Shown: positions 1-64,000, counted from the first letter of the stretch. The stretch: DNA of 64,000 nt from Acidimicrobiia bacterium (GCA_036271555.1 DATBAK010000036.1:1-64000), one strand, 5' to 3'. The notes: generated by a model not told the origin, from the sequence alone. Numbers and translations are program-made.

Positions 1-3
1 CTC

Positions 4-813
4 GTGACGATCGACTCGCTCCTGTCGACGCCGGTCGGCAACTACGTCCTGGATGCGCTCGTCGAACGCGGGGTCACGACGGCGGCGATCGACGCGATCA
101 CCGAGACCGCTCTCTACGAGTGCGTCACGGCCGGCGCCGCCGAAGCGTCGTCGGCCAAGTTCCGTGACCCACCGGCGCGCGGCTTCCCGTGGGACGAGGT
201 CACCACGCTCGAGGTCGTCACCGCGTTGTCCGACGCGGTGCTCTCGAGTGAGGCCGCGCGCTGGTGGTCGTCGCGTGCGCTCGACCGAGCGCAGCTCTGG
301 ATCGGCGCGCCGGATGCGATCCCGCAACCGGCCAACCCGTCACCGCGCCACTACGACAAACCTCCGAACGAGATCTGGACGTCGTCCGCGCTCGACGATG
401 GCACGAGCGCGTGGTGGCCGCGGTTGCGCGAGGGTGCCGACGGGCCCCCGCCGACGGAGACGCAATCCGTATGGCGACTGACGCCGAGTCCCGCCGCACG
501 CGTCTTCGAGATCACGAGCGCTCAGGACTACGCGTGGCTCCGCAGTGAGTTCGCCGATTGGGACGCAATCGCGCAGGCGTACGACGGCATCCATCTCGGC
601 GTCGAAGGTCTGATCCGCGCGCAAGGCGTGCCGTGCGGATCGGTGATGCTCGACGACTGGGACGTCGAGTCGACCGCGTGGCTGCGTTGGTGCTTCGACG
701 GCCTCGAGCGTGTGGCCGACCTCGAACCAGATCACGCGCACACGAGCGTGCCCGTGCTGCACAACCCGATCAAACGCGCGATTTCATCTCTTCGAGCTCG
801 TCCGCCGTCATGA
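4..813 (+). CDS. Hypothetical protein (5' end may lie outside window)
   Basis: I do not recognise this 269-residue protein. It has no signal peptide, membrane helix or obvious catalytic motif. It is rich in Trp and acidic residues, with several WxxW-like stretches near residues 85-100 and 180-235. The GTG at position 4 is the first start in the window, but the frame is open to the edge, so the true start may lie upstream. Its last 44 bp overlap the 3' end of the convergent ftsK gene, which is unusual but both frames look coding. Function unknown; confidence refers to it being a real gene. Confidence 0.6.
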   Translation: MTIDSLLSTPVGNYVLDALVERGVTTAAIDAITETALYECVTAGAAEASSAKFRDPPARGFPWDEVTTLEVVTALSDAVLSSEAARWWSSRALDRAQLWIGAPDAIPQPANPSPRHYDKPPNEIWTSSALDDGTSAWWPRLREGADGPPPTETQSVWRLTPSPAARVFEITSAQDYAWLRSEFADWDAIAQAYDGIHLGVEGLIRAQGVPCGSVMLDDWDVESTAWLRWCFDGLERVADLEPDHAHTSVPVLHNPIKRAISSLRARPPS

Positions 814-3280
814 GCACCGAGCGCGCCTTCGACCCTTCCGACGGGCCGACGATGCCGCGCCGCTCGAGCAGGTCCATGATCCGACCCGCGCGCGCGAAGC
901 CGACGCGCAGCTTGCGCTGCAGCATGCTCGTCGAGCCGAGACCGCTGGTGACGACGAGCTCCATCGCCTCGTCGAGCAGCTCGTCGCCCTCGTCGTCGAC
1001 CGCGTCCGCACGCGAGGTGCTGCCACCCTCCGCACCCTGCACGCCGTCGATGTAGTCGCCGTCGGTCGCCTGGCGCCGCCAGTGGGCGACGACCTTGCGC
1101 ACGCATTCCTCGTCGACCCAGGACCCTTGAATCCGCTCGGTCCGGCTCGACGACGCCGCGAGCAGCAGCATGTCGCCCTTGCCGACGAGCTTCTCGGCGC
1201 CGGGCTGGTCGAGGATGACGCGCGAGTCGGCGAGGCTGCTCACTGCGAACGCGAGGCGGCTCGGAATGTTCGCCTTGATCACGCCGGTGATCACGTCGAC
1301 CGACGGCCGCTGCGTCGCGATCACGAGGTGGATGCCGACGGCGCGCGCCATCTGCGCGATGCGGCAGATGCTCTGCTCGACGTCGCGCGCCGCGACCATC
1401 ATGAGGTCGTTGAGCTCGTCGACGACGATGAGGATGAACGGCAACCGCTCGTAGGTCTTCTCGCCATCGAGCGGGTCGGGATCTTCCTCGGTCGGCAGCT
1501 CACCGCGATCGAACATCGAGTTGTAGCCGGTGATGTCGCGCACACCGACCTCGGCGAGGAGGTCGTAGCGCATGTCCATCTCGCGCACCGCCCACTCGAG
1601 CGCGTTCGCCGCGAGCTTGGGCTTGACGACGACCTCGGTGAGCAGGTGCGGCAGGCCGTTGTACTGACCGAGCTCGACGCGCTTCGGGTCGACGAGGATG
1701 AGGCGCACCTGATCGGGTGTCGCTCGCATCAGGATCGACGTGACGATGCTGTTGATGCAGCTCGACTTGCCCGCGCCGGTCGCGCCGGCGATCAGCACGT
1801 GCGGGAACGTCGCGAGGTTCGCGAGCACCGACTTGCCCGCGATGTCGCGACCCATCCCGACCTCGAGGGGGTGCACCGCACGCTTCGCCTCGTCGGTCGC
1901 GAGGATGTCGCCGAGCGTCACCACCGGGCGCATGCGGTTCGGCACCTCGACGCCGATCGCGCTGCGGCCCGGGATCGGAGCCAGGATCCGCACGTCCTGA
2001 CTCGCCATCGCGTACGCGATCTCCTTGCTGAGACCGGTGACGCGGCTGACCTTCACACCGGGCGCGAGCTCGAGCTCGTAGCGGGTGACGGTCGGCCCGA
2101 CGGTCGCGCCGATGAGGCGCGCGTCGACACCGAACTCGTGCATCGTCGCTTCGAGGATCTCGCCGCCGGCATCGATGAGGCGGGAGTCGATCTGCTTGCC
2201 GGAGCCCCGCTTGAGGATGTTGGCGGGCGGAAGCTTCCACACGCGCTTCTCGCGGCGCGCGACGGGCCGGAGGTCGACCTCGGCTTCCTCCTCTTCCTCC
2301 TCGTCCTCGTCCTCTTCTTCTTCCTCTTCTTCGTACTCCTCGTCTTCGTCCTCGTATTCCTCGTCCTCTTCGGCTTCCTCGTCGAGCTCGTACTCCTCGT
2401 CTTCTTCCTCTTCTTCGTCCTCTTCCTCTTCTTCGTCCTCGAGGAGCGACTGGTCGAAGAGCACGGCGCGCTTGTTCGCGGCCGACTGGACGAACGGAGC
2501 AGGGCTCAAATGCGCGGGCGCTTCGAGCGAAGCGTCCGAACCGACGGACGCGACCGCGGCATCGCCGTCTTCGTCGACGGTCACGTCTTCGCGCTGCGTG
2601 AGCTCGAACAGCTCCTTGAATCCGGAGCGCGCCAGACGGCCGAGCGCGGCGACGCCGCCGAGCGCGTCGCGCAGTCCGATGTGTGCGACGAGCAGGAAGC
2701 CGAACACGAACAACGCGACGAGCACGACACCCGCGCCGAAGGGTCCGAGCGCGGCTGCGAGCGGACCGGCGACGAGCGCGCCCAACACGCCCCCGGCATG
2801 ACGCAGGCGCGTGAAGCTCTGCGAGTCGGGACGACCCGCGAGCAGGTCGAGCACGCCGACCGCCGCGAGCACCACCGCGACGAGACCGATACCGACGCGC
2901 ACGCCGCGCCGCTCGGGCTCCTCGTCGTCCTCGTCGACGTACGAGCGCGCGACCAGCGCGGCCGCGCCGCCGATCAACGCGATCGGAAGGAGGAAGCGAC
3001 CGTCGCCGAGCACCGCGCCCGCGCCGGTGTCGAGCGCGCGGCCGAAGGGCCCCGCGAAGTGGAAGCAGATCGCGAGCCCGCAGAGGATCCCCACGGCCGC
3101 GAGCGCGACCGCGAGCGCGTCACTCTTGTGGCTCTCGAGCTGGGTCGAGAGCGCCTCACGCAAGGCCGCGAAGCGCGGCTCGCGCCGCAGCTTCCGGCGG
3201 GCCGTCCGCCCCCGTCCCCGCCCCCGCTTGGCCGGGGCGCGGCGGCTGGACGCCGGCCGACGAGTGGTCGTCGTGGCCAT
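770..3280 (-). CDS. ftsK: DNA translocase FtsK/SpoIIIE
   Basis: This septal ATP-driven DNA pump clears and segregates chromosome termini at division. The 836-residue protein has a basic N-terminus, hydrophobic segments around residues 55-210 (FtsK_4TM), a linker, the RecA-like motor with Walker A GATGAGKSS near residues 499-507 and Walker B LILVDPK, and a C-terminal winged-helix gamma domain (SMLQRKLRVGFARAGRIMDLLE) that reads KOPS sites. The linker holds an extreme run of Glu/Asp at about residues 275-335. The ATG start is supported by a TACGGT box at 3287-3292 exactly 6 nt upstream, suggesting a leaderless mRNA. It lies downstream of rnj and an SDR gene on the same strand, the usual actinobacterial rnj-ftsK neighbourhood. 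Confidence 0.97.
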   Translation of the reverse strand: MATTTTRRPASSRRAPAKRGRGRGRTARRKLRREPRFAALREALSTQLESHKSDALAVALAAVGILCGLAICFHFAGPFGRALDTGAGAVLGDGRFLLPIALIGGAAALVARSYVDEDDEEPERRGVRVGIGLVAVVLAAVGVLDLLAGRPDSQSFTRLRHAGGVLGALVAGPLAAALGPFGAGVVLVALFVFGFLLVAHIGLRDALGGVAALGRLARSGFKELFELTQREDVTVDEDGDAAVASVGSDASLEAPAHLSPAPFVQSAANKRAVLFDQSLLEDEEEEEDEEEEEDEEYELDEEAEEDEEYEDEDEEYEEEEEEEDEDEEEEEEAEVDLRPVARREKRVWKLPPANILKRGSGKQIDSRLIDAGGEILEATMHEFGVDARLIGATVGPTVTRYELELAPGVKVSRVTGLSKEIAYAMASQDVRILAPIPGRSAIGVEVPNRMRPVVTLGDILATDEAKRAVHPLEVGMGRDIAGKSVLANLATFPHVLIAGATGAGKSSCINSIVTSILMRATPDQVRLILVDPKRVELGQYNGLPHLLTEVVVKPKLAANALEWAVREMDMRYDLLAEVGVRDITGYNSMFDRGELPTEEDPDPLDGEKTYERLPFILIVVDELNDLMMVAARDVEQSICRIAQMARAVGIHLVIATQRPSVDVITGVIKANIPSRLAFAVSSLADSRVILDQPGAEKLVGKGDMLLLAASSSRTERIQGSWVDEECVRKVVAHWRRQATDGDYIDGVQGAEGGSTSRADAVDDEGDELLDEAMELVVTSGLGSTSMLQRKLRVGFARAGRIMDLLERRGIVGPSEGSKARSVLMTADELEEMKSRV

Positions 3281-3286
3281 CCGAGC

Positions 3287-3292
3287 ACCGTA
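3287..3292 (-). promoter_or_regulatory. -10 box of leaderless ftsK transcript
   Basis: On the minus strand TACGGT is followed by 6 nt (gctcgg) and the ftsK ATG. The same spacing recurs before many genes in this window and leaves no room for a ribosome binding site. No convincing -35 was found. Confidence 0.55.
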
Positions 3293-3335
3293 ACACCGGC
3301 CACATGGACAACAGTGCTTTCTCGTCGCGCTCGCT

Positions 3336-3358
3336 GCGGGCCGGGAAACCCGGCCCGC
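3336..3358. terminator. GC-rich hairpin between SDR gene and ftsK
   Basis: A perfect 10-bp stem (GCGGGCCGGG / CCCGGCCCGC) has an AAA loop. It lies 58 bp downstream of the SDR stop codon and upstream of ftsK. There is no U-tract, so it may act as a Rho-assisted or I-shaped terminator; the separate -10 box of ftsK fits a break between the two units. Confidence 0.5.
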
Positions 3359-3416
3359 GGACTGTCGCCGCTCCGAGACGCGGGATGGGAGTCGGCGAGG
3401 TCGCGCGGGCGTGCCG

Positions 3417-4196
3417 CTACAACGTCGGGACGTAGCCCCCGTCGACCGGATAGACGTGCCCGGTGATCCACGAGGCCGCGTCGCTACACAGGAGCGTGAC
3501 GAGCGCGGTCGGATCGCCCGGGTCGCCGACGCGCGGCACGAGGTACGGCCGCGCGAGACGGGCCTCGAGATCGGGCTGCGACTCGAGCGCGGCCGCGAGC
3601 GGACCGGTCTTCATCGCGCCGAGCGCGACGCAGTTGACCGTCACTCCCGACGCGCCGACCTCCGCGGCGAGCCCGCGACTGAAGCCCATCGCGCCGGCCT
3701 TCGCGGATCCGTAGATCACCTGCATGCGCTCGCCGCGCCGCCCCGCGTCGGACACGATCGTGACGACGCGACCCCAACCGTTGCGCGCCATGTCGCCGAC
3801 GTACGCGTGGGTGACGTGCAACACCGCGCCGAGGTTGAGGCGCATGTCGGTCTCCCAGTCGTCGGGACTGGTCTCGATGAACTTCTTCAGCGCGAAACCG
3901 CTTGTGGGGATGCCCGCGTTGTTGACGAGGATGTCGACGGGACCCGTCTCCTCGCGCATGCGCAGCACCTTGACCGGGCTCGTGACGTCGGCCTTCACGG
4001 GGCGCGCGCTCCCTGGCCCTTTCGCAGCCTCCGCGACCGCGAGCGCGCGCTCTTCGTAGATGTCGTTGACCCACACCGACGCGCCCGCGCGCACGAACGC
4101 CGACACGATCTCCGCGCCCACGCCGTTGCCGCCCCCGGTGACGAGCGCGGTACGCCCGACGAGGTCGATCGTGTATTCGGATCCCCCGCCACTCAC
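3417..4196 (-). CDS. SDR family NAD(P)-dependent oxidoreductase
   Basis: A classical short-chain dehydrogenase of 259 residues, cytoplasmic and Rossmann-fold. Visible motifs are the cofactor glycine motif TGGGNGVG (residues 20-27), the NNAG motif in VDILVNNAG, and the catalytic YxxxK (Tyr162, Lys166) preceded by a Ser in the expected position. The C-terminal part (ITGHVYPVDGGYVPTL) is the usual SDR end. The substrate cannot be told from sequence. It starts with GTG 4 bp after the rnj stop codon, so the two are probably co-transcribed. Functional link to RNase J is not obvious; this SDR replaces nothing known in the conserved rnj-ftsK cluster. Confidence 0.9.
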   Translation of the reverse strand: MSGGGSEYTIDLVGRTALVTGGGNGVGAEIVSAFVRAGASVWVNDIYEERALAVAEAAKGPGSARPVKADVTSPVKVLRMREETGPVDILVNNAGIPTSGFALKKFIETSPDDWETDMRLNLGAVLHVTHAYVGDMARNGWGRVVTIVSDAGRRGERMQVIYGSAKAGAMGFSRGLAAEVGASGVTVNCVALGAMKTGPLAAALESQPDLEARLARPYLVPRVGDPGDPTALVTLLCSDAASWITGHVYPVDGGYVPTL

Positions 4197-4200
4197 GCGC

Positions 4201-5871
4201 TCAGGCCTCCATCACCACCGGGATGACGATCGGCCGCCGCCGCGTGCGCTCCGCGATGAAGCGACCGAGCGACTTGCGCGCGTGGCGGCGCACGGTCTCG
4301 AAGTCTTTCGGCGCTTCGGGATCGAGCTCGTTCAGCGCGTCGGCGACGACCTGCTTCGCCTCTTCGAGCAGCTCTTCGGCCTCGGGCGCGTACACCCAGC
4401 CGCGCGTGACGATCTCGGGACCGGTCAGCACCTTGCCGGTCTGCGCGTCGACCGTGACGATGACGACGACGACGCCTTCCTCCGACAGCGCGCGCCGATC
4501 GCGCAGTACCCCGTGACCGACGTCGCCGACGATGCCGTCGACGTAGGAGTAGCCCGCGGGAACCGCGCGCCGTTCGACGTCGACACCGCTCGGCCCGAGC
4601 GTCACGAGGTCGCCGTCCTCGCAGATCAGCACGCGCTCGGGCCGCACGCCGACCGCGCGCGCGAGACGCGCGTGGTGCACGAGGTGCCGGTACTCGCCAT
4701 GGACGGGCACGAACCACTCGGGCGACAGCAGGCTGAGCACGAACTTCAGCTCTTCCTGCGAGGCGTGGCCCGACACGTGGACGCGCGCGTTGCCGTCGTG
4801 CACGACGTCGGCGCCCGCGCGGTGCAGCGCGTCGATCACACGCGAGACGTTCGCCTCGTTGCCCGGAATCGCGTGGGCCGAGAGCACGACGACGTCGTCG
4901 TCGGAGACCTTCACGTACTTGTGCTCGTGCGCCGCCATCAACGACAGCGCGCTCATCGGCTCGCCCTGCGAGCCCGTGCAGATGATGCACAGCTCGCCCG
5001 GCGCGTAGCGGCTCGTCTCCTCGATGTCGACGATCGCGTGCGCGGGCACGTCGAGCAGCCCGAGCTCACGCGCCATCGCGACGTTGTGCACCATCGAGCG
5101 GCCGAGGAACGCAAGCTTGCGTCCACCCCCGATCGCCGCGTTCGCGACCTGCTCGATCCGGTGCAGGTGCGACGCAAAGCAGGCGACGATCAGACGACGG
5201 TCCGCGTGCTCGCGCACGAGCGCGCGCATCGCCTCGCCGACGGTCGACTCCGACGCGGTGAAGCCCGGGCGCTCCGCGTTCGTCGAGTCCGACAGCAGGA
5301 GCCGCACGCCGCCGTTGCGGCGCGCGATCTCACCGAGCAACGCCAGGTTCGTGTGCCGGCCGTCGACCGGCGTGAGGTCGAGCTTGAAGTCGCCGGTGTG
5401 CACGATCGTCCCTACGGGCGTGAAGAACGCCGTCGCGAAGCCGTGCGGAACCGAGTGCGTGACGGGCACGAACTGGCAGTCGAACGGCCCGATCGACCGG
5501 CGCTCGCCGTCGAAGACGGGCACGAACGTCGCGCGGTCGATCAGCCCCGATTCCTCGATGCGATTGCGCGCCATCGCGAGCGACAGCTGCGATCCGTAGA
5601 TCGTGAGCTCCATGTCGCGCAGCAAGAACGCGAGCCCGCCGGCGTGGTCCTCGTGCGCGTGCGTGATGAAGACGCCTTCGACGCGGTCCGCGTTGTCACG
5701 CACGTACGAGAAGTCGGGCAACACGAGGTCAACACCCGGCATGTTCTCGTCGGGGAACATCAAGCCGCAGTCGACGAGCAGGATGCGATCCTCGACCTCG
5801 AGACACAGGCAGTTGCGCCCGATCTCACCCAAACCGCCGAGGAAGACGATGCGGACGGCAGGATCGCTCAT
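4201..5871 (-). CDS. rnj: Ribonuclease J
   Basis: A 556-residue metallo-beta-lactamase/beta-CASP nuclease with 5'-3' exo- and endonuclease activity in RNA maturation and decay. The N-terminus (VRIVFLGGLGEIGRNC) and the zinc motif HAHEDH near residues 70-75 are typical. The beta-CASP region contains LLSDSTNAERPG and the later motif HVSGHASQEELK, followed by the C-terminal domain with VVIVTVDAQTGKVL. Length matches the family. The gene is the first of an rnj-SDR-(ftsK) unit. In many actinobacteria dapA precedes rnj; here dapA is absent and dapB lies 13 kb away across inserted material. Confidence 0.96.
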   Translation of the reverse strand: MSDPAVRIVFLGGLGEIGRNCLCLEVEDRILLVDCGLMFPDENMPGVDLVLPDFSYVRDNADRVEGVFITHAHEDHAGGLAFLLRDMELTIYGSQLSLAMARNRIEESGLIDRATFVPVFDGERRSIGPFDCQFVPVTHSVPHGFATAFFTPVGTIVHTGDFKLDLTPVDGRHTNLALLGEIARRNGGVRLLLSDSTNAERPGFTASESTVGEAMRALVREHADRRLIVACFASHLHRIEQVANAAIGGGRKLAFLGRSMVHNVAMARELGLLDVPAHAIVDIEETSRYAPGELCIICTGSQGEPMSALSLMAAHEHKYVKVSDDDVVVLSAHAIPGNEANVSRVIDALHRAGADVVHDGNARVHVSGHASQEELKFVLSLLSPEWFVPVHGEYRHLVHHARLARAVGVRPERVLICEDGDLVTLGPSGVDVERRAVPAGYSYVDGIVGDVGHGVLRDRRALSEEGVVVVIVTVDAQTGKVLTGPEIVTRGWVYAPEAEELLEEAKQVVADALNELDPEAPKDFETVRRHARKSLGRFIAERTRRRPIVIPVVMEA

Positions 5872-5984
5872 TGAACGTTGACGCTACCGCGCACGACACA
5901 CCTCCTCCTGCCGCACGAGAAACGCGTGGTCGCGCCGCGAGGCGATGCCATGATGTGCTCGCGGGCGCGAGATGGGGAGCATGG

Positions 5985-6410
5985 ATGGGAATCGCGTACC
6001 GCCTCGATCCGGTCTTGGGGCTGACCGTGACGGTGTTCGACGGAGTGATCACCGGCGAGGAATGGATCCAGGAGGTACGCGAGCTCTTTGCGGATCCCGC
6101 GTGGCCGGCGGGGCGCCTGAGCCTCACTGATCTCCGCACCGCGGACTCGCACCTGCTCACGGCCGAGCACCGCCAGGAGGTCTACGAGATCAACCAGGCG
6201 CACGCGAAGCAGCTCGTCGGCATGAAGAGCGCCGCGATCGCCGGAATGCACTTCGACGAAGCCCGCGAGTTCGAGCGCGGCAACCGCCAGTCCGGCATGC
6301 GGCTCATCGCGTTCGACGACGTCGGCCCCGCGTGCGCGTGGCTCGGCATCGATGCCGCGGCCGTCAACCCGATCCTCGCGGAGATGCGCGCCCAGCTGCG
6401 CGGCGACTGA
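5985..6410 (+). CDS. Small STAS/SpoIIAA-like hypothetical protein
   Basis: A 141-residue soluble protein whose pattern resembles SpoIIAA/STAS-like folds: an early beta strand (LGLTVTVFDGVIT), a helix, LSLTDLRTADSHLL, KSAAIAGM and a C-terminal FDDVGPACAWLGID. This is a fold guess, not a functional call. The chosen ATG at 5985 has GGGGAGC 4 nt upstream; an in-frame ATG at 5871 exists but would overlap the rnj start and lacks a ribosome binding site. It is divergent from rnj and convergent with the diiron protein gene, with a strong hairpin between. Confidence 0.7.
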   Translation: MGIAYRLDPVLGLTVTVFDGVITGEEWIQEVRELFADPAWPAGRLSLTDLRTADSHLLTAEHRQEVYEINQAHAKQLVGMKSAAIAGMHFDEAREFERGNRQSGMRLIAFDDVGPACAWLGIDAAAVNPILAEMRAQLRGD

Positions 6411-6436
6411 CGCGCCCGAACGCCGCGTGAACGCGA

Positions 6437-6467
6437 CGACGCGCGCCCGGCTGACGGGCGCGCGTCG
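6437..6467. terminator. Bidirectional hairpin terminator
   Basis: A perfect 13-bp stem (CGACGCGCGCCCG / CGGGCGCGCGTCG) with a GCTGA loop lies between two convergent genes (stop codons at 6410 and 6492). There is no U-tract; position and symmetry suggest it ends transcription from both sides. Confidence 0.65.
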
Positions 6468-6491
6468 CGTCGAGCGGTCGCCTGCGGAGGA

Positions 6492-7619
6492 TCAGGCGAC
6501 GGCGCGGTCCTTCGCGACCTCGTCGAGCATGGCGTACTCCTCACCGGTGTCGGTCCAGTCCTCGAACTGGATGACGCCGAGCTCGGTGAAGCGCTCGCGC
6601 AGCCAGCCGTCGCCGGCGTCGAGCAGACCGAGCTTCTTGCAGTTCGGCACGATCTTCGAGAAGAGCAACGACTGGAACACCGCACGGTCGGGCGCCTGCA
6701 TCACGAGCTTCGTCGCCATCTTCACGTCGACGCCCATGCGGTCCCACACCTCCTGCTGGAGGAACCGGTCGCGCATGCGCACCGCGGCCTCGAACGCGAA
6801 CTCCTGGCGCTCACGGATCTCGCTCGCCCCGAGGCCCGCGTAGTACTCCTTCAGCGAGAGCACGCCGAACGCGACGTGGCGCGCTTCGTCGCTCATCACG
6901 TAGCGGAGCAGCTTCTTCAGCAACGGCTCGGTCGTCATCTGGTGCATGAAACCGAAGGCTGCGAGCGCGAGGCCCTCGACCATGATCTGCATGCCGAGGT
7001 ACGTCATGTCCCAGCGCGGGTCGCGAATGATGTCGTCGAGCAGCATCCGCAAGTGCGCGTTGATCGGGTAGTGACCCGACAGCTTCGTGTCGAGGTACTT
7101 CGCGAACACCTCGACGTGACGGGCCTCGTCCATCACCTGCGTCGCGCCGTAGTACTTGGCGTCGATCCACGGCACGGTCTCGACGACGCGCGCGGTGCAG
7201 ATCAGCGCGCCCTGCTCGCCGTGCATGAACTGCGAAAGCGTCCAGTTCTGCGACTCGACGCCGAACTCGATCCACTCCTTGTCGCCCCACTTCGCGAACG
7301 GCGTGCCGCTCAGGTCGAGGCCGGCGCCGAACATGCCGTCGGCCCCCGCCTGCGCGGTCGCGTTGGCGAGGACGACCTTCTCCTGGTCGACGTCGGTGTC
7401 CCACGGCAGGTCGGTCTCGCCGTTCCACTGCGACGTCTTCGCCTTCTCGTAGAGCTTCACGAGTGCGGGACGGCTGCGCTCGTAGTCCCACGTGAAGATC
7501 GTCTCGGGAGAGGAGGTCACCTCGTGGACGACGGCGTCGACGTCCTCGTTGGTGATCGAAAGGATCGCCTCGAGATCGTTGATGTCCTCGCGGCCGATCA
7601 GATCGGTGAAGTCGCTCAT
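6492..7619 (-). CDS. Ferritin-like diiron oxygenase/oxidase family protein
   Basis: A 375-residue, all-helical protein of the ferritin/ribonucleotide-reductase-like superfamily. Two DEARH motifs (Asp164-His168 and Asp244-His248) provide two ExxH pairs, and upstream Glu residues in ICTARVVE and IMVEGLALAAF complete the usual set of four carboxylates and two histidines. Substrate is unknown; AurF-like N-oxygenases and other diiron oxidases share the layout. Its ATG overlaps the stop of a TetR-type regulator gene (ATGA), so the two form an operon and the regulator probably controls this enzyme. Confidence 0.8.
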   Translation of the reverse strand: MSDFTDLIGREDINDLEAILSITNEDVDAVVHEVTSSPETIFTWDYERSRPALVKLYEKAKTSQWNGETDLPWDTDVDQEKVVLANATAQAGADGMFGAGLDLSGTPFAKWGDKEWIEFGVESQNWTLSQFMHGEQGALICTARVVETVPWIDAKYYGATQVMDEARHVEVFAKYLDTKLSGHYPINAHLRMLLDDIIRDPRWDMTYLGMQIMVEGLALAAFGFMHQMTTEPLLKKLLRYVMSDEARHVAFGVLSLKEYYAGLGASEIRERQEFAFEAAVRMRDRFLQQEVWDRMGVDVKMATKLVMQAPDRAVFQSLLFSKIVPNCKKLGLLDAGDGWLRERFTELGVIQFEDWTDTGEEYAMLDEVAKDRAVA

Positions 7620-8254
7620 GGTGTCACTCCCTGGGACGAGACGGTGGTGAGCCCGGGGACGACGAAGTCGTCGACGAGCGCGCGGACGGAGTTGGGATCG
7701 GACAGCTCGACGGTGTCGGTCGGGCTACAGAGATACGAGAGGAGGATGCGCGCCAGCCATTCGGCCGCGCGCGCGGCGTCGTCGGAGTCGAGGAAGCGCG
7801 CGAGCGCGGGTGCGACGACCCGCGCACCGGCGTCGAGGACGCGGTCGGCGCCGTCGAACGCGAGGTGGGGCAACAGCAGCTCGGGCTCCGCGAGCAGGAC
7901 GAAGTTCAGTGCGTCGTGGGCGGTGAGCCAGCGTTGCGCTTCGAGCACCATTGCGACGACCGCATCGGACAGCGTCGTTGCCGATGCGGCCGCGTGGTCG
8001 AGCGCGGCCGAGAGCGTCGCGGCTTCACGTGCGACGACCGCGCCGAGCAGCGCGGGCTTGCCGGGGAAGTACCGGTAGAGGGTGGCGCGAGAGACGCCGG
8101 CCTCGCGGGCGACGTCGTCGAGCGTGCTCTTGGAGACGCCGACGCGCGCGATACAGGCCAGGGCGGCGTCGACCAAGCGGGTCGCGGCCGGCCCCGCGGC
8201 GCCGTCCAGCCCGACCGGTTCGATCGGCGGCACGGCGACCAGCGGTTCCTGCAC
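7616..8254 (-). CDS. TetR family transcriptional regulator
   Basis: The N-terminal helix-turn-helix is clear: RLVDAALACIARVGVSKSTLDDVAREAGVSRATLYRYFPGK. The C-terminal ligand domain is of the usual length. I prefer the GTG at 8254, because GGAGG (8265-8269 on the minus strand) sits 10 nt before it; a TTG at 8263 is also in frame but would abut that sequence. It is translationally coupled to the downstream diiron protein gene. A 7-bp inverted repeat in its promoter (8304-8330) is a likely autoregulatory operator. The insertion element that follows starts only 79-87 bp upstream of the start codon. Confidence 0.9.
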   Translation of the reverse strand: MQEPLVAVPPIEPVGLDGAAGPAATRLVDAALACIARVGVSKSTLDDVAREAGVSRATLYRYFPGKPALLGAVVAREAATLSAALDHAAASATTLSDAVVAMVLEAQRWLTAHDALNFVLLAEPELLLPHLAFDGADRVLDAGARVVAPALARFLDSDDAARAAEWLARILLSYLCSPTDTVELSDPNSVRALVDDFVVPGLTTVSSQGVTP

Positions 8255-8303
8255 GGGCGGCAATCCTCCGAGCCCAGGCCGGCCGCAGCTGCGGCCAACT
8301 CTC

Positions 8304-8337
8304 TGAGACGGTAAGCCTCGTTTCGTCTCACCGTCAA
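8304..8337 (-). promoter_or_regulatory. TetR promoter with inverted-repeat operator
   Basis: On the minus strand TTGACG (8332-8337) is separated by 17 bp from TTACCG (8309-8314). TGAGACG (8304-8310) and CGTCTCA (8324-8330) form a perfect 7-bp inverted repeat across this core, the expected place for TetR autorepression. A 16-bp perfect palindrome, GGCCGCAGCTGCGGCC (8281-8296), follows in the leader. The first target-site copy of the insertion elements (8342) lies 5 bp outside the -35 box. Confidence 0.5.
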
Positions 8338-8341
8338 TGTG

Positions 8342-8349
8342 TCACGCGT
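8342..8349. repeat. Target-site repeat TCACGCGT, copy 1
   Basis: The octamer TCACGCGT immediately precedes the left inverted repeat of the first IS1595-type element. Identical octamers are at 10768-10775 and 13441-13448. IS1595-family insertions usually make 8-bp target duplications. Confidence 0.85.
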
Positions 8350-8362
8350 CACAACGAGTCAC

Positions 8363-8387
8363 TTGCCACACCCAACCCGGCTACCCT
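8363..8387 (+). promoter_or_regulatory. Putative passenger promoter, element A left end
   Basis: TTGCCA (8363-8368) lies inside the left inverted repeat and TACCCT (8382-8387) 13 bp further, 8 nt before the GTG of the passenger gene. The 13-bp spacing is short for a canonical promoter, but the same 13-bp geometry recurs at the left end of element B. Confidence 0.4.
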
Positions 8388-8395
8388 ACTCCGGC

Positions 8396-9343
8396 GTGGG
8401 TTGGGCACGGTTCGTAGGTAGATCGGTGCGGACCGGCTGGTCGTGGCTCGCCCAGGTTCTCGATGGCATGGGCAGGGTGCTCCTGCTGCTGTTTCTTGTC
8501 GGAATTGTCTTGGCGCCCCCAGTGGTGATTAGCCACGGAGGGCACCACCTGCTCAGCGGAACACTCACGCTCGCGGGCCTGGCCTTCGTGCTGCTCGTCG
8601 CGTGCTTCTCGATCGGGGCGTATCAGATTTACAGCGACGACCAGGCGAGCGTCACTCGCCAACCGCCGGACGATCAGGTCGAACTGAGCTTCACGCCTTG
8701 GAATGTCCTGGGCGTATGCGCCTTTCAGGTCACCAACGACGGCCATACGGACTGGTTCAGCGCCAGTTGGGTCGACGACCTTGATTTGCGAGACGACGTG
8801 CATTGGGATGCGATCGCGTCAGGGTCGAAATCGAAGGAGCTGGGGCACGCCTGGCTTCCGATTCCCGAACGTCGGTTGGTGCCCGGAGAGGTCAAGCGAC
8901 TTTCTGTGCGCTTCACCTCGCGCAGGCATCGGCCACTCGACGTACCGATCGAGTTACGGCTCACGCTCCTGGGCAACCGTCAGGTCCGACTTGCCGATGG
9001 ACAGTGGCCCGAGCAAGACGAGGACTGGCGTCGAGACGTGAGCGCGCTCCTAGCGCGCCTGCGTGTGTTCCGTGAGAACTTCGACAAGATGTCAGGGACG
9101 GCCAACCTGACTCCGACCGCACCCGACCGGCTTTACGAAGCGCTGGAGAAGGAAGTCCGTGACTGCGCGCCTGTCGGAATGAGATTCCTCGACAGCTTCC
9201 GCAGCACAATCAAGCTGCTGGACGGCCGGTCAGATAGCCAGAGCCGGATGCCCGCGATCCGCGCCATCGCGTTCAAGCAAGAGTGCGATAGAGCGATCGG
9301 ACGGCTAGAGCTGGGGCTAGCCGAGCCTGATGAGGAAGCGTGA
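8396..9343 (+). CDS. IS passenger: two-TM protein of unknown function
   Basis: A 315-residue protein when begun at the GTG at 8396; the frame is open further upstream but would start inside the target-site repeat. Two membrane helices lie near the N-terminus (about residues 29-47, VLLLLFLVGIVLAPPVV, and 55-75, LTLAGLAFVLLVACFSIGAY). A predicted beta-rich cytosolic region follows (VELSFTPWNVLGVCAFQVTN to IELRLTLLGNRQV), then a helical C-terminus. I do not recognise a family. A -10-like TACCCT 8 nt upstream suggests a leaderless transcript. Its stop codon lies 1 bp from that of the convergent microprotein gene. The passenger of element B has the same restored length and the same two-TM layout. 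Confidence 0.75.
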   Translation: MGWARFVGRSVRTGWSWLAQVLDGMGRVLLLLFLVGIVLAPPVVISHGGHHLLSGTLTLAGLAFVLLVACFSIGAYQIYSDDQASVTRQPPDDQVELSFTPWNVLGVCAFQVTNDGHTDWFSASWVDDLDLRDDVHWDAIASGSKSKELGHAWLPIPERRLVPGEVKRLSVRFTSRRHRPLDVPIELRLTLLGNRQVRLADGQWPEQDEDWRRDVSALLARLRVFRENFDKMSGTANLTPTAPDRLYEALEKEVRDCAPVGMRFLDSFRSTIKLLDGRSDSQSRMPAIRAIAFKQECDRAIGRLELGLAEPDEEA

Positions 9344-9344
9344 G

Positions 9345-9464
9345 CTACTCGCCGCCGTCGCTGTCGTCTTCGGAGTCGTCGCCGACGCCGAGCAGCACGC
9401 GCATCACGTCTTCGGGATCGCCTTCGATGTTGATCGTCTCGTTGATGTCTTGCTTGGGATCCAC
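9345..9464 (-). CDS. Acidic microprotein (MDPK family), element A
   Basis: A 39-residue acidic protein starting MDPKQDINE and ending in DDSEDDSDGGE. It is clearly homologous to the 49-residue product at 11763-11912 in element B: the shared pattern is M-D-P-K-x-D-x-x-E-x-x-N-x-E-x-D-P-x-D-x-x-R-x-x-L, and both end in an acidic tract with DGGE. The GTG start is preceded at 7 nt by TAGCCT (9472-9477 on the minus strand), which overlaps the stop codon of the upstream small membrane protein gene. Conservation between two diverged elements, in the same convergent position, argues that it is a real gene. Function unknown; it could bind a basic partner. Confidence 0.72.
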   Translation of the reverse strand: MDPKQDINETINIEGDPEDVMRVLLGVGDDSEDDSDGGE

Positions 9465-9474
9465 GGCTTCAAGG

Positions 9475-9726
9475 CTACGCCCCACTGGACGAGCGTCGTC
9501 GCCGCCGCCGATCCGAGACGACCGCGTTCACCATCGCAGCAACGAGTGCGCACAGAAACAGTACGGCGGTGAGGTCCTCGTTGATCTGCGCAGCGATGAG
9601 CGTTCCGCCGACCAGGACCATTGGCAGGCCGACCCGGAATTCGACGCCCCGCCGCTCTTTGGGTGCCGCGAGGGAGCGCGCTACCACGAGGGCTATCAGC
9701 GCGGCGCCGACGAGAATGCCGATCAC
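9475..9726 (-). CDS. Small membrane protein in element A
   Basis: An 83-residue hydrophobic protein with two likely helices (IGILVGAALIALVVARSLAA and LPMVLVGGTLIAAQI) and perhaps a third (TAVLFLCALVAAMVNAVV), ending in a run of six Arg residues. The GTG start lies 6 bp downstream of the transposase stop codon, so the two are probably co-transcribed. No counterpart is found at the same place in element B, where a different 98-residue membrane protein is encoded on the plus strand. Function unknown. Confidence 0.6.
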   Translation of the reverse strand: MIGILVGAALIALVVARSLAAPKERRGVEFRVGLPMVLVGGTLIAAQINEDLTAVLFLCALVAAMVNAVVSDRRRRRRSSSGA

Positions 9727-9732
9727 GGCTTC

Positions 9733-10719
9733 CTATCGGCCGTTGATGAGCGGCCGGTAAGAGAGTCGCCGGCCCGTCTGGCCCATGAGCCGCGCCATGC
9801 GCTGAGTATCGCTGAGCTTCCGAGTGGAGAACCGGAAGTCGAACTCCGCGAGGTAGCGGTCGAGGTGCTCCGCGCTGATCCGGTGGTGCGTTCCGTCGAG
9901 CGACCGCTTCAGCTGCGAAAAGTAGTTCTCGGCGCGGTTGCTGGTGATGTCGCCACGGACGTACTCGCCGCCAGCGTGGTACACGGCGTCGTGTCCGCCG
10001 CCGAACTGGTTGCCGATGAAGTTGTAGCGGTTCGACTCGTCGGTCATGAGTCGCGAGTCGCGTACGTCGACTTGGCGCGCGATCGCGTTGTAGAGGTTTT
10101 CGCTGGTGATCTTCGCCATGACCTTCGACCGCGCCTCGCCCGTCTCGCGGTTGACGAGTGTCAGCACCGGAGTCTTCTCGGGGATGATGCGCTTGGACGG
10201 CTTCGCGTCCGGGCTGAGCGTTCCGCGGATCGCACGCGACTTGCCGCCGATGTAGGCCTCGTCGGCTTCGATCGTGCCGACCATCATCGCGACGCCCTTC
10301 GGGTCGCGCTTCATCGCCTCGCGGATGCGGTGCATCATGAACCAGGCCGTCTTGGGCATGAGGTCGTACTTGCGCTGAATCTCTCGCGCGGCGACGCCGT
10401 TCTTGGACGACACGATCTCGAAGACCACGAACAGCCAAGTGGTGAGCGGGATCTTGGACCCGTGGAAGATCGTCCCGACCGTGACCGTGAACTGGCGACG
10501 GCACGCCTTGCACTTCCAGACCCGCCGTTCGCTGACCTTCCCGCGTCGGGTGGTGCGCCCCGCCTCAGCCTTCGGCGTCAGGAAGTAGTGCTTCGCCGTG
10601 GACTGGCAGTGCGGGCAGACGGGGCCCTTCGGCCACCGCAGCTCCTCCATGTATTCGTACGCAGCGGCCTCGCTGGTGAGGCGCTTCTGAAGGGCGGGGA
10701 TTGAGGTGCGCTGGGCCAT
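9733..10719 (-). CDS. IS1595 family transposase, element A
   Basis: A 328-residue transposase of the IS1595 (ISXO2-like) group. The N-terminus has a helical segment and a zinc ribbon (CPHC near residues 36-39, CKAC about 40 residues later), followed by TVGTIFHGSKIPLTTWLFV, a helix-turn-helix-like region and the DDN-type catalytic core: GTIEADEAYIGGK, LMTDESNRYNFIGNQF and ITSNRAENYFSQLKR. It appears intact, ending LSYRPLINGR. The ATG at 10719 is preceded by TATACT at 6 nt; a further in-frame ATG lies at 10743 within the inverted repeat region. About two thirds of residues match the element B transposase, so the elements are relatives and not copies. Confidence 0.93.
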   Translation of the reverse strand: MAQRTSIPALQKRLTSEAAAYEYMEELRWPKGPVCPHCQSTAKHYFLTPKAEAGRTTRRGKVSERRVWKCKACRRQFTVTVGTIFHGSKIPLTTWLFVVFEIVSSKNGVAAREIQRKYDLMPKTAWFMMHRIREAMKRDPKGVAMMVGTIEADEAYIGGKSRAIRGTLSPDAKPSKRIIPEKTPVLTLVNRETGEARSKVMAKITSENLYNAIARQVDVRDSRLMTDESNRYNFIGNQFGGGHDAVYHAGGEYVRGDITSNRAENYFSQLKRSLDGTHHRISAEHLDRYLAEFDFRFSTRKLSDTQRMARLMGQTGRRLSYRPLINGR

Positions 10720-10725
10720 GAACCA

Positions 10726-10754
10726 AGTATATGCCACACCCATGGGTTTGGCAA
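10726..10754 (-). promoter_or_regulatory. Transposase promoter embedded in right inverted repeat, element A
   Basis: On the minus strand TTGCCA (10749-10754), inside the inverted repeat, is 17 bp from TATACT (10726-10731), and the transposase ATG follows after 6 nt. Spacing is canonical and the transcript would be leaderless. Confidence 0.7.
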
Positions 10755-10767
10755 GTGACTCGTTGTG

Positions 10768-10775
10768 TCACGCGT
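10768..10775. repeat. Target-site repeat TCACGCGT, copy 2 (shared by both elements)
   Basis: This single octamer separates element A from element B and is the right-hand duplication of A and the left-hand duplication of B. It implies that one element inserted into a target-site copy made by the other. Confidence 0.85.
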
Positions 10776-10788
10776 CACAACGTGTGAC

Positions 10789-10813
10789 TTGACAAACCAC
10801 GGATGAGTACGCT
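10789..10813 (+). promoter_or_regulatory. Putative passenger promoter, element B left end
   Basis: TTGACA (10789-10794) lies in the left inverted repeat and TACGCT (10808-10813) 13 bp further; a GTG start follows after 6 nt. The TACGCT-6-start arrangement is shared with the microprotein gene of the same element. Confidence 0.45.
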
Positions 10814-10819
10814 CTGTTC

Positions 10820-11766
10820 GTGGGCTCCAAGGTGTCGCTTTACTGGACGGCGGTACGGCGACACTGGACCTCGGTCCTAGTGACCTGGGGTACAGGCCTT
10901 GGCCTCGCCTTCGGGCTGAACGCTGTTGGCGTCGTCAAGCGATGGCCGTGGTGGGCGATCGCGGCGCTACTCGTGCTCGGACTGTTCGTCGCTCAGTTCC
11001 GCGCGTGGCGTGAGGAACACGTCGCTCACGACGACTTGAAGGAACGGCACGACTACCTGAAGACCAAGCATGACGAGGTTGTGGCCAGCCATGCAGCGAC
11101 CGTGCAGTCACTTCATGAGCGACTCGACAAGCGCCCGGTTCACGACCTGCACGAAACGAACCTCCGTGCGAGCGTCGACACACTGAAGGCCTCGATCGAG
11201 CGCGGCGCCGTACCGCGCTATGGGGAACCGGATCGCTTCGTACTGCGCGAAGCGTTCGAAGCCCACTTCGCTGACTGCGCCGAAGAAATCAAGGCTTACC
11301 GGGACGCTTCGGCTCGGGAGAAAATCGCTGAGGACGTATGGACGAAGAACTTCGACGACGCGATCGTCGTCCACGGGCTCGATCAGCCGCCGCTGCACGC
11401 GGCCGATCTGCGAAATGTCCTACTCGCCAGCGCGAAGAAGGCCATCTTCGCCGAGAGCGGTCGGGAGCGCGAGGACGCGCTCCCGCGCTGGTGGCATCCG
11501 AGCCGCGACATGGGTGCGGATCTACGCGAGGAACGGCGCATGTTCCGCTTTCCGACGGCGCGCTCACTGACGATCAGTTTGAAGCGATCAAGGCGAAACT
11601 AGACCAGGCGTTCACGGAGATGACCGAAGGTCACGGCGTGACCGCTTGGCGAGCCGCCCTTTCCGAGCTCTTCGAAGCCGCTGCGGACGCCTCAACAGTG
11701 CTTGAGCGCGCCCGCGATCGGGTGCTCTATCAACGCGCCGACTGCTCGCAGTGTCGGGATGGTTAG
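10820..11766 (+). pseudogene. IS passenger two-TM protein, frameshifted
   Basis: The first frame runs from GTG 10820 and stops at 11602 after a nonsense-like tail. From about 11550 the sensible reading continues one frame over (LSDGALTDDQFEAIKAKLDQAFTEMTEGHG) to a stop at 11766. Restoring one base in the run GCTTTCCG near 11547-11552 gives a single 315-residue protein, the same length as the element A passenger. Two membrane helices lie at about residues 17-40 and 42-60 (WAIAALLVLGLFVAQF), followed by a long charged, coiled-coil-like helix with heptad Leu/His/Lys and a helical C-terminus. A sequencing error cannot be excluded. No family recognised. Confidence 0.65.
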
Positions 11767-11912
11767 GCGGGCTCGATGTTTACCTCGCCGCCGTCTTCGT
11801 CGTCGCAGTCGTCCGACTCGTCGCGCGGTGCCATGTGCAGGAACGCGCGGATCAAGTCGATGGGGTCGGCTTCGCTGTTGACCCGTTCGTCCATGTCGCG
11901 CTTGGGGTCCAC
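11763..11912 (-). CDS. Acidic microprotein (MDPK family), element B
   Basis: A 49-residue protein beginning MDPKRDMDERVN, with DPIDLIRAFL in the middle and an acidic stretch ending DEDGGE, then NIEPA. It shares the N-terminal and acidic-tail pattern of the element A microprotein. The GTG start follows TACGCT (11919-11924, minus strand) by 6 nt. Its stop codon overlaps that of the convergent passenger gene by 2 bp, reproducing the abutting layout seen in element A. Function unknown. Confidence 0.72.
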   Translation of the reverse strand: MDPKRDMDERVNSEADPIDLIRAFLHMAPRDESDDCDDEDGGEVNIEPA

Positions 11913-12029
11913 GGCCCGAGCGTAGGCCCCTGGGGGGTGCGGGTCTCGCGAAGGCTCCGTGGTCCGTCTTCCAGAGGAGCTGCTCGACTGACGCTCAGGT
12001 CACGAGCCGTCAGGCCCGATAATTGGGCC

Positions 12030-12326
12030 GTGGGAATGAGCGCCGACGATTCCAACGACCGGGACACCGCCGAGCCCGGCTTGTCGCTCATGCTCGGCTC
12101 ATGGTCAGCGCGAGATCTGAGGCGCGCCTGGCTCTTGGGCGTCGCGCTCAGCGCGCCGGTCGGATTGGCGATCGGATTGTTCTTCGGGCCGTACACGGCT
12201 GGCGGCGGACTACCGGGCGCGGCTGCGATCCCCGCACTCGGTTTTCCACTCGCCTGGAGCGGGATTTGCGGCCTCGCGTGGCGAGACCAACGCCGACAGA
12301 AACGATCGCGTCGTCATCTGACATGA
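12030..12326 (+). CDS. Small membrane protein in element B
   Basis: A 98-residue protein with two probable helices (LLGVALSAPVGLAIGLFFGPY and LPGAAAIPALGFPLAWSGICGLAW) and a basic C-terminus. The GTG at 12030 is preceded by GATAAT (12018-12023) at 6 nt, the same leaderless spacing as other genes of these elements; an ATG at 12036 is the alternative. It has no counterpart in element A in this position and is not recognisably related to the 83-residue element A protein. Function unknown. Confidence 0.55.
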   Translation: MGMSADDSNDRDTAEPGLSLMLGSWSARDLRRAWLLGVALSAPVGLAIGLFFGPYTAGGGLPGAAAIPALGFPLAWSGICGLAWRDQRRQKRSRRHLT

Positions 12327-12439
12327 AGCGGCAGTCTTCCCGCGCGTCGCGTCGGTGTCTACCGTCCGGTGAGCGGCCGGTAGCTCAGTCGCCGGCCCGC
12401 GGTCTGGCCCATGAGCCGGTTCATCCGCTGAGTGTCGCT

Positions 12440-12491
12440 CAGCTTCCGGTAGTGGCTCAGTTTGATCAAACTGAGCCACTACCCAGCTTCC
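12440..12491. repeat. 36-bp perfect palindrome with 8-bp direct repeats
   Basis: Positions 12448-12483 form a perfect palindrome whose half is GGTAGTGGCTCAGTTTGA. It is flanked by CAGCTTCC at 12440-12447 and again at 12484-12491. It interrupts the transposase gene of element B: removing 44 bp (palindrome plus one octamer) restores an end that reads LSDTQRMNRLMGQTAGRRLSYRPL, matching element A. This is what two joined 18-bp terminal inverted repeats of another insertion sequence, with its target duplication, would look like. Confidence 0.85.
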
Positions 12492-13392
12492 GCGTGCTGA
12501 ATCGGAAGTCGAACTCGGCCAGGTAGCGGTCCAGGTGTTCCGCGCTGATCCGGTGGTGCGTTCCATCAAGCGACCGCTTCAGTTGCGAGAAGTAGTTCTC
12601 CGCGCGGTTGCTGGTCACGTCACCGCGGACGTACTCACCGCCCGCGTGCCACACCGCGTCGTGCCCGCCAGTGAACTGGTTCCCGATGTTGTCGTAGAGC
12701 TTGGACTCGTCGGTCATGAGCCGCGAGCCGTCCGGGTTCACCTGGTGGTTGATCGCGGAGTAGAGGTTGTCGCTGGTGACGCGCGCCATGACTCGGGTCC
12801 GCGCTTCGCCCGTCTCACGGTTCACCAACGTCAGCACCGGAGTCTTCTCGGGCTTGATGCGCGGCGACGGCCTCGCGTCCTTGCTGAGCGTGCCGCGAGC
12901 AGCGCGGGCCTTGCCGCCGATGTAGGCCTCGTCGGCTTCGATCGTGCCAACCATGCGCGTCGCAGTGGGGTTGCGCTTCATGGCCTCACGAATCCGCATG
13001 GTCATGAACCACGCCGACTTCGGCGTCAGGTCGTACTTGCGCTGCACCTCACGGGCCGAGACGCCGTTCTTGCTGGCGCACATCTCGAACAGCACGAACA
13101 GCCACGACCGAACCGGGATCTTGGAACCGTGGAAGATCGTCCCGGTGAGCGCCGAGAACTGCTTGCGGCACTCGCGGTTCTTGCACTTCCAGACTCGCCG
13201 CGGCGACTGCGCGCCGGTCCGCGTGGCGCGCGTCCCGGTCCCACTGCGAGGCGTGAGGAACACAACCACCGTCGAATCACAGTGAGGGCACACCGGCGAG
13301 TCGCCCCACCGAAGCTCTTCCAAGAACTGGTAGGCCGATGATTCGTCGGTCACACGTTTCGCCAGAGCCGGGATCGAGAGGTGCTGCGCCAT
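12466..13392 (-). CDS. IS1595 family transposase, element B, 3' truncated by insertion
   Basis: A 308-residue product with the same zinc ribbon (CPHC, CKNREC), FHGSKIPVRSWLFV segment and DDN-type core (GTIEADEAYIGGK, LMTDESKLYDNIGNQF, SNRAENYFSQLKR) as the element A enzyme. The reading frame runs into the palindrome and stops after KLGSGSV. Without the 44-bp insertion it would continue about 28 residues to a TAG at 12359-12361. The catalytic core is complete, so activity is possible but uncertain. The ATG at 13392 follows GAGAAT by 6 nt. Confidence 0.9.
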   Translation of the reverse strand: MAQHLSIPALAKRVTDESSAYQFLEELRWGDSPVCPHCDSTVVVFLTPRSGTGTRATRTGAQSPRRVWKCKNRECRKQFSALTGTIFHGSKIPVRSWLFVLFEMCASKNGVSAREVQRKYDLTPKSAWFMTMRIREAMKRNPTATRMVGTIEADEAYIGGKARAARGTLSKDARPSPRIKPEKTPVLTLVNRETGEARTRVMARVTSDNLYSAINHQVNPDGSRLMTDESKLYDNIGNQFTGGHDAVWHAGGEYVRGDVTSNRAENYFSQLKRSLDGTHHRISAEHLDRYLAEFDFRFSTRKLGSGSV

Positions 13393-13398
13393 GCCCTC

Positions 13399-13427
13399 AT
13401 TCTCGTCCCGCAGGTCTGGTTTGTCAT
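13399..13427 (-). promoter_or_regulatory. Transposase promoter embedded in right inverted repeat, element B
   Basis: On the minus strand ATGACA (13422-13427), inside the inverted repeat, is 17 bp from GAGAAT (13399-13404), and the ATG follows after 6 nt. This matches the geometry at the right end of element A. Confidence 0.55.
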
Positions 13428-13440
13428 GTGACACATTGTG

Positions 13441-13448
13441 TCACGCGT
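13441..13448. repeat. Target-site repeat TCACGCGT, copy 3
   Basis: This octamer immediately follows the right inverted repeat of element B and is identical to the copies at 8342 and 10768. Confidence 0.85.
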
Positions 13449-13554
13449 CACAGTTCTCGGCCGGGGCGAGACCTTTCGTGACCGTTGCTGGCGTCGACTC
13501 CTGCGACGTACAGTGGCGGGGCCACAGCGGTTCGCGGGCAGGGGGCACGGTCAG

Positions 13555-14946
13555 ATGGCGGGTGTGAGCATGACGCCGCGGGTGCGATTCCGGATCGTCG
13601 CGATGGCGCTGGGCGCCGTGATCGCGCTGGCGCCGGCGGTCGTCGTCGCCTCGGCAGGCGCCGCGGCAGCCGCGACGAGCTGTACGAACACTGCGTTCAT
13701 CGGGCTCGGCGACCCGCCGACGGCCGGCTCGATCGCGTCGGCCGGTCAGGTCGACTGCTACCAGTACTTCGCCAAGAAGGGTCAGGCGATGCGCGTCCGT
13801 GTCGTCGGCACCGGCGGCGGGCTCGTTCCGAGCACCGCGGTCGACGGCCCGAGCGGCGGCGCGATCTGCGGCCCTTCGACCAACGCGGACCAGACGTGCA
13901 AGGCCTCGTCGAAGGGCCTCCAAACGATCGCGATCCAGGCGGCGGCGAACACCGGCAGCTACACGGTGCAGATCCAGCTCACGCACCTACCGGTCAACTG
14001 CGCGAGCCTCGGCTTCGCCAACCCGCCGAACACGGGCACGATCGTCGCCGGCGCGATGTCGTGCTTCACCTTCAAGGCACCCGCGGGCTCGCATCTCGTC
14101 ACGCGCGCGGTCGCGACGAGCGGTTCGCTCGTGCCGCAACTCGAAGAGCTGAACGCGAAGGGCAACACGCAGTGCGGCCCGGACGCGACGCTCGAGCAGA
14201 ACTGCCGACTGCTGTCGGGCGGGAACGAGACGCTCTTCGTCGAAGACGCGGCCGGACCCAACGCCGGTTCGTTCGCGTTGTACGCGCAGCTGACCCGCAG
14301 CGTCGGCTGCACGACGCTCAAGCTCGGCAAGGCCGTGCAGTCCTCGATCACGAGCGCAGGCCAGACCGACTGCTACCACTTCACCGGCGTGCACGGTCAC
14401 CGCATGCGCGTCACGGTCGCGACGACGAGTGGCGCGCTCGTCGCGAACACCGAGGTGTTCAAGCCCAACGGCACGAGCTTCTGCGCGACCTCGACGGTCA
14501 CCGAGCAGAGCTGCCGCCTCTCGAGCGACGGCACGCACACCGTGTACGTGTCCGACGTGAACGGCACGGCCACCGGCAATTACACGATCTACGTGCAGGA
14601 CCTCGCGGCACCGCAGAACTGCACGACCGTCCAGTACGGCAACCACGGTGATCAGCACCCGGCGACGATCTCGTTCCCGGGCGCCGAGAACTGCTACCTC
14701 TTCGCCGGCACCGGCAACACCGGTGCTCACCTCACCGTGAAGACGACCAGTGGTTCGTTGACGCCCGCGTTCGACATGTACGTGCCGAGCGGCGGCGACT
14801 TCGTGTCCGGTCGGTGCGACCACAGCGCAACCGACGAGCGCTGCTTGCTGCCGACGACGGGCACGTACCTCATCATCGTGCGCGACGCGAGCGCGAAGAA
14901 CACGGGCAGCTACTACTACACGCTCACCGAACGCATCTTCAGCTAG
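13555..14946 (+). CDS. Secreted protein with four Cys-containing beta repeats
   Basis: A 463-residue exported protein. The N-terminus MAGVSMTPRVRFRIVAMALGAVIALAPAVV... has a basic region, a hydrophobic core and an Ala-rich cleavage region (about residues 28-42). The mature part consists of four repeats of roughly 95-105 residues, each with an early Cys, a Gly/Pro-rich strand, DCY or a similar Cys-aromatic pair, and a GxYTVQIQL-like closing strand. They resemble pre-peptidase C-terminal (PPC) domains. Cell-surface or matrix role is likely, enzymatic role unlikely. The start could also be the ATG at 13570. Before the elements inserted, this gene would have been divergent from the TetR/diiron operon. 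Its stop overlaps the next TetR stop by 3 bp. Confidence 0.82.
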   Translation: MAGVSMTPRVRFRIVAMALGAVIALAPAVVVASAGAAAAATSCTNTAFIGLGDPPTAGSIASAGQVDCYQYFAKKGQAMRVRVVGTGGGLVPSTAVDGPSGGAICGPSTNADQTCKASSKGLQTIAIQAAANTGSYTVQIQLTHLPVNCASLGFANPPNTGTIVAGAMSCFTFKAPAGSHLVTRAVATSGSLVPQLEELNAKGNTQCGPDATLEQNCRLLSGGNETLFVEDAAGPNAGSFALYAQLTRSVGCTTLKLGKAVQSSITSAGQTDCYHFTGVHGHRMRVTVATTSGALVANTEVFKPNGTSFCATSTVTEQSCRLSSDGTHTVYVSDVNGTATGNYTIYVQDLAAPQNCTTVQYGNHGDQHPATISFPGAENCYLFAGTGNTGAHLTVKTTSGSLTPAFDMYVPSGGDFVSGRCDHSATDERCLLPTTGTYLIIVRDASAKNTGSYYYTLTERIFS

Positions 14947-15560
14947 TCGCGCAGGATTCCACCGAGCAGCTCGCGTCGCACGAGCGCCACGACCTGCGCG
15001 GGATCCTCGAGGTCGAATCGTCCCGGCGCGCCGATGAGCGAGAGCACGGCGCGCGCGAGATAGTCGGCCGCGCGATCGAGGTCGACACCATCACGCAGTC
15101 GACCCGCGCGCTGCTCACGCGCGAGGTAGGGCAAGAGGAAGTCGGCGATGAACGGCAGCGTCTTCGTCGCCTCGGTGCTCAGCAGACCGAGCAGACGCTC
15201 CGGCTCGGTCACGAGGATCTTCTGCAACAGCTCGTGCTCGAGGAGCGTGCGGCGCGCGAACACGAGACCGTCCTCGAGCAGGCCGGCTAGGTCGGCCGCG
15301 TCCTGCACGTGATCGGCGAGGCGGATGAAGTACCGGCCGATCTCCCAGCCGACGGTCTCGCGCAGCAGCTCGTCGCGCCCACCGGGGAACTGCCGGTAGA
15401 TCGTGGCGCGCGACACGCCCGACTCCTTCACGACGTCGTCGATCGTCGTCTTCGCGAGCCCGAAGCGCGCGACGCACGTGAAGGTCGAGGCGAGCAGGCG
15501 CTGGCGCGCGCCCAGCGGGTCGGCGGGCTCGGCGACAGGGCCGGCGGCCTCGGGACTCAC
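14943..15560 (-). CDS. TetR family regulator divergent from biotin genes
   Basis: A 205-residue regulator with a clear TetR helix-turn-helix (TTIDDVVKESGVSRATIYRQFPGGRDELL, about residues 41-70). The GTG start at 15560 is supported by CAGAAT exactly 6 nt upstream on the minus strand, a leaderless arrangement. Only 51 bp separate it from bioA, which is divergent and also leaderless, so the two promoters overlap. In mycobacteria and corynebacteria the TetR-type BioQ regulates biotin genes; position makes a similar role plausible here, but sequence alone does not prove it. Confidence 0.9.
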   Translation of the reverse strand: MSPEAAGPVAEPADPLGARQRLLASTFTCVARFGLAKTTIDDVVKESGVSRATIYRQFPGGRDELLRETVGWEIGRYFIRLADHVQDAADLAGLLEDGLVFARRTLLEHELLQKILVTEPERLLGLLSTEATKTLPFIADFLLPYLAREQRAGRLRDGVDLDRAADYLARAVLSLIGAPGRFDLEDPAQVVALVRRELLGGILRD

Positions 15561-15611
15561 GCCGACATTCTGACCCGGATCGGGCGGCACGTTGTTCCGT
15601 AGGATCGGCTC
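15561..15611. promoter_or_regulatory. Divergent TetR/bioA promoter region
   Basis: On the plus strand TAGGAT (15600-15605) precedes the bioA GTG by 6 nt; on the minus strand CAGAAT precedes the TetR GTG by 6 nt. A direct repeat GGATCGG occurs at 15577-15583 and 15602-15608, the second copy overlapping the bioA -10 box. No strong palindrome is visible. Confidence 0.55.
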
Positions 15612-16904
15612 GTGACCACGTCCGAAGAATGGATCGCTCGGGACGCCGCGGTCGTGTGGCACGGCTTCACGCAGATGTCTGCGTACGCGGACAACTCCCC
15701 CATCGTCGTCGACCGCGCCGAAGGCCACGAGCTCATCGACGTCGACGGCCGCCGCTACCTCGACGCGATCTCGTCGGTCTGGGTGACGACGCTCGGCCAC
15801 CATCATCCCGACCTCGACGACGCACTCCGCGAGCAGCTCGACAAGGTCGCGCACACGACGATGCTCGGAAACGGCAACCGTGCGGTCATCGAGCTCGCGG
15901 AGGCGCTCGCGCCGGTGGTGCCCGTCGACGATCCGCACTTCCTCTTCGCGTCCGACGGCGCGGCCGCGGTCGAGCAGGCACTCAAGATCGCGTTCCAGTA
16001 CTGGGCGAACATCGGCGTCTCGGGTCGCACCCGCTATCTCGTGTTCGGCGGCGCGTACCACGGCGACACGATCGGCTCGCTGTCGCTCGGCGCGGGCGGC
16101 TTCGGTACCGACCTCTACGACCCGCTGCGATTCGCGGTGCTGCGCGCGCCCGCGTTCGACGATCCGGCGTGCTTCACGCGAGCGGTCGAGCTCGTCGCCG
16201 CGCACGCGCACCAGCTCGCGGCGGTCGTCGTCGAGCCGATGGTGCAGGGCGCGGCCGGCATCCTGCTCGGCGACCCCGACGGGCTGCGCGCGCTCGGCGC
16301 CGCGTGCGCGGAGCACGACGTGCTGCTCGTGTGCGACGAGGTCGCCACCGGGTTCGGGCGCACCGGAACGTTGTTCGCATCCGAGCAGTGCGGGCTCCGA
16401 CCGGACGTGCTCTGCATCGCGAAGGGCATCACCGGTGGTTACCTGGCGATGTCGGCGACGGTCGCGAACCGGCGCGTGTACGACGCGTTCCTCGGCGACG
16501 ATCTCGGCGAGCGGACCTTCTACCACGGCCATTCCTACGGCGGGAACGCGCTCGCAGCCGCGGTCGCGCGCCGGCACCTCGAGATCCTGCAGAAGGACGA
16601 CGTGCTGACGAACGTCGTCGCGCGCGGCGAACAGCTCGCGGCGCTCCTGCACGCGCGCTTCGACGCGCACCCGCACGTGCGCGAGGTGCGAGCCAGAGGC
16701 TTGATGGCCGGCGTCGAGCTCGCGCCGCCCGATGCGGGCCTGCGCTGGGGCCGGCGCGTGACCGCGGCGACCGTGGCGCGCGGCGTGCTCGTGCGACCGA
16801 TCGGCGACGTCGTGATCATGGTCCCGCCGTTGACCATCACCGCACCCGAGATCCACCGCATCGTCGACGCCGTGGGCGCGGCCGTCGACGAGGTGACGGC
16901 GTGA
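15612..16904 (+). CDS. bioA: Adenosylmethionine-8-amino-7-oxononanoate aminotransferase
   Basis: BioA transfers the amino group of S-adenosylmethionine to KAPA, giving DAPA in biotin synthesis; it is PLP-dependent and cytoplasmic. The 430-residue protein shows WHGFTQMSAYADN, DGRRYLDAISSVWVTTLGHHHP, the cofactor region FASDGAAAVEQALK, YHGDT, the Asp of LVCDEVATGFGRTG, the PLP lysine Lys271 in CIAKGITGGYL, and the BioA-specific FYHGHSYGGNALA. GTG start with TAGGAT 6 nt upstream. It heads a bioA-(90-bp repeat)-bioF-bioD operon; bioB is not in the window. Confidence 0.95.
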   Translation: MTTSEEWIARDAAVVWHGFTQMSAYADNSPIVVDRAEGHELIDVDGRRYLDAISSVWVTTLGHHHPDLDDALREQLDKVAHTTMLGNGNRAVIELAEALAPVVPVDDPHFLFASDGAAAVEQALKIAFQYWANIGVSGRTRYLVFGGAYHGDTIGSLSLGAGGFGTDLYDPLRFAVLRAPAFDDPACFTRAVELVAAHAHQLAAVVVEPMVQGAAGILLGDPDGLRALGAACAEHDVLLVCDEVATGFGRTGTLFASEQCGLRPDVLCIAKGITGGYLAMSATVANRRVYDAFLGDDLGERTFYHGHSYGGNALAAAVARRHLEILQKDDVLTNVVARGEQLAALLHARFDAHPHVREVRARGLMAGVELAPPDAGLRWGRRVTAATVARGVLVRPIGDVVIMVPPLTITAPEIHRIVDAVGAAVDEVTA

Positions 16905-16990
16905 GCAGCCCGGCGCAGACCGCAGGCGCGGTCACGACGGGTACGACGCCGAACCGTTCGGATCGAGCGCCGGAGATCGAAGCCGCATGA
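16901..16990 (+). repeat. 90-bp junction repeat with 29-codon open frame, copy 1
   Basis: The frame GTG...TGA encodes 29 residues (MSSPAQTAGAV...APEIEAA), overlaps the bioA stop codon by GTGA and overlaps the bioF start by ATGA. The same 90-bp block, 72 of 90 bases identical and without gaps, lies at 28270-28359 between two ABC transporter genes. All changed internal codons are amino-acid-changing, so the DNA or RNA, not the peptide, seems to be what is shared. It could still be translated and couple bioA to bioF. Confidence 0.7.
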
Positions 16991-18132
16991 GCACGTGGTC
17001 GGCGTGGGCCGAGCGTGAAGGCGCGGCGATCCGCGACGCGGGCCAGTGGCGCGAGCCACGGTCCTTCGACGGCGGTGGACCGACGGGAACGATCGGGCCT
17101 GCGGGCGCGCCGGTCGTGTCGTTCGCTTCGAACGACTACCTCGGACTCACGCAGCATCCCGACGTCGTCGCCGCCGCGCACACGGCGCTCGACCGGTGGG
17201 GCGCGGGTTCCGGATCGGCGCGACTGATCGTCGGCGCGCGGCCGATCCACGACGAGCTCGAGCGCGCGCTCGCGGATTGGAAGGGCGCGGATCGCGCGGT
17301 GCTCTTCCCCACCGGTTTCGCCGCGAACCTCGGCGTGCTCACGACCCTCGGTGCGCCCGATGTGCTCGTCTGCTCCGACGAGCTCAACCACGCGTCGATC
17401 ATCGACGGTTGTCGGTTGTCGCGCGCGTCGACCGCGGTATATCGCCACGGCGATGTCGAACACCTCGACCGGTTGCTCGCTCGACGGGAGCAACCGCGCG
17501 CGCTCGTCGTCTCCGACACGGTGTTCTCGATGGACGGCGACATTGCGGATCTCGACGGGTTGGCGGCGGTCGTGGCGCGGCACCGCGCGCTGCTCGTGCT
17601 CGACGAGGCCCACGCAGTTCTCGGCCCGGAGTATCCGGCGTCCGGATTCGACGGCGTCGACGCGGTGCGCGTCGGCACGCTCTCGAAGACGCTCGGATCG
17701 CTCGGTGGATTCGTCGTCGCGTCGGAGGCGCTCGCCGCGCTCATCGTGAACCGCGCCCGCTCCTACATCTTCACGACCGCGAGCACACCCGCCGACACCG
17801 CGGCCGCGCTCGCCGCGGTGCGCGTGCTCACGAGCTCGGAAGGCGAGGCGCTCGTAGCGAGACTTCGCGCGCACGTGGAGCGCGTGCGCGCCGGTCATCC
17901 GTCGCCGATCGTGCCGATCCTGTGTGGCGAGGAGCGCGCCGCGGTCGATGCGGCGAACGCCTTGCTCGCGCGCGGCCTGCTCGTGCCCGCAATCCGCCCG
18001 CCGACGGTCGCGCCCGGCACCGCGCGCCTGCGCGTCGCGCTCTCGGCCGCGCACACGGACGCGCAGATCGACGCGTTGATCGCCGCGCTCGCCGACCTCG
18101 CGCCGCTCGACGTGCACGCGACGACTCGATGA
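16987..18132 (+). CDS. bioF: 8-amino-7-oxononanoate synthase
   Basis: BioF condenses pimeloyl thioester with L-alanine to KAPA, the step before BioA. The 381-residue PLP enzyme of the alpha-oxoamine synthase family has VVSFASNDYLGLTQHP, GAGSGSARLIVG, HDELERALADWKGADRAVLF, SDELNHASIIDG, DTVFSMDGDIADL, the Asp of LVLDEAHAVL and the PLP lysine Lys234 in GTLSKTLGSLGG. The ATG overlaps the stop of the preceding 29-codon frame (ATGA), and that repeat in effect supplies the start codon. The stop overlaps the bioD start. Confidence 0.95.
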   Translation: MSTWSAWAEREGAAIRDAGQWREPRSFDGGGPTGTIGPAGAPVVSFASNDYLGLTQHPDVVAAAHTALDRWGAGSGSARLIVGARPIHDELERALADWKGADRAVLFPTGFAANLGVLTTLGAPDVLVCSDELNHASIIDGCRLSRASTAVYRHGDVEHLDRLLARREQPRALVVSDTVFSMDGDIADLDGLAAVVARHRALLVLDEAHAVLGPEYPASGFDGVDAVRVGTLSKTLGSLGGFVVASEALAALIVNRARSYIFTTASTPADTAAALAAVRVLTSSEGEALVARLRAHVERVRAGHPSPIVPILCGEERAAVDAANALLARGLLVPAIRPPTVAPGTARLRVALSAAHTDAQIDALIAALADLAPLDVHATTR

Positions 18133-18779
18133 TCGTCGTCGTCACGGGGACCGGCACCGAGGTCGGCAAGACCTGGTTCACCGCGGCGACGATCGACGCG
18201 CTGCGCGCCGACGGTCGCTCGGTCGTCGCGCGCAAGCCGGTGCAGTCGTTCGATCCCGCCGACGCGCATCCCACCGACGCCGACGTGCTCGCGCGCGCGA
18301 CCGGCGAGTTGCCGGAGACGGTGTGCCCACGCCCGCGCTGGCTGCCCAAGGCGGTCGCGCCGCCGATGGCCGCGGACGCGCTCGGGCTTCCGTCGTTCAC
18401 GATCGCCGAGCTCGCGGTCGAGGTACGCGCCGGCACGGGTGCCGACGACGCGATCCTGTTCGTCGAGGGGGCGGGCGGCGCGCGATCGCCCATCGCGGAG
18501 GACGGCGACACGGTTGCGCTCGCGCACGCGCTCGCAGCCGACGTGGTCGTCATCGTCGCCGACGCCGGGCTCGGCACCATCAACGCCGTGCGGCTGACGG
18601 TCGCGGCGCTCGGAAACTGGACACCGATCGTCGCGCTCAACCGCTTCGACGCGCGCGACGAGTTGCACATCGCCAACCGCGACTGGCTACGAGCGCGCGA
18701 CGGCTACGAGGTCGTGACCGATCCCGCGCAGCTCGCCGCCGCGCTCACACTCCGAGGATCCCCTCGAGCCCGATCGTGA
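18129..18779 (+). CDS. bioD: Dethiobiotin synthetase
   Basis: BioD carboxylates DAPA to dethiobiotin using ATP. The 216-residue protein has the P-loop GTGTEVGKT at residues 7-15, the Lys in ARKPVQSFDP, and the EGAGGARSPI motif typical of the family, then ADVVVIVADAGLGTINAVRLT. The ATG overlaps the bioF stop. The last 35 bp overlap the 3' end of the convergent dapB gene. With bioA and bioF it provides three of four late biotin steps; bioB must lie elsewhere or biotin synthesis is incomplete. Confidence 0.94.
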   Translation: MIVVVTGTGTEVGKTWFTAATIDALRADGRSVVARKPVQSFDPADAHPTDADVLARATGELPETVCPRPRWLPKAVAPPMAADALGLPSFTIAELAVEVRAGTGADDAILFVEGAGGARSPIAEDGDTVALAHALAADVVVIVADAGLGTINAVRLTVAALGNWTPIVALNRFDARDELHIANRDWLRARDGYEVVTDPAQLAAALTLRGSPRARS

Positions 18780-19533
18780 GGCCGGGCCGCGCCGCGATGT
18801 GCTTCACCGCGAGCAGCACGCCGGGCATGAACGACGAGCGGTCGTACGCGTCGTGCCGAAGAATGAGGCTCTGACCGGTCGTGCCGAGCACGACTTCTTG
18901 GTGCGCGACCATGCCCCGCATCCGCACCGAGTGCACCGGGATGCCGTCGACGGTCGCGCCACGCGCGCCCTCGGCGACGAGCTTCGTCGTCGGGTCGTCG
19001 GCCCAGTCCTTCGACGCCGCCGCGAGTCGCTTCGCGGTGAGCACCGCGGTGCCCGACGGCGCGTCGATCTTCGCGTCGTGGTGCAGCTCGATGATCTCGG
19101 CGGTTTCGAAGTAGGGCGCCGCGAGCTCGGAGAAGCGCATCATCAGCACGGCGCCGATCGCGAAGTTCGGCGCGATCACGGCGTTCGCGGCGCTCTCGTC
19201 GAAGAGCTTGCCGAGGTCGAGCAGCTCCGTGTCGGTGAAACCGGTCGTGCCGACGACCGCGTGCACACCGTGCTGCGCGCAGAAGCGCAGGTTCTCGCGC
19301 GCGGCGTCGATCACAGTGAAGTCGACCGCGACGTCGGCACCCGTGTCGAGCAGCGCCTGCGTGCCGCCGGACATCTGCACGCCGGTGCCGTGCACACCGA
19401 CCTGACCGAGGTCGATGCCCGCGTGGTGCGGGTCGACCGCGGCGACGAGCTCGAGCTCGGGGTCCGCGTGCACCGCCGCGCACACGGTCGCGCCCATGCG
19501 CCCACCCGCGCCGAACACCCCGACCTTGATCAC
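18745..19533 (-). CDS. dapB: 4-hydroxy-tetrahydrodipicolinate reductase
   Basis: DapB reduces hydroxy-tetrahydrodipicolinate in lysine and diaminopimelate synthesis. The 262-residue product has the nucleotide-binding GAGGRMG (residues 8-14), VGTTGFTD, the APNFAIGAVLMMRF segment, and the catalytic/substrate region EIIELHHDAKIDAPSGTA. The GTG at 19533 is chosen because TAGAGT (19541-19546 on the minus strand) lies 7 nt upstream and the family N-terminus begins right there; an upstream in-frame ATG at 19578 would overrun the promoter. It is the last gene of the pnp-M16-dapB side of the conserved cluster. Confidence 0.95.
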   Translation of the reverse strand: MIKVGVFGAGGRMGATVCAAVHADPELELVAAVDPHHAGIDLGQVGVHGTGVQMSGGTQALLDTGADVAVDFTVIDAARENLRFCAQHGVHAVVGTTGFTDTELLDLGKLFDESAANAVIAPNFAIGAVLMMRFSELAAPYFETAEIIELHHDAKIDAPSGTAVLTAKRLAAASKDWADDPTTKLVAEGARGATVDGIPVHSVRMRGMVAHQEVVLGTTGQSLILRHDAYDRSSFMPGVLLAVKHIAARPGLTIGLEGILGV

Positions 19534-19540
19534 GCGCCGA

Positions 19541-19546
19541 ACTCTA
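19541..19546 (-). promoter_or_regulatory. -10 box of leaderless dapB transcript
   Basis: TAGAGT on the minus strand is followed by 7 nt and the dapB GTG, indicating that dapB has its own promoter separate from the upstream protease gene. Confidence 0.5.
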
Positions 19547-19631
19547 GGCCCGCGCCTCGCGCCGCGCTTCCTGCTCATGCGTGCGCTTCAGATACGAAGC
19601 AGACGTATGACCAGACGAGGTCGAGACGCGG

Positions 19632-20882
19632 TCAGGTCTCGAAGTCGGATTCGGAGAACGGGCCGACGGTCGCGAGGGTGCGGGGGCGGTCGGCGATGAC
19701 GCGGTCGATCACGCGCTCGATGTCGTCGCCCGTGACCGCGTCGATGCGACGGACGATCTCGTCGAGCGTCGGGATCTCGTGCTCGATGAGCTCGGCGCGC
19801 CCGAGCCGCCGCATCCGCGACGACGACGTCTCGAGCGACATCGCGATCGCGCCTTTCAGATGGCCCTTCGCGGCGTCGAGCTCACGCGCCGGCAGGCTGC
19901 GCTCACTCGACAGCCTGTCGAGCTCGCCGTCGATCACCGCGAGCGTCTCGTGCACGCGCTCGGGCGACGTGCCCGCGTAGATCGCGAGCATGCCCGTGTC
20001 GGCGAACGCGCCGCGGTAGGAGTAGACGGAGTACGCGAGGCCGCGCTCCTCGCGCACCTCCTGGAACAGACGCGACGACATGCCTCCGCCGAGCGCCTGG
20101 TTCAGCACCGTCAACGCGTAACGGTCGGGATCGAGGTGCGACACCGAGCGCAGACCGACGACGACGTGCGCCTGCTCGGTCGGGCGCTCGATCACGGCGA
20201 CCGAACGGGGCTCGCCGAACGAATCGGAATCGCGCTCGGGGCGATCGCCTTCGAGGCCGTCGAGGCGCGACGACAGCAGATCGATCAAGCCGTCGTGCGT
20301 GAGGTTGCCGGCCGCGGCCAACACGATGTTCGTGGGCCGGTAGTGCGCGGCGTGGTACGAGGCGATGTCGTCGCGCGGCATGGCTTCGATGCTCGAGTCG
20401 GTGCCGAGCACCGAGCGGCCCAGCGCGTGCTGCGGGAACAGCGCGCCGGCGAACAGATCGTGCACGAGGTCGTCGGGCGTGTCGTCACGCATCCCGATCT
20501 CCTCGAGGATGACCTGCCGTTCCGAGTCGACCTCGTCGGGACGGAACGCCGGTCGCCACAACACGTCGGTGAGGATCTCGACGGCGAGCGCGAGGTGCGC
20601 GTCGGGAACGCGCACGTAGAAGACGGTCTCCTCCTGCCCGGTGAACGCGTTCATCTCGCCACCGACGGACTCGACCGCCTCCGCGATCTCGCGCGCCGAC
20701 TTCTCGGGCGTGCCCTTGAACAGCAGGTGCTCGAGGAAGTGGCTCGCGCCCGACTGCGCGTCGGTCTCGTCGCGCGAGCCGGTGCCGACCCACGCGCCGA
20801 TCGTCACCGAGCGCAGCTCGGGCAGCGACTCGGTGACGACGCGCAGTCCGGAGTCGAGCAGCGACCGGCGGACGTCCTCCAC
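19632..20882 (-). CDS. M16 family zinc metalloprotease
   Basis: A 416-residue member of the insulinase/processing-peptidase family. The inverted zinc motif HxxEH is present (His48, Glu51, His52 in SHFLEHLLFKGT), with the distal acidic ligand expected in EIAEAVESVGGEMNAFTGQE. The C-terminal half has the R/Y pair region GGGMSSRLFQEVREERGLAYSVYS. Such genes (often named pepR or ymxG) regularly lie between pnp and dapB in actinobacteria, as here. GTG start 41 bp after the pnp stop. Substrate unknown. Confidence 0.93.
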   Translation of the reverse strand: MEDVRRSLLDSGLRVVTESLPELRSVTIGAWVGTGSRDETDAQSGASHFLEHLLFKGTPEKSAREIAEAVESVGGEMNAFTGQEETVFYVRVPDAHLALAVEILTDVLWRPAFRPDEVDSERQVILEEIGMRDDTPDDLVHDLFAGALFPQHALGRSVLGTDSSIEAMPRDDIASYHAAHYRPTNIVLAAAGNLTHDGLIDLLSSRLDGLEGDRPERDSDSFGEPRSVAVIERPTEQAHVVVGLRSVSHLDPDRYALTVLNQALGGGMSSRLFQEVREERGLAYSVYSYRGAFADTGMLAIYAGTSPERVHETLAVIDGELDRLSSERSLPARELDAAKGHLKGAIAMSLETSSSRMRRLGRAELIEHEIPTLDEIVRRIDAVTGDDIERVIDRVIADRPRTLATVGPFSESDFET

Positions 20883-20923
20883 GGAGCGGCCTCGGCCCTC
20901 GTTCTCCGTCGAATCCGTCCGGC

Positions 20924-23362
20924 TCAGCGCCGCCGCGGCGGCCGGCGCCGGCGGGCACCGCCGCTACCGCCCGAATCGGAGCCCGACCCACCTCGGGTCT
21001 CCGCGGCGGGACCGAGGTCGCCGAACTCCGCCTTCGCCTGGTCTTCCCAGAAGTCCTCGAACGAGCCCGCCGCCGGCGCGGCATCCGACCCTCCGCCCGA
21101 GTCGCTCGACGTGCGCTCGGAGCGACCGCCGCCCGACCCACCCGACCCGCCGGAGCCGCCGTCGCCACCCGAAGGCGCGTCGGCGCCGACGAGCGAGAGC
21201 GAGAGCTTCCCGCCCTGGTCGATGTCGTCGACCTTGACCTCGAGCTCCTGACCGAGCTGGAGCACGTCCTCGACCCGGTCGATGCGCTTGCCGCCACCGA
21301 GCTTCGAGATGTGGACGAGGCCGTCGCGACCCGGGAGGATGTTCACGAACGCACCGAACTTCGTGATGTTCACGACCTTGCCGGTGTACGTCGCGCCGAG
21401 CTCGGCCGTCGGCGGGTCGAGGATGAGCTCGATGCGGCGCTGTGCCTCGCGCACCTTGTCGCCGTCCTTCGAGCCGATCGACACCAGGCCGACCATGCCG
21501 TCGTCGCTCACCGAGATGTCGGCGCCGGTCTCCTGCTGGATCGTGTTGATGACCTTGCCCTTGGGCCCGATGACCTCGCCGATCTTGTCGATCGGGATCT
21601 CGAACGAGATGATCTTCGGTGCGGTGTCGCGCACCTCGGCACGCGGCGCGCTGATCGCGCCGTTCATCACGTCGAGGATCTTCAGCCGCGCGTCCCGCGC
21701 CTGCTGCAACGCGGCGTTGAGCACGTCGAGCGGAAGGCCGTCGATCTTCGTGTCGAGCTGCAGCGCGGTCACGAACTCCGACGTGCCCGCGACCTTGAAG
21801 TCCATGTCGCCGAACGCGTCCTCGGCGCCGAGGATGTCGGTGAGCGTCACGTACTTGCCGTCGTGGTACACGAGGCCCATCGCGATGCCGGCGACGGGCG
21901 CCTTGATCGGCACACCCGCGTCCATCAGCGACAGCGTCGAGCCACACACCGAGCCCATCGACGTCGAGCCGTTCGACGACAGCACGTCGGAGACGACCCG
22001 CAGCGTGTAGGGCCACTCGGACGAGCTCGGGATCACCGGAACGAGCGCGCGCTCGGCGAGCGCGCCGTGACCGATCTCGCGCCGCTTCGGCGAACCGACC
22101 CGACCCGTCTCACCGGTCGAGAACGGCGGGAAGTTGTAGTGGTGCATGTAGCGCTTGCGCTCATCGGTCGTGATCGTGTCGAGCATCTGCTCCATGCGCG
22201 GCATGCCGAGCGTGGTGACCGACAGCACCTGGGTCTCGCCCCGCTGGAACAGGCCCGTGCCGTGCGCGGTCGAGATGACGCCGACCTCGGCCGACAGCGG
22301 CCGGATGTCGGCGAGGCCACGACCGTCGATGCGCACACCCTCGGTGACGATGCGGGTGCGCACGACTTCCTTCTGCAGGGAGCGCAGCGCCTTCTTGATC
22401 TCACCACCGCGTCCGGCGAACTGACCGGGCGCGTCGTCGGAGCCGACGAGGTCCGCAGTGACGACGTCGGCGACCTCGTCGAGCCGCGCGTTGCGCTCGT
22501 TCTTGTCGGCGATCTTCATCGCCTCCGCGACCGGGTTGCGAGCGGCGCTGCCGACCGCGTCGTACACGTCGGACTGGTAGTCGACGCTCTCGTTGTAGGA
22601 GATGAGCTCGATCGGGCCGTGCGCTTCCTGCACCTTGTGCACGAGCTCGAGCTGCAACTCGATCGACGCGTTGATCCAGCGCTTCGACTCCTCGAGCCCC
22701 TGCGCGATCACCTCTTCGGTGACCTTCGGTGCGCCGCCCTCGTAGAGCTCCCACGACTTCTCGGTGCCGCCGGCCTCGACCATCATGATCGCGACGTCGC
22801 CGTCCTCGAGCCGCCGGCCCGCGACGACGAGCTCGAACGTCGACTCGTCGCCTTCCTCGAACGTGGGGTGCGCGATCCACGTGCCGTCGTGATGCGCGAG
22901 GCGCACCGCGCCGATCGGCCCGTTGAACGGGATACCCGACACCATGAGCGCGGCCGACGCGCCGTTGATCGACGCGATGTCGTGCGGGTTCACCTGGTCG
23001 GCGCCCATGATCGTGGCGATCACCTGCACCTCGTTGCGGAATCCCGCCGGGAACGACGGGCGCAACGGCCGGTCGGTGAGCCGGCACGTGAGGATCGCCG
23101 ACTCGCCGGGGCGACCTTCACGACGGAAGAACGAGCCGGGGATCTTCCCCGCCGCGTACATCCGCTCCTCGACGTCGACCGTCAAGGGAAAGAAGTCGAT
23201 GCCCTCACGGGGCTTGCTCGTGCAGACCGTCGACAGCAACGTCGTGCGGCCGACCTTCACGAGCACCGCGCCGTCGGCGAGGTTCGCCAGCTGGCCCGTC
23301 TCGAAGGACATCTCGAGACCAGCCGCATTGACCGGTCCGGAAACCTGAATGGAGTCGCTCAT
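20924..23362 (-). CDS. pnp: Polyribonucleotide nucleotidyltransferase
   Basis: PNPase degrades RNA 3'-5' with phosphate and is a trimer in the RNA decay machinery. The 812-residue protein has two RNase PH domains (FETGQLANLADGAVLVKVGRT and GLFQRGETQVLSVTTLG), the catalytic region TSMGSVCGSTLSLMDAGVP, a KH domain with GPKG (FEIPIDKIGEVIGPKGKVI) and an S1 domain (YTGKVVNITKFGAFVNILPGRDG). The C-terminus is a Gly/Ser-rich and then Arg-rich tail. ATG at 23362 has GAGGAG 8 nt upstream; a TTG at 23371 is less likely. The rpsO-pnp order is conserved in bacteria. Confidence 0.97.
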   Translation of the reverse strand: MSDSIQVSGPVNAAGLEMSFETGQLANLADGAVLVKVGRTTLLSTVCTSKPREGIDFFPLTVDVEERMYAAGKIPGSFFRREGRPGESAILTCRLTDRPLRPSFPAGFRNEVQVIATIMGADQVNPHDIASINGASAALMVSGIPFNGPIGAVRLAHHDGTWIAHPTFEEGDESTFELVVAGRRLEDGDVAIMMVEAGGTEKSWELYEGGAPKVTEEVIAQGLEESKRWINASIELQLELVHKVQEAHGPIELISYNESVDYQSDVYDAVGSAARNPVAEAMKIADKNERNARLDEVADVVTADLVGSDDAPGQFAGRGGEIKKALRSLQKEVVRTRIVTEGVRIDGRGLADIRPLSAEVGVISTAHGTGLFQRGETQVLSVTTLGMPRMEQMLDTITTDERKRYMHHYNFPPFSTGETGRVGSPKRREIGHGALAERALVPVIPSSSEWPYTLRVVSDVLSSNGSTSMGSVCGSTLSLMDAGVPIKAPVAGIAMGLVYHDGKYVTLTDILGAEDAFGDMDFKVAGTSEFVTALQLDTKIDGLPLDVLNAALQQARDARLKILDVMNGAISAPRAEVRDTAPKIISFEIPIDKIGEVIGPKGKVINTIQQETGADISVSDDGMVGLVSIGSKDGDKVREAQRRIELILDPPTAELGATYTGKVVNITKFGAFVNILPGRDGLVHISKLGGGKRIDRVEDVLQLGQELEVKVDDIDQGGKLSLSLVGADAPSGGDGGSGGSGGSGGGRSERTSSDSGGGSDAAPAAGSFEDFWEDQAKAEFGDLGPAAETRGGSGSDSGGSGGARRRRPPRRR

Positions 23363-23490
23363 TCGCGACAACTCCTCTGCTGTTCGTGCAGGCGGAGCCG
23401 GTTCCCAGTTGTCAGGGTCCGAGCCTCACGGTTCGGGCGCTGGCGACTGACAACCGATTCCTCGTCCTGCGTGTTGTGGTGACGCGAAAC

Positions 23491-23513
23491 GAGGAGCGGA
23501 CGATCCGCTCCTC
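23491..23513 (-). terminator. Intrinsic-type terminator/attenuator after rpsO
   Basis: On the minus strand GAGGAGCGGA and TCCGCTCCTC form a perfect 10-bp stem with a TCG loop, starting 6 bp downstream of the rpsO stop codon and followed by GTTTCG. It would separate or attenuate rpsO from pnp. Confidence 0.65.
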
Positions 23514-23519
23514 GCGTGG

Positions 23520-23786
23520 CTAGCGACGCAGCCCGAGCTTGGCGATGAGGGCGCGGTAGCGCTCGACGTCGTTGCTGCGCAGGTAGTCGAGCAACCTCCG
23601 GCGACGCCCGACGAGCATGAGCAGGCCCCGGCGCGAGTGATGGTCCTTCTTGTGGACCTTCAGGTGCTCCGTGAGCTGGTTGATCCGGTCGGTGAGGAGG
23701 GCAATCTGCACCTCCGGCGAGCCGGTGTCGGTCTCGTGGACCCGGTGCTCGGTGATCGTGGCGGCCTTCGGCAACGCGCTTCTCAT
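23520..23786 (-). CDS. rpsO: 30S ribosomal protein S15
   Basis: An 88-residue protein with the S15 hallmarks [40 protein letters not shown] and [28 protein letters not shown]15 binds the central domain of 16S rRNA early in 30S assembly. Length is normal. The 84-bp leader upstream has a TAGCAT -10-like box and a GC-rich hairpin (around 23815-23830) that could take part in autoregulation, as S15 often controls its own mRNA. Confidence 0.97.
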
Positions 23787-23870
23787 TCCGTTTGCTGGTG
23801 GGAAAGCGTCGTGCAGCTGCCCCGTCGGGGCGGCACACAGCCGGGCATGCTACCGCATGACCCCCGGAAT
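23787..23870 (-). promoter_or_regulatory. rpsO leader region
   Basis: Between ribF and rpsO, the minus strand holds TAGCAT and then a stable hairpin with GCCCC / GGGGC arms around a GAC loop near 23815-23830, ahead of the S15 start codon. No clear ribosome binding site is seen. It may be an S15 autoregulatory leader, but this is a guess from position. Confidence 0.3.
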
Positions 23871-24683
23871 TCAGCCAGAGCGCCGGACGAAGCGCACGGC
23901 GGCGGGCGTGCCGGCGGCGTCGACGGCGGCTCGGATGGCCAGGACACCGGGCTCCCCGCCCCCCTCACCGACGGCGATCGTCACCGGTCGCACCGGTCCT
24001 TCGCCCTCGGTGAGCGTGCCCTCGTAGCGGCCGGCCGCGGGGACACACAGCCGCGGGTGGACGGTGAGCGCGCCGTCGGCGTGGGTGCCGCGCAGCTCGT
24101 GCGGACGGCCGAGCACGGTCGCCGCGCCCTCGACATCGCCCGCCGCGAGCAGCTCGCGCACGCGCGTCGACGAGAACGGCACCGAGTCGTCGGCGGGCGC
24201 GACCAGCCCGAGCCCGAGCACCTCGAAGCCGAGGTCGGCGCCCATGCGCTCGAGCATCGGGACGTTCCCGCCGCGCTTGTGCCCGAAGTGGAAGTCGGCG
24301 CCGACGACGACGAGCCGCGCGCGCAGCAATCCGACCAACACCTCCTGCACGAAGTCCTCGGCGCTTTCGTGGCTGCGCGCCTCGTCGAACGTGAGGACGA
24401 CACCGACGTCGAGCAATCCGATCGCGTCGAGCAGCTCGATGCGGTGCTCGAGCGTCGTCAGCAGCTTCGGCGCGGACTCGGGCCGCACGATCTCCGCGGG
24501 ATGACGGTCGAAGGTGACGAGCGCGGCCTGCAGGCCGCGTGCGTCGGCGAGCTCGCGCACGAGTCGCAGCACCGCGCGGTGGCCGAGGTGCACGCCGTCG
24601 AACGCGCCGATCGTGACGACGCTCCCACGCGCGTCGGCATCGTCGGCGTCACCGGCCCCGACCGGGTCGCGCAGCACCTTCAC
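23871..24683 (-). CDS. ribF: RibF-like FAD synthetase with degenerate riboflavin kinase part
   Basis: The N-terminal FMN adenylyltransferase domain is clear: TIGAFDGVHLGHRAVL near residues 16-31, VVGADFHFGHKRGGNV, and FSSTRVRELLAAGDVEGA. RibF normally continues with a riboflavin kinase barrel of about 130 residues carrying a GFPTAN-type motif. Here only about 85 residues follow LGRPHELRGT and no GFPTAN or nearby kinase motif is visible, so kinase activity is doubtful. Total 270 residues against about 310 usual. GTG start overlaps the truB stop (GTGA). The gene lies in the usual truB-ribF-rpsO order. Confidence 0.88.
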   Translation of the reverse strand: MKVLRDPVGAGDADDADARGSVVTIGAFDGVHLGHRAVLRLVRELADARGLQAALVTFDRHPAEIVRPESAPKLLTTLEHRIELLDAIGLLDVGVVLTFDEARSHESAEDFVQEVLVGLLRARLVVVGADFHFGHKRGGNVPMLERMGADLGFEVLGLGLVAPADDSVPFSSTRVRELLAAGDVEGAATVLGRPHELRGTHADGALTVHPRLCVPAAGRYEGTLTEGEGPVRPVTIAVGEGGGEPGVLAIRAAVDAAGTPAAVRFVRRSG

Positions 24684-25573
24684 GGTGTCGCGCCCTCCGG
24701 CATCACCACTGCGGCCTTCAGCGCCGCACCCTTGCGTTCGTACACGGCGAGCAGCGCGCCCTGCGCGTCGACGATCGCGAACGGACCTCCCTCGGTGCAC
24801 GCAGGGAGCCCCGCCGGTGCGAACACGGCACCGTGCGCGACCGCCCGCGCCTCCTCCCCCGCCACCTCGACGCGGGCCATGCCCCGCAACGCTTCGGCCG
24901 GGGTGAGCACGACCGCGCTCGGATCGGACTCGACGGTCTCGAGCGGATGCGCCTCCGAGACGTCGAACGCGCCCACGCGCAACCGGCGCAGATCGCGCAG
25001 GTGCGCGCAGCCGCCGAGCGCGACGCCGAGATCGGCCGCGAGCGACCGCACGTACGTACCGCTGCCGCACTCGACCGTCACGTCGGCCTCGGGATACGCG
25101 CCGTCGGTGAAGCCGTCGACGTCGAACCGGTCGACCCGCACGCGCCGCGACGGCCGCTCCACCTCTTCGCCCTTTCGCGCGAGCTCGTGCAGCCGGCGAC
25201 CACCGATCTTGATCGCCGACACCATCGGCGGCACCTGGTCGCGCTCGCCGAGGAACCCGCGCGTCGCGTCCTCGACCTGCGCGCGCGTGAGCCGCATCGT
25301 CACCCGATCGAGCACCGCCCCCGACGCGTCGAGCGTGTCGGTCGCGACACCGAAGACGATCGTGGCGCGGTAGCCCTTCGTCGTCTCCTGCAAGAAGCGG
25401 AGCAGACGCGTCGCGCGCCCGAGCCCGACGAGCAGCACGCCGGTCGCGTCGGGGTCGAGCGTGCCCGCGTGCCCGATGCGGCGTTGCCCGTAGATGCGCC
25501 GCAGCCGCGCGACCACGTCGTGCGACGTGCACCCCGTCGGCTTGTCGACGACGACCAGTCCGTCGACGCTCAC
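24680..25573 (-). CDS. truB: tRNA pseudouridine(55) synthase
   Basis: TruB makes pseudouridine 55 in the T-loop of tRNAs. The 297-residue protein has GLVVVDKPTGCTSHDVV, the catalytic Asp in GHAGTLDPDATGVL, GATTKGYRAT-type segment ETTKGYRATIVFG, QVPPMVSAIKIGGRRLHELAR and GSGTYVRSLAADLG. The GTG start overlaps the stop of the upstream DHH phosphoesterase gene (GTGA) and the stop overlaps ribF. Confidence 0.96.
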   Translation of the reverse strand: MSVDGLVVVDKPTGCTSHDVVARLRRIYGQRRIGHAGTLDPDATGVLLVGLGRATRLLRFLQETTKGYRATIVFGVATDTLDASGAVLDRVTMRLTRAQVEDATRGFLGERDQVPPMVSAIKIGGRRLHELARKGEEVERPSRRVRVDRFDVDGFTDGAYPEADVTVECGSGTYVRSLAADLGVALGGCAHLRDLRRLRVGAFDVSEAHPLETVESDPSAVVLTPAEALRGMARVEVAGEEARAVAHGAVFAPAGLPACTEGGPFAIVDAQGALLAVYERKGAALKAAVVMPEGATP

Positions 25574-26532
25574 TCGTGAAGCTGGCTCTCGATGCGCCGG
25601 ACGATCTCGGCGACCGGATCGTCGGTCGAGAAGCCCGCCGCGAAGCGGTGCCCGCCGCCGCCCTGCGACTGCGCGATGCGGCACACGTCGACGGCACCGA
25701 GCGAGCGCATGCTCACGCGCGTCACGCCGTCGGCGCCTTCCTTGAAGACCGCCGAGACCTCGGCCTCGCTCGTGCGGCGAACGACGTCGATCAGCCCTTC
25801 GATCTCGCCGAACGACACGCCGAACTCGTCGAGGTCGGCGCGCGTGACCGACGTGTAGACGAACGACCGGTCGGCGTCGAGCACCGCGCGTTCGAGCGCG
25901 GCCGCCATCAGCTTGAGGTACGCGAACGAGTGCTCCTCGAACAGCGTGCGCGACAACTTCGCGACCGGCACGCCGTAGCCGACGAGCTCGGCCGCGAGCT
26001 GGAACACCTCGGGCGTCGTCGTCTCGTACTGGAAGCGGCCGGTGTCGCAGACGAGCGCGGCGTACAGGCACACGGCCGCGTCGGCGTTGAGCGCGAGGTC
26101 GAGCTCGTCGACGAGGCGGCGCACCACCACGCCCGTCGCCGCGGCGTCGGGGACGATCACGTTGATGCTGCCGTAGCGATCGTTCGAGACGTGGTGGTCG
26201 AGCACGACGAGCTCGCGCGCGGCCTTCGCGGGCCGCTCGAGGTCGCCGAGGCGCGAGAGCGCGCCCGAGTCGAAGGTGATCATCACGTCGGGCTCGGTCG
26301 GGAACGACGCGGGCGGCGTGAGCAGATCGAGACCGGGCAGCTCGCGGTAGTGCGGCGCGACCGTGAACGGCTCGGAGAACGACGACACGACGTCGACGCC
26401 CGCCCCGCGCAGGACGTGGTGCAGGCCGAGCATCGAGCCCAGCGCGTCGCCGTCCGGGTTGACGTGGCACGCGAGCGCCACCGAGCGCGCGCCGCGGATC
26501 ACGTCGGCCGCGTGTGCGAGGTCGCTTCTCAT
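25570..26532 (-). CDS. DHH/DHHA1 phosphoesterase (NrnA-like)
   Basis: A 320-residue cytoplasmic phosphoesterase of the NrnA type, which hydrolyses nanoRNA or pAp. Motifs include HVNPDGDALGSMLG near residues 23-36, TFDSG, the signature LDHHVSND, VCDTGRFQYE and the DHHA1 glycine-rich GGGGHRFAAGF near the C-terminus. The gene sits between rbfA and truB as in many actinobacteria and Firmicutes and is coupled to both by 4-bp overlaps. Confidence 0.94.
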   Translation of the reverse strand: MRSDLAHAADVIRGARSVALACHVNPDGDALGSMLGLHHVLRGAGVDVVSSFSEPFTVAPHYRELPGLDLLTPPASFPTEPDVMITFDSGALSRLGDLERPAKAARELVVLDHHVSNDRYGSINVIVPDAAATGVVVRRLVDELDLALNADAAVCLYAALVCDTGRFQYETTTPEVFQLAAELVGYGVPVAKLSRTLFEEHSFAYLKLMAAALERAVLDADRSFVYTSVTRADLDEFGVSFGEIEGLIDVVRRTSEAEVSAVFKEGADGVTRVSMRSLGAVDVCRIAQSQGGGGHRFAAGFSTDDPVAEIVRRIESQLHE

Positions 26533-26927
26533 GCCTCGGACCCGGGCGTGTCGTTCGAGTGCAGCTCGCGCAGCAGCTCCTCGATGCGCTGGCCCGCGGA
26601 GATCGACGGGTCGAGCTTGAACGTGAGCGCGGGCGTGTTCCGCCAGCGGACCTGGTGACCGAGCGATCGGCGCAGATGCGGCGCGGCCTTGGCCAACGCG
26701 CTCGCCGTCGCCTTCACTTCGTCTTCGGTCTGCGCGCTGCCGCCGGCGCCCAGCGCGGAGTAGTAGAGCGTGGCGTACGCGAGGTCGGACGACACCTCCG
26801 CGCCCGTGAGCGTCACCATCTCGAGTCGCGGATCGGAGAGCCGCGCGAGCTCGTCGGCGACGATCTCGACGAGCACCTCGTTGACGCGCGCGGTCCGCTG
26901 GTAGCGGTGCGGGGCGTTGCGCGGCAT
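26529..26927 (-). CDS. rbfA: Ribosome-binding factor A
   Basis: RbfA helps mature the 5' end of 16S rRNA and the 30S subunit. The 132-residue protein shows RVNEVLVEIVADELARLSDPRLEMVTLTGAEVSSDLAYATLYYS and the later LRRSLGHQVRWRNTPALTFKLDPSIS, all typical of the family. Its stop overlaps the next gene's ATG. The start lies 13 bp after the DUF503 stop codon. Confidence 0.96.
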   Translation of the reverse strand: MPRNAPHRYQRTARVNEVLVEIVADELARLSDPRLEMVTLTGAEVSSDLAYATLYYSALGAGGSAQTEDEVKATASALAKAAPHLRRSLGHQVRWRNTPALTFKLDPSISAGQRIEELLRELHSNDTPGSEA

Positions 26928-26940
26928 CAGCGCACCCCGC

Positions 26941-27240
26941 TCATCGAAGGTCGCTCCGCTCGAGCCAGGTGCGCTCGACGTCGATCACCTCGACGTCGGG
27001 TGCGGCGTCGACGAACCGTTCGACGTTCGCGAGCACGTCCTCGAGGTGCGAGTACGAACCCGACACGACGGCGACGCCGATCGCGCACCGCTGCCACTGG
27101 TCGAGGTGGTCGACCTCGGCGACGGAGACGGCGAAGCGGTGGCGCAGCCCGTCGACGATCGGCCGGATCGCGGCGCGCTTGGCCTTCAGCGAGCGGCTCG
27201 CGGGCACGTGGAGATCGAAGCGCACGGCAGCCGCATGCAT
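26941..27240 (-). CDS. DUF503 (YlxP-like) protein
   Basis: A 99-residue protein with the DUF503 pattern (RFDLHVPASRSLKAKRAAIRPIVDGLRHRFAVSVAEVDHLDQWQRCAIGVAVVS). Family members are found between infB and rbfA in many genomes, but their function is unclear. Here the exporter operon separates it from infB, and GAGAAT (27247-27252 on the minus strand) 6 nt before the ATG suggests it now starts its own leaderless operon with rbfA, the phosphoesterase, truB and ribF. Confidence 0.93.
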   Translation of the reverse strand: MHAAAVRFDLHVPASRSLKAKRAAIRPIVDGLRHRFAVSVAEVDHLDQWQRCAIGVAVVSGSYSHLEDVLANVERFVDAAPDVEVIDVERTWLERSDLR

Positions 27241-27246
27241 CGGAGG

Positions 27247-27252
27247 ATTCTC
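27247..27252 (-). promoter_or_regulatory. -10 box of DUF503-rbfA operon
   Basis: GAGAAT on the minus strand precedes the ATG at 27240 by 6 nt. The 91-bp gap to the divergent ABC ATPase gene thus contains a promoter for the rbfA operon. Confidence 0.45.
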
Positions 27253-27331
27253 GCGCGGCCCCGTCGTGCCGGTCGCATGCCCGAAATCGAAATCCCCGGG
27301 TGCGGGTGAGCCGGCCGGTCATCCTTGAGCG

Positions 27332-28273
27332 ATGTCGATCCAGGTTCGGGGCCTCACGAAGGTCTTCGAGACCGGACGGCGACGAGCCCGGCGCCGCATC
27401 GAAGCGGTGCGCGCCATCTCGTTCACCGTCGAGCCCGGCGAGCGCATCGCCTACATCGGGCCCAACGGCGCCGGGAAGTCGACGTCGATCAAGATCCTCA
27501 CGGGGATCCTGCACCCGACCGCCGGCGAAGCCGCCGTCCTCGGCATCGTGCCGTGGACCGACCGCCGCCGGCTCGCGGCGCGCATCGGCACGCTCTTCGG
27601 TCAGCGCTCCTTGCTGTGGTTCGAGCTGACGCCGCGGCAGTCGTACCGGATGCTCGCCGCGATCTACGAGCTCGACCGGCGGCAGGAAGCACAGCGCGTC
27701 GGTGAGCTCGCGGAGCTGCTCGACGCGGCCGACCTGTTCGACCAACCCGTGCGCAGCCTGTCGCTCGGCCAGCGCATGCGGTGCGAGCTCGCCGCGTGCA
27801 TGCTGCACGAACCCGAGGTCCTGTTCCTCGACGAGCCGACGATCGGGCTCGATCTCCTCGCGAAGCAGCGCTTCCGGGAGCTGCTCGTGCGCCTCAATGT
27901 CGAGCGCAACACGACCACGTTCCTCACGTCGCACGACGTCGCCGACATCGAGCACGTCGCCCGCCGCGCGATCGTCATCAACCACGGCTCGGTGATCTAC
28001 GACGACGACGTCGCCGCGATGCGCCGCGCGCTGCTCGCCACGAAGCTCGTCGAGGTCGGGCTCGCGCAGCCGGCGCCGCCGCTGCACCTTCCCGGCGTCG
28101 ATGTGCTCGAGCAAACCGACGTCAAGGCCGAGCTCGTCGTCGACACCACCGCGACGTCGATCCGCGCCGTGCTCGACACGCTGCTCGCGACCACCGCGGT
28201 CGCCGACATCTCGGTCACCGATCCGCCGCTCGAGCAGGTCATCGCAGAGATCTACCGGCAGCCGCAGACATGA
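27332..28273 (+). CDS. ABC-2 type exporter ATP-binding protein
   Basis: A 313-residue ATPase with Walker A GPNGAGKST (about residues 43-51), Q-loop region TLFGQRSLLWFELTP, signature LSLGQRMRCELA, Walker B EVLFLDEPTIGLD and the His-loop LTSHDVADIEHVA. The layout, with a C-terminal extension of about 75 residues, fits the COG4586-type exporters that pair with two six-TM permeases, encoded next. Substrate unknown. It is divergent from DUF503 and splits the normal infB-rbfA linkage. The stop overlaps the following 90-bp repeat frame. Confidence 0.93.
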   Translation: MSIQVRGLTKVFETGRRRARRRIEAVRAISFTVEPGERIAYIGPNGAGKSTSIKILTGILHPTAGEAAVLGIVPWTDRRRLAARIGTLFGQRSLLWFELTPRQSYRMLAAIYELDRRQEAQRVGELAELLDAADLFDQPVRSLSLGQRMRCELAACMLHEPEVLFLDEPTIGLDLLAKQRFRELLVRLNVERNTTTFLTSHDVADIEHVARRAIVINHGSVIYDDDVAAMRRALLATKLVEVGLAQPAPPLHLPGVDVLEQTDVKAELVVDTTATSIRAVLDTLLATTAVADISVTDPPLEQVIAEIYRQPQT

Positions 28274-28359
28274 GGAGCCAGGCGCAGATCGCAGGCGCGG
28301 TCATCGTCGCTCCGCCGCGGATCCGTCCGGGTCGAGCGCCGAAGATCGCAGCCGCATGA
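28270..28359 (+). repeat. 90-bp junction repeat with 29-codon open frame, copy 2
   Basis: The frame ATG...TGA (MRSQAQIAGAV...APKIAAA, 29 residues) overlaps the upstream ATPase stop and the downstream permease start by ATGA on each side, exactly as copy 1 does at 16901-16990. TGAGGAGCC at the left end and TGAGCAGCC at the right end look like near-direct repeats bounding the block. Within it AGATCGCAG occurs twice. Confidence 0.7.
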
Positions 28360-29156
28360 GCAGCCGCGCGAACGCGGCGACCCGCAAGCTCACGACCGCG
28401 GCGCGCACGGCCGCGCAATCCGTGATCGCCGAGCGCGGCGGCATCGGTGTCGCGGTCGGCTTCTACGTGATCGTGGTGAGCGTGCTCTCGGGACTGTGGC
28501 GGGTCGCCGCGCACGCCAACGGGGGCCGGCTCGCGGGCTACTCGGCCGTCGCGATCACGTGGTACATCGCGACCACCGAATGTGCGGTCGTCTCGCTGAA
28601 CATCCGCATGATCGACGACATCGGGCGCGACATCGGGTCGGGCGCGGTCGCCGTGGAGCTCCTGCGACCCGCGTCGGTCGTCGCCGTGCGCGTCGCGACC
28701 GAGGTCGGCCGCGCGCTCCCCCGCCTCACCGCGCTCGCGGTTGCGGCGGTCGTCGTCGCGTCGCTCGAGGCCGGCGCGCCGCCGCGCCCGGTCACGCTGC
28801 TCCTCGCGTATCCGAGCCTCGTCCTCGCGATCGCAGTGAACATCGTCGCCCAGCACGCCTTCGCGGCGGCCGCCTTCTGGTTGCGCGACGCGGGCTCGAC
28901 GTGGTTTCTCTACCAGAAGCTCGTGTTCATCCTCGGCGGGATGCTGATCCCGCTCGAGGCGCTGCCGGGCTGGCTGCACGGCGCCGCGAACGCGCTGCCA
29001 TGGCGAGCGATGGCCTACGTGCCGGCGCGGCTGGCGTCCGGGCACCTCGAGCCCGTGCTGTTGCTCGAGCAGGTCGCCTGGCTCGTCGCGCTCGGTGCGA
29101 TCGCGGCGGCCATCTTCGGCGCGGGCCAGCGCCGGCTGCAGGTGGTCGGCGGATGA
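28356..29156 (+). CDS. ABC-2 type exporter permease 1
   Basis: A 266-residue membrane protein with about six helices, including GIGVAVGFYVIVVSVLSGLW, AVAITWYIATTECAVV, LTALAVAAVVVASLEAG and LVALGAIAAAIFGAGQRRL. The TECAVVSLNIRMIDDIGRDIGSGAVAVELLRPAS region is typical of COG4587-type permeases. It is coupled by ATGA overlaps to the repeat frame upstream and to the second permease downstream, and should form one transporter with them. Confidence 0.9.
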   Translation: MSSRANAATRKLTTAARTAAQSVIAERGGIGVAVGFYVIVVSVLSGLWRVAAHANGGRLAGYSAVAITWYIATTECAVVSLNIRMIDDIGRDIGSGAVAVELLRPASVVAVRVATEVGRALPRLTALAVAAVVVASLEAGAPPRPVTLLLAYPSLVLAIAVNIVAQHAFAAAAFWLRDAGSTWFLYQKLVFILGGMLIPLEALPGWLHGAANALPWRAMAYVPARLASGHLEPVLLLEQVAWLVALGAIAAAIFGAGQRRLQVVGG

Positions 29157-29920
29157 ACGGCCTGCTCGCGACGATGCGCAACGCGCTCGCGGAAGCGGCG
29201 GCGAAGCGCGCCGCGCTGCTCTCGGCGATGACGATCATGATCGTGAACGACGCCGTATGGGTCGCCTTCTGGGTGCTGTTCTTCCATCGGGTCGGTCACC
29301 TGCACGGGTGGGACAGCCGGCGCGTCCTGCTGCTGCTCTCCGTCATGACGAGCGCGGCGGGTATCACGCTCGGGCTGTTCTCGAACGCGCGGCGGGTCGG
29401 TCAGATGGCGGTCGAGGGTGCGCTCGACGCGGTGCTCGCGCTGCCCGTGCAACCGCTCCCGTTCCTGCTCGTGCGACGGGTCGAGCCGGTCAACATCGGC
29501 GACTTCGCCTTCGGTATCACGTTGTTCTGCATCGTCGGTCACCCCACGCCGGTGCACATCGTCGTCTTCGCCGGTGTGGTGCTCGCCGCGTCGGTACTCA
29601 TCACCGGCTTCCTCGTGCTCACCGGCTCGATCGCGTTCTTCGCGGGTCGCGGTGAGGGCGGCGAGCTCGGCTTCCACGCGATCCTGCTGCTCGGCTCGTA
29701 CCCGGTCGACGTGTTCGCGGGTGCGGCGAAAGTGATGCTCTACACGGTCGTACCGGCCGCGTTCGTGTCGTCGATCCCGGCGCGGCTCGTCCTGTCGTTC
29801 GATCCCGCGCGCGCGGCGTGGCTCGTCGGGATATCCGCGCTCTTCGCGACCGCGGGCACGGTCGCGTTCACGCGCGGACTGCGTCGCTACACGTCCGGCG
29901 CGGTCTGGACGCGCGGCTGA
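29153..29920 (+). CDS. ABC-2 type exporter permease 2
   Basis: A 255-residue, six-helix membrane protein resembling COG3694-type permeases (LFFHRVGHLHGWDSRRVLLLLSVMTSAAGITLGLF, then ALDAVLALPVQPLPFLLVRRVEPVNIGDFAFG). It ends with VAFTRGLRRYTSGAVW, a common end in this family. ATG overlaps the preceding permease stop. It is the last gene of the exporter operon. Confidence 0.9.
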   Translation: MNGLLATMRNALAEAAAKRAALLSAMTIMIVNDAVWVAFWVLFFHRVGHLHGWDSRRVLLLLSVMTSAAGITLGLFSNARRVGQMAVEGALDAVLALPVQPLPFLLVRRVEPVNIGDFAFGITLFCIVGHPTPVHIVVFAGVVLAASVLITGFLVLTGSIAFFAGRGEGGELGFHAILLLGSYPVDVFAGAAKVMLYTVVPAAFVSSIPARLVLSFDPARAAWLVGISALFATAGTVAFTRGLRRYTSGAVWTRG

Positions 29921-30025
29921 TCGCGCCGAGACCATCACCGGTTGAGCGATGAGTCTCGCGGCGACCGATCGTCCGACTGACGTGAGCGTTCGCAACGAGC
30001 GCGGAAGCTGCAGGAGGATCAGGCG

Positions 30026-30844
30026 ATGAACGCGATGGCGCGCCGGATGTTCGATCTCGTCGAGCCGATCGGTCTCATCCCGTACTCGGCCGACGAACCC
30101 AACGAGACGATGTTCGCCCTGGGGTTCACCGACTACTGGGACACCTACTTCGCCGGCCGCGCGGCGCCCCTCGGCCTCGTCCCCGCAGAAGTGGTCGACG
30201 CGCTCTTCTACAACTTCGCGCCCGGCGAGGTCGCCCGCCACATCCCGAGGGTCTGGCGGACCACCACGCCCGAGGCGGCGATCGCCGCTCGTCAGGAGGG
30301 TTGCACGAAGGCGTTGCGGCGGATCCTCCGCGAGCGCGTCGACTCGCCCGCCTTCGCACGCGCCACTGAATTGCTGCTCGCCGCGGCGACGAGCGCACCG
30401 ATCGAGGGCCGAGCCATGTACGCGGCGCTGCGCGCGCTTCCGGTCCCCGACGACGTGGTGACCCGGTGCTTCCATGCCGCGGCCTTGCTGCGCGAGCACC
30501 GGGGCGACGGGCACATCGTCGCCCTGATGACCGAGGGTGTCGGTGGGCTCGAGGCGCACGCGCTCCTCGCCCTCGACATGGGGATGCCCGCGGAGAAGTT
30601 CGGGCGCATCCACCACCTCCCCGCACCGCAGATCGCCGCGGTGATCGACGGGATGCGCGATCGCGACCTGATCGGGGACGACGGTTGGCTGAGCGCATCG
30701 GGCCGCGCAGTCAAACAGCGCGTCGAGGCGCTGACCGACGACCTCGCCGCGAAGCCCTACGAGAGCCTCGCGCCGGACGAGCTCGATGAGCTCGTCTCGG
30801 CGCTCGAGCCGCTCGCCGAGCTGCTCGTCGCCGCGCAGGACTGA
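30026..30844 (+). CDS. SCO6745-like helix-turn-helix protein
   Basis: A 272-residue soluble protein resembling the actinobacterial SCO6745 family. It is largely helical, with MARRMFDLVEPIGLIPYSADEPNETMFALGFTDYWDTYFAGRAAPLG at the N-terminus and a winged-helix-like C-terminal part (IAAVIDGMRDRDLIGDDGWLSASGRAVKQRVEALTDDLA). A strong AGGAGG (30010-30015) lies 10 nt before the ATG. It ends 24 bp from the convergent infB stop. Role unknown; a regulator of the neighbouring exporter is possible. Confidence 0.8.
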   Translation: MNAMARRMFDLVEPIGLIPYSADEPNETMFALGFTDYWDTYFAGRAAPLGLVPAEVVDALFYNFAPGEVARHIPRVWRTTTPEAAIAARQEGCTKALRRILRERVDSPAFARATELLLAAATSAPIEGRAMYAALRALPVPDDVVTRCFHAAALLREHRGDGHIVALMTEGVGGLEAHALLALDMGMPAEKFGRIHHLPAPQIAAVIDGMRDRDLIGDDGWLSASGRAVKQRVEALTDDLAAKPYESLAPDELDELVSALEPLAELLVAAQD

Positions 30845-30868
30845 GAGCGGCGGTGACGAGCTCTCGCG

Positions 30869-33622
30869 TCAGGTGCGCGCGACCTCGCGCTCTTCGTACG
30901 TCTCGATGACGTCGCCGCCCTTGAGGTCCTGGAAGTTCTCGAGCCCGATGCCGCACTCGTAGCCCGACGCAACCTCGCGCACGTCGTCCTTGAAGCGCTT
31001 GAGCGTCGCGATCGAGCCGTTCCAGATGACCGTGCCCTCGCGCAGGAACCGGACCTTCGAGCCACGTGTGATCGTGCCGTGCTGCACGTAGCAACCGGCG
31101 ACCTTGCCGACACGCGGAACGCTGAAGACGTCGCGCACCTCGGCCTCGCCGGTGACGATTTCCTCGAACTCCGGCTTGAGCAGGCCGACCAACGCGGCGT
31201 TCACGTCCTCGAGCACGCCGTAGATGACCTCGTAGAGCCGCAGCTCCACGTTCTCTTGCTGCGCGAGCTCGCGCGCCTTGCGATCGGGTCGCACGTTGAA
31301 GCCGATGACGGTCGCGTTCGACACCATCGCGAGGCTCACGTCGCTCTCGGTGATCCCGCCGACGCCGCGCAGCACGAACGACAGGCGCACCTCGTCGTGC
31401 TCCTGGTCGAGCTTGTGCAGCGCCTGTGTGACCGCTTCCAGCGAGCCCTGCACGTCGGCCTTCAGGATCAGGTTGAGCGTGGCGACCTCGCCCCGCTGCA
31501 CCATCGCGAAGATGTCCTCGAGCCGGGCGCCGCCGCCGAGGGTCATCGGGTGCGCGAGCGCAGCCGTGCGGCGCCGGCGGGCGCGCGCCTCGGCGACGGT
31601 GCGCGCCGCCTTGTCGGACGGCGCGACTCGAACCTCGTCGCCCGCGAGCGGGACGTCGTCGAGACCGAGCACCTCCACGGGAACCGACGGGCCGGCCTCG
31701 GCGATCGATGCACCGTGCTCGTCGAACATCGCGCGCACTCGACCCCACGCGGGGCCCGCGACGATCGTGTCGCCGACGTGCAGCGTGCCTTCCATCACCA
31801 GCGCGGTGACGACCGGGCCGCGACCGGCGTCGAGGTTCGATTCGAGCACTGCCGCACGCGCCAGCCGCTTCGGATTCGCGACCAGCTCTTCCACGATCTC
31901 GACGTCGGAGACGAGCAGGATCGCGTTGAGCAGTTCGTCGATGCCGAGCCCGATCGGCGCGGCGACGTCGACGACCATCGTCGTTCCGCCCCACTCCTCG
32001 GGCACGAGCTCGTGCTCGGCGAGTTGCTGGCGCACACGCGTCGGGTCGGCGTCCTCGCGGTCGGACTTGGTGACGGCGACGACGATCGGAACCTCGGCGG
32101 CCTTGGCGTGGCTGATCGCCTCGATGGTCTGCGGCATCACGCCGTCGTCGGCCGCGACCACCAGGATCGCGATGTCGGTGACCTGCGCGCCGCGCATGCG
32201 CATCGCGGTGAACGCCTCGTGGCCGGGCGTGTCGATGAACGTGATCGTGCGGTCGTTGTAGCGAGCCTGATACGCACCGATGTGCTGCGTGATGCCGCCG
32301 GCCTCACCGCTGACGACGTCCGCGTGGCGGATCGCGTCGAGCAGTGTGGTCTTGCCGTGGTCGACGTGACCCATGACGGTCACGACGGGCGGGCGCGGCT
32401 CGAGCAACGCGTCGTCGTCCTCGTCGTCGTCCTCCGCGAGGAGGGCGAGGAGCTCGAGCTCCTGCTCCGCGCCGGGCTCGACGATGAGGACCTCGGCGCC
32501 GAGCGTCTCCGCGATGAGCTCGATCATCTCGTCGGCGAGCGACACCGTCGCGGTGACGATCTCGCCGGCGTCGAACAGCAGCCGAACGAGGTCGGCAGTG
32601 GTGCGGTTCAGCCGCGGCGCGAATTCCTGGATCGTGATGCCGCGCGGGATGACGATCTCGCCTTCGGGGACGGGCGCGTCCGCCGGCGTCAGTCGGGTCG
32701 CCTGCTGCGGCTCGAGCTCGGCGGCGTCGCGACGGCGCTTCTTGCGCCGCGGCCGTGCACCACCGGGACGACCGCGACCACCGGGACCGCCGAAGCCGCC
32801 CGGACCACCGCGACCACCGGGACCGCCGCCCCGACCACCGCCACCGCCGGGTCCGCCGCCGCCACTGCGACCGCCGAAGCCGCCACCACCACCGCCACCG
32901 CCGCCTCCACCAGCACGGGAGAAGCCGCCGCCGCCTCCACCACCGCCGAAACCACCGCTTCGCGGCGCGCTCGACGGGCGCTGCATCGGCGCGCCGGGAC
33001 GCGTGCCACGCGGCGGAGGCGGAATCTTCTTCATGCCCGGAGGCGGAGGAATGGGCTTGCCGGTGAGGCTGCTCCGCAGGCCTTGCGGCGGTGCGGCCGG
33101 AGCCGGGGCCGCCGCGGCGGGCGCCTGGGTCGCCGCAGCCGCGGCTGCGGCGGCGGGCGCCGGCGCGGCCGCGGGCCGCTCGGGAGGTCGCTCCGCGGGA
33201 CGGGGCGGAAGCGGGACGACACCACCGGTCGAGCGCACGACGCGGTGCGGCCGCGCGGGCTCCTCGACGACGGGCTCGGATGCCGGGCGAGCGGGTTCGG
33301 TCGCAGGCTCGGCGGGCGCCGTCGCGGCCGCGGCCGGACGCGTCGCCGCCGGTGCGGGCGCGGACGCCGGTGCCGGTTCGACCACCACGGTCGCAACCGG
33401 TGCGGGCGCGGGTGCAGGCTCGGGCGCGGGTTCGGGCTCCGGCTCGCGACGAAGTCCCTTGGAGTCGGCGAGCCGGCGGACGCGGTCCGCGGACGGATCG
33501 TCGATGCTCGACGAATGACTCTTGACGCCGATCTTGAGCTCTTCGGAGAGCTCGATCACGACGTGGTTGTCGACACCGAGCTCTCGAGCGAGCTCGTAGA
33601 CCCTGATCTTCTTGGTGGCCAA
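30869..33622 (-). CDS. infB: Translation initiation factor IF-2
   Basis: The GTPase that brings initiator tRNA to the 30S subunit. The 917-residue protein starts with an IF2_N-like domain ([33 protein letters not shown]), followed by a long Pro/Ala- and Gly/Arg-rich linker (about residues 60-310). The G domain has [22 protein letters not shown] and, unusually, TKSD in place of the common NKxD. Domains II-IV follow to EVART at the end. I place the start at TTG 33622, where the family N-terminus begins; a GTG at 33673 is also in frame. Confidence 0.96.
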
Positions 33623-33691
33623 ACTACGTTCCAACTCCTGACGACATCTGTGCGCCGCGAGCCCGCGCGTCACGGACCGCCCCGCGGCGGC

Positions 33692-33955
33692 TCAACGTCC
33701 TAGTCTCGCACGAAGGGCAGCCTGTTCGTCACCCGAGAGCGTTCGCCGCAGCGCGCGCTCGAGCCGACCGCGGTGCAACGCGGGCTTCACGCAAGCGATT
33801 CCGCACAGCCACGCGCCCCGTCCGGGCTCGCCGACACCGACTCGCGTGCACCCGTCGCGACCGGCGGCGACGCGGATCGCGAGCTCCTCGCGAGGAGCCA
33901 CGCGACCACAGCCGACGCAGGTTCGCGGCCTTGTCCGCCCCGCACCGAGGGTCAC
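33692..33955 (-). CDS. ylxR: YlxR family RNA-binding protein (DUF448)
   Basis: An 87-residue basic protein with the YlxR signature RTCVGCGRVAPREELAIRVA and later EPGRGAWLCGIACVKPALHRGRLERALRR. Family members lie between nusA and infB and bind nucleic acid; a role in transcription or ribosome biogenesis is suspected. The GTG start overlaps the nusA stop codon by GTGA. Confidence 0.94.
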   Translation of the reverse strand: MTLGAGRTRPRTCVGCGRVAPREELAIRVAAGRDGCTRVGVGEPGRGAWLCGIACVKPALHRGRLERALRRTLSGDEQAALRARLGR

Positions 33956-35355
33956 CCGGGCGACTCGCTGTCCGCGCTCTCGGCCGGCGCCGCGCTCTCC
34001 GCGCCTGCCGCGCTGTCGGTCGCCTCCGCGCTGTCGTTCGCGTCTGCGCTCTCGGCGCCTGCCGCGCTGTCGGTCGCTTCCGCGCTGTCGGTCGCGTCTG
34101 CGCTCTCGGCGCCTGCAACGCTGTCGGTCGCTTCCGTGCTGTCGGTCGCCGCACCGTTCGAAGCGGCGGCGGGCTCGCCCTCAGTCTCGGTCGGCGTGTC
34201 CGTCGCGGCTGTCGGCGGCGGGTCACCCGGCTTCGTGCCCGGGAGGTCGGCCGCGGTTGCGCCTGCGTAACCGGCTTCCGCCGCGGAGATGGCGTCGCCG
34301 CCGCCCGCGGGCTGCCACAGCAGCTCGCCGCCGGCGCCTTCGACCCACTCGCCCTCGGCGAAGAACTCGCCCGATTCCTCTTCCTGCAGCTGCGTCTCGC
34401 TCTTGATGTCGACGCGCCAGCCGGTGAGCCGCGCCGCGAGGCGCGCGTTCTGGCCCTCCTTGCCGATCGCAAGCGAGAGCTGGAAGTCGGGGACGATCAC
34501 CTCGGCGATACCGGTGTCCTCGTGGATGCGGACCTCACGCACCTTCGCGGGTGCAAGTGCCTTCATCACGAGCTCGGACGGGCTGTCGACGAAGGGCACG
34601 ATGTCGACCTTCTCGCCGCGCAGCTCGTTCACGACCTGCCGCACGCGCAGACCCCGCGCGCCGACGCACGCGCCGACCGGGTCGACGTTGTTGTCGTTCG
34701 ACGCGACCGCGATCTTCGTGCGGTGGCCCGGCTCGCGCGCCACCGCCTTCAGCTCGACGATGCCGTCCTGCAGCTCGGGTACCTCGAGCTCGAAGAGGCG
34801 CTTCACGAGCCCGGGGTGCGTTCGCGACACGACGATCTGCGGACCCTTGGCGGTCTTGCGCACCTCGACGATGTAGGCCTTCAGCCGGCTGCCGTGCTCG
34901 TAGCGCTCGTTGGGTACCTGCTCGGCCTGCGGCAGCAGCGCCTCGACGCGCCCGAGGTCGAGCAGCGTGTAGCGCGCGTCGGTCTGCTGGATGATGCCGG
35001 TGACGATGTCGCCCTCGCGGCCCGCGTACTCCTCGTACTTGCGCTCGCGCTCGGCCTCGCGGATGCGCTGCAGGATGACCTGCTTGGCCGTCTGCGCGGC
35101 GATGCGACCGAAGTCCTTCGGCGTGTCGTCCCACTCGCGGACGACCTGACCCTCTTCGTCGAGCTCCTGCGCGATGACGTGGATGTCGCCGGTCTCGACG
35201 TCGATCTCGACCAGCGCCTCCTCCGCCGCGTTGGGCAGCCGCTTGTAGGCCGTCACCAGCGCGTTCGCGAGCGCCTCGAGCATGATCTCTTCGGAGATGC
35301 CCTTGTCGACCGCGATCGCGGTGAGGGCCTCCATCATCTCGTTGTTCCTAGGCAT
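33952..35355 (-). CDS. nusA: Transcription termination/antitermination factor NusA
   Basis: A 467-residue RNA polymerase-binding factor. It has the NusA N-terminal domain (MMEALTAIAVDKGISEEIMLEALANALVTAYKR), an S1 domain (GDIVTGIIQQTDARYTLLDLG) and two KH domains (VDPVGACVGARGLRVRQVVNELRGEKVDIV; LSLAIGKEGQNARLAARLTGWRVDI). The C-terminal hundred residues form a repetitive acidic tail built from ATDSAEATDSAAGAESAD-type units. Start 9 bp after the rimP stop. Member of the conserved rimP-nusA-ylxR-infB operon. Confidence 0.96.
   Translation of the reverse strand: MPRNNEMMEALTAIAVDKGISEEIMLEALANALVTAYKRLPNAAEEALVEIDVETGDIHVIAQELDEEGQVVREWDDTPKDFGRIAAQTAKQVILQRIREAERERKYEEYAGREGDIVTGIIQQTDARYTLLDLGRVEALLPQAEQVPNERYEHGSRLKAYIVEVRKTAKGPQIVVSRTHPGLVKRLFELEVPELQDGIVELKAVAREPGHRTKIAVASNDNNVDPVGACVGARGLRVRQVVNELRGEKVDIVPFVDSPSELVMKALAPAKVREVRIHEDTGIAEVIVPDFQLSLAIGKEGQNARLAARLTGWRVDIKSETQLQEEESGEFFAEGEWVEGAGGELLWQPAGGGDAISAAEAGYAGATAADLPGTKPGDPPPTAATDTPTETEGEPAAASNGAATDSTEATDSVAGAESADATDSAEATDSAAGAESADANDSAEATDSAAGAESAAPAESADSESPG
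33975..34150. repeat. 18/54-bp tandem repeats inside nusA 3' end
   Basis: Units of 18 bp such as GCGCTGTCGGTCGCTTCC are arranged in 54-bp higher-order repeats that encode the Ala/Asp/Ser/Glu-rich NusA tail. They are coding and in frame. Confidence 0.75.
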
Positions 35356-35364
35356 GCTCGTACC

Positions 35365-35928
35365 TCACGACCGGCTGCTCTCCTTCGGGCGGCTGCCCTT
35401 CGAACGGGTCGCGCCGCCCTTGCCGGGCTTCGAGCCGCGGCCGGGCCGCGGTGCGGGACCCCACTCGAAGACGGTCCGGCACGCGGTCACGTCGTCGTAC
35501 GCGATGCGGCGGTCGGCGCCGTCGTCGAGCTTCACGTCGAATCCGGTCTCGTCGGCGGCGGCGAGGACGCCGTGCTCGCGCACCGTCTCCCCCGCGACCG
35601 TGTGCTTCACCGACACCCGCTCGTCGATCGCAGCGGCGTAGTGCTCGGGCCGGCGCAGATTGCGCTCGAGACCGGGGCTGCTCACCTCGAGGACGTCGGA
35701 GTCGCGCAGCAGGCCCGCACCGGAGAGCTCCGGCGCGAGCACACGCGTCGCGTCGGTGATCAGGTCGAGATCGACGCCCTCGCCCTCGGCGGCATCGCGC
35801 TTGTCGACGACGACCCGGATCGCACGCGCGTGGCCCGAGCCGGTGATCTCGACGTCGTACAGATCGAGGCCCAGGCCGGAGACGACGGGCGCGACGCGAT
35901 CACGAATCGCTTCAGGGTCCGCCGTCAT
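35365..35928 (-). CDS. rimP: Ribosome maturation factor RimP
   Basis: A 187-residue protein with the RimP N-terminal domain (VAPVVSGLGLDLYDVEITGSGHARAIRVVVDK) and the conserved VLEVSSPGLERNLRRPEHYAA, followed by the Sm-like C-terminal domain and a basic tail. RimP is needed for 30S assembly. ATG at 35928 has GAGGAGGTGA 6 nt upstream. It heads the nusA operon. Confidence 0.95.
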   Translation of the reverse strand: MTADPEAIRDRVAPVVSGLGLDLYDVEITGSGHARAIRVVVDKRDAAEGEGVDLDLITDATRVLAPELSGAGLLRDSDVLEVSSPGLERNLRRPEHYAAAIDERVSVKHTVAGETVREHGVLAAADETGFDVKLDDGADRRIAYDDVTACRTVFEWGPAPRPGRGSKPGKGGATRSKGSRPKESSRS

Positions 35929-35947
35929 CGCCGTCACCTCCTCACAC

Positions 35948-35973
35948 GAAAAAACGTGGGCGTAAGCCCACGT
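35948..35973 (-). terminator. Intrinsic terminator or attenuator upstream of rimP
   Basis: On the minus strand ACGTGGGC and GCCCACGT form a perfect 8-bp stem with a 4-nt loop (TTAC), followed directly by TTTTTT. It lies only about 10 bp before the rimP ribosome binding site. It could end the MMPL transcript coming from upstream or, if the promoter lies before it, attenuate the rimP-nusA operon. Confidence 0.75.
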
Positions 35974-36103
35974 CCCCGTCGGCCACCCGCCCGGAGGCGA
36001 CGACCATCGATTGGACCGAACCGGAGAACGATACCAGCAATGACCTCGGCAAACCTGGGTCGAAACGCCGCGAATCGTCCGCGAGGTATCCCGGTCGCGG
36101 CCG

Positions 36104-38332
36104 TCAGCCGACGAGCACGGGCTCGTCGGGCTCGGGCAGCGCAACCGGGAACTCGAGCTCGTCGGGACCGAGCTTCGACTCGCCCTCGATGTCGAGGTTC
36201 GGCAGCAGGCGGTCGAGCCAACCGGGCAGCCACCAGTTGGCGTCGCCGAGGAGCTTCATCGTCGCCGGCACCAGCACCATCCGGATGATCGTCGCGTCGA
36301 CGAAGACCGCGGTCGCCAGCCCGATGCCGACCATCTTCACGGTCGGGTTGTCGCCCAGCACGAAGCTGAGGAACACCGAGATCATGATCAGCGCGGCCGA
36401 GGTGATGACCCGCCCCGTCGTCGCGATGCCGGTCGCGACGGACTCGGTGTTGTCCGCCGTGAGCAGGTACTCCTCGCGCACCCGCGACAGGAGGAACACC
36501 TCGTAGTCCATCGAGAGACCGAAGAGGATGGCGAACATGAGCATCGGCACGAAGCTCGAGATCGGGAGCGACTCGTGCACACCGAAGAGGCTCGCGCCCC
36601 AGCCCCACTGGAAGATCGCCACGATCACCCCGTAGGCCGCGCCGATCGACAGGACGTTCATGACCGCGGCTTTCAGCGGCACGACGAGGGACCTGAAGAC
36701 GCTCAGCAGCAGCAGGAACGAGAGCAGGATCACCGCGCCGATGAAGAACGGCAAGCGGGACGCGAGACGATTCGACAGGTCGATGAAGGTCGCGGTCGGA
36801 CCGCCGATGTAGACGTGCGCGCCGCTCGATGCGACCGCCGCCGGCAGCGTGTCGTGGCGGAGCCGGTTGATGAGGATCGTCGTCTGCGCGGCCTGCGGAG
36901 AAGACTTCGGCGTCACCTGGATCACCGCGGTCTCGCCGTTCGGGCTCACGGACGCGCTCGCGACGCTCGCGACGTCCGGGGTGGCCGCGACGGCGCGGGA
37001 GATCGCGGGGAGCACGACGGCCCGGTCGGCATGGCTGAGGTCGACGGAGAGGATCAGCGGGCCGTTCGTGCCCGGCCCGAAGCCCTCGGCGACGAGGTCG
37101 TAGGAGCGCCGGAGTGTCGAGCTGGTCGGGTCGTTGCCGGCGTCGGGCTGGCCGAGGCGCAGCGAGAGCATGGGAATCGCGAGCGTCAGCACCAGCGCGA
37201 GGCTGGCGAGCAGGTACGCCACCGCGTGCCGGGACACGTGATGGCTCATGCGGGCCCACCCGTGGTAGCGGCCGTCGTCGCCGCGCGCACCGACCTCGAC
37301 CCGGGCGCGGAACCCGGGGATGCCGAAGCGGTCGATGTTGTGACCCGCGAAGCCCATCAGCGCCGGTAGCAGGGTGAGCGCCGCGACCACGGTGACCGCG
37401 ACGACCATCGCCGCGCCGAAGCCCATCCACGTGACCAGGGGCACGCCGGCGACGGCGAGCCCGCAGATCGCGATCACGACGGTCGTCCCCGCGATCAGCA
37501 CGGCCTGGCCGGCGGTCGCGATGGCGCGACCGGCCGCATCCCCGACCGTGAGGCCGCGCGCCAGACCGGCGCGATGGCGCGTGACGATGAACAGCGCGTA
37601 GTCGATCCCGACGCCGAGCCCCACCATGACCGCGATCGTCTCCGCAACGGTCGGGATCGTGACGAAGGCGGACACGAGCGTGACCGCCGAGAGTCCTGAC
37701 GCCAGGCCGAACAGCGCCGTGCCGATCGACAGGCCCATCGCGATCACGGACCCGAACGCGATGATCAGGATGATCATCGCGGCCAGCAGCCCGAGACCCT
37801 CCGAGCCGGGCGACCCCGACTGCTCGCCGAACTGCGCGACCTCGCCCCCGAAGTCGACCTGCACGCCGGCGCGCGTCGCCGACGACACCGAACCCTTGAG
37901 GTCCCGGTAGGGCTGCTTGCCGAGGTCGAGCGGGCTCGCATCGAAGGCGACGTTCGCGACCGCGATCGTGCGGTCCTTCGAGATCTGCGCCGGCACCTGG
38001 TACGGGCTCGCGACCGAGACCACGTGCGGCACCTTCGCGACCGTGCGCAAGGTGGACTCGATCGCGGCACGGTTGGCGGCGCTCGTGACCGTGCCGGTCC
38101 GCGGGTGGAAGACCACCTGCGCGGAGCCCCCGGCCTGCGTCGGGAAGGTCGCCTTCAACAGGTCGGTCGCTCGCTGCGACTCGACGCCGGGGACCGTGAA
38201 CTGATCCTTCAACTCGCCGCCGAGTGCCTTGCCGCCGACCGTGAGCGCGATGACCGCGGCGACCCACAGCGCCAGCACGAGCCACCGGCGACGAACCGCG
38301 AACCGGCCGAGCCGGTAGAGACTCCGGGACAT
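36104..38332 (-). CDS. MMPL/RND family transporter
   Basis: A 742-residue membrane protein with about 12 helices in two MMPL halves. Start MSRSLYRLGRFAVRRRWLVLALWVAAVIALTVGGKALGG is typical, and conserved segments include VGLGVGIDYALFIVTRHR in the first half and LFGLSMDYEVFLLSRVREEY in the second, each with the polar residues used in proton coupling. These proteins export lipids or hydrophobic compounds. ATG at 38332 is preceded by GAGGAG at 6 nt. It is divergent from a TetR gene that likely represses it. Confidence 0.93.
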   Translation of the reverse strand: MSRSLYRLGRFAVRRRWLVLALWVAAVIALTVGGKALGGELKDQFTVPGVESQRATDLLKATFPTQAGGSAQVVFHPRTGTVTSAANRAAIESTLRTVAKVPHVVSVASPYQVPAQISKDRTIAVANVAFDASPLDLGKQPYRDLKGSVSSATRAGVQVDFGGEVAQFGEQSGSPGSEGLGLLAAMIILIIAFGSVIAMGLSIGTALFGLASGLSAVTLVSAFVTIPTVAETIAVMVGLGVGIDYALFIVTRHRAGLARGLTVGDAAGRAIATAGQAVLIAGTTVVIAICGLAVAGVPLVTWMGFGAAMVVAVTVVAALTLLPALMGFAGHNIDRFGIPGFRARVEVGARGDDGRYHGWARMSHHVSRHAVAYLLASLALVLTLAIPMLSLRLGQPDAGNDPTSSTLRRSYDLVAEGFGPGTNGPLILSVDLSHADRAVVLPAISRAVAATPDVASVASASVSPNGETAVIQVTPKSSPQAAQTTILINRLRHDTLPAAVASSGAHVYIGGPTATFIDLSNRLASRLPFFIGAVILLSFLLLLSVFRSLVVPLKAAVMNVLSIGAAYGVIVAIFQWGWGASLFGVHESLPISSFVPMLMFAILFGLSMDYEVFLLSRVREEYLLTADNTESVATGIATTGRVITSAALIMISVFLSFVLGDNPTVKMVGIGLATAVFVDATIIRMVLVPATMKLLGDANWWLPGWLDRLLPNLDIEGESKLGPDELEFPVALPEPDEPVLVG

Positions 38333-38406
38333 GACAGGCTCCTCGACACCGGCGGCGGGGGGCTTGACGACGGGCCGGCCGGAGCATTCTGGCACTCGAT
38401 GACGAA

Positions 38407-38421
38407 TGACGCAAAGTGTCA
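38407..38421. promoter_or_regulatory. Candidate TetR operator between MMPL and TetR genes
   Basis: TGAC-N7-GTCA (38407-38410 and 38418-38421) lies in the 127-bp divergent gap, 39 bp before the TetR start codon. Arms are short, so this is only a candidate. Confidence 0.35.
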
Positions 38422-38447
38422 AACGGCACTGGGCGACAGATTCTTGC

Positions 38448-38453
38448 TAGGAT
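38448..38453 (+). promoter_or_regulatory. -10 box of leaderless TetR transcript
   Basis: TAGGAT is followed by 6 nt and the GTG at 38460, the same arrangement as bioA. Confidence 0.5.
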
Positions 38454-38459
38454 TGCTCC

Positions 38460-39098
38460 GTGGACAGCCGGGTCACGGTCGAGCCGGGCACCGTCGGCAT
38501 CACCGACGTCGGGCTACGCGAGCGCAAGAAGGAGCGCACCCGCGAGGCACTCGAGGCCGCGGCGCTCGACCTCTTCGAGCGCAAGGGCTTCGACCACACG
38601 ACGGTCGAGGAGATCGCCGACGCCTGCGACGTCTCGCGGCGCACCTTCTTCCGCTATTTCGCGTCGAAGGAGGAGGCGTTCGCCGGCGACAAGGCCGAGA
38701 AGTCGGCGCTGGTCGCGAGCCTGCTCGCGGCGCGCCCGGCGGACGAGGCCCCGCTCGAATCGGTGCGGTTCGTCGTCCGAAACTTCTGCGCCCAGATGGG
38801 CCGGGACAAGGAGGCGACCCTCCGACGGCTACGGATCGCGGCGGCGAGTCACGACCTGCACCAACTGCAGGTCGAGAGCTACGACGAGCGCACCGACGGG
38901 CTCGTCGACGCGCTCGTCGCGCGCAACGGCTCCCCTGTCGACCCCGAGACGAGGCTCCAGATGCGGCTGGTGATCGGCGCCGCGATGGTCGTCATGCGCT
39001 CCGCCGCGGAGCAGTGGCTCGCAAGCGACGGCGGCGGCGACCTCGAGGACATCGTCGACCGCGGCTTCGATCTCCTCGCCGCAGGGTTCCGCGGCTGA
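38460..39098 (+). CDS. TetR family regulator of MMPL exporter
   Basis: A 212-residue regulator. The DNA-binding domain RKKERTREALEAAALDLFERKGFDHTTVEEIADACDVSRRTFFRYFASKEEAFAGD spans about residues 22-78. The C-terminal domain resembles the MftR/AcrR-like class with a long helix pair. It is divergent from the MMPL gene, so autoregulation and repression of the exporter are likely. GTG start with TAGGAT 6 nt upstream. Confidence 0.92.
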   Translation: MDSRVTVEPGTVGITDVGLRERKKERTREALEAAALDLFERKGFDHTTVEEIADACDVSRRTFFRYFASKEEAFAGDKAEKSALVASLLAARPADEAPLESVRFVVRNFCAQMGRDKEATLRRLRIAAASHDLHQLQVESYDERTDGLVDALVARNGSPVDPETRLQMRLVIGAAMVVMRSAAEQWLASDGGGDLEDIVDRGFDLLAAGFRG

Positions 39099-39111
39099 AC
39101 GCAGCGCGAGG

Positions 39112-40188
39112 TCAGCTCGCGAAGACGGCCTTCAGTTCCTCCGGCGCGACCGCCTCGAGCTGGTCGTAACGGCACGAGTCGGGATCGCGGTCGGTCCGCA
39201 TGCGCCGGAAGCGCGCGTTGTGGCGGAAGCGGCCGTTCATCAGGCCCTCGTAGGCGACCTCGGCGACGAGCTCGACGCGCACCGGCTCCCACGACATGTC
39301 CTTGTTCGCGTTCCACCGGTTCTGGCCGCCGGGCATCCGTCCACCCGCCTCCACCGCACCCATCGCGGCCTCGGCCCAGTCGCGCCACGGGTGCCCGTCG
39401 AGCGCGTGCTCGCGGTACGGCTGGAGCTCCTCGAGCAGCCGCGCGCGCTCGGGCGCGGCCATGCTCGACGCGACGCCGACGTGGTGGAGCACCCCTTGGT
39501 CGTCGTTGAGCCCGAGCAGCAGCGAGCCGACGCCGTTGCCGTCCTTGTGGAGCCGGTACCCCGCGACCGCGCAGTCGCAGGTGCGCTCGTGCTTCACCTT
39601 GAGCATCGTGCGCGCGCCGGGTGTGTACGGATCCGCGATCGGCTTCACGACGACGCCGTCGAAGCCCGCGCCCTCGAAGCGGTGGAACCAGTCGTCGGCG
39701 ACGTCGGCGTCACGCGTCGCGGGGGTCAGATAGATCGGCGGCTTTGCCTTCTTCAGCAGCCGCTCGAGCCGTAAGCGCCGGTCACCGAACGGCACCCCGA
39801 GCAGGGACTCGTCGTCGAGCGCGAGCAGGTCGAACGCGACGTAGGACGCGGGGATCTCGGCCGCGAGCTTGCGGACGCGCGACTCGGCCGGGTGCTGGCG
39901 CAGCTGGAGCGCGTCGAAGTCGAGGCCGACGGGCGTCGCGATCACGAGCTCGCCGTCGAGCACGCAGCGTTCCGGTAGCTGCGCGCACAGCGGCTCACGC
40001 AGCTCGGGGAAGTAGCGCAGGAGCGGCTTCGAGTTGCGGCTCTGGAGATCGAGGTCGTCGCCGTCGCGGAAGACGATGCAGCGAAACCCGTCCCATTTCG
40101 GCTCGAAGATCACTTCGCCCGACCGGGGCAGCTCGCGCGTGAGCTTCGCGAGCATCGGATCGATCGGCGCGCGCAGCGGGAGGCTCAT
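39112..40188 (-). CDS. ATP-dependent DNA ligase (LigC type)
   Basis: A 358-residue ligase. The adenylated lysine is Lys31 in EPKWDGFRCIVF, followed by SRNSKPLLRYFPEL, VLDGELVI, YVAFDLLAL, FDGVVVKPIADPYTPG and the K-x-K motif MLKVKHERTCDC, then an OB-fold domain. Length and motifs fit the actinobacterial LigC class that acts in DNA repair, with no polymerase or nuclease domain fused and no Ku gene beside it. ATG overlaps the proS stop (ATGA), so it is co-transcribed with proS. Confidence 0.92.
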   Translation of the reverse strand: MSLPLRAPIDPMLAKLTRELPRSGEVIFEPKWDGFRCIVFRDGDDLDLQSRNSKPLLRYFPELREPLCAQLPERCVLDGELVIATPVGLDFDALQLRQHPAESRVRKLAAEIPASYVAFDLLALDDESLLGVPFGDRRLRLERLLKKAKPPIYLTPATRDADVADDWFHRFEGAGFDGVVVKPIADPYTPGARTMLKVKHERTCDCAVAGYRLHKDGNGVGSLLLGLNDDQGVLHHVGVASSMAAPERARLLEELQPYREHALDGHPWRDWAEAAMGAVEAGGRMPGGQNRWNANKDMSWEPVRVELVAEVAYEGLMNGRFRHNARFRRMRTDRDPDSCRYDQLEAVAPEELKAVFAS

Positions 40189-41921
40189 CGACCCGGTTGC
40201 GCCGGCCCCGCGGACGCGGCCACCGCCTCGACGACCGAGTCGATCGCGAGCTCGTCGCGCTCGCCGGTCGCGCGGTCCTTCCGCTCGACGACGCCGCGCC
40301 CGATGCCCTTCGCTCCGACCGTGAGCTGCATCGGCATGCCGAGCAGATCGGCGTCGGCGAACTTCACGCCCGCGCTCGCCTCGCGATCGTCGACGAGGAC
40401 CGAGAGGCCGCGCGCTTCGAGACCCGCGACGAGCGCGTCGGCCGCGTCGATCACCGGTTGCGCGGCATCGCCGCGCCCGGGGAGGACGACGACGTGCACG
40501 TCGTACGGCGCGACCGCGCGCGGCCACGCGATCCCCGAGTCGTCGTGGTACTGCTCGACGACGGCGGCGAGCACGCGCGAGATGCCGATGCCGTAGCAAC
40601 CCATCTGCATCGGGTGCGCGTTTCCCTCGTCGTCGGTGTACGTCGCCTCGAACGCCTTCGAGTACTTCGCGCCGAGCTGGAACACGTGGCCGACCTCGAT
40701 GCCGCGGTCGATCGCGAGCGGGTTGCCGCAGCGCGGGCACGCGTCGCCGGGCACGACCGTCACGAGCTCGGCCCAGTCGGTGACCCTGAAGTCCCGTTCG
40801 AGCCACGCGTCGCGCACGTGATGATCGACGCGGTTGGCTCCGGTGATCCATCCGTGGGCCGCCCGCACCGAGGGATCCGCAATGACCGCCGTCGCCGCCG
40901 GATGGTGCGGACCGATGTACCCGCGCGGCAGGTCGGGGTGCGCGGCGAAGTCGTCGTCGGTGTAGAGGCGCACCCGGCGCGGTGCGAGCGCATGCTCCAG
41001 CGCGACGACGTTGACCTCGCGATCGCCCGGCACGAGCGCGAGGCCGAGCTCGCCGTCGGCGTCGAACGCGATGCACTTCAACAGCTCGCCGCGCTCGACG
41101 CCGAGCAGCGCGGCAACCCCGTCGATCCCCGGCACGTCCGGCGTCGCGATCTCCGTCATCGCCGACGCACCCGCGGGCGCGGCGGGCACGTCGACCTCGC
41201 TCACGGCGCGACGCGCGGCCTCGACGTTCGCCGCGTAATCGCACGATGGGCACCAGACGAAGTCGTCCTCCCCCACACTCGCGACGGCCATGAACTCACG
41301 GCTCACGTCGCCACCGATCTCGCCCGAGTCGGCTTCGACCGCGCGGAACGTCAGCGCGCACCGCTCGAACACGCGGAAGTAGGCGTCGTACATCGTGCGG
41401 TACGAACGATCGAGACCGTCGAGGTCGACGTCGAACGAGTACGCGTCCTTCATCAGGAACTCACGCGTGCGCAGCAGGCCGAAGCGCGGTCGCAGCTCGT
41501 CGCGGTACTTCCAGCCGATCTGGTACAGGTTCACGGGCAGGTCGCGATAGCTGCCGTACTCGCCCTTCACGATCGTCGTGACGACCTCTTCCGCCGTCGG
41601 CGCGAGGCAGAACGCGGTCTCCTTGCGGTCGAGCAGGCGGAACATCAGCGGCCCGTACTGCGGCTCGCGACCACTCCGCTGCCAGAGTTCGAGCGGCTGG
41701 ACGATCGGGAACAGGACCTCCTGTGCGCCCGCGGCGTCCATCTCCTCGCGCACGATCCGCTCGATGTTGCGGAGCACGCGGTGACCGAGCGGCAGCCACG
41801 CGTAGATGCCGGCCGCGACCCGACGGATGTAGCCCGCGCGCACGAGGAGGCGATGGCTGTCGACCTCCGCGTCCGCGGGATCGTCCCGCAACGTGCGGAG
41901 AAACAACTGCGACATGCGCAT
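40185..41921 (-). CDS. proS: Prolyl-tRNA synthetase, bacterial type
   Basis: A 578-residue class II aminoacyl-tRNA synthetase. It has the N-terminal LFLRTLRDDPADAEVDSHRLLVRAGYIRRVAAGIYAWLPLG, class II motif 2 region IGWKYRDELRPRFGLLRTREFLMKDAYSFD, the inserted editing domain (about residues 230-390, including LLKCIAFDADGELGLALVPGDREVN), motif 3 CYGIGISRVLAAVVEQ and the anticodon-binding domain. ATG 41921 is chosen; TACCTT lies 8 nt upstream, and an ATG at 41915 is the alternative. Confidence 0.96.
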   Translation of the reverse strand: MRMSQLFLRTLRDDPADAEVDSHRLLVRAGYIRRVAAGIYAWLPLGHRVLRNIERIVREEMDAAGAQEVLFPIVQPLELWQRSGREPQYGPLMFRLLDRKETAFCLAPTAEEVVTTIVKGEYGSYRDLPVNLYQIGWKYRDELRPRFGLLRTREFLMKDAYSFDVDLDGLDRSYRTMYDAYFRVFERCALTFRAVEADSGEIGGDVSREFMAVASVGEDDFVWCPSCDYAANVEAARRAVSEVDVPAAPAGASAMTEIATPDVPGIDGVAALLGVERGELLKCIAFDADGELGLALVPGDREVNVVALEHALAPRRVRLYTDDDFAAHPDLPRGYIGPHHPAATAVIADPSVRAAHGWITGANRVDHHVRDAWLERDFRVTDWAELVTVVPGDACPRCGNPLAIDRGIEVGHVFQLGAKYSKAFEATYTDDEGNAHPMQMGCYGIGISRVLAAVVEQYHDDSGIAWPRAVAPYDVHVVVLPGRGDAAQPVIDAADALVAGLEARGLSVLVDDREASAGVKFADADLLGMPMQLTVGAKGIGRGVVERKDRATGERDELAIDSVVEAVAASAGPAQPGR

Positions 41922-42190
41922 GACCGGTGAAGGTACAGGGCGCGACCGGGAACGACGCGTGCCCGACGACGGGAACACAACCGTGAGCGGCCGAGCGGCG
42001 AGCGAGGCGAGCGAGCAACCTCGCGCGCTCCCATCCCGCGTCACGGAGCGGCGAGTGGGCATCCGATGACAACGGTGAAGCCCGGTGCCGGGCCGAGCGA
42101 GCGCGACCGGAAATGTCGACCCGGGCGCTCGCAAATATTCCCGACTTGCGTGCTGGTATTTCAGACGGGCGCTGGGGTACGCTGGTCGCC
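41922..42190. other. Intergenic region between proS and sulfite reductase leader
   Basis: No gene is supported here. It holds the divergent proS upstream region and one copy of a 26-bp dispersed sequence (42028-42053, minus strand CGCCGCTCCGTGACGCGG...) that matches 3366-3391 at 25 of 26 positions. AAATA and TATTT flank a short AT-richer stretch near 42132-42163, just before the promoter of the leader ORF. Confidence 0.4.
42178..42183 (+). promoter_or_regulatory. -10 box before sulfate-assimilation leader ORF
   Basis: TACGCT is followed by 7 nt and a GTG that opens a 29-codon frame ahead of the sulfite reductase gene. Confidence 0.5.
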
Positions 42191-42280
42191 GTGATTCAGC
42201 AGCGCGGCGCGAACAGCATCTCGATGGGACGAACCCCACACGAGATGTACGACGAGCGCTGTCCTTCTCTTCCTCGCTGA
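42191..42280 (+). CDS. Leaderless upstream ORF of sulfite reductase operon
   Basis: A 29-residue frame (MIQQRGANSISMGRTPHEM... ending ERCPSLPR) starts at a GTG 7 nt after a TACGCT box and ends 78 bp before the sulfite reductase ATG. A Cys codon lies seven codons from its end, and a hairpin (GCGGCA / TGCCGC, 42311-42326) follows. In mycobacteria leaderless short ORFs rich in Cys codons attenuate sulfur genes; here there is only one Cys codon, so the analogy is tentative. Confidence 0.45.
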   Translation: MIQQRGANSISMGRTPHEMYDERCPSLPR

Positions 42281-42310
42281 GCCGGGGTTCCCAGCCGGGA
42301 CCGGTTCGCC

Positions 42311-42326
42311 GCGGCACGCTTGCCGC
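42311..42326 (+). promoter_or_regulatory. Hairpin in sulfite reductase leader
   Basis: GCGGCA and TGCCGC form a 6-bp stem with a CGCT loop, 31 bp after the leader ORF stop codon. It could be part of an attenuator with GC-rich sequence around 42282-42299. No U-tract follows. Confidence 0.35.
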
Positions 42327-42358
42327 ACCTCCATCCGTCTCCTCTCGTGGAGCCCGCC

Positions 42359-44149
42359 ATGGCGATCGACGTATCCGAAATCAGAGGCCGCACCCTCGAT
42401 CCGGAGATCGAGCAGGAAGTCAGCCGCTTCGAGACGACCGTCGAGGAGTACCTCGCGGGCGACGTCGCCGACGACGTCTTCCGGGTCTTCCGTCTGAACC
42501 AGGGGATCTACGGCCAGCGCCAGGGCGGCCATCACCAGATGGTTCGCGTGAAGATCCCGTACGGCCGGATCGAGCCCGACCAGCTCGAGGTCCTCGCCTT
42601 CATCTCCGAGACCTACTCGCGCGGCTGGGGCCACCTCACCACCCGCCAGAACATCCAGTTCCACTTCGTGCCGCTCGAGAAGACGCCCGAGGTGTTGCGG
42701 CTGCTCGCAGGCGCGGGCCTGACCTCGCGAGAGGCGTGCGGCGACACCGTGCGCAACGTCGTCGGCTGCCACCTCGCCGGCGCGTGCCCGCTCGAGGTGC
42801 TCGACATCTCGCCCTGGGCCGAGGCCGCGGCGCGCTACTTCCTGCGGAGCCCGTACGCGCAGCGTCTCCCCCGCAAGTTCAAGATCAACTTCTCCGGCTG
42901 CGCGACCGACTGCGGCCAGGCGATGTTCAACGACGTCGGCGTGATCGGCGTCACTCGGCCGCTGCCCGACGGCACGGTCGAGCCCGGCTTCCGCGTCGTG
43001 ATCGCCGGCGGGCTCGGCGCGAACCCGCACCCCGCGCAGGCGCTCGAGGAGTTCACGAGCCGCGAAGACCTCATGCCGACGATCGAGGCGATCCTGCGGA
43101 CCTTCGATCACTACGGCAACCGCGACAACAAGCTCCGCGCCCGCATGAAGTGGCTCGTCGACACGATGGGCATCGACGAGCTGCGGCAGCGGATCATCAA
43201 GGAGCGCCGCCTGCTGCGCGCCGCGTTCGGCTGGCCCGGTGGGCTGCCGCAGCAGGTGCAGGAGCAGGGCGACGCGCCGGCCGGCATCTCGACCGAGATC
43301 AGCCCCAAGGGTCTGCCGACCGACGTGCCCGTCCGCCTGCTGGCGACGGACCCCTACGAGCGCTGGGAAGACGCAAATGTCGTCCGCGGACGGGCGAATG
43401 GCACGGTCAGCGCCTACGCGTCGTGCAAGCTGGGGGACATCACGGCCGACCAGTTCCGCGCCCTCGCCGCCATCCAACGTGACTTCGCGCTGGACGTGCG
43501 CATCACCAGCCGTCAGAACCTCGCGCTGCGAGACCTGACCGAGGCCGATTTGAAGCCACTGTTCGAGCGTCTCGACGAGATCGGGATGGCGCAGGCCGGC
43601 GCCGAGCTCGCACGCGACGTCGTCGCCTGCCCGGGTGCCGACACCTGCAACCTCGCGGTGACCCAGAGCCGCGGTCTCGCCGACGACATCGGCAACGCGC
43701 TCGAAGAAGCCGGGCTCGCCGACGTCGGTGGCGTGAAGGTGAACATCTCGGGCTGCACCAACTCGTGCGGCCAGCACCACATCTCCGACATCGGCTTCTA
43801 CGGCCTCGAGCGCCGCGCACACGGACGGGCGGCGCCGGGCTATCAGATGCTGCTCGGCGGCCACCTCGGCGCGATGGAAGTCGAGTTCGGCAACAAGGCC
43901 GCGAAGCTCCCCGCGAAGCGTGCGGCCGAGGCGGTCGTGCGCGTCGTCGGCCGCTTCGCCGGCGAGCGAGAAGCCGGAGAGACGTTCGCAACCTGGCTCG
44001 CCCGCTCGGGCGGCGCCGCGGCGGTGGGTGCCGGGCTCAAGGACCTCGACGCCTTCGATCCGCCCGACGTCGCACCCGAGCTCTACGTCGACTTCGGCGA
44101 GACCGGCCCGTACGTGGCGGAGATCGGCGAAAGCGAGTGCGCGACGTGA
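42359..44149 (+). CDS. Ferredoxin-type sulfite/nitrite reductase
   Basis: A 596-residue siroheme/[4Fe-4S] reductase that makes sulfide from sulfite (or ammonia from nitrite). Both pseudo-repeat halves have the reductase fold signatures, e.g. GWGHLTTRQNIQFHFVPLE and LDVRITSRQNLALRDL. The second half carries the usual cluster ligands C-x5-C and C-x3-C (Cys424, Cys430, Cys466, Cys470). Remarkably the first half also has C-x5-C and C-x3-C (Cys137, Cys143, Cys181, Cys185). Its association with cysH favours sulfite as substrate. ATG at 42359 with GTGGAG upstream; the stop overlaps the cysH GTG. Confidence 0.93.
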   Translation: MAIDVSEIRGRTLDPEIEQEVSRFETTVEEYLAGDVADDVFRVFRLNQGIYGQRQGGHHQMVRVKIPYGRIEPDQLEVLAFISETYSRGWGHLTTRQNIQFHFVPLEKTPEVLRLLAGAGLTSREACGDTVRNVVGCHLAGACPLEVLDISPWAEAAARYFLRSPYAQRLPRKFKINFSGCATDCGQAMFNDVGVIGVTRPLPDGTVEPGFRVVIAGGLGANPHPAQALEEFTSREDLMPTIEAILRTFDHYGNRDNKLRARMKWLVDTMGIDELRQRIIKERRLLRAAFGWPGGLPQQVQEQGDAPAGISTEISPKGLPTDVPVRLLATDPYERWEDANVVRGRANGTVSAYASCKLGDITADQFRALAAIQRDFALDVRITSRQNLALRDLTEADLKPLFERLDEIGMAQAGAELARDVVACPGADTCNLAVTQSRGLADDIGNALEEAGLADVGGVKVNISGCTNSCGQHHISDIGFYGLERRAHGRAAPGYQMLLGGHLGAMEVEFGNKAAKLPAKRAAEAVVRVVGRFAGEREAGETFATWLARSGGAAAVGAGLKDLDAFDPPDVAPELYVDFGETGPYVAEIGESECAT

Positions 44150-44868
44150 CGACCGTGCGAAGCACCAGCCAGCCGGCACGGGTCGCCGACGTCGACCTCG
44201 CGGAGCTCGCGCGCGTCTCGGCCGAGCTCGAGCGCAAGCCCGCGACCTCGGCGATCCGCTGGGCGTGGGAGCGCTACGGCGAGCGCATGGTCCTCGCGGC
44301 GTCGTTCCAGGACTGCGTCCTGATCGACCTCGCGATGCAGGTCGCGCCGGACGTCGAGGTCGTCTTCCTCGACACGCAGTATCACTTCCCCGAGACGCTC
44401 GACTACGTCGAGACCGTGCGGCGGCGCTACGACCTGAACCTCACGGTGATGGAGCCGCTCGTCGAGCCCGACGACCTCTGGAAGATCGACACCGGTGAGT
44501 GCTGCGCGGCCCGCAAGGTCGAGCCGCTCGCCCGCGCGCTCGACGGCGCCGAGGCCTGGATGACCGGGCTGCGGCGCGACGAAGCCGCGACCCGATCGAA
44601 GGCGTCGATCGTGGGCCTCGACATCGGCCGCGGTCTCGTGAAGGTCAACCCGATCGCACCGTGGACCGCCGCCGACGTGGAGCTCTACGTGAAGGACCGC
44701 GGGCTGCCCGAGCACCCGCTCCGCCACCAGGGCTACCCCTCGATCGGCTGCGCGCCCTGCACCAGCCCGGTGCGGCCCGGCGAGGACCCGCGCTCGGGTC
44801 GTTGGGCCGGCACGGGCAAGCTCGAGTGCGGCCTGCACGGCTGGCCCACGCCGACCGAGATCCGCTGA
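44146..44868 (+). CDS. cysH: Adenylylsulfate (APS) reductase, assimilatory
   Basis: CysH reduces activated sulfate to sulfite. The 240-residue protein has SFQDCVLIDL, VVFLDTQYHFPETLDY, and the paired cysteines that bind a [4Fe-4S] cluster in APS-type enzymes: Cys119-Cys120 (GECCAARK) and Cys202/Cys205 (GCAPC). The catalytic Cys228 is in LECGLHG near the C-terminus. The cluster motif indicates APS rather than PAPS as substrate. The GTG start overlaps the sulfite reductase stop, so the two steps from APS to sulfide are made together. Confidence 0.95.
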   Translation: MTTVRSTSQPARVADVDLAELARVSAELERKPATSAIRWAWERYGERMVLAASFQDCVLIDLAMQVAPDVEVVFLDTQYHFPETLDYVETVRRRYDLNLTVMEPLVEPDDLWKIDTGECCAARKVEPLARALDGAEAWMTGLRRDEAATRSKASIVGLDIGRGLVKVNPIAPWTAADVELYVKDRGLPEHPLRHQGYPSIGCAPCTSPVRPGEDPRSGRWAGTGKLECGLHGWPTPTEIR

Positions 44869-45009
44869 CGCCCTGACTCCTGGAGACCCGGCGGGGCGGA
44901 TTTCGCCGCGCTTGGGGACGGCCGTTCCCGGACAACTAGTATCAAACGCCTTGCACACGACGGGACGTCCGACGGGCGGGTCGGTGGGTCAAGCAGGAGC
45001 ACGCACACG

Positions 45010-46635
45010 ATGAACCCCGATCCCGTCGCTCCGCCGACGGTTCGCGACTACTTCCGCATCCTCGCCCGCCGGTGGTGGGTCGTGGTGCTGGGAATCGTGG
45101 TCTTCGCGATCCTGGCCCTCGCCTACTCGTTCAAGGGCCCGACGATCTACAAGGCGTCGTCGGAGGTCCGCTTCTCGTCCAACGACTCGAACAACGTCGC
45201 GACGAACGCGGGCAGCCACGCCAACGCCGGCAGCGCCGACCGCGAGGTGTTGAGCGAGGTCGAGGTCATCAAGGCGGTTCGCTTCAAGAACCACATCCTC
45301 GACCTGATGCATCTCGAGCCGAAGGCCATCAAGCAGGTCAACGTCAGCAACGTCCTCAACACGAACGTCCTGAAGATCACGATCGGGATGGCGAAGAAGC
45401 AGGCCGCCGTCGACGTCGCGAACGAGTACGCGAAGGTCTACGTCGAGCAGGTCGGCGCGCAGCAGGCGAAGCTGACGAAGGACCAGAGCGCGTCGCTCAA
45501 GCAGCAGCTCGACACCGCGAACGCCGCGCTCACCAAGACCGCGACCGCGCTGCAGGCCGAGGCGACGCGCGTCACGACCCTTGCCAACGCAGCGATCGCC
45601 GCGGGCAGGACCGGACCCACGTCCTCGCCGACGCTCGAGTACCTCACCGCGCAGTACAACGCGCAGGAGACGCGGCTCGGGCCGATCCAGCAGCAGTACG
45701 ACCAAGTGCTCGTCGACAGCGCGACCTCGCAGCCGGCCGTGAGCCAGATCGCCGACGCGGTGCTGCCGAAGAAGGCGAGCCAGCCGCAGCCGGTCAAGTA
45801 CGGGATCATCGGCATCCTCATCGGCCTCGTGCTCGGCCTCGCCGGCGCGTTCGGCTTCGAGCTCCTCACCGACACCGTGCGCAGCCGCCAAGACGTCGAG
45901 CGCTTCTCGCGTCTTCCCGTGCTCGCGATGGTTCCGCGCCGCGGACAGCACGAAGGCGGGGATCGTCCCATCGCGCTCGCCAATCCGGCGGCACCCGGCG
46001 CCGAGGCGTTCCGCGCCGCACGCGCGGGCGTGCAGTTCCTCTCGATGCAGGCCCCGATGCGGCGTGTCCTCGTCGCCGGTCTGCGCGCGAACGACCATCA
46101 GGACGTCGCCGCGGCGAACCTCGCGGTCACGCTCGCGGCGGCCGGATCACGAGTCGTACTCGTCGACGCCGACCTGCGCGGCGGCCAGATCCATGCCCGC
46201 TTCGGGCTCGCGGCCGGTACCGGTCTCACCTCGGTGCTCCTCGGTGACACCTCGCTCGCCGACGCGCTGCGTCCGGTCGAGGTTCCCGGCGGCGCGCTGC
46301 GCGTGCTCGGCACCGGACCGCTTCCGCCGAACCCGGCCGACCTCGTCGCCAGCGACTCCCTCGCAACGGTGCTCGGGCAGCTCGCCGACGGCGCCGACTT
46401 CGTCGTCGTGAGCTCGTCGCCGCTGCTCCCCTACAACGACGCGCTCGCGCTCGCCCGGCACGCCGACGGCGTCGTGATCGTCGCCACCGCACGGCGGACC
46501 CGGAAGCGCCACCTCGCCGACGGTGCCGCGAAGCTGCGGCGGGTCGGTGCACCGGCGATCGGCGTCATCCTCGACCGCGGTGCCGCGCACGGCGCCGACG
46601 AGTACGAGGACACGATCGAGAGCCTGCACACGTAA
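45010..46635 (+). CDS. Wzz/BY-kinase-like polysaccharide co-polymerase
   Basis: A 541-residue inner-membrane protein for exopolysaccharide chain control. An N-terminal Wzz domain has TM helices at about residues 22-42 (WWVVVLGIVVFAILALAYSF) and 257-280 (YGIIGILIGLVLGLAGAFGFELL) around a coiled-coil periplasmic part. The cytoplasmic part resembles bacterial tyrosine kinases, with Walker A' VVLVDADLRGG. However, the Walker A position reads GLRANDHQDVAAANLA and lacks the GK[S/T] triad, and there is no Tyr cluster, so kinase activity is unlikely. AGGAG lies 10 nt before the ATG; TAGTAT (44937-44942) is a likely -10. Confidence 0.9.
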   Translation: MNPDPVAPPTVRDYFRILARRWWVVVLGIVVFAILALAYSFKGPTIYKASSEVRFSSNDSNNVATNAGSHANAGSADREVLSEVEVIKAVRFKNHILDLMHLEPKAIKQVNVSNVLNTNVLKITIGMAKKQAAVDVANEYAKVYVEQVGAQQAKLTKDQSASLKQQLDTANAALTKTATALQAEATRVTTLANAAIAAGRTGPTSSPTLEYLTAQYNAQETRLGPIQQQYDQVLVDSATSQPAVSQIADAVLPKKASQPQPVKYGIIGILIGLVLGLAGAFGFELLTDTVRSRQDVERFSRLPVLAMVPRRGQHEGGDRPIALANPAAPGAEAFRAARAGVQFLSMQAPMRRVLVAGLRANDHQDVAAANLAVTLAAAGSRVVLVDADLRGGQIHARFGLAAGTGLTSVLLGDTSLADALRPVEVPGGALRVLGTGPLPPNPADLVASDSLATVLGQLADGADFVVVSSSPLLPYNDALALARHADGVVIVATARRTRKRHLADGAAKLRRVGAPAIGVILDRGAAHGADEYEDTIESLHT

Positions 46636-46639
46636 TTTC

Positions 46640-46687
46640 TCGCTCGCTCGCTCGGGCGGCGAGCGACCGCGAGGCGGGTATCCCGCC
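46640..46687. terminator. Hairpins between convergent polysaccharide genes
   Basis: TCGCTCGC (46640-46647) pairs with GCGAGCGA (46659-46666), and GGCGGG / CCCGCC (46673-46687) forms a second stem with a TAT loop. They lie in the 101-bp gap between two convergent genes and probably end transcription. Confidence 0.5.
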
Positions 46688-46736
46688 GAGCCGCGAGCAA
46701 GACCAGCAAGCACCGCTCGACGGCGTCGGCCGCGTG

Positions 46737-47855
46737 TCAGGCGCGGGCGAGCTCTTCGTCGACGACGGACTGCAGCTTCGACGCGAAGCGCGGTTCGGAG
46801 AACGTCGCCGCGTGCGCACGCAGCTTGTCGCGCTCCCAGTCGTGCGCGAGCAGCCGCGTGAGCGCGTCGCGCACGAGCGGCGCCTCGGGTGCATCGAAGA
46901 AGACGCCGGTGTCGTCTTCGCGCACGGTGTCGAGGAACCCCCCCCAACGCAGCGCGGCGACGGGCACACCGAACGCCGCGGCCTCGAGCGGCGTGATGCC
47001 GAAGTCCTCGAAGGACGCGGCGACGAGCCCGCGTGCGTGCGCGTACAGCCACGCGAGCTCGGCATCTCCGACCGTGCCGGTGAAGGCGACGTTGGGCCCG
47101 GCGACGGCGCGCAGCGCGGCCTCTTCGGGACCCGCGCCCACGACGACGAGCTGACGATCGGGCGTGCCCGCGAACGCGTCGACCACGGGGCGCACGTTCT
47201 TGTAGGGCAGCAAACGGGAGACACAGACGAACATGCGGTCACCGATGTCGGCGGGCAATCCGTCGGGCCGGTGCCGTGGCGAGTCGGCATCGAGGCTGAA
47301 CGGCGGCGGCACGATCTCCGCGTCGATGCCGTACGCGCGTGCAACCCGTTCGCGGATCAGCGTCGAGTTCACGAGGTAGCGGTCGGCGCGGCGCGCGGCG
47401 CGCACGTCCCAGCGCCGCAACGGTCGCTCGATCGCGTTCAGCACCGCGCGCTTCGACCACGCGCTACCGGGCGGCACGTACTGGTCCTTCACCCAGAGCC
47501 AGCGCGCGGGCGAGTGGCAGTAGACGACCCGCCGGCCGCGCACGTCGGCGCCGTGCGCCCAACCGGTCGACGAGCACACGGTGACGTCGGCGTCGACGCG
47601 CAGGCGCGAGAACGCGGGCGCGAGCACGGGCAACGCGAGGCGATGTTGCCGGCGCAGCAGCGCGACCCGGTTCAACGGCATCGTGCGCACGTCGTACTGC
47701 GCGAACTCGGGGAACGTCTCGTCGGGCTCGTAGAACGACGTGTGGATCGGCGCGCCCGGGAAGGCGCGCGCCAGCGCGAGCACCACTCGTTCGGCGCCGC
47801 CTCGCTGCGTCAGGTAGTCGTGAACGATGGCGACGCGGGGGGTGTCCCGCGTCAT
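46737..47855 (-). CDS. Glycosyltransferase family 4
   Basis: A 372-residue GT-B enzyme adding a sugar from a nucleotide donor during exopolysaccharide synthesis. The N-terminus RVAIVHDYLTQRGGAERVVLALARAFPGAPIHTSFY is characteristic. The C-terminal donor domain includes FVCVSRLLPYKNVRPVVDAF, QLVVVGAGPEEAALRA, ELAWLYAHARGLVAASFEDFGITPLEAAAFGVPVAAL (with the E-x7-E motif) and GFLDTVREDDTGVFF. ATG overlaps the stop of the O-antigen ligase-like gene. Confidence 0.93.
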   Translation of the reverse strand: MTRDTPRVAIVHDYLTQRGGAERVVLALARAFPGAPIHTSFYEPDETFPEFAQYDVRTMPLNRVALLRRQHRLALPVLAPAFSRLRVDADVTVCSSTGWAHGADVRGRRVVYCHSPARWLWVKDQYVPPGSAWSKRAVLNAIERPLRRWDVRAARRADRYLVNSTLIRERVARAYGIDAEIVPPPFSLDADSPRHRPDGLPADIGDRMFVCVSRLLPYKNVRPVVDAFAGTPDRQLVVVGAGPEEAALRAVAGPNVAFTGTVGDAELAWLYAHARGLVAASFEDFGITPLEAAAFGVPVAALRWGGFLDTVREDDTGVFFDAPEAPLVRDALTRLLAHDWERDKLRAHAATFSEPRFASKLQSVVDEELARA

Positions 47856-49216
47856 ACGTGCGCGTACTCGGGTGGTCGCAGCGCCGACAACGCGAACGGC
47901 GCGGCGCGGCCCAGCGGTTCGACGACCTTCCGGCTGGTGTCGAGCATCGTCAAGCTGTACCCACCGAGGAGGATCCAGATCGGCATCACGTTGTAGTCGT
48001 TCGCGGTCGCGTACACGAGCATGAAGAACAGCCACGCGATGACCATGAACACGACCGACGTGCGCATCGAGCGCGCGCCGACGTCGTCGAGCCTTCGCTT
48101 GCGGACCGCTTCGCGGATCATCAGCAGCCCGACCGCGAGGTACGCGAGCAGGACGAAGATGCCCTGCTCGGCCCAGTCCTGCAGGTAGATGTTGTGGGCG
48201 CGGATGTCGTTGCCGAACCGGTCGCAGTTGCCGATGTGCTGCTGCACGACCATCGCGTTGGCGCCGACACCCCACAGCGGCCGCACCTCGATGAGACAGA
48301 TCGCGACCTGGTTCGCGGTGTCGCGAGTCTGCGCCGACGTCGACACCTGCGTCGCCTGGAGCCGGGCGAAGATCGTGCCCGCCGCGAGCACGAACGCGAG
48401 CCCGGCCACGACGATGAGCACGAGGAAGAAGCCGAGCAGTCGCGACAGTCGCATGAGCCGGCGGCGCACGAACGTGAGCAGGATGAGCGGGACGACGACG
48501 AGCGACGTGGCCCAGACCCCGCGCGAGAAGGTCAGCGCGATCAGGACGCCGCACAGGCCGAGTGACCACGCGATCAGTCGTCCCTTGACCGAACGCGTCA
48601 CACCGATCAGCCAGATCGCGTTGTAGAGCAGGAACATCGCGAACACGTCGGTCGAGAAGAACGTGCCCTGCACGCGCTTGAAGAGTCCGCCGCCGCCGTT
48701 CCCGCCGTACACCTGCGAGGTGCGGACCTGCTTCTGGAAGAACGTTGCGACCGCGCCGACGGCGCGGCCGGTCAACACCTGCACGCCGCTCAGGAGCGCG
48801 AGGCCGACGAGCACGCAGGCGAGCGCGACCGCGAGCTGCTCACGGCCGATGATGCGCGGCATCCGGTAGCGCGCGAACGCGTAGAGACCGGTGAGCGAGA
48901 GCCACATCGACGCGGCGCGGTAGTCGGCATGGTTGAGGACGCAGCTGACCACCGACAGGACGACGAGCGCGGTCAGCGCGATCAGGACGGGGTCGACGCG
49001 GCGCCGTCGCTCGGACTCGATGTCGGAGGGTCGGGACGTGTAGTCGACCATCCACGCGATCAGCAGCGGGATGAGCACCAGCGAGAACGGGAACAGCGTG
49101 AAGCCCCACGACGACGAGGCCGCGAGGGGCGGCGGCTTGCCGCCTCCGAACTGCGCGGGCAGCGGAAGTGCCATCGACAGGATCAGGACGTACGTCAGGA
49201 GGCGTTGGAAGCGCAA
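47852..49216 (-). CDS. O-antigen ligase/polymerase-like membrane protein
   Basis: A multi-spanning protein (10-12 helices) of about 454 residues. A large loop contains NQVAICLIEVRPLWGVGANAMVVQQHIGN and RAHNIYLQDWAEQGIFVLLAYLAV, the pattern of WaaL/Wzy-type proteins that polymerise or ligate lipid-linked glycans. The start is uncertain. I place it at TTG 49216, with AAGGA 5 nt upstream and a TAGAAT -10 box at 49270-49275 that would exclude the longer TTG start at 49342. It precedes the GT4 gene with ATGA overlap. Confidence 0.82.
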   Translation of the reverse strand: MRFQRLLTYVLILSMALPLPAQFGGGKPPPLAASSSWGFTLFPFSLVLIPLLIAWMVDYTSRPSDIESERRRRVDPVLIALTALVVLSVVSCVLNHADYRAASMWLSLTGLYAFARYRMPRIIGREQLAVALACVLVGLALLSGVQVLTGRAVGAVATFFQKQVRTSQVYGGNGGGGLFKRVQGTFFSTDVFAMFLLYNAIWLIGVTRSVKGRLIAWSLGLCGVLIALTFSRGVWATSLVVVPLILLTFVRRRLMRLSRLLGFFLVLIVVAGLAFVLAAGTIFARLQATQVSTSAQTRDTANQVAICLIEVRPLWGVGANAMVVQQHIGNCDRFGNDIRAHNIYLQDWAEQGIFVLLAYLAVGLLMIREAVRKRRLDDVGARSMRTSVVFMVIAWLFFMLVYATANDYNVMPIWILLGGYSLTMLDTSRKVVEPLGRAAPFALSALRPPEYAHV

Positions 49217-49269
49217 CAAAATCCTTGCCGCAGGCGCAAATGCCGGGAAGCCGGACGAATCGGCACCGG

Positions 49270-49275
49270 ATTCTA
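49270..49275 (-). promoter_or_regulatory. -10 box for O-antigen ligase-like/GT4 operon
   Basis: TAGAAT on the minus strand lies about 50 nt before the preferred start codon of the ligase-like gene, in the divergent gap with the sulfotransferase gene. Confidence 0.4.
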
Positions 49276-49362
49276 CCGATCCCTGATCCCGTATCCTGAT
49301 CCCGAGCCTCCACGGACGGAGGAGGCGGCCGGTCGACGCCAAGGGTTGGAGAGAAGATCGCG

Positions 49363-50292
49363 ATGCCGCAGCCCGTGGTCGTGCACATCGGCTTCCACAA
49401 GACCGCGACGACCTGGCTCCAGCACGAGGTCTTCCCGCACCACCCGCACCTGCGGTCCTACGTCGAGGGCCACCCCTGGGACGACCCGTTCCTGCGCTGC
49501 ATCGTCGCCGACTCCGACCGGCGCTACGACCCCGTCCGGGCCCGGGCGGAGTACGAGGCCGGCCTGGCCCGGCTCGGTGAGCTCGCTCCCGACGACGTCA
49601 TCGTGATCTCGGCCGAGCGGTTGTCGGGGCATGCGGCGAGCGGCGGCTACGACACCGTCCGCATCGCGCGCCGGCTCCACGAGGTCCTGCCCGAGGCCCG
49701 CGTCGTCATGGTCGTCCGGAGCCAGGTCGACATGATCGAGTCCGAGTACCGGCAGCTCGTCGGAGAGGGCCATCGCGGCCGGCTGGGTTCGCTGTGGACG
49801 TCGGGCGCGTGGAAGCGCGTCCAGTTCGACCTCGAGCACTACGAGTACGACGCGCTCGTGCGCGAGTACCACCGGCTCTTCGGCGCCGAGCGCGTCGCCG
49901 TCTTCACCTACGAGCTGCTCGCGGCCGACCGTGAGCGCTTCCTCGACCGGCTCGCCGACTTCTTCGGTGTCGATTCGTTCAAGCTCGACCAGGTGAGCAC
50001 GCGCGACGTGCACCCCGGTCTGCCGAACCGCGGCATCGGTCTGCTGCGGTTGCTGAACCACTTCCGGCGGACCGAGCTCAACCCCTTCCCCACCGTCGAC
50101 CTCGGCGTGTGGTGGCGCGGCCCGATCGTCGCGGTCGGTCGCCGGCTACCGAAGCGCACGCATCTCGTGCCGCGCAGCAAGCGCGCGGAGCTCGCGCAGC
50201 GCTACCAGGACTCGAACCAGCGGCTCGCCGCGCTGCTCCCGGACGAGGACCTCGGCCCCTTCCTCCAACGCCTCGCGAAATCGGTCGCCTGA
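49363..50292 (+). CDS. Sulfotransferase-like protein 1
   Basis: A 309-residue P-loop sulfotransferase-fold protein. The 5'-phosphosulfate loop is VVHIGFHKTATTWLQHEVF (about residues 6-23), and the 3'-phosphate motif is probably ARVVMVVRSQVDMIESEYRQLVGEG. A Leu-rich C-terminus follows (EDLGPFLQRLAKSVA). It should transfer sulfate from PAPS to a glycan or lipid. GGAGAGAAG precedes the ATG. It lies within the polysaccharide locus, so a sulfated glycan is a plausible product. Confidence 0.85.
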   Translation: MPQPVVVHIGFHKTATTWLQHEVFPHHPHLRSYVEGHPWDDPFLRCIVADSDRRYDPVRARAEYEAGLARLGELAPDDVIVISAERLSGHAASGGYDTVRIARRLHEVLPEARVVMVVRSQVDMIESEYRQLVGEGHRGRLGSLWTSGAWKRVQFDLEHYEYDALVREYHRLFGAERVAVFTYELLAADRERFLDRLADFFGVDSFKLDQVSTRDVHPGLPNRGIGLLRLLNHFRRTELNPFPTVDLGVWWRGPIVAVGRRLPKRTHLVPRSKRAELAQRYQDSNQRLAALLPDEDLGPFLQRLAKSVA

Positions 50293-50293
50293 G

Positions 50294-51937
50294 CTAGTCG
50301 CGCATCTTCAGGAACGCGAGCACCTTGCGGGGCGAGAGCGTGGCTTGGGTCCAGATTCCGAGTCGTTGCTTCGCGAACCCGGTGAGCAGCAGGTTCTGCA
50401 ACACGGTCGCGCCCGCGGACGCGACTGCGATGCCGGTCATGCCGGCGATGTGCGCACCGATGATCTCGCCGCCGATCGTCACGACGAGCGTGATGCCCGC
50501 GGCGATCGCGACGAGCCGGTGGTGGCCGGTCATGATCAACGCGAAGGTGCACGAACCCGCGGCGACGTCGATGACGAGCCCGGCCGCGAGGATCACGAGG
50601 ATGATGCCGCCGCGGTGGAAGCGGTGGCTGCCGAACGCGACCTGCATGATCCATCCGCCCGCGAAGACGAACGCGATCAAGCCGGCGAGCGACGGAATCG
50701 TCGCGAGCGTGGTCGCGCCGCGCAGGAACGTCTCGAGCTGCTTCTTCTTCCCCTTCGTCCAGAGCTCGGCGATCATCGGCGCGACGACGCCGTTCATCAC
50801 GAACAGCGGCAGCGAGAGCAGGGTCGAGAGGCGGCTGGCGGCGCCGTAGATGCCGACATCGGGCGCCGATCGGAAGATGCCGACGATGAAGTTGTCGCCC
50901 GACGTCACGATCATGCCCGTGAGGTCGGTCAGCGTGAGCGGGAGCGCGATCGCGATGATCGCGGCCGTCGCGACGGGCTTCACGCGCACGCGGATCGCGC
51001 TCGTGTGGCGCCACAGGAAGAAGATCGCGAGCACCATCGTCACCGCGCTCGCGCCGAGCGAGACCGCGACGGCGATGCGCAGGGTCGTGTGGCGCATGAA
51101 GATGAAGATGAAGAGGAACGCCAGCGCCATGAGCACGCTGCGCATCGCGTCGCCGTAGATCGACGCGCTCTTGATGTCGTGGAAGCCGCGGAACGCCTCG
51201 GACGCGGTGTAGCGGATGCCTTCCGTCGCCGACCACACCGCGAGCATCACCATCACGAGCTCGAGGCCGTGCGCCGACGACGGCTTGAAGACGTGGTGCG
51301 CAAGGAACGCGCCACCGCCGAACAACAGGACGCCGGTGACGGCGATCCCACCGCCGATGTTGAGGCGGTTGATGCGCTGGACCGTGCCTTTCGCGACCCC
51401 GGGCTCGTCGCGCGCCATCGCCTCTGCGACGAGCCGGACGACGGTCCGCGGCAGGCCGAAGTGGGCAATGATCGCGGCGGTCATGATGATGCTCGTCGCG
51501 AGCGTGTAGATGCCGAACGAGTAGCCGTCGTCGCCGTGCAGCACGCGCGCCGCGAGCGTCGTCGTGAGGAAGATGCTGATCATCGCGGCGAGGCGCGTGG
51601 TCAGGGTCCAGGCAGAGCCGCGCGCGAGGCGGTCCAGGAGGCCGCCCTTGGGCGGGCGGCGCCCGCCATTCCCGCCGTTCTGCTCGGCCTGCACCTGCGG
51701 CTGCGCGAGGGGTGCGGGCGGCGGCACCGGCACGGGAGTCGGCGCGGTCGCGGGCGGCGGCGGTACCGGTGCCACCGGTGCCGGCGGCTCGGGAGGTGCC
51801 GGCGCGAACGGCACCAGGGGTGCGGGCTCGACGGGTGCCGGGGCACCGGGGTCGGGGATGCCGAGGTGATGTTCCTCGAGCAGCCACTGCGTGCGGCGGC
51901 GGTCCCGCTCTCGTTGTCGCCGGCGTGTGCCGAACAC
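50294..51937 (-). CDS. Polysaccharide flippase (MATE/MOP superfamily)
   Basis: A 547-residue membrane protein with 12-14 helices from residue 105 on (GSAWTLTTRLAAMISIFLTTTLAARVLHG...), similar to Wzx/MurJ-type lipid-linked oligosaccharide flippases. The first hundred residues are a soluble Arg-rich start and a striking Pro/Ala-rich segment (about residues 30-85, repeats of PAP, PEPPAPVAPVPPP). GTG start with GGCGAGG just before it. Its stop lies 1 bp from the stop of the convergent sulfotransferase gene. Confidence 0.88.
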   Translation of the reverse strand: MFGTRRRQRERDRRRTQWLLEEHHLGIPDPGAPAPVEPAPLVPFAPAPPEPPAPVAPVPPPPATAPTPVPVPPPAPLAQPQVQAEQNGGNGGRRPPKGGLLDRLARGSAWTLTTRLAAMISIFLTTTLAARVLHGDDGYSFGIYTLATSIIMTAAIIAHFGLPRTVVRLVAEAMARDEPGVAKGTVQRINRLNIGGGIAVTGVLLFGGGAFLAHHVFKPSSAHGLELVMVMLAVWSATEGIRYTASEAFRGFHDIKSASIYGDAMRSVLMALAFLFIFIFMRHTTLRIAVAVSLGASAVTMVLAIFFLWRHTSAIRVRVKPVATAAIIAIALPLTLTDLTGMIVTSGDNFIVGIFRSAPDVGIYGAASRLSTLLSLPLFVMNGVVAPMIAELWTKGKKKQLETFLRGATTLATIPSLAGLIAFVFAGGWIMQVAFGSHRFHRGGIILVILAAGLVIDVAAGSCTFALIMTGHHRLVAIAAGITLVVTIGGEIIGAHIAGMTGIAVASAGATVLQNLLLTGFAKQRLGIWTQATLSPRKVLAFLKMRD

Positions 51938-51952
51938 CCTCGCCGGCCCGGG

Positions 51953-52696
51953 TCAGGTTCGCCGCGGGGCGACGGCCGCGAAGTCGGCGTACAACGACTC
52001 GCCGCGCTCGACGAGCGGGCGCAGGTCGGGCGCGTCCAACTCCGCCTGCAGCGCAGCCTTGTGCTCGGCGCGCTCCTTCGACGGACGCGGCACCTGACGC
52101 TCGAGACGCGAGCCGCTCTTGCCGCGCGCGCGAGCACCGGCTTCGATCGACGCGAAGACCTCTTCGTCGCGCTCCGGGCTGTTGACGTACGGCGCGAACG
52201 ACGTGCCGTAGCGACGGTTGACCTCGTCGATCACGACCGCGTAGTCACTCGTCACGGTCGTGAAATCGGCGACGACGACCTGACCGAGCACCGGCCGCAC
52301 GAGCCCGTAGAAGGAGTTCCACTCGAGGAGGCCGCGCTTCAGACGCTTGCGCGGTTCGCGGATGACCTCGGAGAGCACCGCGTCCCGGGGCGAGCGGATC
52401 ACCACGATCGCGGGGATGTTGTGCTGCGCCGCGAGCAGGATGCTCGCGGGTGCGTGCATGTGGTGCGAGACCTTCACGTCCGGGTTCACGAACATGAACG
52501 CGCGAGAGCTGAAGGTGTTCGCCGAGCGCGGGAAGCCGTCGATCGCGATCTGCACGGGCGGGACGGCGGGCACGTTCCTCCGCCGTCGCTGCGCTCGCAC
52601 GTACCACGGGAACGCGCGCGGCGAGCGCGAGATCGGCAGCCAGATGCGGCGCGACCACTCGAACGCCAGGTCTGAGTCGGCCACCCGAACGTCCAA
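51953..52696 (-). CDS. Sulfotransferase-like protein 2
   Basis: A 247-residue protein with the PAPS-binding P-loop IDGFPRSANTFSSRAF (about residues 52-67) and a second nucleotide motif AIVVIRSPRDAVLSEVIREP, as in sulfotransferases. The rest is not recognisable. The start is uncertain: TTG 52696 is used, with GTG 52684 as alternative. It is co-oriented with the flippase gene, 15 bp upstream of it. Sulfation of the polymer made here is a reasonable guess. Confidence 0.8.
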   Translation of the reverse strand: MDVRVADSDLAFEWSRRIWLPISRSPRAFPWYVRAQRRRRNVPAVPPVQIAIDGFPRSANTFSSRAFMFVNPDVKVSHHMHAPASILLAAQHNIPAIVVIRSPRDAVLSEVIREPRKRLKRGLLEWNSFYGLVRPVLGQVVVADFTTVTSDYAVVIDEVNRRYGTSFAPYVNSPERDEEVFASIEAGARARGKSGSRLERQVPRPSKERAEHKAALQAELDAPDLRPLVERGESLYADFAAVAPRRT

Positions 52697-52801
52697 TCCC
52701 CGTGCTCTCGTCGCCGCCTCGACCGACTTCCGGAAGCCGACAGCATACCGAGGCCCGAATCGGGCCTCTTCGGGCGCCGACCGCTCGGGTCGACGGGCGG
52801 G

Positions 52802-53206
52802 TCAGGCTCCGTTCAGGAAGGCGTACCAGTTGCCGGAGCCGCCCTCGTCGTCGGTCACGATGCCGGGTTGGAGCTTCTTGCTGAACCCTTTGCGGGTTTT
52901 CGTGCCCGTGTAGTGAGTCACGGACGTGCCGTCGATCGCCGTGAATGTCAGCGAGATCGCGCGGCCCTCGCGCGACCAGGTGATCGTGTCACCGTGGTTG
53001 TCGCCGCCGGTGTGATTGCGGTACAGGTCGACCGTCGCGAAGTAGTGGTAGGCGTGGCCGCTCCACCTCACCCACCAGGTGTAGTTCCCGGCAATGCCGG
53101 TCGCGGCGCGAGTCGGGGCCGTCGGGGCCGCGACCGCGGGCGCGGCGGCCAGCACGGGCGCGCCCAGCATCAGCACACCGATCACAACCGCAAAGAGCCG
53201 CTTCAT
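52802..53206 (-). CDS. Small secreted protein of unknown function
   Basis: A 134-residue protein with a clear signal peptide (MKRLFAVVIGVLMLGAPVLAAAPAVA, cleavage likely after AVA or AAP). The mature part is beta-rich and aromatic (GNYTWWVRWSGHAYHYFATVDLYRNHTGG) and ends in GNWYAFLNGA. No cysteine and no enzyme motif. ATG 53206 has GGGAGG 6 nt upstream. It lies inside the polysaccharide locus; perhaps a glycan-binding or matrix protein. Confidence 0.7.
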   Translation of the reverse strand: MKRLFAVVIGVLMLGAPVLAAAPAVAAPTAPTRAATGIAGNYTWWVRWSGHAYHYFATVDLYRNHTGGDNHGDTITWSREGRAISLTFTAIDGTSVTHYTGTKTRKGFSKKLQPGIVTDDEGGSGNWYAFLNGA

Positions 53207-53268
53207 CGCCCGCCTCCCGAGTCCCACCGCCCAGACTCGGCGAACCTAGCGCCGGAACGCGCTCGCCT

Positions 53269-54249
53269 TCAACGCCGGTCCTTGTTCTTGCGGGTGACGA
53301 TCTCCGTGAGGTGCGCGACGTGGTCGCCGAGCGGCGCCCGTACGCCGACGCGCAGGTTGCCGAGCGCCTCGCGCACGACCGGCCACTGCTGCGCGCGTGC
53401 CGCACGCACCGCGTCGTAGACCGAATGTGACGCCAGGGCGACGCGCGCCTCGGCCCGGTCGTGCTCGGTGAGCCCCGCGGTGTCGCGGTATCGGTCGTAG
53501 AGCCGGAGCCGGTCCCGCGCGACCGCACCGGACCCGAGGTTGGTGCGCGTGAGGCCGCCGGTGTGCCAGCGGCGGCGCAGGTAGGGGCGGCGCAGGTAGA
53601 CGGCGCGTCCGTACGTCGACGCGCGCAGGTTGAAGTCGACGTCGGCCGCGTGCTCGAAGCTCGCGTCGTAGCCGCCGATCGCGTCGAACACCGAGCGGCG
53701 GAACATCACGGCCGACGGTTCGCCGAAGCTCTGGCCGTTGCGCAACGACAGGCGCACGAGCTCCGCGTGGTCGAGCACGTACCGGTCCCGCTCGACGAAC
53801 ACGTGGTGGCGGTGACCCACGTTCAGGCGACGCGGCAGCGGGCGTCCGTCCTCGTCGATGAACTCCTCCGCGCTCGACACGAGCGCGACGCCGGGATCGG
53901 CGAGCTCCGCTTCGTACGCGGCGAGCATGCCCGGGCCGAGCTCGTCGTCCTGCGAGACACACATCGCGAGCTCGCCGCTTCCCGCGCAGACCGCACGGTT
54001 CCAGTTCCCGACCATGCCGAGGTTGGTGTCGTTGCGCGTCCACGTGAGCGCGAAGCCCGCGGCCGTCGCGCGGTCGCGGAAGGGCGCGAGCAGCGCGTCG
54101 AGCGCGCGGTCGTCGAGCCCCGGCGACGCGTCGTCCACCATCACGACGTCGAGATCGGGGTGCTTCTGTTGCGCGAACGAGTCGACCAAGCGCGTCAGAT
54201 GCGCGGGGTTCGGACGGTAGAGCGGGACGCCGAGACTGACGGTGCTCAG
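53269..54249 (-). CDS. Glycosyltransferase family 2, probable CTG start
   Basis: A GT-A enzyme of about 326 residues: STVSLGVPLYRPNPAHLTRLVDSFAQQ, the DDAS motif in DVVMVDDASPG, NLGMVGNWNRAV and the metal-binding SQDDEL, then a C-terminal FGEPSAVMFRRSVFDAIGGYD region. No ATG, GTG or TTG lies just before the conserved start; the next in-frame TTG would delete the first strand. A CTG at 54249 overlaps the upstream stop codon as CTGA, mirroring the ATGA/GTGA overlaps common here, so CTG is the likely start. Confidence 0.85.
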   Translation of the reverse strand: MSTVSLGVPLYRPNPAHLTRLVDSFAQQKHPDLDVVMVDDASPGLDDRALDALLAPFRDRATAAGFALTWTRNDTNLGMVGNWNRAVCAGSGELAMCVSQDDELGPGMLAAYEAELADPGVALVSSAEEFIDEDGRPLPRRLNVGHRHHVFVERDRYVLDHAELVRLSLRNGQSFGEPSAVMFRRSVFDAIGGYDASFEHAADVDFNLRASTYGRAVYLRRPYLRRRWHTGGLTRTNLGSGAVARDRLRLYDRYRDTAGLTEHDRAEARVALASHSVYDAVRAARAQQWPVVREALGNLRVGVRAPLGDHVAHLTEIVTRKNKDRR

Positions 54250-55070
54250 CGCGCGCGCCGCTTCGTCGGGTCCTTCATCCGGTTCGGGTTGATCCGATGC
54301 GCGATGTACGCGATGCCTCGCGCGCAGAACAGCAGCGATCGGTACGCGCGCACGCGCAGCGCCGCGAGTCCGTGCCGCTGCTCGTGCTGGCGCCAGTACG
54401 TCGTGGTGTCGCCGCTGTACTTCCCGGCCTCCGCGGCCGTGTAGTAGTAGAGCGCGATCGAGTTGCGATACCGCGGGCCCTTCACCGGATCGGTGAAGCC
54501 GTGCACGGAGTCGAAGTCGGTCTGGAAGATGACGCACGTGCCGAACTCGGGCACGACGCTCCGCGCGACCTGTGTGGCGTTGGCGTCGCCCCAGAGTTGG
54601 AGCGAACCGCCGTCGTCGGCGGTCCAGTCCGGGTTCATGTAGACGAGCGCGTTGAGCCGGCGGAACAGGCCGAGGCGCTCGTAGTTGTGGAAGTCGGAGT
54701 GCGGCTTGAGAATCCCGCCGGGCCCGCTCGAGTGCAGTCCTCCGCCGTTCAGATACGGGTCCGGGATGATCTTCGGGATGCCGGTGATCTCCTCGAGCAT
54801 CGTGAGGAACGTCGGGTCGCACATCTCGCGAATGATCCGTGCGAAGTCCTCGGGGATCTTCTCGATGCTGTCGCAGATCATCTTCTCGGGCTGGTATTCG
54901 CTGCCCTCGTAGCGACGCCAGCCCGGCCAGTCGGGGGCCGGGAAGCGCTCCGCCTCCTCGCGTTCACCGACGAGGAAATCGTCGATCACTACGTGCGGGA
55001 ACGGCTTTGCGCCCGTGAACTCGCCGTGCAGTCGCACGACGTCGGTGTCCGAGAAGCTACGGATCTTCAT
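54246..55070 (-). CDS. 2OG-Fe(II) oxygenase family protein
   Basis: A 274-residue protein with the double-stranded beta-helix of 2-oxoglutarate oxygenases. Iron ligands fit H-x-D in ILKPHSDFHNY and a distal His in SVHGFTDPVKG, with an Arg following in YRNSIALYYY for 2-oxoglutarate. FPHVVIDDFL at the N-terminus is typical of prolyl-4-hydroxylase-like members. Substrate unknown; within this locus it may hydroxylate a sugar or lipid. Its stop overlaps the presumed CTG start of the GT2 gene, so both are co-translated. Confidence 0.85.
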   Translation of the reverse strand: MKIRSFSDTDVVRLHGEFTGAKPFPHVVIDDFLVGEREEAERFPAPDWPGWRRYEGSEYQPEKMICDSIEKIPEDFARIIREMCDPTFLTMLEEITGIPKIIPDPYLNGGGLHSSGPGGILKPHSDFHNYERLGLFRRLNALVYMNPDWTADDGGSLQLWGDANATQVARSVVPEFGTCVIFQTDFDSVHGFTDPVKGPRYRNSIALYYYTAAEAGKYSGDTTTYWRQHEQRHGLAALRVRAYRSLLFCARGIAYIAHRINPNRMKDPTKRRAR

Positions 55071-55199
55071 GACCGCGGGACGGTAGCGCGCTCGTTCGTG
55101 ACCATCGACACCGGAGCGTGACCGCAGGAACGGGCGGCTCGCCGCGCGGGCCGTCCGACACGGAGGCCCCGACCAGAAAGCATCGACACCGGAGCGTGG

Positions 55200-58100
55200 C
55201 TAGTCATCGTCGGTGATGGTGCAGCGGCCGGTGCCGTCGGCGATGGTCGTGCCCGACGGGCTCGACAGGGTGACGGTGAAGAGCTCGCTCGCCTCCGCCA
55301 CGGTGTCGCCGACGATCGGGATCGAGACGACGCGCGCCACCGCTGCGGGCGGGAACGTGACCGTCCCGGATCGGGCGCGGTAGTCGGCGCCCGCCGTCGC
55401 GGTGCCGTCGGCCGTGGCGTAGTGCATCGAAACCGTGTTCGCCTGCGCGGTCGCGAGCGTGACGACGAACCGCGCGGCACGCGTGCCGTTCTGACCCTCG
55501 ACGATCTGGACGTCGCCGATCCCCGCGCGGTTCGAAGGCGTGCCCGGGTCGTCGTCACGCACGATCTCGAGGCCGGTGCCGGTGCCGATCGTCGCGCCGA
55601 CCGGGTTGGCGAGCGTGACGTCGAAACTCTCGTTGCTCTCGTGCACGGTGTCGGCGATGGTCGTCACCTCGACGGTCGTGTCGAGCGAGCCCGCGGGGAT
55701 CGTGGCGACACCCGACGCGAGCTTCACGTCGGACGAGCTCGTCGTGAGGTTGTTCACGGTCCACGTGACGCTCACCGGATCGGTGCTCGGCGTACCGATC
55801 GAGACGGTGAACGGGATCTTGGGCTTACCGCGGTCGCCTTCGTAGTAGTTGCCACTGCTGATCGACAGCACGACCTGCGAGTCGTCGGTCGCGACGTACC
55901 CGGTGCCGGTGGCGCGCCCGAGCGCGGCACCGACCGGTTTCGACAGCGCGAGCGTGAAGCTCTCGGTGGTCTCCGAATTGCGGTCGCCCTTCACGGGCAC
56001 GTCGACGGTCTGCGACACCTGCCCCGCGGCGAACGTCAACGTGCCCGCAGTCGCGGTGTAGTCGGTGCCCGCCTTCGCGGTGCCGTCGGCGGTCGCGTAC
56101 CCGACGGTCACGCCGCCGGGGCTCGGCGCCGACAACGACACCGTGAACGCCGCGCTGCGCGTGGCCGCGCCGCCCTCGAGCACGGTGACGTCACCGACGT
56201 CGGCGTGCAGCGACCCGGAGCCGGGATCGTCGTCGAGGATCGTGACCGTTCCCACGGGCTGCACGATCGAGCCGCCGATCGGGTTCGTGAGCTTGACGCC
56301 GAACTGCTCGTCGGGCTCGGCCTTCGTGTCGCCGTGCACGCCGATGAGCACGTCCTTGCTGGTCTGTCCGGGCGCGAAGGTCGCCGTGCCCGACGCCTTC
56401 ACGAAATCGGCCGCGACCGCGCTGCCGGCGACGGTCTTCCACTGCACCGACGTCGTCGTGCTCGACGCGACCGACCGGCTGATCGTCACCGCGACATCGC
56501 GCAGACCCGAATCACCTTCGACGATCGACGCGTCGGAGACGGCGAAGCCATCGGCGATCGAGTCGTAGCGCGCGGCGACGGTCGTGGCGGCATCGGGAAC
56601 CACGAACGACGCGAAGGTGTCGGCGTCGACCCCGCTGGGCGACGTCCACGTGCTGAACGTCCCCGTCGCGCCGCCGAACGACGCCGTCGACGGTGCGACG
56701 ACCTCGTGCTCACTGCCGACGATCGGATCCCATGTGAACGGCGTCGCGTGCGCGATGCCGTCGACGGTGACGGTCGCGCCCGCGGGCTGCGACGCGACGG
56801 TGACCGGCACCGTCTTCGGCAGCACGTTCGTGGTGATCGACGTCTCGAGGCCGCTGGAGTCGGTCACGGTCGTGTCGAGCTCGTAGTACGTGTCGTCGAA
56901 GCCGAGGTCGGCGAACTGGAACGAGCCCGAGGTGCCGCTGAAGTCGCCGCCCGGGAACGCGTGCCCGCCGGTGTGCTCGACGATCGTCGTCTGCACGCTG
57001 TCGCCGGACAACGGTCCGTCCTCGGCGTCGTTCGCCGCGAGCGTCACATGGATCGTGTCGCCGATCTCGAAGCGCGCGCGCGGATTGGGCGTGATGTACG
57101 ACACCGTCGGGAACGCGTCGGCCGCGCCGATCTGCAGGTTCGCGGTCGCGACACCGCCGGGGTGACCGTCCGACACCGTCAACGTGACCTGGTAGCCGCC
57201 CGCCTTCTTGTACACGTGCTGCGGGTTCGCCTGCGTCGACGTCTTCCCGTCGCCGAAGTCCCAGTGGTACGTGAGCGAGTCGCCGTCGGCGTCGCTCGTA
57301 CCCGCGCTCGAGAACTTCACGGTCATCGGCACCGTCGGCGACGTCGTGATGTTCGCGCCTGCGTGCGCGACCGGCGGATGGTTGGTACTACCCGTGTAGA
57401 CGATCTCGCGCAGCTGCCCCGAAGCGATGCCGAGCCACGCGACGTTCCCGTCGGGCGCGATCTGCATGTCCACAGGGCTGCCCCACGTGCCCGACGTGCC
57501 GAAGTCCGACCACGCGCCCGTCGCGGGATCGACGACGCGCATCGAGTCGCGAGCGAAGTCGCCGACGAAGAGCTTCCCGACGTACTGCGACGGATAGTTC
57601 GACGTGCCCGTGTACTTCGGGCCGCCGACGATCGCGGAGCCGACCTCGTGCGGCACCTCGTCGTGACGGTACGAGTAGAGCGGATCGATCGCGCCGACGC
57701 CGGTCCCGCCCTCGCTCGGCGGATAGATCGCATGACACGTCGACGCGGTCTCGGGCGACGTCTGGTAGTCGGGCTGCACGAGCGCGACGCCGTGATTGGC
57801 GACCTCGCCGCCCTCGTAGCAGGGCCAGCCGCCGTTGCGGTCGTGCCGCGGGTTGGAGAACGTCGGCCTGAACACGTCGAGCTGCTCCCACGTGTTCCAG
57901 CCGACCTCACCGACGTACACGTCGTCGTTGCTCGGGTCGACGGTGAAACGGAACGGATTGCGCAGGCCGTAGGCGTACACGCGCGAGCGAACCGACATCG
58001 GGCTGCCCGAGTCGTAGAACGGGTTGCCCGGGATGCCCGCACCCGTCGTCGGGTCGATGCGCAGGATCTTCCCGCGCAGGTCGTCGATGTTCTCGGCCAC

Positions 58101-58727
58101 GAGCGATTGACCCTGGTTCACCCCGTTGTCGCTGCCGTCGGCGAAGCCCACGAGCAGGTGACCCTGGTCGTCGAAACGCAAGCCCGCGACCGAGTGCAGC
58201 CGCGACGGCGACTTGAAGCCCGACACCAACGTGACGCGCGTCGCCGGGTCTGCGGTGTCGGGGTCGGTCGCCATCGGCTTGATCGAGATGAGCTTCCCGC
58301 CCGCGGGATAGCCCTGATCGGGGTCGTCGGGCCGCAGCTCCTGCGTGAAGAGGACGTACACGCGCGGATTCGTCGCGAAGTTCGGGTCGAGCACCATGCC
58401 GACGAGGCCGCGCGACTGCACGGTGTTCACCTCGTCGCGGAGGTCGACGAACGTGTGCTCGACACCGTGATCCCACACGTCGACGACGCCGGTCTTGCGG
58501 CCGACGAAGACGCGACCGTCGGGCGCGTACGCGAACGACGTCGGGCCTCCGCCCGGTCCCGCGAGCAGGTTGCCCTGCACGAGCACGGTCGCGAACCCCG
58601 GCGGCGGATCCGCGCCTGCGGGTCCCGCACCCGCCAGCGCGGCGACCGCACCGAGCGCGATGGCGGGCCCGAGCGTCAGGAGTGTCGCGAGCGCGACGAC
58701 GAGGCCTCGCGCGCGCGACCCTCGCAT
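55200..58727 (-). CDS. Secreted sugar dehydrogenase-like propeller with PKD and four Calx-beta domains
   Basis: A 1175-residue exported protein. After a signal peptide (MRGSRARGLVVALATLLTLGPAIALG..., about 40 residues) comes a glucose/sorbosone dehydrogenase-type six-bladed propeller (about residues 45-440), with GLVGMVLDPNFATNPRVYVLFT, LHSVAGLRFDDQGHLLVGFADGSDNG, GKILRIDPTTGAGIPGNPF and YGLRNPFRFTVDPS. A PKD domain follows (about 450-525; WDFGDG), then a linker and four Calx-beta repeats from about residue 730 (ending in DDDPG or TDDD). AGGAGG precedes ATG 58727. No sorting motif seen. It may be an extracellular sugar-acting or adhesive protein. Confidence 0.9.
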   Translation of the reverse strand: MRGSRARGLVVALATLLTLGPAIALGAVAALAGAGPAGADPPPGFATVLVQGNLLAGPGGGPTSFAYAPDGRVFVGRKTGVVDVWDHGVEHTFVDLRDEVNTVQSRGLVGMVLDPNFATNPRVYVLFTQELRPDDPDQGYPAGGKLISIKPMATDPDTADPATRVTLVSGFKSPSRLHSVAGLRFDDQGHLLVGFADGSDNGVNQGQSLVAENIDDLRGKILRIDPTTGAGIPGNPFYDSGSPMSVRSRVYAYGLRNPFRFTVDPSNDDVYVGEVGWNTWEQLDVFRPTFSNPRHDRNGGWPCYEGGEVANHGVALVQPDYQTSPETASTCHAIYPPSEGGTGVGAIDPLYSYRHDEVPHEVGSAIVGGPKYTGTSNYPSQYVGKLFVGDFARDSMRVVDPATGAWSDFGTSGTWGSPVDMQIAPDGNVAWLGIASGQLREIVYTGSTNHPPVAHAGANITTSPTVPMTVKFSSAGTSDADGDSLTYHWDFGDGKTSTQANPQHVYKKAGGYQVTLTVSDGHPGGVATANLQIGAADAFPTVSYITPNPRARFEIGDTIHVTLAANDAEDGPLSGDSVQTTIVEHTGGHAFPGGDFSGTSGSFQFADLGFDDTYYELDTTVTDSSGLETSITTNVLPKTVPVTVASQPAGATVTVDGIAHATPFTWDPIVGSEHEVVAPSTASFGGATGTFSTWTSPSGVDADTFASFVVPDAATTVAARYDSIADGFAVSDASIVEGDSGLRDVAVTISRSVASSTTTSVQWKTVAGSAVAADFVKASGTATFAPGQTSKDVLIGVHGDTKAEPDEQFGVKLTNPIGGSIVQPVGTVTILDDDPGSGSLHADVGDVTVLEGGAATRSAAFTVSLSAPSPGGVTVGYATADGTAKAGTDYTATAGTLTFAAGQVSQTVDVPVKGDRNSETTESFTLALSKPVGAALGRATGTGYVATDDSQVVLSISSGNYYEGDRGKPKIPFTVSIGTPSTDPVSVTWTVNNLTTSSSDVKLASGVATIPAGSLDTTVEVTTIADTVHESNESFDVTLANPVGATIGTGTGLEIVRDDDPGTPSNRAGIGDVQIVEGQNGTRAARFVVTLATAQANTVSMHYATADGTATAGADYRARSGTVTFPPAAVARVVSIPIVGDTVAEASELFTVTLSSPSGTTIADGTGRCTITDDD

Positions 58728-58824
58728 GGTGCCGCCCTCCTGTCCCACCGCGCCGGGCACCCGGTGCTCTCGCTCGATGTTGTCCGGTCGTGGGGCGCGC
58801 CGTCCAGGCCGGCACGGCGGAGCG

Positions 58825-61638
58825 TCAGCCCAGGCCGACGATCCGCGCGTCGCCGCCGATCGAGCCCAGCGAGCCGAAGAACTCGGCGTCGCCGAACGTG
58901 AAGATGCCGCCGTCGTCGGCGGCGAGCTCGTAGCCGTGGCCCGACGGCGTCGCCTCGATGCCGATGATCGGGCGGTTGAGTCGCAGCCCGCCGGTCGACC
59001 CGTAGAAGCGCGCGTCGCCGAAGGCGAAGATCCCGCCGTCGCTCGCCACCAACCAATACCCGTGGCCCGACGGCGTCGGCGCCATCCCGACGATCGGTCG
59101 GTTCAAGTGGATCGCGCCCGTCGAGCCGTAGAAACGGGTGGCGCCGAACGAGAAGATCCCGCCGTCGCTCGCCACCAACCAGTAGCCGCCACCGGCGCGC
59201 GGCGCCGCGAGGCCGAGGACGGGGCGCGTGAGTCGGAGCCCGCCGGTCGACCCGTAGAACCGCGCGCTGCCGTAGCTGAACACGCCGCCGTCGCTCCCGA
59301 GCAACCAGTAGCCGCGCCGATTGGGCGTCGACGCGAGGCCGACGATCGGCGCCGCGAGGTGATGGCCGCGCAGGTCGCCGTAGCTCGAGAGACCGAAGCC
59401 CTGCACGACGCCGGCTGCGCTGACGATGCGATAGCCGCGGTTGGTCGTCGGCGCGACCGCGTACGTCACCTTCGCGGTGACGGAGCCCGCGGGCGCGACG
59501 TACTCGAGGAACCGGTTGTGCGTGACCCGACCTCCCTCCGACCACGCGGGCGCGTCGAAGTCGGCGCCGCCCACCGAGACCGCGGCCGGCGCGGCGATCT
59601 CGCGCTCGCTGCCCGCGATCGTCGAGAACGTGTACGGCGTCCGGTGGCTCACGCCGTCGGCCGAGAGTGTGATGCCCGACGGTTGCGAATCGATCGTCAC
59701 CCTCGCGACGACCGGCAGCACATTGCGCGTGATCGTCGTCGACAGCCCGTCGGAATCGGTCGCGGTCGTCGTAATGCGATAGGTCGCGGTCACGAAACCC
59801 TGGTCGGCCGCGACGAACGAACCGGAGACGCCGTCGAAGTCGTTCACGGGGAAGCGGTGGCCACCGGTCCAGTAGTCGATGCTCGTCGACACCGAGTCGC
59901 CGGTCAGCGGTCCGTCCTGGGGGTCGACCGCGTGCACCGCGATCGGGATCGTCGACCCGATGCGGAACCGGAAGGTCGTCGCCGGCGCGGTGAACGAGAC
60001 CTGGGGCGGTGACACCCCCACCCGGATGTGCACGTTCGCGCTCGCGCTCCCGCCGCGCCCGTCGGAGACGAGCAAGGTCGCCGTGAACGCGCCGTGCCCG
60101 AAGGTGTGGACGGGATTCGCGCTCGTGCTCGGCGCGCCGCCGTCGCCGAAGTTCCAGAGGTACGAGAGGTGATCACCGTCGGGATCCGAGGAGCCCGCGC
60201 TCGAGAAGTGCACGGTCAGCGAGTTGCCGGTCGTCGACGTGTGGTCCGCGTGCGCGACGGCGACGGGCGGCCGGTTGCCCGAGCTCGTGTAGACGATCTC
60301 GTCGAGGGTGCCGGGTCCGAACGCGAGGAACGCGACGTTGCCGTCGGGCGCGATCTGGATGTCGACCGGGTTGCCCCACGTACCGGAGGTCCCGAAGTCG
60401 GTCGCGTGACCATTCGACAGATCGAGCGTCTGCATGCGCGCACGTGCATAGTCACCGAGGAAGAGCTTGCCGACGTACGGCGACGGATAGTTCGACGTGC
60501 CGAGGTAGCGGGGGCCGCCGACGATCGCGGAGCCGACGTCGTGGGGCACGTCGTCGTGGCGATAGCCGTAGAGGGGCGGCACCGCGCCCTGGCCCGTCCC
60601 ACCTTCGGCCGGCGTATAGATCGAGTGGCAGATCGGCGCGGTCTGCGGCGCGGCCTGGTAGTCGGGCTGCACGAGCGAGATGCCGTCGCCGCCCTCGTAA
60701 CACGGCCAACCCGCGTCGCGCTGCACGTCGGGGTTCGACGCGCTCTGCGGAAAGACCTGGAACATCTCCCACGTGTTCCAGCCGACGTCGCCGACGTAGA
60801 GCGTGCCGTTCGTCGGATCGATCGTGAAGCGGAACGGGTTGCGGAAACCGCGTGCGAACACGCGCGAACGCACGGAGTGGGGGTTCGCGGCGTCGTAGTA
60901 CGGGTTCGATGCCACGCCGTTGCCGGTCGTGGGGTCGACGCGCAGGACCTTCCCGCGCAGGTCGTCGAGGTTGAGCGCGTTGATCGACGTGCCGGTTCCG
61001 ACACCATTGCCGTTGCCGTCACCGAGGCCCACGTACAGCGTGCCGTCGGGACCGAACCGCAGCCCCGCGACCGAGTGCAACGTCGCCGTCGAGTCGAAGC
61101 CGGTCATCAGCACCCGCTCGCTCGACGGATCACCCACGTCGGGCTGACCGGGCTTGTTCGTGAGGCTCACGAGCTGACCACCCGCGGGTTCGGGTGAGTC
61201 GGGGTTCCCGGGATCGAGCTCCTCCGTGTACAGCACGTAGACGCGGCCGTTCGACGCGAAGTTCGGGTCGATCGCGAAACCGACCAGCCCGCGCGACTGG
61301 TACGTGTTCACCTGATCGCGCAGGTCGATGTAGATGTGCTGCACGCCGTGGTCCCACACGTCGAGCACACCGGTCTTGCGTGCGACGAAGATGCGACCGT
61401 CGGGCGCGTACGCGAACGACGTGACGTTCCCGCCGGGACCGTCGTCGAGGTTGTTCTGCACGGTCGCGATGCTGAAGCCCGCGGGCAGCCCGGTGACGTT
61501 GGGCGCGTTCGCCGCGATCGGTTGCGGCGCCACCGCGCGCGTCGACGCGTGGGCGACGGGAACGAGCGTCGCCACCATGAGCGCGACGACGGCGCACGGC
61601 ATGACGACGCGCAAGCGCGTCGCAGCCCACTTCGACAC
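58825..61638 (-). CDS. Secreted sugar dehydrogenase-like propeller with PKD and GxFYGS repeats
   Basis: A 937-residue paralogue of the preceding protein. The signal peptide is MSKWAATRLRVVMPCAVVALMVATLVPVAHA when started at GTG 61638, which has GGGAGGT 7 nt upstream; an ATG at 61668 is also in frame. The propeller (about residues 50-440) and PKD domain (about 450-540; WNFGDGG) align well with the neighbour. Instead of Calx-beta domains the C-terminus has four to five 42-residue repeats of the form GYWLVASDGGIFSFGATRFYGSTG. Both genes are in the same orientation and likely arose by duplication and domain exchange. Confidence 0.9.
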   Translation of the reverse strand: MSKWAATRLRVVMPCAVVALMVATLVPVAHASTRAVAPQPIAANAPNVTGLPAGFSIATVQNNLDDGPGGNVTSFAYAPDGRIFVARKTGVLDVWDHGVQHIYIDLRDQVNTYQSRGLVGFAIDPNFASNGRVYVLYTEELDPGNPDSPEPAGGQLVSLTNKPGQPDVGDPSSERVLMTGFDSTATLHSVAGLRFGPDGTLYVGLGDGNGNGVGTGTSINALNLDDLRGKVLRVDPTTGNGVASNPYYDAANPHSVRSRVFARGFRNPFRFTIDPTNGTLYVGDVGWNTWEMFQVFPQSASNPDVQRDAGWPCYEGGDGISLVQPDYQAAPQTAPICHSIYTPAEGGTGQGAVPPLYGYRHDDVPHDVGSAIVGGPRYLGTSNYPSPYVGKLFLGDYARARMQTLDLSNGHATDFGTSGTWGNPVDIQIAPDGNVAFLAFGPGTLDEIVYTSSGNRPPVAVAHADHTSTTGNSLTVHFSSAGSSDPDGDHLSYLWNFGDGGAPSTSANPVHTFGHGAFTATLLVSDGRGGSASANVHIRVGVSPPQVSFTAPATTFRFRIGSTIPIAVHAVDPQDGPLTGDSVSTSIDYWTGGHRFPVNDFDGVSGSFVAADQGFVTATYRITTTATDSDGLSTTITRNVLPVVARVTIDSQPSGITLSADGVSHRTPYTFSTIAGSEREIAAPAAVSVGGADFDAPAWSEGGRVTHNRFLEYVAPAGSVTAKVTYAVAPTTNRGYRIVSAAGVVQGFGLSSYGDLRGHHLAAPIVGLASTPNRRGYWLLGSDGGVFSYGSARFYGSTGGLRLTRPVLGLAAPRAGGGYWLVASDGGIFSFGATRFYGSTGAIHLNRPIVGMAPTPSGHGYWLVASDGGIFAFGDARFYGSTGGLRLNRPIIGIEATPSGHGYELAADDGGIFTFGDAEFFGSLGSIGGDARIVGLG
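58935..59340. repeat. 126-bp tandem repeats encoding GGIFSFG/FYGSTG units
   Basis: Units such as GATCCCGCCGTCGCTCGCCA recur about every 126 bp (42 codons) near the 3' end of the second propeller gene. The repeats are in frame and coding. Confidence 0.75.
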
Positions 61639-61780
61639 GTCGCGCACCTCCCATGTTGCACGCGTCATCGCGCGGCTCCGGCTGGAGGCCCGCGCAATCG
61701 CACGCTATCCCCGGCGGGCGACGCGCGGAATCGTGGCACTCGCACGCGCAACGGACGCGCAACGCGCGCGCGTCAAACGA

Positions 61781-64000
61781 TCAGAAGTGAACGATGGAAG
61801 ACGACGACGCGACGGTGTCGTCGGCCGCGCTCGCGCCGCCGGTCGCGGGTTTCGTCGTGAGCTTCTTCGCCGGGCTCGCGGTCTCGCCGACCGCGTTCTC
61901 CGCGACGAGCCGGTACGAGTACGTGGTGTTCGGCTGCAAGCCCGTGAGGTCCGCGGTGATCGGCTTCATGCCCTTGTTGCCGCCCATGTCGACGTCGGGC
62001 GTCACGTGGTCGATGTTGTTGCCGACGCCCCACTCGAAGTGCGCCGTCGTGGCTGCGTCCTGCGGATTCACGCTGCCGGTGAGCGTGACCGAGTCCTTCG
62101 TGAGCGACTTCGGATTCGTGAGCTTCACCTTGGGCCCGGTGTTCGGGGTGAACGCGATGACGTCGCCGTACGTCGTGCCGACGCTGTTCGTCGCGACGAC
62201 CCGGTAGTAGTACTTGCCCCCGCCCGTGAGGCCGGTGATCTCCTGCGCCGGGCTGCTCGCGCCGTTCGCCGCGCTCCGCGTCGGGGTGAAGTTGTTCAGG
62301 TTCGACGGGTTCGTGCCCCACTCGAAGTGGAACGACGTCGGCTTGCCGTTGTACCAGAGGTCCGCGAGGAGGTGCGCGGAGCTCGGACCGACGTCGGGAA
62401 CCTTCGACACCGCGGTCGGCGCGCGACTCGCGGACACGGTGCTGACCGCACGCGCGACGTTCGACCGGCCGGTATCCGGATCGGTCACCGTGAGCGTGGT
62501 CGTGTAGATGCCGACGTGCTTGTACCCGTGCCTGAGCGCGGCCGGCGGCACGCCGGTGCCCTTCTTCGCCTTGGTGCCGTCGCCGAAGTCGATCGTCCAC
62601 TTGCCCGCACTGCTCTCCGACGCGTTGAACGACTCGCTCAGCGTGTCGAAGCCCAATGGCTTGCTGCCTTGGATCCACACCGTCGGCGCCGCCGCGGTCA
62701 CGTTCGCGACGAGCGTGTCGTCGGCGGTCGAGCCGGCCTGGTCGACGACGTGCAGGTGCGCGGTGAAGGCGCCGGCGCTCGCGTAGGTGTGCTTGATCGT
62801 CGCGGATGGCGCACCGGTTCCCTGCGTGCTCTTGCCGTCGCCGAAGTCGAGGGACCACTGCGTGAGCGCGCGCGTCCCCGTGCGGGTCTGCGACCCGTCG
62901 AACACGACCGAGAAGTTCTCGGTTCCGGAGATCGGACCGGCCGTCGCGTCGACGGCGGCGCGCGGCGGCGTTGCGGGCATGATGCTGCGCGACGAGAGGT
63001 CGGCCGCGCTCGGCGGTTGCGCGGAGGGCAGCGCCTTCGCCTTCGGATTCACGGGCGCCGCGAGCGCCGACGCGCTCGAGTTGCCGATGATGTCGGGCGG
63101 CCGCGGCGACTGCGTGAAGTCGAAGTCGTCGGCGAGGTCGGCGAGGCCCGGGTAGTTCTCGCGCACCACCGGCCGCGGGTCGGGACGACCGTCGGTCGTC
63201 GGGTCGAGTCGCGACGAGCCGAGGAACACGTCCTCGATGAAGCGCTGGTACGAGTCGAAGCTGTGCACGCCGTGATCGACGTAGCCCTGCTTCGCGTACG
63301 GGCTGATGAGCAGCGAGGGCACGCGGATGCCGAACCCGTTCGCGTCGACGCCGGGCGGGTTCACGTGGTCGTAGAAGCCGCCCCAGTCGTCCCACGCGAG
63401 GAAGATCGCGGTCGAGTCCCAGTCGGGACTCTGCATGACCTTGTTGACCATGTACGTGACGTACTTGCGGCCGTCCTCGATCGACGCGGGCGGGTGCTCG
63501 CTCACCGAGTTCGTCGGCACGACCCACGACACCGCGGGCAGGTTGCCGTTCTGCGCGGCGGCCACGAAGTTGTCGACGCTCTGGATGTTGCCGAGCTGGC
63601 CCGCCTGCTTGACGTCGCTGAAGTACGGCAACGGGTTCCAGATGCTCCCCGTGCGATACGACTGCGGCAGCGGGATGCACGTGAGGTCGCCGGGGTCCTC
63701 GCAGTCGGGCTCGCTGCCGTCGAACACGTAGTAGCCCCACGAGACGCCGTTCTGCGACAGCAGGTGGGTGACGTCGGTCCACGCGTAGTTCGGCGACGGC
63801 TGGAAGCGCGCGTCGTCGACCGCGTCGACCTCGTTCTCACAGCTCATCGGGTCGTTCGGCTTGTAGCACCGCGCGGCCCAGTCCGAGACCATGAACAGGT
63901 GCTCGGGCAGGCTCCACGTGCGGCCCGATCCGAACATGTGGTCCATGAGCACGTAGTTGTCGGCGTAGCTCCAGTACTCCGGTAGATCCGAGCGGAGCTT
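61781..64000 (-). CDS. Secreted phosphoesterase with PKD/Ig-like repeats (partial, 5' end outside window)
   Basis: The frame is open to the right edge, so the N-terminus and probably the signal peptide are missing. The visible part starts with a phosphoesterase (phospholipase C/acid phosphatase-like) domain: EYWSYADNYVLMDHMFGS, PAVSWVVPTNSVSEHPP, FLAWDDWGGFYDHVNPPGVDANGFGIRVPSLLISPYAK and SFDSYQRFIEDVFLG. These include the catalytic Asp/His set of the family. From about 62950 leftward it has two PKD-type repeats (DFGDGK) and fibronectin-like repeats (ATAHFEWG, TSFHFEWG). It may hydrolyse phospholipids or phosphate esters outside the cell. It is co-oriented with the two propeller genes. Confidence 0.88.
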   Translation of the reverse strand, partial: KLRSDLPEYWSYADNYVLMDHMFGSGRTWSLPEHLFMVSDWAARCYKPNDPMSCENEVDAVDDARFQPSPNYAWTDVTHLLSQNGVSWGYYVFDGSEPDCEDPGDLTCIPLPQSYRTGSIWNPLPYFSDVKQAGQLGNIQSVDNFVAAAQNGNLPAVSWVVPTNSVSEHPPASIEDGRKYVTYMVNKVMQSPDWDSTAIFLAWDDWGGFYDHVNPPGVDANGFGIRVPSLLISPYAKQGYVDHGVHSFDSYQRFIEDVFLGSSRLDPTTDGRPDPRPVVRENYPGLADLADDFDFTQSPRPPDIIGNSSASALAAPVNPKAKALPSAQPPSAADLSSRSIMPATPPRAAVDATAGPISGTENFSVVFDGSQTRTGTRALTQWSLDFGDGKSTQGTGAPSATIKHTYASAGAFTAHLHVVDQAGSTADDTLVANVTAAAPTVWIQGSKPLGFDTLSESFNASESSAGKWTIDFGDGTKAKKGTGVPPAALRHGYKHVGIYTTTLTVTDPDTGRSNVARAVSTVSASRAPTAVSKVPDVGPSSAHLLADLWYNGKPTSFHFEWGTNPSNLNNFTPTRSAANGASSPAQEITGLTGGGKYYYRVVATNSVGTTYGDVIAFTPNTGPKVKLTNPKSLTKDSVTLTGSVNPQDAATTAHFEWGVGNNIDHVTPDVDMGGNKGMKPITADLTGLQPNTTYSYRLVAENAVGETASPAKKLTTKPATGGASAADDTVASSSSIVHF

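Follow-up and report, generated by a model that had tools for sequence, protein, structure and literature searches.

The zinc ribbon is present in all groups of the IS1595 family of insertion sequences but IS1016, and the inverted repeats of the family commonly, if not obligatorily, start with GG (PMC8101967); the traits given there were used here for family membership. The insertion sequence IS30 shows dual targeting, as it inserts both into near-palindromic hot spots and at sites beside its own inverted repeats (PMC9333248). The Drosophila P element and other transposons with terminal inverted repeats have a palindromic target motif which extends beyond the duplication, the motif of the P element being 14 bp long (PMC3276498). 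Members of the IS1202 family (ISAjo2, ISAba71) keep a constant spacing to the XerC side of the dif/pdif sites at which they insert (PMC10132070). In the literature that we searched, mostly without subscription papers and probably also without the founding description of the family, neither flank-based targeting nor arrays sharing an octamer are reported for IS1595.

The window, that is the whole stretch of 64,000 nucleotides of an Acidimicrobiia bacterium analyzed here, contains between positions 8342 and 13448 two IS1595-family elements in head to tail arrangement, element 1 at 8350–10767 (2418 bp) and element 2 at 10776–13440 (2665 bp). The octamer TCACGCGT is common to both and occurs three times, at 8342–8349, 10768–10775 and 13441–13448; each copy abuts an inverted-repeat end, and the middle copy is the sole spacer between the elements. 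This arrangement and the two element lengths had been given in a preliminary description of the locus and are confirmed. The octamers are exact at both edges of both elements, as in an 8-bp target duplication. Taken alone, the octamer is no rarity (5 matches in the 64-kb window, 8.9 expected), and it is its placement at all four element edges which is not a chance feature. The true repeat unit is 16 bp long, namely TGTG-TCACGCGT-CACA or TGTGTCACGCGTCACA, and is found at 8338–8353, 10764–10779 and 13437–13452. At the outer borders its outer four bases are native flank (TGTG at 8338–8341 on the left, CACA at 13449–13452 on the right), and at the inner borders they are the elements' own ends (CACA.../...TGTG). 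The whole 4.68-Mb assembly has three exact copies of the 16-mer, all at this array. A chance origin was ruled out, as the 16-mer is found only here in the genome and such arrays recur elsewhere.

Both elements were rightly assigned to the IS1595 family in the preliminary description. The transposase of element 1 (336 amino acids, 9733–10743, minus strand) and that of element 2 (12466–13434, minus strand) carry the catalytic domain DDE_Tnp_IS1595 (PF12762, E values of 2.1e-30 and 7e-33, above the cut-off) as well as the N-terminal Zn_ribbon_IS1595 (PF12760, E values of 1e-15 and 3.1e-11). The Pfam search returned the IS1595 transposase domain only, with no assignment to the IS30 family. The family likeness extends to the 8-bp duplication, the terminal inverted repeats and the presence of extra genes, passengers being carried by some zinc-ribbon groups. 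Of the 20 end bases 19 are paired in element 1 (ends CACAACGAGTCACTTGCC) and 17 in element 2 (ends CACAACGTGTGACTTGAC and CACAATGTGTCACATGAC). In contrast to the usual GG these ends begin with CACA; starts of the CCTA and CGGA type were likewise seen in the IS1595 family members that we surveyed. The two transposases are 74% identical, so that about one quarter of the positions differ and not one third as previously estimated. On the DNA level the elements align over the transposase gene only (segments of 77% and 83%), and a segmental duplication, which had already been dismissed, was ruled out for lack of any DNA similarity beyond this gene.

We propose, with a probability of about 0.7, that two IS1595-family elements inserted successively at one preferred target, and that this target was chosen by bases flanking the octamer which match the elements' own ends. 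The transposase would not read the octamer but would prefer palindromic flanks outside of it, here TGTG-N8-CACA, and the preferred flanks would equal the bases at the element's own termini. A first insertion would duplicate the N8 and leave two junctions, each with a native flank on one side and an end of the element on the other. As this end equals the flank, each junction would again read TGTG-N8-CACA, and a second, related element could use either junction in register, giving rise to the third copy of the octamer. The earlier suggestion that one element went into a copy of the target created by the other is probably right. From these sequence comparisons we infer that it is the transposase which reads the flanks and that the insertions were sequential. 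Possibly element 2 is the older one, its repeats being less well matched and its transposase gene being broken.

Relatives were gathered from public genomes, and inverted repeats flanked by 8-bp repeats served to define the element borders. Once duplicates and false detections had been taken out, the survey comprised 149 IS1595 insertions with 8-bp duplications; L039, L042, L254, L272 and an erroneous pair within L103 had been dropped as non-elements before any statistics, and the element of L103 was defined by hand. The surveyed elements are mostly remote relatives, with CACA ends only in the elements of the window, L098 and L103. The 149 insertions have 137 distinct octamers, and TCACGCGT occurs only at the window; it follows that the octamer is not the recognised feature. 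The preliminary description had envisaged either sequence-specific targeting of TCACGCGT or attraction to related element ends. The nonrandom target choice stands and an attraction to end-like sequences is supported, whereas the octamer as the recognised sequence is not, the signal residing in the bases outside. It had further been argued that other copies with unrelated octamers and no tandem arrangement would speak against targeting; unrelated octamers were indeed found, yet the tandem arrangement recurs (L078 and L172, see below). The finding is more general than first stated, with the specificity lying outside of the octamer.

For single insertions we compared the flanking bases next to the octamer with those at the start of the element itself. 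Among 134 such insertions the flanks match end bases 1–4 of the own element at a rate of 0.351, compared to 0.279 upon permutation among elements (z 6.7), and the mutual palindromy of the flanks is 0.353 compared to 0.260 (z 6.0), whereby the z values are guides since the permutation leaves the kinship of elements and hosts in place. Shifted positions, which control for composition, gave an own-end match of 0.269 for the same 134 insertions. The rule had been derived from the first 87 insertions, and the 47 fetched afterwards served as a hold-out; these alone gave p ≤ 0.001 (z 3.4) for the own-end match and p ≤ 0.005 for the palindromy. On average the flank effect is modest. In the group with CCTA or CCCA ends the flanks read CC in 16/16 cases and CCT in 15/16, two of the 16 being element ends inside the L172 array; all eight flanks in the GACAT-ended group have CA at positions 4–5, and for the GG- and CGG-ended groups the flank match is weak or absent. 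Flank stems of at least 6 bases occur at 6 of 138 insertions (0.9 expected). A palindrome beyond the duplication, as described for the P element, is hence also seen in the IS1595 survey; the P element is, however, eukaryotic and unrelated, and PMC3276498 does not say that its motif copies the ends of the element. At eight loci (L041, L049, L077, L190, L221, L234, L253 and L263) the octamer forms the loop of a split inverted repeat, for example cccctcc-TTCGATAA-ggagggg, and the insertions L058 and L082 lie in T-runs behind apparent terminator hairpins.

The target of the array is the site directly upstream of a tetR-family gene (7616–8263, minus strand), which adjoins an AurF-like gene. The insertion is adjoined by a conserved block at 8305–8341 (minus strand) with the sequence CACA-TTGAC-N2-TGAGAC...GTCTC. 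Thirty tetR homologues of the order have TTGAC, TGAGAC and GTCTCA in common in their upstream regions, and GTGAC-N4-GACAC stands just before in most of them. The arrangement TTGAC-N2-TGAGAC...TA..GTCTCA is highly conserved across the order (L319–L348; 8305–8341 in the window). Judged by its sequence the GAGAC/GTCTC inverted repeat may be a TetR operator, and the upstream motif is possibly an activator-like operator before the promoter, perhaps of the CRP type TGTGA-N6-TCACA. An empty site had been predicted, and we looked for it at orthologous loci: L324 (genome G011) reads AAAGTG-ACACGGGA-CACATTG with a single octamer. In a genome of the same genus (L103, G001) a 1167-bp IS1595 derivative is located exactly at the tetR site, with the left flank ATGTG-ACACGGA and the right flank ACACGGGA-CACATTG. 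In a third genome of this genus (L098, G008) an IS1595 element, cut by the contig end, terminates at the same ACACGGGA and faces the opposite way to that of L103 relative to tetR. The orthologous site is thus occupied in three genomes (window, L098 and L103) and empty in others, and the octamers at the occupied sites are each genome's local native sequence.

Two further complete arrays have an octamer shared three times, and each of them pairs two diverged elements. At L078 two IS1595 elements stand head to tail with three copies of AGCACTGG, their transposases being 73.6% identical; at L172 (Methyloligella halotolerans) two elements of opposite orientation have ACTTTATT at 3967, 6705 and 9653 and transposases of 85.4% identity. 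In two further cases, L050 and L281, the octamer is directly followed by the end of a second element; a third copy of the octamer was sought at both loci and not found, and these cases count as one-sided. Given a survey of some 150 insertions and genomes that run to millions of bases, chance would not be expected to place elements so exactly side by side. The left flank of L127 was also considered as an adjacent element end and was rejected when no partner was found. A search with the exact pattern of back-to-back consensus ends separated by 0–30 bases gave no hit either in viral contigs or in a set of 385 genomes belonging to one class; this pattern is too strict for diverged ends, and the negative result is therefore no evidence against arrays.

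Six of the 149 insertions (L050, L078, L194, L199, L204 and L259) abut a dif/XerCD-like sequence, CATAA-N6-TTATG, in a fixed register: three bases separate the octamer from CATAA, and the last three bases of the octamer overlap the 11-bp Xer arm. When 9 of 10 matches are demanded, the six hits all fall at offset 3, the remaining 39 offsets being without a hit (about 0.1 expected). This resembles the fixed-distance insertion of the IS1202 family, which, however, has a TnsB-like transposase and a 5-bp duplication and inserts 5 bp from the XerC site, whereas here the duplication is 8 bp long and overlaps the arm. The array L078 is located at such a dif-like site, and the flank there does not match the element ends. 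End mimicry is not needed in this case because re-use of the same host dif-like site suffices.

Several other explanations have to be weighed. That TCACGCGT is itself the recognised target, as its three copies at the element edges might suggest, is refuted by the survey, and the relatives at the same tetR site have ACACGGGA instead; we regard this as practically out of the question. The exact triple repetition of the 16-mer could mean that the target duplication is 16 bp and that the elements start with AACG. This is very improbable: TGTG and CACA are native in the empty relatives, and relatives have ends whose alignment takes in four more bases and leaves a duplication of 8 bp. At L057 and L059, where the ends are unlike the flanks, the repeat comprises just 8 bp, and both flanks were present at every empty site seen. 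A further objection concerns the three occupied tetR sites, which would not indicate repeated targeting if an array had been inherited at this site from the family's common ancestor. Element 1 has diverged from the L098 element (73%) to about the same extent as the neighboring host genes have (73%), which fits vertical inheritance; yet the opposite orientation of the L098 and L103 elements, the clean empty site with one octamer in the same-genus relative L324 and the agreement of the octamers with each genome's native sequence make it an unlikely account.

The geometry of the arrays fits insertion beside a resident inverted repeat and also fits the re-use of a host site. According to the former explanation, which resembles the behavior of IS30, an incoming transposase bound to its own ends would recognise the resident inverted repeat and cut exactly 8 bp outside of it, whatever the native flank. 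The recurrence of arrays with exactly 8 bp between the elements, the related ends of the partners and the known insertion of IS30 beside its own inverted repeats (PMC9333248) are in favor of this. The window elements differ from IS30, however, in their transposase family, and the tandem dimers of IS30 consist of joined copies of a single element, whereas here two diverged elements each have a complete octamer on both sides. Moreover, such attraction alone explains neither the own-end match of the native flanks of single insertions nor the motif already present in the empty tetR site, and all three complete arrays are located at sites with a recognisable native determinant. We consider this mechanism possible but not the probable one. 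Alternatively a strong host target, be it a bound regulator, Xer proteins or a hairpin, could attract insertions repeatedly, the similarity to the ends being incidental. The dif-like sites at L078 and L050 and the tetR site hit in three genomes would be in line with this; the CCT flanks of the CCTA-ended group at unrelated loci and the own-end signal in the permutation would remain unexplained, and we find this account rather doubtful. Our preferred reading is still target choice by flanks that match the element's own ends.

In a wider and clearly more tentative form, for which the odds are against us, IS1595 transposases would generally read target flanks with the specificity of their own ends; the ends of each lineage would define, and be shaped by, host palindromes such as activator-like operators, dif-like sites and hairpins, which serve as safe havens where diverged arrays accumulate in register. 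A curious triple repeat would thereby lead to a testable rule for a large family of insertion sequences, namely that targets are chosen by end-mimicking flanks and not by the duplicated octamer. If true, this rule would explain arrays of diverged copies, would allow insertion sites to be predicted from an element's ends and would account for the clustering of insertions at operators, hairpins and dif-like sites. Caution is called for as well, since neighbors with a common target duplication need not be one element duplicated.

Each element carries a passenger ORF on the plus strand, that of element 1 (8381–9343, start codon uncertain) with predicted hydrophobic segments and that of element 2 (10820–11602) by DNA unrelated to element 1; searches of both with Pfam and PADLOC gave no match. 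Beside these larger passenger genes there are similar short acidic ORFs (NIEGDPEDVMRVLL, NSEADPIDLIRAFL and NIEGDPADVLRALF): that of element 1, NIEGDPEDVMRVLL, lies at 9345–9464 (minus strand) and resembles ORFs in element 2, near 11770–11910 (minus strand), and in L103, before the right end. The transposase gene of element 2 is broken by a palindrome region at 12440–12491, in which a perfect 36-bp palindrome, GGTAGTGGCTCAGTTTGATCAAACTGAGCCACTACC, at 12448–12483 has 8-bp direct repeats, CAGCTTCC, on both sides; it cuts off the C-terminus of the transposase, and the remaining frame is found at 12368–12451. The palindrome has the appearance of two transposon ends that directly abut each other. 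An IS1595-type element with GGTAGTG ends is present at L195, and the genome of the window itself has a 547-bp element (L314) with ends as in the 36-bp palindrome and the 8-bp repeats CGGCTCTC.
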